Origin: a virus
Direction: 5' to 3' (one strand)
DNA length: 20,757 nt
IMG/VR virus record: IMGVR_UViG_3300025435_000118
Span: 1 to 20,757 of that record
Numbering within the stretch: position 1 is the stretch's first letter; each line of letters opens with the position of its first letter. A model generated the notes under the pieces. The model searched no databases and was not told the origin of the DNA. It was given only the letters and a program-made list of their open reading frames with translations. The position numbers were made by a program, and so were the translations under genes. Shown in pieces: positions 1 to 20,757 of the stretch.

Positions 1-210
1 CCAAAAAAAAAAAAAAAAAAAAAAAAATTTTCCGCTAAAAAATTTCGCGCGGTGCCCATACGGGGCCGAGGCGACATTTCAAAATCAAAACTTAAAATTT
101 CACCAAACATATATAGGACAGTTTTCAAATTTTTTCGGAACCAAATTTTTCCAATTTTCAAAATCAAAACCAATCCAACCGAAACCATTTTACCCCGGAC
201 CCACCAGATT
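1..210. other. AT-rich non-coding left end with a 25-base A run
   Basis: No credible gene is seen here. Bases 3-27 are an uninterrupted run of A, which is T on the strand that is transcribed leftwards. The rest is rich in A and T tracts, with a short GC-rich patch near 48-74. A leftward transcript would end in a long U run preceded only by a weak CCGC/GCGG stem, so a terminator is possible but poorly supported. The homopolymer could also be an assembly or contig-end effect. Confidence 0.5.
77..170. repeat. Direct repeat pair TTTCAAAATCAAAAC
   Basis: The 15-base word TTTCAAAATCAAAAC occurs exactly at 77-91 and again at 156-170. It lies in the AT-rich stretch to the left of the iteron array. 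AT-rich repeats beside iterons are common in origin regions as unwinding elements. Whether that applies here is inference, and low complexity makes chance repetition easier. Confidence 0.5.
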
Positions 211-221
211 GACATCTTGTC
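211..221. promoter_or_regulatory. Palindromic operator candidate GACA-TCT-TGTC
   Basis: This is an exact copy of the palindrome GACANNNTGTC. Leftwards on the minus strand, ATGTCA is followed after 17 bases by TAAAAT, so the site may overlap the -35 of a leftward promoter leaving the window. Confidence 0.55.
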
Positions 222-289
222 CTAAAATAATTTCCGTCATTTCGTTTTATTGGTACCTAAAAAATAAAACCGCCGCGGCGCACCCGCGA

Positions 290-300
290 GACACCTTGTC
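290..300. promoter_or_regulatory. Palindromic operator candidate GACA-CCT-TGTC
   Basis: This is a second exact GACANNNTGTC copy in the left non-coding region. On the plus strand TTGTCC is followed after 17 bases by TATTTT, a weak rightward promoter candidate without an obvious gene. Confidence 0.5.
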
Positions 301-359
301 CCTGAAAATCCAATTTTATATTTTTTAATTAAATCTTGTCTTTCCTCGCTAGTGCCGCT

Positions 360-401
360 GCCGCAGTTAGCACCCCTTAAGGGGTGTGCTATAACTGCGG
401 C
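360..401. repeat. Large inverted repeat (hairpin or cruciform) inside the iteron array
   Basis: The outer arms GCCGCAGTT (360-368) and AACTGCGGC (393-401) are perfect complements and are themselves iteron copies in opposite orientation. The core CACCCCTTAAGGGGTG (371-386) is a perfect 16-base palindrome. Two extra bases on the right side make the full structure slightly asymmetric. Cruciform extrusion, a single-strand initiation hairpin or a dimeric protein site are all possible. Confidence 0.7.
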
Positions 402-543
402 AAAAGCACGTACTAAGCTGAGGCCGCAATGCCGCAATATTTGCCGCAGTCTGCCGCACTTAATTTTACTGCGGCACAACCCAATGTTTTCAATGGGTTA
501 GCAGTGCCGCAGTTCTGCCGCAGTAAACTTATTTTAATACCTT

Positions 544-2640
544 TTAATCAAATAAACCCATAACCCCTGACAGGCTGTCCTTTGCCGCAGTGTTTTCGGA
601 CAACTTGTCCTGTTTTACGACCTCTATAAACTTCTTAGGCATACGTTTTGAATCATTTTTAACGACTTCACGCAATTTTTTTTCTGAAATTAAACGTCGT
701 ATGATGTCTTTAATCTGCCCCGATTGTCTTCTATCCGACGCATCAAAGCCAAACGCTTCTGCTATCGCCAAGCCCGCCCACTGCTCTGAACGGAAGTCCG
801 ACCGCCATTCTCCAACCGATAACATGTCGATGGCGATGACCTCATTCTCCCGACGCTCGGCTACTGTCACCTTGATTGCCGCCGTTGGCACGACGTAGCA
901 ACTCGTCAACTCATCGCCATCCTCATCAACACCCAACAACATGGTACGTAAGTTAAAATCACCGACCGGCCCTTCTTCACCCACACGGGACTTAGCGAGC
1001 CACAATTTATGCTCGCTTACCATGCCCGTCAGTTGGTTCCGCTCGGCGGTGATGGATAACACCGCATCACTGCCGCCCCGCCACGCTGACGCGCCCCGTA
1101 AGCCCGTCTCTGCCCCTTTGCCATAATGATGGATGGGGAGGATCAAAACATCCAACGCATCCCCGATTACCTTCATTGCCCGAATTATCTTGGATGCTTC
1201 GGAATTGTCATTCTCATCTTGTAACGCGAATACCGCCGCTAATGTGTCAACAACAATGGCACCGAGACGAACACCGTATTGTTTCAGCATTCTGGCCTTC
1301 AAGCCTTTCAGCTTTTGTATGAACGCCTTGACATCTTCGCTGCGTGTAAAATCAGGGAATTTGCCGGTCCATGCAATTGGAAGTGGTCTTTCAACGTTGC
1401 GAGCCATGCGTGCGATGGTGAGGCGTGGTTGGATTGTTTCCGCTCCCTCACCGGCGACGAACAACACGCCGACGTTTTCCTTGATCCGTTTACCAAAGAA
1501 AGTCTGCCCGGTAGCGAGCGCAACCGCTAGATCAATAGCGATAAATGTTTTACCGGCGCCGGACTGGCCGCCGATGAAAGCAATACCGTTGCGGGGCAAT
1601 AAACCCTTGATCAGGGATGGCGGAAAAGTGAACGGTCGCTCATCGTCAAATTCAAAATCTTGATTTTCCGCCTTCCCGTCAACGGGTGTCTCGCCTGTTG
1701 TCTCGCTTGAGATTTCGCTTTTTTCATACCATTGACCTGTGACGAAAAATGGATTATTGCCGCCTTGCATGATACCTGACCGCATGGTCGCCTGTATGCT
1801 GCGACGACCATCGTCATTACCAAGACCAGACGTGTCCGCCGCGTGGATGATGATCAGTTCAGCCTCGTCGCGCTGAACGAGACCGGCGGCGATGGCTTGC
1901 CCAGCGATGTAGGAGACATGGAATAAGGCGTTGTTCCGGTTGCCTTCCGGCGACAATGCGAGCGCTTCCGCCGCCGTGTTGATCACCTCTAACGCTTGGA
2001 GCCGATCCGTTGCCCGATCACCGCCAACGAATACCGGCTCAACCCAATCGTCACGCACATTTGCTTTTCGCTCGACGATTGTCCAGCAAGCGTTCAGAAA
2101 AGCTTCCAGTTGCGTGTTGCTGATGATCGGGATTTTGTCGCTTGTGGTCGTTAGGTCTAATGGCGAATTGTACTCCCAAAGATAATCGCGTCCGGCCTTG
2201 GCGTGGTAGCCGAAGCCGACGATCTGACCGGAACCGGCAAAAATTTCGATGGGGTGAAGTTTGCGGGAGCGGATGCTGCCGTCGTTGCGGTAAATTACCA
2301 GATAGCGCGGATGGCGACCAATACGAACAAGTGGCGTTCCGCCAAGATACTCCACTGAAAGGAGACCGATTTGTCTGGCTTGTTCTTCGTTCTCTATGTC
2401 GATGTCGATGGCAACAAGTTCGGGCTGGATGGCGAGACAGATGACCTGTCCTTCTTCCTGCCCGCGACCGCGGATCATGCTTTGCAACTCATCCGCTTCC
2501 CACTGGCGGGAATTATATACGTCCCAACCGTTGATCGATGGTCGCTTCGTGTCGGCGTAGCCGGGGATTGGACGCCAACCGTTATTAACCAACAACTCGG
2601 CGTGCTGGGCGAAGCGTGACAGATTGGGATGGACATTCAT
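544..2640 (-). CDS. Prim-pol / RepA-type helicase replication protein
   Basis: The 698-residue protein joins an N-terminal bifunctional DNA primase/polymerase domain to a C-terminal RecA-like AAA_25 helicase domain. The primase part (about 1-190) shows the acidic signature AIDIDIE (D79, D81). The helicase part has a Walker A GGQSGAGKT (357-365), a Walker B AIVVDTL (D465) and a HHYGKG...RGASAWRGG segment (504-523) typical of RepA/DnaB-like hexameric helicases. It should prime and unwind phage DNA at the fork. The ATG at 2638-2640 overlaps a possible 21-codon ORF by ATGA, and its Shine-Dalgarno (SD) match is weak. A GGACAT-TC-ATGTCC near-palindrome spans the start codon. The protein ends in GLFD, as does the GapR-like protein. 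It is the last gene of the leftward block and lies beside the iteron array, which supports an initiator or helicase-loading role. Confidence 0.92.
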   Translation of the reverse strand: MNVHPNLSRFAQHAELLVNNGWRPIPGYADTKRPSINGWDVYNSRQWEADELQSMIRGRGQEEGQVICLAIQPELVAIDIDIENEEQARQIGLLSVEYLGGTPLVRIGRHPRYLVIYRNDGSIRSRKLHPIEIFAGSGQIVGFGYHAKAGRDYLWEYNSPLDLTTTSDKIPIISNTQLEAFLNACWTIVERKANVRDDWVEPVFVGGDRATDRLQALEVINTAAEALALSPEGNRNNALFHVSYIAGQAIAAGLVQRDEAELIIIHAADTSGLGNDDGRRSIQATMRSGIMQGGNNPFFVTGQWYEKSEISSETTGETPVDGKAENQDFEFDDERPFTFPPSLIKGLLPRNGIAFIGGQSGAGKTFIAIDLAVALATGQTFFGKRIKENVGVLFVAGEGAETIQPRLTIARMARNVERPLPIAWTGKFPDFTRSEDVKAFIQKLKGLKARMLKQYGVRLGAIVVDTLAAVFALQDENDNSEASKIIRAMKVIGDALDVLILPIHHYGKGAETGLRGASAWRGGSDAVLSITAERNQLTGMVSEHKLWLAKSRVGEEGPVGDFNLRTMLLGVDEDGDELTSCYVVPTAAIKVTVAERRENEVIAIDMLSVGEWRSDFRSEQWAGLAIAEAFGFDASDRRQSGQIKDIIRRLISEKKLREVVKNDSKRMPKKFIEVVKQDKLSENTAAKDSLSGVMGLFD
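569..579. promoter_or_regulatory. Palindromic operator candidate GACA-GGC-TGTC
   Basis: This is an exact GACANNNTGTC copy within the last codons of the prim-pol gene, next to the final iteron copy at 583-591. Confidence 0.45.
599..609. promoter_or_regulatory. Palindromic operator candidate GGACA-ACT-TGTCC
   Basis: This is an exact GACANNNTGTC copy, extended by one more paired base on each side (598-610). It lies in the 3' end of the prim-pol gene, 30 bases from the preceding copy and flanking the last iteron. Confidence 0.45.
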
Positions 2641-2702
2641 GTCCTGTCCCCACTAATGGGGGACGGGTTGCGTTTCCGCACAACAGATTGTATATTCTTC
2701 AT
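2637..2702 (-). CDS. Possible 21-residue basic leader peptide upstream of prim-pol
   Basis: An ATG at 2700-2702 opens a 21-codon frame starting MKNIQSVVRKRN. Its TGA overlaps the prim-pol ATG in an ATGA arrangement. Such coupling is the rule in this genome, which is the main support. The upstream AAGG lies about 11 bases from the start, so initiation looks weak. It may be a coupling or leader peptide, or simply an accidental frame. Confidence 0.25.
   Translation of the reverse strand: MKNIQSVVRKRNPSPISGDRT
2668..2696 (+). promoter_or_regulatory. Candidate rightward promoter antisense to the prim-pol leader
   Basis: TTGCGT (2668-2673) is separated by 17 bases from TATATT (2691-2696), which differs from the consensus -10 at one position. 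Transcription would start near 2703 and run to the terminator ending at 2784. No plus-strand gene follows. Confidence 0.4.
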
Positions 2703-2703
2703 G

Positions 2704-2784
2704 CTAGATTGCCTTGCTTCGATCTCGCTCTTTCAACACCTCCCGACTGGCCCGCTGCGTCTCTCCCCGCAGCGGGTCTTTTTT
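2704..2784 (+). ncRNA. Candidate ~80-nt antisense RNA opposite the prim-pol leader
   Basis: A plus-strand promoter candidate and a strong plus-strand terminator bracket about 80 bases with no plus-strand coding frame of note. The RNA would be complementary to the untranslated leader of the prim-pol mRNA, including a GGGAGG sequence. Antisense RNAs over the leaders of replication genes control copy number in many plasmids. That parallel is inference, and no transcript evidence exists here. Confidence 0.35.
2751..2784 (+). terminator. Intrinsic terminator, plus-strand orientation
   Basis: A perfect nine-base stem CCCGCTGCG/CGCAGCGGG (2751-2759 and 2768-2776) with an eight-base loop is followed by TCTTTTTT. 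The T tract is on the plus strand, opposite to every protein gene in the window. In the minus-strand mRNA the same stem would form in the prim-pol leader but has no U tract after it. Confidence 0.75.
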
Positions 2785-3022
2785 AGTGTCGGACAGTATC
2801 AGCGTAGATAAAATTTTCTATGTCTGTGGCTGACATAGCTGCATCATTAAAACCGTGCGACAATGCGGCTAACGCATTGAGCGGGTTATCGTTACCCACA
2901 ACAACAGCGTCCGCGTTATGGGTGATAACGATGGTAGAAAAGAAATTGTCATCCAGTTTGTTTATTCTACCGACAAAATCTCTTGCCAATTCAAGAATGG
3001 CGCTTCGGGTCTCTTGGTTCAT
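2783..3022 (-). CDS. Hypothetical protein, 79 residues
   Basis: The function is not recognised. The protein begins MNQETRSAILELARDFVG and has an N-terminal amphipathic helix. A more hydrophobic core follows (STIVITHNADAVVVGN), with no transmembrane segment or metal site. Its ATG overlaps the TGA of the gene before it as ATGA, so it is probably co-translated with the two genes upstream. It is the third gene of the operon headed by the ribbon-helix-helix protein. The stop lies at the edge of the plus-strand terminator. Confidence 0.65.
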   Translation of the reverse strand: MNQETRSAILELARDFVGRINKLDDNFFSTIVITHNADAVVVGNDNPLNALAALSHGFNDAAMSATDIENFIYADTVRH

Positions 3023-3273
3023 TTGCCTAATATCCCCAATGTATGTAGCGCAATTGTTACTTCGACACCTTCTCTAAGCTTATCGGGTTTCATACCTGAC
3101 TCAAGAGACGACTCGACAAGAAATGTAGTAAGACCTGCCATCACGCAAGCGGTAAGTTCTCTTTTGTCGGTTTCCAGATTGGCTTCCAAAAACACCAGAC
3201 AGGTGCGGGCGAGTTCTTTGTGGAACTCTTCAATTAACTCATTACGACGGTCCATTTTTTTATCTTGTTTCAT
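3019..3273 (-). CDS. Hypothetical protein in the RHH operon
   Basis: The function is not recognised. The first ATG of the open frame (3327) lies deep inside the preceding gene, so the likelier starts are 3273 (MKQDKKMDRR) or 3255 (MDRRNELIEE). The second is just after the upstream stop. The product of about 78-84 residues looks alpha-helical, with a highly charged N-terminus and a helix around AGLTTFLVESSLESG. It overlaps the ribbon-helix-helix gene by 14 bases (start 3273) and the next gene by ATGA, which suggests one translation unit. Confidence 0.65.
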   Translation of the reverse strand: MKQDKKMDRRNELIEEFHKELARTCLVFLEANLETDKRELTACVMAGLTTFLVESSLESGMKPDKLREGVEVTIALHTLGILGK

Positions 3274-3451
3274 CTGTTTCTTGCCTTTTCTGTTTACGTG
3301 GACGTGGATGCGGGATGTTGAAAGCAATACAAAGTGCTTCCAGAATAACTTCGGTCTGACCGAAATTTTCTGTAATACGTTTATTGATTTCTTCTCGGAT
3401 AATTGCTGGCACGCGTAGCGTGACAGATTTGGTATTATAACCCGGTCGCAT
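3260..3451 (-). CDS. Ribbon-helix-helix (CopG/Arc-type) transcriptional repressor
   Basis: The 63-residue protein has the short beta strand and two helices of a ribbon-helix-helix fold. SVTLRVP (about residues 9-15) is the DNA-reading strand, followed by a helix in IREEINKRITENF and a second in TEVILEALCIAF. The C-terminal tail is basic (PRPRKQKRQ). The start at 3451 has a good SD AAGGGAG six bases upstream. The gene is the first after a promoter whose -10 region overlaps the perfect palindrome AACGTATTACGTT, so autorepression is likely. It could bind as a dimer or tetramer; that is family knowledge rather than something visible here. Confidence 0.8.
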   Translation of the reverse strand: MRPGYNTKSVTLRVPAIIREEINKRITENFGQTEVILEALCIAFNIPHPRPRKQKRQETDETR

Positions 3452-3476
3452 TGTTTCTCCCTTCTGCGATGAAAGA

Positions 3477-3489
3477 AACGTATTACGTT
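3477..3489. promoter_or_regulatory. Operator candidate AACGTA-T-TACGTT
   Basis: Perfect six-base arms surround one central base. The site covers the -10 region of the promoter at 3478-3506 and lies 26 bases upstream of the ribbon-helix-helix start codon. It is the natural autoregulatory site for that protein. Confidence 0.55.
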
Positions 3490-3506
3490 ACTGCGAGACT
3501 TGTCAA
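3478..3506 (-). promoter_or_regulatory. Promoter for the ribbon-helix-helix operon
   Basis: On the minus strand a perfect -35 TTGACA (3501-3506) is followed after 17 bases by ATACGT, or after 15 by TAATAC. The block AAAAACCTGATTGACA around the -35 is nearly identical to that of the helicase promoter at 13398-13426. It starts inside the last codons of the DNA polymerase gene. Confidence 0.65.
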
Positions 3507-6500
3507 TCAGGTTTTTGCATATCTTTTTAAAGTGAAACCGGAAGCGGCCAATGGGAGACCGTCTGCCCAGTTTGGCGCTTCAGACATAAGGCGTTCGTAA
3601 TCTTCTACTGATCCGAACGAATTTGGACATTCCGAGACTATTTCGTCATGGACGTGCATACGAATGGGGTAGCCGTTTTTCTCCACATTGTGCATGGCAT
3701 GAACAAGCAAATCTCTTGCTGTAGCTTGCACAAGATTGTTGTAACAGATCGAAATATTCAGTGGATAACGTGTCCATGCGCTGTTGGCTCCGACACCACG
3801 GACGGTAACCGCCGGTTGTTTTTCCCGCTTGGCTGGTTCCTGATTCTTGTCCGCCCAAGGGACTTCCACCGGACGAATTTCCGGCATACCATAAGCAAGA
3901 CACCGACCGGACGGCAGCTGGAGCCATAAAAAACCATGAGCGACAAGATAACGAGCGTGGGGGACACCCACAGCATGAACCGTGACGCCGGGGTTATTGG
4001 TGGCGGTGAAAGCGGCCTCCATCAAGGAACGCCAAGCTTGGACAGTGCCCGGATGTTTGATACGCCAAGCGGACTTTACGAGTTCAGCGGCTACATAAGC
4101 TTCACGGGACAACTCGTTTGCTGTGCTGTCACCGCGTTCCTTGTTTTGTTCATAACGCTCTACAGCCTGTTCGCGTTTATCTTTCTCGGTGATGCCCCAT
4201 AAAGAGGGGTAAACGGTGGCAAGGTCTAACCGGTTTGATCGTGCCATGCGCGAAAGGGCGCCGACTCCACCACCGAAACCGCAATTATGGCTAATCAAAC
4301 AACCCGATGGGGTTATGATCGTGAACCGATTGCGCGGCCCCACATGTGCAATGTCGTAAACGTGCCTCAAGTTCAATGACTCGGCGTTGTAGTTCTTGAA
4401 CCGACCTGCGGTTATTGATGTTAGCTTTTCTAGTAATAAATCTAAGATTGTCGGGTTCGTAACCTTTGTTAACGTCAATGCGATCCAATTCGAGACGAGG
4501 TTGATCCCAACCCTCAAGTTGAACGACGTACCGTAAAAACGCGGCTTTATCGTTGAGCCACGGTTCATAGACTTTAATACCTCTACCCCCATAATTAGGG
4601 TATCCGGCATCGTTCGGGTTGTGGCACCTGTTTTTACAAGCGGATAACCGGTTAAGAAGTCGACGCCGATGGTCGTCATCTGGGCACGCATCGGCGTATT
4701 TATAGAAACCTTTTCGCCAGAACCCCGCAGATTTTCTAGCGCATTTAGCGCAGCGAGTAGACGACCCTTTGCGCATATTGTGGGAGTCAACAAGATGCGG
4801 GTCCGCTTGACAAGAGCATTGGACACGAATGAGGTTTTGAAAGCACGCCCCTTGTTTAACCCGTTCAACCCCAAGTACGGTAAGTTCTCCGAACCTGTCG
4901 CCAACGCTCGGTAAAGGATATTTTTGCTTAAAGCGATATGGTTCGCCTTTTGCCACTTTGTCCCCACCAGAAACAAATGATCCGGCGTTGCTTCTATACC
5001 GCACACGTTGATAGTCTCCCGGATTCCTCGGTCTACCAAGCCTTGATGTTTCACCCATTCTACACCATCCCATAAAAGATCGTCTAACGACACCTCCTCT
5101 ATAGCTTTGGCTCCGTTATGGGTCAACACCAACGTACCTTCGGCTACGCAAGCCAATTCTGCCACTTTACCGACTTGGCGTTGCGCTTTATTAACAGAAT
5201 CAACCGGAATCCCGTAAATACCGGCAGCCGTAGTTTCATAAATACCTTTGCCTACGCCAGCATCAAGGTCACGATAAGCTTGTAGCTTCCACTCATCGCG
5301 TCCGTACCAAGCTGTTATCCGCCCTTCGATGGATGCAAAGTCGCCACCAATCAGTTTATGATCTGGTGATGCCCAGATGAAAGACCGCAAGGCATCGGCA
5401 AGCAAATGGAGTGGCCGACCAAGAACGTCGCCATACATCAGATTGAGAACGTCTGGGTCGCCAGTACGAATGGCGTCGAACAGAACATCTCGGCGGACAT
5501 GAGCATCTTCGAAGATTTTTCGGGGGCGAGGCATATTGTGGACTTGCACCGCGCCGCGGGACGAGAAACGACCGGATTGACCAGCACCATGATGGAGGAA
5601 AACACCTTTGATGGTTCCGTCTTTTGTCGTCGAGCGTAACATTCCGGCGATTTTCTCGACCGAGGATTTACCGCCCTCGATGCGGAGTTCGAGCGCACGG
5701 CGAACATTGTCGGGGAGTTCGGTTGCTAATGTCTCGTCGATCTCGTCTTTATCCATCGCGGCAATCGGCACACCTTGCTTGTGAACCCATTCTTTCATGC
5801 GACCGGTAAGCGTCACGGCGGGGACTGCGCCACCCGTGATGTCGTACAATTCTTTATTGATCTTCGCCTTGGCTTCTTCTGCCAGTTCAAGTGCGGCGTG
5901 TGCGGAGCGCACGTCGATCCGTAAGCCGCGGTCGTTGATGCGTTCGTTCAGCCAATAGACTTCCATCTCTGCGTCCGATAACGGGATAAGCCGGTGGTGG
6001 GCTTCTTCTTCGGATAGAACGTCGATATCGCAATATTGATGGAAAGCCTCCAGCGAGGCCGGATCGTCCGCCAACGGGTGCCAGACGGGCTTTCCTTCGT
6101 TATCAAACCCAAGCGGCACCGAGTGGATTTTTATCAGTCCGCTGCCCGCTTTATCCTTCTTTGTCTTGAGACCCAGCGCATCACCGAGCCGATCAAGCGA
6201 ACGCGGTAACGCCATGGCCGCAGCGGTTGCAGCGGTGCAACGGAACTGCTCCAATTTCGGCTTGGGCCAGCCGTGCTTTGGCACCATCACGTTCCACCAG
6301 ATGATGCGTTCGAACGCCGCGTTGTGGGCGCAAATCTCGCCACCGGCTTCGACATAGGCACGAAGATAGTCAGGACATGGCTCGCCGCGTTTCCACCGGC
6401 AAACACCTTCCGGTCCTGTCCATAGATCGTTGGGGCCGCTCATCTTGAACGAGGCAAGAAGTGCGTCTGTCAGTGGATGCTCGGCATAAACATACATACC

Positions 6501-6554
6501 ACGGTCGAGAAGATCGACGGGGCTGCGTGTTTCAAAGTCAAAAATCAGGGACAT
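3507..6554 (-). CDS. Family A DNA polymerase with 3'-5' exonuclease and an intein
   Basis: The precursor has 1015 residues. After removal of a 289-residue intein the mature enzyme would have 726, normal for phage polymerases of this type. The exonuclease domain (about 1-190) shows DFET (D6, E8), the AHNAAFE segment (76-82) and YCDID (Y174, D178). The polymerase domain has motif A GGDFASIEGR (D405), motif B R459-QVG-K463-VAELA|CGFGG, and motif C HVHDEI (H969, D970, E971). It replicates the phage genome with the prim-pol/helicase. The intein sits between A468 and C758, inside motif B, so the enzyme is dead until splicing occurs. The ATG overlaps the TAA of a 31-codon membrane-protein ORF as TAATG, and the SD is weak, so it is probably translated by coupling. 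Confidence 0.95.
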   Translation of the reverse strand: MSLIFDFETRSPVDLLDRGMYVYAEHPLTDALLASFKMSGPNDLWTGPEGVCRWKRGEPCPDYLRAYVEAGGEICAHNAAFERIIWWNVMVPKHGWPKPKLEQFRCTAATAAAMALPRSLDRLGDALGLKTKKDKAGSGLIKIHSVPLGFDNEGKPVWHPLADDPASLEAFHQYCDIDVLSEEEAHHRLIPLSDAEMEVYWLNERINDRGLRIDVRSAHAALELAEEAKAKINKELYDITGGAVPAVTLTGRMKEWVHKQGVPIAAMDKDEIDETLATELPDNVRRALELRIEGGKSSVEKIAGMLRSTTKDGTIKGVFLHHGAGQSGRFSSRGAVQVHNMPRPRKIFEDAHVRRDVLFDAIRTGDPDVLNLMYGDVLGRPLHLLADALRSFIWASPDHKLIGGDFASIEGRITAWYGRDEWKLQAYRDLDAGVGKGIYETTAAGIYGIPVDSVNKAQRQVGKVAELACVAEGTLVLTHNGAKAIEEVSLDDLLWDGVEWVKHQGLVDRGIRETINVCGIEATPDHLFLVGTKWQKANHIALSKNILYRALATGSENLPYLGLNGLNKGRAFKTSFVSNALVKRTRILLTPTICAKGRLLAALNALENLRGSGEKVSINTPMRAQMTTIGVDFLTGYPLVKTGATTRTMPDTLIMGVEVLKSMNRGSTIKPRFYGTSFNLRVGINLVSNWIALTLTKVTNPTILDLLLEKLTSITAGRFKNYNAESLNLRHVYDIAHVGPRNRFTIITPSGCLISHNCGFGGGVGALSRMARSNRLDLATVYPSLWGITEKDKREQAVERYEQNKERGDSTANELSREAYVAAELVKSAWRIKHPGTVQAWRSLMEAAFTATNNPGVTVHAVGVPHARYLVAHGFLWLQLPSGRCLAYGMPEIRPVEVPWADKNQEPAKREKQPAVTVRGVGANSAWTRYPLNISICYNNLVQATARDLLVHAMHNVEKNGYPIRMHVHDEIVSECPNSFGSVEDYERLMSEAPNWADGLPLAASGFTLKRYAKT
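4284..5150 (-). other. Intein in DNA polymerase motif B
   Basis: Residues 469-757 of the polymerase form a class 1 intein. Block A begins at C469 (CVAEGTLVLTHNG). Block B has the TxxH motif in GIEATPDHLFLV (T523, H526). Block F is HVYDIAHVGPRNRFTI (731-746) and block G is GCLISHN, with H756 and N757. The +1 residue is C758, and the rejoined extein reads GKVAELACGFGGGVGAL. The nucleophiles and assisting residues are all present, so splicing is expected. The central part (about 533-728) has no LAGLIDADG or HNH motif in the intein frame. Instead, an HNH endonuclease is encoded there in another frame of the same strand. Confidence 0.92.
4291..4956 (-). CDS. HNH-type homing endonuclease nested out of frame in the intein
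   Basis: The open frame extends to an ATG at 5073 (260 codons), but the family-like sequence starts near residue 50 of that frame. A GTG at 4954-4956, preceded by GGTGGGGACAAA, gives a 221-residue product and is my preferred start. It has an N-terminal SVGDRFGELTVLG segment and a zinc-ribbon-like C-x-C...C-x2-C (VQCSCQ to RCAKC). Then come the phage endonuclease motifs RCHNPN, NYGGRGI and LDRIDVNKGYEPDNLRFIT, a basic NNRRS and a short helical tail. The alternative ATG at 5073 has AGGAGG about 19 bases upstream, too far for normal initiation. The whole ORF lies inside the intein, starts just after block B, and stops five bases before the intein's last base. It would cut intein-less polymerase genes to spread the intein. 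Confidence 0.82.
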   Translation of the reverse strand: MAKGEPYRFKQKYPLPSVGDRFGELTVLGVERVKQGACFQNLIRVQCSCQADPHLVDSHNMRKGSSTRCAKCARKSAGFWRKGFYKYADACPDDDHRRRLLNRLSACKNRCHNPNDAGYPNYGGRGIKVYEPWLNDKAAFLRYVVQLEGWDQPRLELDRIDVNKGYEPDNLRFITRKANINNRRSVQELQRRVIELEARLRHCTCGAAQSVHDHNPIGLFD

Positions 6555-6649
6555 TACTTTTTCTTGTTTTCGTATTTATGCAGAACATAAGCTAGAAACG
6601 ACGCTGACATTAAACTTGTGATACAAGTGATAAACCAGAACTCACACAT
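6554..6649 (-). CDS. 31-residue single-span membrane protein
   Basis: ATG at 6647-6649 follows AAGGGA with six-base spacing, and the TAA overlaps the polymerase ATG as TAATG. The product starts MCEFWFITCITSL, has one hydrophobic helix (about residues 4-23) and ends in a lysine-rich tail (NKKK). The good SD and the coupling suggest that it is real and that it carries ribosomes to the weakly initiated polymerase gene. The function is unknown. Confidence 0.6.
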   Translation of the reverse strand: MCEFWFITCITSLMSASFLAYVLHKYENKKK

Positions 6650-6659
6650 CGTGTTTCCC

Positions 6660-6929
6660 TTATTTCAGCGCTTTCCATCGCGGGTCTTCAATCAATGTCT
6701 TTCGGGCATCATCCACCCACTTTTGTTCTGACCGGGTATTTGGTTCATCAACATCATTTGTTATCAACGCACGATCAATAACAAGCCCCGCTTTTTCGAT
6801 CTCGTCGGTATCAAAGCAAAATCGTTGTTTTGGCGGTTCGACATAAAACTCGGTTGCATACCAATCCGATGCTACTTTTAGTGTGTACGCTTCTGTGTGT
6901 GATTCATACACATCGACGTAGAGTTTCAT
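6660..6929 (-). CDS. Hypothetical protein ending in EDPRWKALK
   Basis: The function is not recognised. The start is set at the ATG 6927-6929, which has a strong SD AAGGAGG seven bases away. A GTG codon directly before it is a less likely start. The 89-residue product is acidic in its second half (DTDEIEKAG, NDVDEP) with an N-terminal beta-like segment (KLYVDVYES). The last nine residues EDPRWKALK match those of the next gene upstream (EDPKWKALK), although the rest of the two proteins is unrelated. Confidence 0.75.
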   Translation of the reverse strand: MKLYVDVYESHTEAYTLKVASDWYATEFYVEPPKQRFCFDTDEIEKAGLVIDRALITNDVDEPNTRSEQKWVDDARKTLIEDPRWKALK

Positions 6930-6955
6930 CACTCACCCTCCTTCAATGCGGCTTC

Positions 6956-7273
6956 TTATTTCAACGCTTTCCATTTTGGATCTTCTTTTAATTCAAGTTC
7001 AGGCCGTCTCTTTTCAGGGCGTTTAGGATATATCAATTCAGGAAATTTAGCGTCAGGGTTATAGTTCGCGTAAAGATTAAAAGTCAGTCTATGAAGGCTA
7101 AGCACTTCCCATAACCATTTTATTTCATCCCGCAAATCCGCAACCACGTCAGCGGTTTCTTCCATTTGTTTTTTCAACTCTTCGTTTTCTTTCCGTAGCC
7201 GAATTAAATCGGCTACGGTTACATCATCAGCGTGGCGTTTGGTTATCAATTTTTTGCTTCTAAATCCCGGCAT
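6956..7273 (-). CDS. Coiled-coil hypothetical protein ending in EDPKWKALK
   Basis: The open frame reaches 7423, but the ATG at 7271-7273 has AGGAG six bases upstream and avoids overlap with the previous gene, giving 105 residues (MPGFRSKKLITKRHADD). Residues about 19-55 form a charged heptad-like coiled coil (RLRKENEELKKQMEETADVV). A proline- and charge-rich tail follows. The C-terminal nonapeptide is shared with the neighbouring downstream gene. The function is unknown; the coiled coil suggests oligomerisation or partner binding. Confidence 0.72.
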   Translation of the reverse strand: MPGFRSKKLITKRHADDVTVADLIRLRKENEELKKQMEETADVVADLRDEIKWLWEVLSLHRLTFNLYANYNPDAKFPELIYPKRPEKRRPELELKEDPKWKALK

Positions 7274-7290
7274 GAGTCGCTCCTGAAAGG

Positions 7291-7310
7291 GCGGGGCTGT
7301 TACGCCCCGC
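7291..7310 (-). other. GC-rich mRNA hairpin between two genes
   Basis: A perfect seven-base stem GCGGGGC/GCCCCGC with a six-base loop lies between the stop of the DUF6378-like gene and the SD of the coiled-coil gene. In the minus-strand mRNA it is followed by CCTTTCAGGAG, not a U tract. It is therefore more likely an mRNA stability or partial attenuation element than a full terminator. Confidence 0.5.
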
Positions 7311-7317
7311 TTTGATG

Positions 7318-7686
7318 TCAGTTTGTTTCGTTTATTGCTTGCGCGATGTCCGCCGATATTTGCGGCATGGTTGGTGTAACACTGTCGGCTGCGAGCTGCC
7401 CGTAACCAACAATGTCGTCCCAATGGTCACGAAAATTGGCGTTGCCGTTGAGGATACGCGCCAGTTTGACCGAAATGGATTCCAACGATTCACGTTGGCT
7501 GTCGGTCAGACTTGACCAATTTCTTCCGCTGCGAAGCACGTCCTTGATGGACTGGCTAAGAGCTGCGGTGTCTTTGTAATTACCGTGGGTGCGGCTGCGA
7601 TCGGCTAAATTAACTGGCATTGTAGTCTCCTGTGTGGTTGGTTGCATGGGCTTTGCTGCCCGTTCTAAGATTTCCATCAAATTCAT
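7318..7686 (-). CDS. DUF6378-like phage protein
   Basis: The central segment, from RTHGNY through VLRSGRNWSSLTDSQRESLESI to KLARILNGNANFRDHWDDIVGYGQLA, matches the DUF6378 family common in phages; its function is unknown. The 122-residue form starts at 7686, where ATG overlaps the methyltransferase TGA as ATGA. An internal ATG at 7618-7620 has a much better SD (CAGGAG, six-base spacing) and would give a 100-residue protein starting MPVNLADRSRTHG. Either or both starts may be used. The heptapeptide MPVNLAD also occurs inside the acidic repeat protein at 11183-12034. Confidence 0.8.
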   Translation of the reverse strand: MNLMEILERAAKPMQPTTQETTMPVNLADRSRTHGNYKDTAALSQSIKDVLRSGRNWSSLTDSQRESLESISVKLARILNGNANFRDHWDDIVGYGQLAADSVTPTMPQISADIAQAINETN

Positions 7687-8213
7687 TTTTTCATCCCGTG
7701 GAATTTGGCATGATGGTTTTCATGCCGGTCGAAGAGATACCAAGCGCAGTTGTCTTTGCCGGTGTGCGGCGATCCCTCGATCCACTTCAACCGACCCACC
7801 GCCACCATCTCCACGCAATACGGCAAGTACGCCTTGGCTTGCTTGGTGTAGGCCCAGTCCGCATCGAACAAAAGCCATGTCGGTCGAAGTCGGCTGAAGT
7901 GCAGGATCATGGGATGCAACACGCTGCGTGACCACGGCGGGTTGGTAATAATCATGTCTGCGAACAGACAATGGACTTCCGTCAGATCGAGAGCATCGAG
8001 GCACCGTATGTCTTGGCGACGAGGCTCCAGATCGGAGGTATAAGAACAGGTATGACCGGCAAGATCGAGCATATCGGCAAGACGGCCATCACCTGCACAG
8101 GGTTCGACGAAAGTCGTATTTTTATCTAGGTGTCCTAGCAAAATCGAAATTGCTGCTGCCGGAGTTGGATAAAAGTCGAGAGGGTTTCTGTCGAACTTCG
8201 ATCTCTTCCCCAT
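7683..8213 (-). CDS. Phage N6-adenine DNA methyltransferase-like protein
   Basis: The 176-residue protein is a class I SAM-dependent methyltransferase. FYPTPAAAI (14-22) is the usual entry motif. FVEPCAGDGRL (35-45) is the SAM-binding motif I, and ITNPPW (89-94) is the catalytic motif IV of adenine methylases. I chose the ATG at 8211-8213 because the longer frame up to 8327 reads through the GcrA-like gene with non-family sequence. The gene still overlaps the GcrA-like gene by 92 bases in a different frame and ends ATGA on the next start. The product is short and lacks an obvious target-recognition domain, so specificity cannot be predicted. It may protect phage DNA or alter GcrA-responsive sites. 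Confidence 0.82.
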   Translation of the reverse strand: MGKRSKFDRNPLDFYPTPAAAISILLGHLDKNTTFVEPCAGDGRLADMLDLAGHTCSYTSDLEPRRQDIRCLDALDLTEVHCLFADMIITNPPWSRSVLHPMILHFSRLRPTWLLFDADWAYTKQAKAYLPYCVEMVAVGRLKWIEGSPHTGKDNCAWYLFDRHENHHAKFHGMKK

Positions 8214-8670
8214 GACGCCTTGCTTCCGATCCCCTGATGTAAACAATCTTCCGGTGATCGTCGCACCAAGAGTGATCCTCGTCCGTCCGATTGCCACAAA
8301 ACTTTGCGTTGAACCCGAACCCTTCACCTGATACCGGATACCGACACATCCTAGCCTTCAAGTCCATGAAAGAAACCACATTACTGGTGTCGGTTTCAAC
8401 CGTGGGAAGTTTTAGATCTGGCTTTTGCCTTGTAATTTTTGGCATCGGCTCAGGCGGTGGAGAACGCTTTACCACTCTCTCCGGTTCTTTGTTCGGCAGC
8501 CGCGGGGTTAACCCCCGCGACAAGCCCATGCGGTGCATCTTACCAATCACCGAGTTGCGGCTGAACTCCGGCCCCAACATCTGTGCGATCTCACGCGCAC
8601 TGTAGTTTTTCTCTGCAAGCTTTCTCAGCTTGGCGACGGCGAGTTCCGTCCAAAGTATGATGTTACCCAT
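8122..8670 (-). CDS. GcrA-like cell-cycle regulator
   Basis: The N-terminal 50 residues form the GcrA DNA-binding helix-turn-helix (WTELAVAKLRKLAEKNYS, then SRNSVIGKMHRMGLSRG). A proline-rich linker follows, then the C-terminal GcrA signature CRYPVSGEGFGFNAKFCG...WCDDHR (C109, C125, C136, H139), which contacts sigma-70 in the bacterial protein. Bacterial GcrA activates promoters carrying GANTC sites methylated by CcrM. The phage copy may redirect host transcription. It starts in a TGATG overlap with the GapR-like gene. Its last 30 codons overlap the methyltransferase gene and are not GcrA-like, so the tail is probably dispensable. Confidence 0.88.
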   Translation of the reverse strand: MGNIILWTELAVAKLRKLAEKNYSAREIAQMLGPEFSRNSVIGKMHRMGLSRGLTPRLPNKEPERVVKRSPPPEPMPKITRQKPDLKLPTVETDTSNVVSFMDLKARMCRYPVSGEGFGFNAKFCGNRTDEDHSWCDDHRKIVYIRGSEARRHGEEIEVRQKPSRLLSNSGSSNFDFARTPR

Positions 8671-8927
8671 CAGTCGAATAGCCCAAGGGCTTGAACGTAA
8701 ACACCCAAAACCTGCCGCTCATCCGGCTTCATCTTGCGGATGGCGTAAGCTTTGCGAAGTTCTTTGGTGAAACCCATGCCTTTGGCTTCTGCCCACACAT
8801 CCTTGATGTCGGAGGCAATCGCGGCTTTTTCTTCTTCCAGAACTTCGATCCGGTCGAGAAGCTTCATCATGTCGCTTGTGTTGATACCATCCGTCTTTTT
8901 GTCGGTTGGATTCATACTATCAATCAT
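8670..8927 (-). CDS. GapR-like DNA-binding protein (DUF2312)
   Basis: The 85-residue protein matches DUF2312/GapR over residues 20-83, with LLDRIEVLEEEKAAIASDI, KDVWAEAKGMGF, then AIRKMKPDERQ and YVQALG. Bacterial GapR is a nucleoid-associated protein that encircles overtwisted, AT-rich DNA ahead of replication forks and helps topoisomerases. The phage copy probably acts on phage or host chromatin during replication. It begins inside the end of the preceding gene and ends in a TGATG overlap with the GcrA-like gene. The usual family end is QALGM-like; here it is QALGLFD, resembling a sliding-clamp-binding peptide. M5 is a possible alternative start. Confidence 0.88.
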   Translation of the reverse strand: MIDSMNPTDKKTDGINTSDMMKLLDRIEVLEEEKAAIASDIKDVWAEAKGMGFTKELRKAYAIRKMKPDERQVLGVYVQALGLFD

Positions 8928-9234
8928 TTTTAAGCACCTTTACAAGTTTGGAAATATCCGGCGCAGCTACCCAAAGTTGGCGGTCACGCATTTCTTTGTA
9001 GGCAGCTTCAGCTAAATCAAACGCCCGTTTAACCACATCTTCTACAGGCAAAAGTTTCCATTTTGCCCTTCCGGCACTATCCTCTCCGTCAGGATTTACC
9101 AACAAAAGTGCAGAGGATTTTTCTAACAGGGTGAACGCAAAAGCAGCTTCTTGTGACGGTATTTCCGTCTGATGAAGTATCATATCAGCCTTATGATCCT
9201 TGAACTTATCAATCGCATATACTTCAATTGTCAT
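8920..9234 (-). CDS. Hypothetical protein between SSB and GapR-like genes
   Basis: The function is not recognised. The start at 9234 is chosen for its SD GGGAG with a good spacing, giving 104 residues (MTIEVYAIDKFKDHKAD). The rest has a beta-rich N-terminal half, an alanine-rich helix around VVKRAFDLAEAAYKEMRD, and a short KLVKVLKND tail. It overlaps the GapR-like gene by eight bases. Its position among replication genes suggests an accessory replication or chromatin role, which is inference from context only. Confidence 0.75.
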   Translation of the reverse strand: MTIEVYAIDKFKDHKADMILHQTEIPSQEAAFAFTLLEKSSALLLVNPDGEDSAGRAKWKLLPVEDVVKRAFDLAEAAYKEMRDRQLWVAAPDISKLVKVLKND

Positions 9235-9254
9235 TTTAATCTCCCAAAAATGGT

Positions 9255-9274
9255 GGTGCGGGTTGCCCCGCACC
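9255..9274 (-). other. mRNA hairpin with GCAA tetraloop after the SSB gene
   Basis: On the minus strand GGTGCGGG pairs perfectly with CCCGCACC around a GCAA loop, a stable GNRA tetraloop. It lies directly downstream of the ssDNA-binding protein stop and is followed by ACCATTTTT, so it may act as a partial terminator or protect the SSB mRNA 3' end, raising SSB levels over downstream genes. Confidence 0.55.
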
Positions 9275-9281
9275 GGTTACA

Positions 9282-9902
9282 TCAGCTACCAAACAAACCG
9301 CCAGCGCCAGCGCCGGAACGGGTTGCTTCAGGGGCATCACCCTCGTCTGGAACAGTTTCCATCCAAGATGCTGCGTTGACACCGCCACCGCCGCCCAGCC
9401 GCTCGCCATCCTTGATCTTCTGGAAGAATTGGATGCCGAAAGAGATGCCGTCGCCGTTCTGCGGGTTGGTCCATGCGAACGCGTTCAGCACAGCCTTGCC
9501 GTAGCAACCCGAATAGATCTCGTCTTCGGTTGCGGGGACGTGTTCTGACCGGTAGCGAAGCGTTGGCGCGCGGACGGACTGAACGCGAAGGAAAAATACG
9601 TCAGGGCCAAAGCCTGGGTGAAGTTCGCCAGTCTTCTTGTTGCGGGCTTCCTTACCGGCGCCATCCAAGAATGGCGACTTGATCAATCCGGCTTTTGCAC
9701 GCTCCAGACCCTTGTCACCCCACTGGGCAATCAGGACTTGCTTGACGGCGGCGTCCATCACGCTGCGGTCGCACGTCTTGTCGAAGATCAGCGTGCAACC
9801 GTATTTTGGTACTGCACCTTCTTGCTGTGCGCGTGGCGTGAAAAGGCTACCGGCAAACGATACGCGGCAGAGCGGGGTCTTAAAATCACTTGAACGTTCC
9901 AT
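9282..9902 (-). CDS. Single-stranded DNA-binding protein (DUF2815)
   Basis: The 206-residue protein fits the phage DUF2815 ssDNA-binding family. It has an OB-fold-like start (TPLCRVSFAGSLFTP, then KYGCTLIFDK), a central GKEARNKKTGELHPGFG segment and YSGCYGKAVLNAFAW. The tail is glycine-rich and acidic (VPDEGDAPEATRS) and ends GGLFGS. It coats ssDNA during replication and recombination beside the Cas4/AddB-like nuclease, helicase and RusA. The start ATG has GAGGA about ten bases upstream. The C-terminal LF-containing tail may recruit partners, as in other SSBs; that is inference. Confidence 0.85.
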   Translation of the reverse strand: MERSSDFKTPLCRVSFAGSLFTPRAQQEGAVPKYGCTLIFDKTCDRSVMDAAVKQVLIAQWGDKGLERAKAGLIKSPFLDGAGKEARNKKTGELHPGFGPDVFFLRVQSVRAPTLRYRSEHVPATEDEIYSGCYGKAVLNAFAWTNPQNGDGISFGIQFFQKIKDGERLGGGGGVNAASWMETVPDEGDAPEATRSGAGAGGLFGS

Positions 9903-9914
9903 GTTCTCTATTCC

Positions 9915-11186
9915 TCATAGTTTTTCAAAAAAAGATTCTTTGGCTTTAGCAGCCGGACGGGTAGTTTTTTTCTCCGATACCAAATTTGTTCCGGTAATCG
10001 GGTTGTGCCACATATTTTCCAGTTCTCCTTTTCGTTTTGCGCCAATAATTTTTTCGACTTGTGCGGGCGACGATAATTTTTTTTGAAAAATTTGATCGTC
10101 AGACAATTTTATTTTTGATTTTAAATCAGAAATAATTTTTTCTTCGTCTGCTGCCCATTTCCGGTTACCAATTTTTTCTACCAATTGGTAATTTGGAATT
10201 TTTATTCCTTGTTCAGCTGTTGCGTGCGCTGACGCACGAACTGCTTTTATCCAATCCTCCAACATTTCGAGTCCGTCAAGGATGTGGGATAGTTCATCCG
10301 GTGATAACGCCGGTACGGTATTGGAAATCATAGGTGCTGTCTCCAGTGTCACGTCTTCAAACCATGTTCTTGCAATTTCAGGTGCTACCGAGAGTGCCTT
10401 TTTGCGTCGGGCTGGGCACATACCTTCTGCGGGGCAGAACGCACAGTTGCCGGTCGTAAGCGACTTTTCAGCCCATTCGTCAAAGAGTGTCCGGCTGCCA
10501 TTGATCTTGTCAAACGCTTCAAGCGCAATTTTCGACCGACCCATGGCCTTGAGCAGTTCAGCCGTCCATTCGATCAGTTCCGCTAAATGGAACGTCTCGC
10601 TACGGATGCGCCCGTCCTTGTGATAGGCGCGAGGCTGGACAATCGTGACCTTGATGTAGTCGATCTTGCTTGACAGTTCCTTCGGCGCATTCAAGAGAGC
10701 CATCAGCGCATAGGTCCGCGTCTGCTTGTTCTCGTTGACATCGACGATGCCCTTGCCGTGCTTGAGATCAACCACTTCCAAGATACCGGAATTGGCGTTT
10801 AAGATCACCGCGTCACACGTCCCGCCCGCCTCAAAAGGTGGGTCTAGGTCGTCAAGGGTGTAGCGCTCTTCCAAGAAAAGCAGCGCGTCCTTGCTTTGCT
10901 CCACGACGTAATCAACGTAGGTCTGGGCTGAATCAGCGATCTCCTCGGTGATCTCGATCTCAAAATTGCCGACCTTGAGAACGTCACCAAGGTAAGCGTG
11001 ACAATTTTTGTCACCCCGAAGTGCTTTCTCGGATATTTCGTGCGCGGCGGTGCCTTCCGCCGCGTAGATGCTGTCTTTCTGATCTGGGGCAATAGAGACC
11101 ATCGCCATCCGGCCCGCGCACGTCCAGTTGGCTGCCGTGGCGCTGGCAGACCAACGTGCGTGGAAACGGTCAGAATGTGCGCTCAT
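9915..11186 (-). CDS. DUF2800 PD-(D/E)XK nuclease, Cas4/AddB-like
   Basis: The 423-residue protein has the DUF2800 layout. WTCAGR with C23 stands near the N-terminus, then GGTCDAVI (D125) and LEVVDLKHGKG (D140, K142) form the nuclease active site. The late cluster C248, C251, C257 (GNCAFCPAEGMC) with C23 makes the four-cysteine set that binds an iron-sulphur cluster in Cas4 and AddB. The C-terminal part (about 300-423) is lysine-rich and less conserved. It probably processes DNA ends in phage recombination with SSB, helicase and RusA. The start overlaps the previous stop as ATGA. Residues around 350-400 are encoded by unusually AT-rich codons. Confidence 0.88.
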   Translation of the reverse strand: MSAHSDRFHARWSASATAANWTCAGRMAMVSIAPDQKDSIYAAEGTAAHEISEKALRGDKNCHAYLGDVLKVGNFEIEITEEIADSAQTYVDYVVEQSKDALLFLEERYTLDDLDPPFEAGGTCDAVILNANSGILEVVDLKHGKGIVDVNENKQTRTYALMALLNAPKELSSKIDYIKVTIVQPRAYHKDGRIRSETFHLAELIEWTAELLKAMGRSKIALEAFDKINGSRTLFDEWAEKSLTTGNCAFCPAEGMCPARRKKALSVAPEIARTWFEDVTLETAPMISNTVPALSPDELSHILDGLEMLEDWIKAVRASAHATAEQGIKIPNYQLVEKIGNRKWAADEEKIISDLKSKIKLSDDQIFQKKLSSPAQVEKIIGAKRKGELENMWHNPITGTNLVSEKKTTRPAAKAKESFFEKL

Positions 11187-12034
11187 GCTTGCACCTTACG
11201 GTTGTACCAGTTGTTTTCGGTTGCATCGATAATGGCGTCATACGCTTTCTTGAGCGATGCAGGGTCTTTAGGCATCAAGCGAAGCGCCGTGACCGTTGGC
11301 CCGAAAGTCTTCTTCAAAATGTCCGGCCCATCAATCAAGGTGTTAACCATCTTGTCGTCCACGTCGTATTTCTTGGCGTAGACCATGAGAGCATCGCGCA
11401 CATCTTGCTCGGTAATCTCATCTTCTGGCTCACCAACATCGTCAAAAAGACTGGTTTCTAAGTCTTTTTCTATTTGTGCGTTCCAATCTTCACTTAAATT
11501 TTCCGACAGAGCCGTAGAAATTTTATAAATTGCTTCGCCCAAAGCTTTTTGATCGTTTGGAATATCGGCAATAGCGCAACCAATAAGAGTAGGAATATTC
11601 TTTTGCGCCGCAACAATCCCAAATTTCTTTGTGTACGCACCTACCCAGATACGAACGTCATCATGGGTTAAAACATCGCTCGACGCTTCCGCTGCTTCGT
11701 CATCTGCGTCCTGTTCATCAATCTCCGGTACGGCAACCGGCGCTGGCGCGGGTTCTTCTTTGGCTTTGCGCGTACGGCGTTTTTTCGGTTCTTCAACCGG
11801 TGGTTCAGTCGTCTCTGTGACCAAATCAGCCAAATTGACCGGCATTGAATAGCCGGAAACTTCAGTTTCCGGTTCCGTCAAATCGGCGGTCGGGGTAGGA
11901 GCAGATAGCCGATAATTAAGATTATACGCGTCAATACGAACTGTAATTTGAGTCCAATTAAAAAATTTAAGGTACGGCTCTAATGCGTCAGTAACATCTT
12001 GTGTCGGTAAAATAATAAATTCGGTTTTAATCAT
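11183..12034 (-). CDS. Acidic-linker protein with two repeated C-terminal domains
   Basis: The start at 12034 is firm: AGGAG seven bases upstream and ATGA overlap with the helicase stop. The 283-residue protein has a beta-rich N-terminus, a basic stretch (KKRRTRKAKEE), an acidic linker (DEQDADDEAAEASSD) and two related domains. The first begins LTHDDVRIWVGAYTKKFGI and ends AIYKISTALSEN. The second begins ITEQDVRDALMVYAKKYDV and ends AYDAIIDATENN. These look like a diverged tandem duplication of about 70 residues. LETSLFDDVGEPEDE lies between them. The function is unknown; its neighbours and acidic linker suggest a recombination or replication mediator. Confidence 0.75.
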   Translation of the reverse strand: MIKTEFIILPTQDVTDALEPYLKFFNWTQITVRIDAYNLNYRLSAPTPTADLTEPETEVSGYSMPVNLADLVTETTEPPVEEPKKRRTRKAKEEPAPAPVAVPEIDEQDADDEAAEASSDVLTHDDVRIWVGAYTKKFGIVAAQKNIPTLIGCAIADIPNDQKALGEAIYKISTALSENLSEDWNAQIEKDLETSLFDDVGEPEDEITEQDVRDALMVYAKKYDVDDKMVNTLIDGPDILKKTFGPTVTALRLMPKDPASLKKAYDAIIDATENNWYNRKVQA

Positions 12035-13365
12035 CTGATCACTCCTTTGATTGCTGTCCATAATCTCAAAAGGGAAGCTTGAAGGGCTTCGTCTATTGAA
12101 CCTTCTATGCAACAGACGCGCACAAACGTGTTGCGGGTCTGGTTCACATTCGTAATTCGCATGGCTGCTTGCGCCTGATCTTTGGGTGTGAACGATGTCT
12201 CTACAAACCAAAGTTCGTTGGCTGACGAGAAATCCACCGCTTCGCCCGCCGCCTGAATTTGCCCAAGCATAACGCGATTTTCTTTATTATTTCTAAACGC
12301 TAACTCAAATTGCTCACGTTCTGGTGTAGGGGTAGAACCATCAATCCGAAGCGGCTTGAACTTTTCAAGTCCTGCTTGAAGAATGTCACCTACTTCCCTG
12401 TGCCAATACATCAAAACGATCTTGTCTAAGCCATTGTCGAACTCTTCCTTGACGGCCTCGACCACAGCTTGCGCCTTGATGTTGCCGGTGAGGCGACGAA
12501 GCGGACCAAGTTCCATTTCAAGCAATTTGGTGTCGCCGTTCTCGGCAGCTTTCAAAATAGCTACCTTCTTCAAATCGCCATCAACTTGCTTGCGAACAGC
12601 GGGCGACACGATCAACGGAAACAGTTCAAACACCGGTGGCCGGATGCCAATATCGCTCTGCGTGCGGCGCAAGATAAAGTCACCCAAACGCTCGCGCAAT
12701 TCGCCTTCGTTTTTGCCCCCGATAACCACAGGTATCTTGTTGAAGTTGGAGATTTTCTTCATCCGAACGATGCAGTACCGGTGACGAAAATCCTCAAACT
12801 TGGTTACGTTCGGCCATCCACGGTTATTGTCAGCGAGAAGCCGGTCTGGGCATGATGAACGCATGGTCGTCCATATATCTGAAGGGTCGTGCGGCAGCGG
12901 GGTGCCTGTAAGAAACCACGCCCGCGTGTCCGACCGAACAAAGGCGTAGGCATCAAATATTCTTGCGCCGCCGCCCATAGATTTGCCCAAAATGGCTTCG
13001 GTGCGTTTCGCTTCAGGGTTTTTGCAGTTATGAGATTCATCGAGGATCACCAGATCGTTGTTGCGCCGGAAAGCAAATGTCGCCGCGCCGTTATAGGAAA
13101 AAATACGAACATCGCAGTCGGCGGCGTTTTTATCGACGCCCATGATACCGACCGTGCGACCAAGGTTGCTCCACGTCGCAAATCCGCGGCGCCAGACAGC
13201 GCGGCCAGATGCGGTCGTAATAACATCTATGTTCTTGGCAATAATCATATCGGCGGCAATGATGGCCGCTCCGGTCTTTCCGACGCGGGGTTCATCCGCG
13301 AGAAGCGCACGGTGACGGGCGGCTAAGAATTTGGCCCCCGTAATTTGTGTCGGCATTGGTGTCAT
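12031..13365 (-). CDS. SNF2/DEAD-box-like helicase
   Basis: The 444-residue protein has superfamily 2 helicase motifs. ADEPRVGKT (23-31) is motif I, with RV in place of the usual small residues. LDESHNCKNPEAKRT (109-123) is the DESH motif II. FLTGTPLPHDPSDIW is motif III. A C-terminal lobe has KIVLMYWHREVGD, EAVDFSSANELWFVE and QAQAAMRITNVNQT (motif VI). Such compact proteins are frequent in phage replication blocks and probably remodel DNA or displace proteins. The ATG lies nine bases after GAGGG, downstream of a promoter with perfect TTGACA that overlaps an operator palindrome. It ends ATGA on the next gene. Confidence 0.9.
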   Translation of the reverse strand: MTPMPTQITGAKFLAARHRALLADEPRVGKTGAAIIAADMIIAKNIDVITTASGRAVWRRGFATWSNLGRTVGIMGVDKNAADCDVRIFSYNGAATFAFRRNNDLVILDESHNCKNPEAKRTEAILGKSMGGGARIFDAYAFVRSDTRAWFLTGTPLPHDPSDIWTTMRSSCPDRLLADNNRGWPNVTKFEDFRHRYCIVRMKKISNFNKIPVVIGGKNEGELRERLGDFILRRTQSDIGIRPPVFELFPLIVSPAVRKQVDGDLKKVAILKAAENGDTKLLEMELGPLRRLTGNIKAQAVVEAVKEEFDNGLDKIVLMYWHREVGDILQAGLEKFKPLRIDGSTPTPEREQFELAFRNNKENRVMLGQIQAAGEAVDFSSANELWFVETSFTPKDQAQAAMRITNVNQTRNTFVRVCCIEGSIDEALQASLLRLWTAIKGVIR

Positions 13366-13397
13366 GGCAACTAGCCCTCTGTATCGATGTTTCGTAA

Positions 13398-13426
13398 GAC
13401 ATAAAACTAGAAGGACAGGTTGTCAA
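13398..13426 (-). promoter_or_regulatory. Promoter for the helicase-nuclease-SSB operon
   Basis: On the minus strand TTGACA (13421-13426) is separated by 17 bases from TATGTC. It is preceded by an A-rich upstream tract and shares AAAAACYTGATTGACA with the promoter at 3478-3506. The -35 overlaps an operator palindrome. Confidence 0.6.
13414..13424. promoter_or_regulatory. Operator candidate GACA-GGT-TGTC over the helicase promoter
   Basis: This exact GACANNNTGTC copy covers four of the six bases of the predicted -35 element. Bound protein would block RNA polymerase, so repression is the simplest reading. Confidence 0.6.
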
Positions 13427-13842
13427 TCAAGTTTTTTAATAAAAATTTCAATGCGCGGTCGGTCGGAGTAATATTTGCCGCACAGCAGGGTAACGATCTG
13501 AGTATCGTCCACATATACTACTTTGTTCAGCGCGTCGGCCACACCTTTGACGATGTTGTCGATGTCGGGTTTTTTGGTGGGGCGGATACCTTGTTCTTTG
13601 GCGGCGTCTTTCCATTTGGCTGGTTTGGACGCTGGAATGGAGAAGTAGGCATACACTTCCATGTGGAGTGCGCCTTCGAGCAGCGGCTGGCGGCGCATTA
13701 CATCTTGCGCGGCCCACGCCAGCCGTTCTTCAAAACGCGCTGTTTTTTCTGGGGTGTAGGTATGGCCGGTGGCGCGAGAAAATCTTGGGCGACCTTTGCC
13801 AACTGGCTCCCCGTCAAGAATCAGCTCGAACACATAATTCAT
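13423..13842 (-). CDS. rusA: RusA-type Holliday junction resolvase
   Basis: The 139-residue protein matches RusA in length and motifs. The N-terminus has GEPVGKGRPRFSR. KKPDIDNIVKGVADAL (90-105) carries D93 and D95, and VVYVDDTQI supplies D112/D113, together forming the acidic metal site. It cuts four-way DNA junctions made by recombination or replication. The ATG overlaps the stop of the small regulator gene as ATGA, so it is probably co-expressed with that gene from the operator-controlled promoter at 14067-14095. Its last codons contain part of the next promoter. Confidence 0.92.
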   Translation of the reverse strand: MNYVFELILDGEPVGKGRPRFSRATGHTYTPEKTARFEERLAWAAQDVMRRQPLLEGALHMEVYAYFSIPASKPAKWKDAAKEQGIRPTKKPDIDNIVKGVADALNKVVYVDDTQIVTLLCGKYYSDRPRIEIFIKKLD

Positions 13843-14060
13843 GTCGGGTCTTTCATATAACCGGCGATACTCACCGGTTTGCCAGAATCGATCTCAAGCA
13901 AGGAAAGAACAATGGCGAACCCTTCTGCCGGAATGTTCTCGCGTAAAAACCACTTGTACAGCGTGGCCCGCTGGTACTTCATACCGTAGGTCGCAAGAAA
14001 ACTATGCAGATGATCTGCATTGTTCCAGTGGTCGGTCAAGAATCGTTTAAAATCGAACAT
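13839..14060 (-). CDS. Small helix-turn-helix-like protein, candidate phage regulator
   Basis: The 73-residue protein is helical and resembles small phage HTH regulators. SFLATYGMKYQRATLYKWFL (about 24-43) could be the helix-turn-helix, and FAIVLSLLEIDSG a packing helix. I do not recognise a named family. It is the first gene of the early region. The predicted -10 ends six bases before its ATG and no SD is present, so the mRNA is probably leaderless, as for lambda cI from PRM. Two GACANNNTGTC palindromes lie in this promoter, so the protein may bind them and control itself. That is inference from position. Confidence 0.65.
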   Translation of the reverse strand: MFDFKRFLTDHWNNADHLHSFLATYGMKYQRATLYKWFLRENIPAEGFAIVLSLLEIDSGKPVSIAGYMKDPT

Positions 14061-14066
14061 AAGACC

Positions 14067-14095
14067 GATATAATTGACAAACTGTCTTTTGACAA
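14067..14095 (-). promoter_or_regulatory. Promoter of the regulator-rusA unit, probably leaderless
   Basis: TTGTCA (14090-14095) and TATATC (14067-14072) are 17 bases apart on the minus strand. The expected start site falls on or within a base or two of the ATG at 14060. Confidence 0.55.
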
Positions 14096-14101
14096 TATGT
14101 C
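14076..14101. promoter_or_regulatory. Tandem operators GACA-AAC-TGTC and GACA-ATA-TGTC
   Basis: Two exact GACANNNTGTC palindromes occupy 14076-14086 and 14091-14101, spaced 15 bases centre to centre. The first lies in the promoter spacer and the second overlaps the -35. The pair separates the structural/lysis block from the early block. Confidence 0.65.
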
Positions 14102-14102
14102 T

Positions 14103-14345
14103 TTATCCGCGGCAACCCCACCGACGACGTGCGGCCTTGCCGCGTTCGCCACGCCATTTTTTGGAACGGGCGCAGAATGATTTGTGGCGCGGGCTGCTGC
14201 GATCTTTGGTCGGCGCTTTCAAGTTGCTGCCGGTCGAGCGGTTATACTTCTTACGACCTTTAGCCGTTAAGCCGCCACCCCGACTAACGGAGAGTTTCTC
14301 TCCGCGACCAACCGATAAACTTGGACCCTTCTTGCGTTCGGCCAT
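14103..14345 (-). CDS. DUF6321-like small basic phage protein
   Basis: The 80-residue protein begins MAERKKGPSLSVGRGEKLSV and has the GLTAKGRKKYNRSTGSNLKAP, RHKSFCARS and RRRWGCRG signatures of a small arginine/lysine-rich family widespread in phages of aquatic bacteria (DUF6321). Its role is unknown; the charge suggests nucleic-acid binding. The ATG overlaps the TAA of the preceding gene as TAATG. Its stop lies directly beside the operator pair at 14076-14101. Confidence 0.85.
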   Translation of the reverse strand: MAERKKGPSLSVGRGEKLSVSRGGGLTAKGRKKYNRSTGSNLKAPTKDRSSPRHKSFCARSKKWRGERGKAARRRWGCRG

Positions 14346-14503
14346 TACTTCCTCCGGCTGCGCTTGGCTGTACGTTTGGATTTACGGAACGCTTCGGCGG
14401 TTGGTGCGCCAGACGATCCAGGCGAACGCATTTTCTCGCCCGACCCTTTACGAATACGTTCGCGCTTGGCGTTGATATTTGCATACAGACCGGGTTTTGC
14501 CAT
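14345..14503 (-). CDS. Small basic phage protein (MAKPGLYANINAKR family)
   Basis: This 52-residue gene starts MAKPGLYANINAKRERIRKG and continues SGEKMRSPGSSGAPTAEAFR with a lysine/arginine-rich end. That layout recurs next to DUF6321-like genes in many marine and freshwater phages. The ATG follows the endolysin TAA without a gap and has GGTGGGG upstream. It overlaps the next gene by one base (TAATG). The function is unknown; the high positive charge fits a virion or DNA-associated protein. Confidence 0.85.
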   Translation of the reverse strand: MAKPGLYANINAKRERIRKGSGEKMRSPGSSGAPTAEAFRKSKRTAKRSRRK

Positions 14504-15040
14504 TTACCCCACCATCTTGGTTGCAATGTCTTGGACGCGCTCGATGCGATTGGCCCAGCCATTGCCGTACCGGCCCCAATCGGAAAGTGTCTTCAAGTAG
14601 TTTAATCTTGTTTCGCAGATTGCTGCAACAACTTCGCTACCGTCTGCCGCTTCAGCAGCAGCAACCGTGGCTGGCCCGATTTGCCCGTCGGCTGTAACAC
14701 CAAGAAACGACTGAAGGGCTTTCGCCGCACGGCCACCGCTGTTGATCTCAAAATCAAAGACTGCATAATCCACACCCATTGGCAGATCGTCGCCTTTGAT
14801 CGTATCCCAGTAACGCTTCCGGTAGAAAGGGTTTACGTCATTTATGGTTAATGCCCGCATATCTTCGTGGGTTACTTCGTGACCAACGAAATTCTCCCAG
14901 TTGGCTTGGGTCACGCCAAAATTGGTGCAACCGGCGCGACCGTCAGGCAAGCGATTACCTGGATCATGGGGGTCATCTTCAAAACCACCTTCGTTTTTCA
15001 AGATGAGCGCAAAGCATTGTTCCCAATTATTGGCAGTCAT
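14504..15040 (-). CDS. GH108-type muramidase endolysin
   Basis: The protein (178 residues from the ATG at 15040) has the GH108 N-acetylmuramidase start LILKNEGGFEDDPHDPG with catalytic E in the NEGG motif. The conserved TNFGVTQANWENF follows. The C-terminal half is the predicted peptidoglycan-binding domain 3, with DYAVFDFEINSGGRAAKALQ, LGVTADGQIGP and the final WGRYGNGWANRIERV. It cuts the cell-wall glycan at lysis. The start is supported by GCGGAG nine bases upstream and a TAATG overlap with the outer-spanin candidate. The longer frame to 15067 is less likely. No signal peptide is seen, so it needs the holin for release. Confidence 0.93.
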   Translation of the reverse strand: MTANNWEQCFALILKNEGGFEDDPHDPGNRLPDGRAGCTNFGVTQANWENFVGHEVTHEDMRALTINDVNPFYRKRYWDTIKGDDLPMGVDYAVFDFEINSGGRAAKALQSFLGVTADGQIGPATVAAAEAADGSEVVAAICETRLNYLKTLSDWGRYGNGWANRIERVQDIATKMVG

Positions 15041-15234
15041 TATTTTACTCCGCAGATTTCTTTCCACTTGTCATCGTGGGCAAGAATTTCTTGTGCTGTT
15101 TGGTTGGTAAGTTTATCGGCCTTACGCACAAAGATCGGCTTCACCCAATCACACGACGTATCGACGATCTTGGTTTCCGGTTTTGGCATACAAGCAGCCA
15201 GCGGCAACATGGCGAGCAACAATAAACGCTTCAT
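15040..15234 (-). CDS. Outer-membrane spanin-like lipoprotein (Rz1-like)
   Basis: The start at 15234 (MKRLLLLAMLPLAAC) is favoured by GGAG six bases upstream and an ATGA overlap with the inner-spanin candidate. A further in-frame ATG at 15246 has no SD. A classic lipobox LAAC ends a short signal peptide. The mature part contains SCDWVKPIFVRKADKLTNQTAQEIL and HDDKWKEICG, a sequence type common next to phage endolysins. It probably sits in the outer membrane and works with the inner spanin to fuse envelopes. Unlike lambda Rz1 it is not fully embedded in the Rz frame. Confidence 0.78.
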   Translation of the reverse strand: MKRLLLLAMLPLAACMPKPETKIVDTSCDWVKPIFVRKADKLTNQTAQEILAHDDKWKEICGVK

Positions 15235-15485
15235 GGTTGGCTCCATTGTTTTTGCAGGGTGTCTTGCGGTGTCGCGTCTTTTGAAACAGTTTGATCGACA
15301 GCAGCTGCTTCGGCGTTGACCGTTTGCTCGTGCTGGATTGCGATCGCCGCTTCTTTGTCTTTCTCAGCTTGCGCGCCAATTTGTTCGAGATGGCTCGACC
15401 ACGAAGCATAGCCGACAATGACAATGAGCGCTGCGCCTAGAACGAGAAGAATGTAGCGCGTAACCGGATTAAGAAGAAGAAACAT
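15231..15485 (-). CDS. Inner-membrane spanin-like protein (Rz-like)
   Basis: The 84-residue protein has one N-terminal membrane helix (about residues 9-29, YILLVLGAALIVIVGY). A short charged, coiled-coil-like periplasmic part follows, LEQIGAQAEKDKEAAIAIQHEQTV. GGAG seven bases before the ATG gives a good start. It overlaps the holin candidate by 17 bases and ends ATGA on the lipoprotein start. Topology, order and partner fit an i-spanin. It is short for Rz, so the assignment rests largely on context. Confidence 0.7.
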   Translation of the reverse strand: MFLLLNPVTRYILLVLGAALIVIVGYASWSSHLEQIGAQAEKDKEAAIAIQHEQTVNAEAAAVDQTVSKDATPQDTLQKQWSQP

Positions 15486-15708
15486 TGTTTGGCTCCGTTT
15501 TGGATTTCAAAGCTAAACCGCCGCCACCGCCAGCAAGAATAGCACTTGCGCCAATCGCCCAATTTTGGGGATCAAAAGCACCGTGCATCACTGCATGATA
15601 CGCGCTGACGACGCAGTAAACCAACGCCATTTTGGCCCACAAAATACGGCCAATATCCCAAGTTGTGTTGTCCACGCCTGTGAACATATGTTTGAAAGCT
15701 TGAAGCAT
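15469..15708 (-). CDS. Holin candidate
   Basis: The 79-residue protein starts at MLQAFKHMF, where the ATG overlaps the previous TAA as TAATG. It has two probable membrane helices, ILWAKMALVYCVVSAYHAVM (about 21-40) and WAIGASAILAGGGGGLAL (about 48-65), and a polar tail. The GASAILAGGGGG-(S)KTEP pattern recurs in phage lysis cassettes as a putative holin. It would form the membrane lesion that releases the muramidase. A frame starting 19 codons earlier overlaps the preceding gene and is not supported. Confidence 0.75.
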   Translation of the reverse strand: MLQAFKHMFTGVDNTTWDIGRILWAKMALVYCVVSAYHAVMHGAFDPQNWAIGASAILAGGGGGLALKSKTEPNNVSSS

Positions 15709-16175
15709 TATTTCACCGTAAACATAAGGATGACGCCGATAACACCAATACCAATTACCAAACATCCAATAATTGTACCAACCATGACAAGATCGTCCTG
15801 AACTTCCTTTTTGTGCTTTTCTTCTTCTGCGGCTTGACGTGCAGCGTCTTTCCGCATTTCAATTACTTCTCGCTGAATAGCATCCCACGCTGGCCGACCA
15901 TATTGGGCGACAAACATATTTTGCACTTCAAACTGCATCTCTTTGGCTTTTGCCTTGATCGAATACAGTTTAACCGCTTCGGCCTCAAACTCGGCTTGAG
16001 ACTGAAACAGTTTCTTTTTACGCGGTTCAGAAGCCGCGGCAACAATTTGGCCTACATGCGTAAAGAGATCGCTGATTTTGTCAGCGGTCTCCATTACGTC
16101 GTGCCCCGCATCGACGGCGGACTTAATCGTATTATAAAGTGCGGTCGCGCCGATGATGAGAGAAAACGGGTCCAT
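15708..16175 (-). CDS. Membrane-anchored coiled-coil phage protein
   Basis: The 155-residue protein starts MDPFSLIIGATALYNTIKSA and has a long charged helical middle (KKKLFQSQAEFEAEAVKLY, then EVIEMRKDAARQAAEEEKHK). A strong C-terminal membrane helix follows, DLVMVGTIIGCLVIGIGVIG. Similar genes stand between fibre and lysis genes in podoviruses of marine bacteria; their role is unknown. The start has AAGGTGG close upstream, and the stop overlaps the holin start as TAATG. It may belong to the virion or to the lysis unit. Confidence 0.75.
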   Translation of the reverse strand: MDPFSLIIGATALYNTIKSAVDAGHDVMETADKISDLFTHVGQIVAAASEPRKKKLFQSQAEFEAEAVKLYSIKAKAKEMQFEVQNMFVAQYGRPAWDAIQREVIEMRKDAARQAAEEEKHKKEVQDDLVMVGTIIGCLVIGIGVIGVILMFTVK

Positions 16176-16183
16176 TAACCACC

Positions 16184-18193
16184 TTACGACATAGCTTCCT
16201 GAGCAATAAGCGACGCGCCGACAGCAATAGCCGAACCCGATGGGTTCGTAATTGCGATGGTCAACATATCAGGCATATTGCCTTGGACTGTGGTGTAGAG
16301 CGGGAAGAACGATGTCAAATCGTAAGTCTGCAAACCACCCGAAGGGAGCGGGGCGTTGTAAACCACTTCACCGCCGGACGTTGTTCCGGTAGCCGATACG
16401 TCACGTTCCACAAAGCTGTTTAACGAGCCAAGTGAATACATGGTGTTGAAGCTGAACTGCGTTCCGCTAACTGCAACAGGTGAATAGAAAGTTGAAGCCA
16501 TCAATTCCAACGTGCAATTTGCAGCAGAGAAAATCTGCAATGTCTGCGGAAGGATTTGGCCGCGGTCAATTTCACCAAGGATGTAATTACCGCCGGAGGC
16601 AGGGGTAAACGCCATTGGGGCTTCAGAATTGACGTTATCGACGACATACAGCGCAGTGGCTGTGTTGTACGAAACACGACCAATTCCACCTTGGCCTTGA
16701 GTGGCTACAATGGTGCCACCTACTGCGCCGGTCGTGATAGTGGACGCGGTATAGGTAAAAGTGTTTGCGCCAGTTACCGTGATCTGGAACGTGCCGTTAA
16801 CTGACGTGTTTCCGGTCGCGCCGGAGATTGTCAAATAACGCCCCGAAGTTAGGTAATTAGGGTTAGGCGTTGTTGTGACTGTAGCGGTTGTGCCCGACAC
16901 AGTGATGCTGGCAATAGCCATTGTTGCGCCGCGAGCGAACACGTACTTTCCTGCCCACTGGTTTACCGTCCAAGTAGCTGCCGATGCGGTGATCACTGTT
17001 CCAGCAAGGTAGAAAGGTTCTGCCGCAACAGTTTGGCTGTTGTTGACCGTCCATGTCGAACCACTGCCGCTCAAAATCACCGTTCCGGGCGTTACGCCAA
17101 CACCGGTAACGGTCTGGCCGATGGTAACAGTTCCTGAAGTAACCGCACCAACCGTAAGCGTTGTGCCGGAAATTGAAGAACCGGTCAGCACAGCAACCGA
17201 AGAAGTTGGTGTTGTAGAGATTGCCGCACCGCTTGTTGGAAGCGTACCGTTGGCACCGCTATACGCGCTATCGACGCCGTATTCGAGCGTGCCCATTGCA
17301 CGATAACGAACAGTGAGAAGAGGGTAACGGGTTGAGGTTGCGGGCACGTTACGGGTAGGCGCACTGGACGACATACCGTAGCCGTAGGTAAAGCCGCGCT
17401 GCGTGTCGATCTTGCCTTCAGCAAGAACCGAAACACCCCAATGGTACATGGAGTATGGAGCCGAACCGGTTGTGATTGGTGCAATGTTACGAAGTTCGTA
17501 ACGCACAGGGATGTTACCAGTACGCGACCAAGGACCGACTTGGCTAGACTTGTTACCGATACCAATGGTGTGGAGCGGATAAGGTTCGCCGCCAACCACA
17601 ACACCCCAGCGCAAAAGACCGGCACCGTACCAAGCAAATTCAATGAAAATCATCTGGATTTGGTTCCAGTTGATAGACGTTTTAATTTGGTACGGGTCAG
17701 ACCAATTTTCATAGCTGATGCGGGTATCGACCGGAACACCGCCGACGTCAGAACGATAGACTAGCCCCATACCTGATGGGTTGGTCGTGGTTGGATCGCC
17801 TTGCTCAAAGAAGATGCCGTTACCGTCATCGAAGAAGCCGACGCGCTGGCGCTGGTTGGCGTAAGGCGTCCCAAACAAGAAACCAGACGACATGTAGATT
17901 GTTTTGCCCGGCTGATACCGGATGTAAGGACGGGTCTGACGGATGGCGCAATCACCGGCAGCAGCCGTGACAGACATCTGGATACCACCTTGACCTGATA
18001 CCGCGGTGATCGTTGCGCCGCCAATGGTATAAGCCTCCCAACGCATTGGCTGGGTGCCGTATTCAAAGTCAGCTTCAAAGAGGTTTTGGCTTTCAGAAAC
18101 CTTTTCTTTACCAAGGTTATCGCGCAAACGCTGTGGCAGCGTTACCAGCATCGAGGGGTCAAGCGCTGTTTGATTAAGGTTTGTGTTAGGCAT
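16184..18193 (-). CDS. Large virion structural protein with inserted Ig-like domains
   Basis: The 669-residue protein has an N-terminal beta-rich structural domain of a widespread phage family (RYQPGKTIYMSSGFLFG, then RVGFFDDGNGIFFEQGD, then PVDTRISYENW). A matching C-terminal module follows (QTLQIFSAANCTLELMAST, FVERDVSATGTTSGG, PDMLTIAITNPSG). Between about residues 330 and 505 lies threonine/valine/glycine-rich sequence that reads like two adhesin or Ig-like domains (GTTLTVGAVTSGTVTIGQTV and NTSVNGTFQITVTGANTFTY). These look inserted between the two halves of the older protein. It is likely a tail or surface structure binding cells or decorating the virion. GAGG precedes the start by nine bases. 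Confidence 0.85.
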   Translation of the reverse strand: MPNTNLNQTALDPSMLVTLPQRLRDNLGKEKVSESQNLFEADFEYGTQPMRWEAYTIGGATITAVSGQGGIQMSVTAAAGDCAIRQTRPYIRYQPGKTIYMSSGFLFGTPYANQRQRVGFFDDGNGIFFEQGDPTTTNPSGMGLVYRSDVGGVPVDTRISYENWSDPYQIKTSINWNQIQMIFIEFAWYGAGLLRWGVVVGGEPYPLHTIGIGNKSSQVGPWSRTGNIPVRYELRNIAPITTGSAPYSMYHWGVSVLAEGKIDTQRGFTYGYGMSSSAPTRNVPATSTRYPLLTVRYRAMGTLEYGVDSAYSGANGTLPTSGAAISTTPTSSVAVLTGSSISGTTLTVGAVTSGTVTIGQTVTGVGVTPGTVILSGSGSTWTVNNSQTVAAEPFYLAGTVITASAATWTVNQWAGKYVFARGATMAIASITVSGTTATVTTTPNPNYLTSGRYLTISGATGNTSVNGTFQITVTGANTFTYTASTITTGAVGGTIVATQGQGGIGRVSYNTATALYVVDNVNSEAPMAFTPASGGNYILGEIDRGQILPQTLQIFSAANCTLELMASTFYSPVAVSGTQFSFNTMYSLGSLNSFVERDVSATGTTSGGEVVYNAPLPSGGLQTYDLTSFFPLYTTVQGNMPDMLTIAITNPSGSAIAVGASLIAQEAMS

Positions 18194-18232
18194 CGGGTAG
18201 TACCTCGCTTTGAAAAGACTGTAGGGTTGACC

Positions 18233-19189
18233 TTATTGGAATTTTGCCAAGGTAGCTAGAACGGTGTAGGTCGCGCTACCGGTTTTCAAAATTGAGTAGG
18301 TGTACACATCCAACGCGCTAGTATCGCCGGAAGTCGGCGCGGTACCACCTTGCCATTTTGGTGTGACACTTGTTCCATCAATCGTGAAGGCTGTTTGATA
18401 ATAGCCGGTTGATCCGTTGGTCGCTAAGAAAGCGATGGTAATTGTCTGACCGGTAGCCATAAACGAGTTAAGCGAATTGGATGCGTTACCGCGGACATTG
18501 ATGGTCCAGTTACCGGTAGACGATAATGTGTAATACAAAATTGACTGAGTGATCACATCAAAATTGATTGTGCCGGTCGCCGCCGTAGACGAGGCTGTCG
18601 TTGTTTCTGTGGCGTTTGGAAGAAGTAAAGCAGGAGAAGTTCCGCTTGTCAGCGTCAGGGCGTTAATCGTGGCGCTGGTCGTGACAGCTGCCGTCGATGT
18701 ATTTAACGCGCCAGTGATTGTCGCGCTTGCGGCAGAAACCGCACCTGTAATGGACGCGCTGCCCGCGCTGACCGAACCTGATACAGTCGCGGTCGTTGAA
18801 ACAAGCAAAGCATTTGCGGTTAATGTAGAGCCGTCAAAAAGAAGGTTGGATGATCCGGCAAGAGTACCCGCGCTGTTAAATTGGACGGACGTGCTTGGGC
18901 CGCTTGCACCGGGGGCGATGGCGGAAACGAACACAGCCCAATAAGTCGAATTGTTTGGCGTGATATTGACGTTTGGAAGAATGGCGATGTAAGACGCGCC
19001 GTTATACGACACAATATCAAGCGGGTAATAGCTGGTGTATTGCGACCATGTTCCTGTGTTGAACAAAGCCGAATTAACCATCGTATCGAGAATGTTGTTG
19101 AGGATCGGACCAGTGATCGCACCCGTGCCGTTCAGAGTAATTGCTGAGTTAATCTGAGCAAGCAGCTGTTGGCGGGTGTCGATGGTCAT
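18233..19189 (-). CDS. Tail-fibre-like structural protein
   Basis: The 318-residue protein has the phage-fibre start TRQQLLAQINSAITLNGTGAI, a WSQYTSYYPLDIVSYNGASYIA carbohydrate-binding-like module, and a low-complexity shaft rich in A, S, T and V (SASITGAVSAASATITGALN). Its C-terminal head contains TGNWTINVRGN, TPKWQGGTAPTSG and DVYTYSILKTGSATYTVLA, a pattern seen in fibre or baseplate proteins of aquatic phages. The shaft suggests a trimer. It lies three bases after the stop of the small membrane protein, with only a weak SD, so coupling is likely. Confidence 0.85.
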   Translation of the reverse strand: MTIDTRQQLLAQINSAITLNGTGAITGPILNNILDTMVNSALFNTGTWSQYTSYYPLDIVSYNGASYIAILPNVNITPNNSTYWAVFVSAIAPGASGPSTSVQFNSAGTLAGSSNLLFDGSTLTANALLVSTTATVSGSVSAGSASITGAVSAASATITGALNTSTAAVTTSATINALTLTSGTSPALLLPNATETTTASSTAATGTINFDVITQSILYYTLSSTGNWTINVRGNASNSLNSFMATGQTITIAFLATNGSTGYYQTAFTIDGTSVTPKWQGGTAPTSGDTSALDVYTYSILKTGSATYTVLATLAKFQ

Positions 19190-19192
19190 CTG

Positions 19193-19429
19193 TCACTTGT
19201 CCGCTTTGGTGTCTAATTTGTCGAATATCTTGGCAACAATGGCTTCGATCCGTTCCATCGTCTTACCGTACTCATCCCGACGAACGTAGTCCGTCGGGAG
19301 AGTTACTTGTAGCGTTTGAAGGTCGTCTCGTAATTTTTGGTTGTTGTCGTGCAGTTGCCGCGCAAACCAACCAAGCATTGCAATAATCGCTGCTCCGCCG
19401 ATGTCGATCAACTCCTGCACCCCCAACAT
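19193..19429 (-). CDS. Small membrane protein with coiled-coil tail
   Basis: The 78-residue protein has one N-terminal membrane helix (LIDIGGAAIIAMLGWFARQL). It is followed by a charged coiled coil (DNNQKLRDDLQTLQVTLP, then YVRRDEYGKTMERIEAIVAKIFDKLDTKADK). Similar short proteins occur among tail and lysis genes of many phages without a proven role. The start is two bases after the upstream stop. Confidence 0.75.
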   Translation of the reverse strand: MLGVQELIDIGGAAIIAMLGWFARQLHDNNQKLRDDLQTLQVTLPTDYVRRDEYGKTMERIEAIVAKIFDKLDTKADK

Positions 19430-19431
19430 TA

Positions 19432-19653
19432 TTAAATTACCGAAACGTCTGAGCCAGCCTCAGCGGTAGCTCCTGGGGCTATTTCAGGAACCGGAGCAGC
19501 CGGAATTTGCGCCGTAGCAATCTGCTGCGTAGCAACGCCGCGAATTTTAACGATGAGGTCGTTTACTTCCTCAAAAGGACGCTTTGCCAAAGCCAGCAAA
19601 ATCGTGTTAATTTCTTCGACCGTATGCTCAATGTTAACGATTAAACCGTTCAT
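19432..19653 (-). CDS. Small helical phage protein
   Basis: The 73-residue protein starts MNGLIVNIEHTVEEINTILLAL, continues AKRPFEEVNDLIVKIRGVA, and ends in an alanine/proline-rich acidic tail. The pattern, with a paired-helix 'NTILxALxxRPxxEVxDLIxKIxxxA' core, is common in tail regions of related phages; its function is unknown. AGGA seven bases upstream supports the start. Confidence 0.75.
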   Translation of the reverse strand: MNGLIVNIEHTVEEINTILLALAKRPFEEVNDLIVKIRGVATQQIATAQIPAAPVPEIAPGATAEAGSDVSVI

Positions 19654-19663
19654 TTCTTTATCC

Positions 19664-20137
19664 TCAAACTGTCGTATCAGGAGCCGCGGGCCACTGTAAC
19701 CCAGAAACCGCCGTTATTAAAGATGGAATGTCTGTTGCCGCGTTAATTGCAGCCTTTGCCGTGACAATGTACGCCCGAACGGCGGCACGGTATGTGACCC
19801 AATTGGCGGGCGGTGTGTAGGTGCTGTCGGCCAAATGACGGAAATCCATATAATCGGTTGTGTTTAACAGGCTATAAGCCGTTTGAGCGATCTGGTTGAG
19901 AAACACGTTTTTGGTGGGTTCCAAATCTTTTGGGGTCGAATTGAACGTACCGTCCAAATTGGCTGTCACCCAATAGAACCGGTCATCGGGGCGCATTTGC
20001 TCGATGATTTCTGTAATACCTAACGCAGCGCGTTCTTCAGGCGTCGATGTCCGCAAGAAGTTTGGCGGGTAGTTTGTGTCACCGATGGTGAACGGCTGAT
20101 CCATGACAAGCCGTTGGTTGTTATAAAGAAAATACAT
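19664..20137 (-). CDS. Hypothetical tail-region protein, possible assembly chaperone
   Basis: The 157-residue protein starts MYFLYNNQRLVMDQPFTIGD. An open frame to 20182 exists, but it begins inside the HNH gene, so the ATG at 20137 is used, which sits in a TAATG overlap after GAGGG. It contains YPPNFLRTSTPEERAALGI, then RFYWVTANLDGTFNSTPKDL, and a C-terminal helix region with WVTYRAAVRAYIVTAK. The NYPPNFLRxxTPEERAxLGI start with a helical end is typical of small proteins after tail-fibre genes (DUF4376-like or assembly chaperone). This is family resemblance only. Confidence 0.72.
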   Translation of the reverse strand: MYFLYNNQRLVMDQPFTIGDTNYPPNFLRTSTPEERAALGITEIIEQMRPDDRFYWVTANLDGTFNSTPKDLEPTKNVFLNQIAQTAYSLLNTTDYMDFRHLADSTYTPPANWVTYRAAVRAYIVTAKAAINAATDIPSLITAVSGLQWPAAPDTTV

Positions 20138-20632
20138 TATCGAGCCCTCGAAATAGAATGTTTCCAAGATTGTCCTCGCCAAATACGATAAATAGTTGAC
20201 GGAACTAAATTATATTCATCACATAAAGTTTGGTATCCTTCATCAATTCTGCTGCGAATATCGGAAACCTGCTTTTCAGTTAATTTGCTATGGCCTTGAA
20301 TTTCACCTTTAGCATGTCTGTTTTTTTGTACTTTATCAGCCTGATTATCTATTTGTGCGGCAATAAATAAATGATTTGGATTTACACAAGACGGATTATC
20401 ACATTTATGGCAAACACATTTATCTTTTGGCAATTCTCCAAAATGTAAACGTGCGGAAAATCTATGTGCGCGATCATTTATTTTAAGAAAACCATTACGC
20501 ATTTGACCATAGCCATCTTTGTCAAATGAACCTTTCCATAACCAACATTCATCATCACCACGTTTTTCAACGCGAGACCAAAATCTAATTTCTGGATCAA
20601 GTGGTTTTCTAGTCATCATCGAGCTCTTGAAA
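20135..20632. repeat. 19-bp near-identical sequences bracketing the HNH gene
   Basis: On the minus strand the left copy TTTCAAGAGCTCGATGATG (20614-20632) and the right copy TTTCGAGGGCTCGATAATG (20135-20153) match at 16 of 19 positions. They lie in the same reading frame, so both the upstream tail gene and the HNH gene end SRAR-stop with an overlapping ATG. The repeats are 479 bases apart, which defines the inserted unit. Confidence 0.75.
20137..20616 (-). CDS. Free-standing HNH homing endonuclease
   Basis: The protein (159 residues from 20616, or 160 from the adjoining ATG at 20619) is an HNH_3-type endonuclease. CWLWKGSFDKDGYGQM, then AHRFSARLHFGELP, then VCHKCDNPSCVNPNHLFIA carries the HNH histidines and zinc cysteines, ending DKVQKNRHAKG. 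The C-terminus (KLTEKQVSDIRSRI and EYNLVPSTIYRIWRGQSWKH) is a helix-turn-helix DNA-binding region. The gene is visibly more AT-rich than its neighbours, which suggests recent transfer. It sits exactly between a tail gene and its downstream partner, keeping their stop/start overlaps intact. It probably cuts copies of this junction that lack it. Confidence 0.92.
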   Translation of the reverse strand: MTRKPLDPEIRFWSRVEKRGDDECWLWKGSFDKDGYGQMRNGFLKINDRAHRFSARLHFGELPKDKCVCHKCDNPSCVNPNHLFIAAQIDNQADKVQKNRHAKGEIQGHSKLTEKQVSDIRSRIDEGYQTLCDEYNLVPSTIYRIWRGQSWKHSISRAR

Positions 20633-20757
20633 AAGAAAAAGGCGTTTCCGCAAATGCTGCGTAGATGTAAGTGCCGCCACTGCCATTTAATCCACCGGTT
20701 GACGACCTGAATTTAAATCCATTTGACAACAAATCTAAATCGGTGTTTCCGCTTGAT
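20616..20757 (-). CDS. C-terminal end of a tail fibre or spike protein (partial)
   Basis: The window ends inside this gene; 46 codons remain. They end GSGGTYIYAAFAETPFSFSRAR, close to the IYAAFAExPFKxxxAR ending shared by many phage tail-spike and fibre proteins. The TGA overlaps the HNH start as TGATG. The gene is therefore intact at its 3' end despite the HNH insertion. Its 5' part lies outside the window. Confidence 0.82.
   Translation of the reverse strand, partial: SSGNTDLDLLSNGFKFRSSTGGLNGSGGTYIYAAFAETPFSFSRAR

Follow-up and report, generated by a model that had tools for sequence, protein, structure and literature searches.

A repeat array behind a phage primase-helicase gene is probably an iteron-type replication origin read by the helicase's own C-terminal domain

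The initiator helicases SaPI Rep and SCCmec Cch2 use their C-terminal domains to recognise short repeats situated directly downstream of their own genes (PMC7581432). The pRN1 protein ORF904 combines a prim-pol, a helicase and a C-terminal winged helix, and a stem-loop origin has been proposed directly 3′ of its gene; for a related protein of phage BIP-1, the same authors found no iteron-type origin repeats and proposed stem-loop recognition (PMC4234260). The DNA-binding domain of PLE RepA_N and the origin iterons covary and swap as modules, with chimeras showing cognate specificity (PMC8263062). AEP primases of the PrimQH type carry a RepA/DnaB helicase and a C-terminal WH, and origin recognition has been suggested for the WH of the related PolpTN2 (PMC5862659).

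The window analysed here is the whole of virus record IMGVR_UViG_3300025435_000118, a 20.7-kb fragment of 20,757 bases whose main genes all run leftward, the one concerned being:

544-2640, minus strand: prim-pol/AAA_25 (RepA-like, RecA-fold) primase-helicase of 698 aa, assigned by Pfam AAA_25 and PHROG families

AAA_25 (5e-30) is the sole helicase-type domain above the Pfam cut-off in this protein, in which Pfam found no DUF927 or D5/SF3-type AAA+ helicase domain; Prim-Pol is a weak hit (0.004) under its cut-off, and the PHROG assignments are to primase and helicase families. Neighbouring genes encode a family A DNA polymerase, an Enc34-type SSB, a DUF2800 exonuclease, an SNF2-like helicase, RusA and a GH108 lysin, and two minus-strand genes in the interval from the DNA polymerase to the SNF2-like helicase (6956-7423 and 11183-12211) have no convincing family match. 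A blastn search of window 1-3500 against a cultured-phage collection gave no match, and no PDB sequence relative of the prim-pol was found at E 0.01. The cumulative GC skew has its minimum near 16 kb, which gene content could equally cause, and in a record that is a fragment of 20.7 kb it is uninformative on the origin. A conserved LFD (window 547-555) closes the prim-pol in each of the four genomes whose tail is complete, kept through synonymous changes although the preceding tail derives from repeats; it could be a protein-binding motif, for example a clamp motif.

Across 359-591, the sequence TGCCGCAGT occurs in seven exact and two one-mismatch copies, with zero exact copies elsewhere in the 20.7 kb. 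The count and the two reversed copies (394-402 and 468-476) agree with the initial annotation, which had reported seven exact copies and several near ones. The top 9-mer count in 353-609 is 7, compared with a maximum of 4 in 2000 dinucleotide shuffles, of which 0/2000 reach seven. The elements of the array are:

340-348, minus strand: conserved CGAGGAAAG element, just outside the hairpin (alignment A2)
359-367, plus strand: TGCCGCAGT, exact match, left arm of the hairpin
371-386, no strand: perfect 16-bp palindrome CACCCCTTAAGGGGTG, centre of the hairpin, unchanged while the surrounding repeats change; the same core occurs in many other arrays
394-402, minus strand: TGCCGCAGT, exact match, right arm of the hairpin
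418-427, minus strand: conserved GCGGCCTCAG element between repeats (alignment A2)
430-438, plus strand: near-copy TGCCGCAAT, one mismatch, with a homologous site in all compared relatives
442-450, plus strand: TGCCGCAGT, exact, by site comparison with relatives
452-460, plus strand: near-copy TGCCGCACT, one mismatch, by site comparison with relatives
468-476, minus strand: TGCCGCAGT, exact, by site comparison with relatives
505-513, plus strand: TGCCGCAGT, exact, by site comparison with relatives
516-524, plus strand: TGCCGCAGT, exact, by site comparison with relatives
583-591, plus strand: TGCCGCAGT, exact, within the last prim-pol codons; the relatives' coding tails also hold repeats

The array reaches into the final codons of the minus-strand prim-pol gene and therefore lies 3′ of that gene, continuing past the stop codon. 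The hairpin has the perfect 16-base palindromic centre previously described, but measures 44 nt (359-402, with a 2-nt asymmetry) and not 42; its strand fold is -20.2 kcal/mol (z -5.4), and it adjoins the 3′ end of the prim-pol/helicase gene, as is the case in pRN1-type replicons. No DnaA box (TTWTNCACA) was found in window 1-1340, even with one mismatch. The AT-rich direct repeats pointed out to the left of the array are also present (TTTCAAAATCAAAAC at 77 and 156), within this feature:

1-350, no strand: AT-rich flank, candidate unwinding region from the AT content of 50-bp blocks

AT content there is 60-78% in 5/7 blocks, and 56% and 44% in the other two. Beyond the array and AT-rich stretch, three relatives introduced below carry a long GC-rich low-complexity tandem repeat (L008:8600-8880, L009:8650-8809 and L011:420-720), the unit of which differs by phage (GACCGCCTC, GGCAGCAGCGCCCTGGC and GGCGATCC, respectively).

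The close relatives of the window gene, hereafter family A, are four loci from IMG/VR (L008, L009, L010 and L015) and one from a Rhizobiales MAG (L016), to which L011 and L013, whose contigs both start inside the array, were added via the hairpin pattern. The relatives' prim-pols are 62-71% identical, and the sites keep the same positions and orientations. The initial annotation had named absence of the repeats from relatives sharing the gene as evidence against an origin; the array lies 3′ of the gene in 3/3 relatives with contigs extending past it (L008, L009 and L016). Alignment A2 contains eleven homologous sites of conserved position and orientation, 8/11 of which carry the unit in the window, and each genome has its own version of that unit, with few deviations: ACTGCGGCA in the window, ACTGGGGCA in L008 (where two sites read ACTGTGGCA), ACTGGAGCA in L009 and GGTGACGCA in L016. 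The hairpin centre and the GCCTC element are constant across relatives, as are, where the sequence extends, CGAGGAAAG and a distal GACA-N3-TGTC palindrome. Because the rewriting affects nearly every copy, whatever its orientation and even within the coding tail, it points to recognition of the units in duplex DNA by a single protein, and not to RNA or protein coding. The relatives' contigs repeatedly break off at the array or hairpin or within it (L010 and L016 end there, L011 and L013 start there), a pattern to be expected if several genomes have an identical cassette in common or if a hairpin interferes with assembly.

The part of the protein that may read these sites is its C-terminal domain:

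616-852, minus strand: C-terminal domain, aa 597-675, proposed iteron-binding domain; of low identity, travelling with the array, and with an HTH-like helix order in a low-confidence model
685-732, minus strand: putative recognition helix, aa 637-652, a role suggested by analogy with family B, described below

Between the window and its relatives, the identity of this domain is 47-63%, compared with 77-84% for the ATPase and 47-58% for the linker before it, and the residues of the putative recognition helix (SGQ, MVQ, LAR or RAQ) vary with the repeat version. AF2 modelling of the full window protein from six sequences reached a pLDDT of 47, and this poor model was left out of the fold search. 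L009 and L010 have C-terminal domains that are 100% identical on prim-pol parts of 73% identity, their DNA identity rising from ~75% to ~99% at aa ~589 after last helicase segments of 72-85%; between L009 and L011, DNA identity stays at ~99% across the array as far as a point just beyond the distal palindrome and is ~50% thereafter, L010 and L011 coming from the same metagenome and possibly from two different genomes of one sample. These jumps in identity indicate that domain and array moved together. L016 and L010 present the converse: the prim-pols are 85% identical, the C-terminal domains 57%, and the repeat of L016 is a different one.

Scanning for the hairpin core returned 55 stretches, many of which belong to arrays with quite different repeats, situated 3′ of AAA_25 helicases. 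Family B, the group with the most members, counts at least 433 IMG/VR relatives, of which 80 were taken. Its C-terminal domain has no detectable homology to that of family A (hhalign probability 0.5%), and the two are therefore handled as separate cases. Nearly all intact family B loci among the 80 have a 3′ array, and in the 58 non-redundant sequences, which represent ten repeat types, repeat type tracks the C-terminal domain and not the helicase. The mean column AMI (adjusted mutual information) with repeat type is 0.016-0.033 for the helicase and 0.27-0.29 for the C-terminal part, the columns of which vary more, by itself raising AMI there. Independent of this variability are the swapped pairs described below and a partial Mantel test, which gave r(repeat, C-terminal | helicase) = 0.80 (p = 0.001); the helicase itself contributed nothing positive, with r(repeat, helicase | C-terminal) = -0.22. 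Helicases that are 97-98% identical occur with different cassettes of C-terminal domain and array. In one such pair (L104 and L123), the helicases are 98.5% identical, the C-terminal domains 53% and the repeats different, and DNA identity around the stop codon is ~95% up to -409 bp, 47-71% to ~+330 bp and mostly 72-98% beyond.

A model of the family B domain, built from the 58 sequences, has a winged-helix topology (pLDDT 81, pTM 0.74), in which the third helix begins with the varying residues. A Foldseek search of the PDB produced no match with E below 0.001, and the VIA structural search had a best Z of 5.3, with many winged-helix proteins at Z 4-5, too weak to identify a family. Recognition helices with QTS, QSI or QTT accompany ATTTCGG; ASG or AAG, ATTTGGC; QTS..H, AACACGG; KYT, GGAGTTAG; RYS, TGAGGAAG; QFT..G, TGACAGAG; and QFT IRDRIN, GGACGAAC, an exception to a simple triplet rule being L116, in which KYT with IRDRIG accompanies GGACGAAG. 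Outside the sample, AGTTGGC is common to phage WO (ERSIRERIS) and Eleftheria terrae (ERTIRERIS), although the two fall in different classes. As an analogue, family B lends strength to the general reading, and is no proof for the window.

Sixteen cultured phages were picked by helicase homology alone, and the 600 bp around the helicase stop were compared with 200 shuffles. A 3′ array is present in 7/16, with a repeat unmatched in the 200 shuffles (p 0.005) in RHph_N65, 16-3, RHph_X2_25, CRP-831 and Smarc2, and a repeat at p 0.01 in ST231 and CGphi29; AlexAdler and phi673 have marginal repeats, and the remaining 7/16 show none. AAA_25 phages without an obvious array include GB2A, Vibrio 1.076, Courthouse, Shatter and Baloo. 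In Rhizobium phage 16-3, a GCGTGACA array lies 3′ of p101, and phage WO of Wolbachia also has a 3′ array. The CACCCC-GGGGTG hairpin, considered as a defining feature, was rejected: it recurs in many arrays, and is regarded as accessory because most family B loci do not have it. Some hairpin is present in 86/98 regions against 16/98 in shuffles, many of them formed by inverted iterons and many of the loci being close relatives. A CCCC..TA..GGGG hairpin (C-first, G-last) lies 3′ of the AAA_25 helicase in L073, L081, L106, L110 and L123, and also where the array is not obvious (Vibrio phage 1.076 and sortregn). In the open-access literature, the sole match to the hairpin sequence was E. coli NarL work, and a missing description there is not proof of novelty.

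Operator palindromes, which the initial annotation had placed near the right edge of the array, are indeed found there at 569 and 599, two of seven GACA-N3-TGTC palindromes in the window (0.27 expected). The four around the array are:

211-221, no strand: GACA-N3-TGTC, phage operator candidate
290-300, no strand: GACA-N3-TGTC, counterpart of the distal palindrome in L008 and L009
569-579, no strand: GACA-N3-TGTC, within the coding tail
599-609, no strand: GACA-N3-TGTC, within the coding tail, with a matching place in L008 and L009

Because three more (13414, 14076 and 14091) each lie just 5′ of minus-strand genes, the palindrome is probably a phage-wide operator; it also occurs at the array in L008, L009 and L011. 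Such operators close to the repeats, and the fact that repressor sites, too, can diversify along with their protein, would fit a reading in which the repeats themselves are operators or stoperators of a phage repressor controlling the replication genes and the helicase is no reader. This is unlikely, since in the window the repeats are limited to the array, their position is 3′ of the gene and within its coding tail, their version tracks the helicase's own C-terminal domain, and the phage already has another, dispersed operator-like palindrome. An element acting at the RNA level (a terminator, a 3′ RNA structure or a regulatory RNA of the prim-pol transcript) might be expected from a strong hairpin at the end of an operon; it is very unlikely, as no T-run follows the hairpin at 359-402 and the terminator scan lists no terminator there, window 1-2000 has no Rfam match, both repeat orientations occur, and the rewriting keeps step with a domain of DNA-binding type. 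A parS-like partition or incompatibility site of a plasmid-prophage would account for clustered repeats and incompatibility-like diversification, but is more improbable still: the array is constantly tied to the helicase gene across unrelated phages, and family scans of the main window genes recognised no partition or maintenance gene. With the latter result, and with the same layout occurring in ordinary phages and prophages, the plasmid-like phage state that had been suggested is not supported. Least probable of all is a functionless selfish or mutational spread of repeats, in which gene conversion between units would give uniform change in all copies, since uniformity is confined to the 9-bp units, with spacers and unit orientation differing and site positions conserved, and since repeat version correlates with protein residues.

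Comparison across genomes strongly supports an iteron-type origin beside the prim-pol/helicase, as first suggested and on a larger scale than then reported, and the repeat cluster after the primase-helicase gene is very probably where copying starts. That this origin is read by the helicase's C-terminal domain, and that domain and repeats form an exchangeable specificity cassette, we consider highly likely. We infer a direct binding, in which several copies of the prim-pol/helicase would attach to the 9-bp repeats via their C-terminal domain (modelled as a winged helix in family B) and assemble on the DNA right behind their own gene. The assembled initiator would then open the adjoining AT-rich DNA or the C4-G4 hairpin, so that the RecA-fold helicase could be loaded at the array and priming begin there. 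When the reading domain changes, the repeats would be rewritten to match, and exchange of the cassette between otherwise similar helicases would give related phages separate replicon identities. Cassette swaps between helicases up to 98% identical suggest that a change of origin identity is selected for, perhaps as an escape from replicon incompatibility or from competitors that target the origin, by analogy with PLE/ICP1 (PMC8263062). More broadly, and with less assurance, it seems fairly likely that there is a widespread class of phage replicons in which a RecA-fold RepA-like helicase reads its own origin, the iteron bases are specified by the first residues of the recognition helix, and cassettes of reader domain and array are swapped to change replicon identity. 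In this way, a large set of phages and prophages, Rhizobium phage 16-3 and phage WO of Wolbachia among them, gains a candidate replication origin and a putative reader for it, and the repeats paired with their helix sequences provide ready material on which winged-helix DNA recognition could be tested.

Compared with known systems, the window resembles the SaPI Rep type in its repeats directly 3′ of a putative initiator helicase gene. The strong genetic linkage of repeat version with the C-terminal domain suggests that this domain may set origin specificity. The SaPI/SCCmec motor is a DUF927 or D5-type AAA+, whereas here it is an AAA_25 RecA-fold RepA-like helicase, often with an N-terminal prim-pol, in tailed phages and prophages. 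pRN1 ORF904 is an SF3 helicase of an archaeal plasmid, while the window protein has no SF3 domain according to Pfam. Lambdoid O/ori iterons are similar to the window system in pairing a phage-specific initiator with its iterons, but O recruits the host DnaB through P and the iterons lie inside the O gene. Plasmid iteron (Rep/DnaA) origins share the clustered, repeated initiator-type sites and differ in their DnaA boxes, which are absent from window 1-1340; of the earlier view that the arrangement is more plasmid-type than podovirus, the iteron origin stands, and an initiator-helicase origin as in SaPI or pRN1 is the better wording. PLE differs in that its RepA_N domain reads three semi-palindromic iterons of ~30 bp, and in having no AAA_25 helicase. 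PrimQH-type primases have the same architecture as the window protein, and iterons are not mentioned in their description (PMC5862659). By analogy, the most economical reading is that the window protein would be an initiator helicase whose C-terminal domain reads iterons behind its own gene, as reported for SaPI Rep and SCCmec Cch2 (PMC7581432) and proposed for pRN1 ORF904 (PMC4234260), but with an AAA_25 motor.
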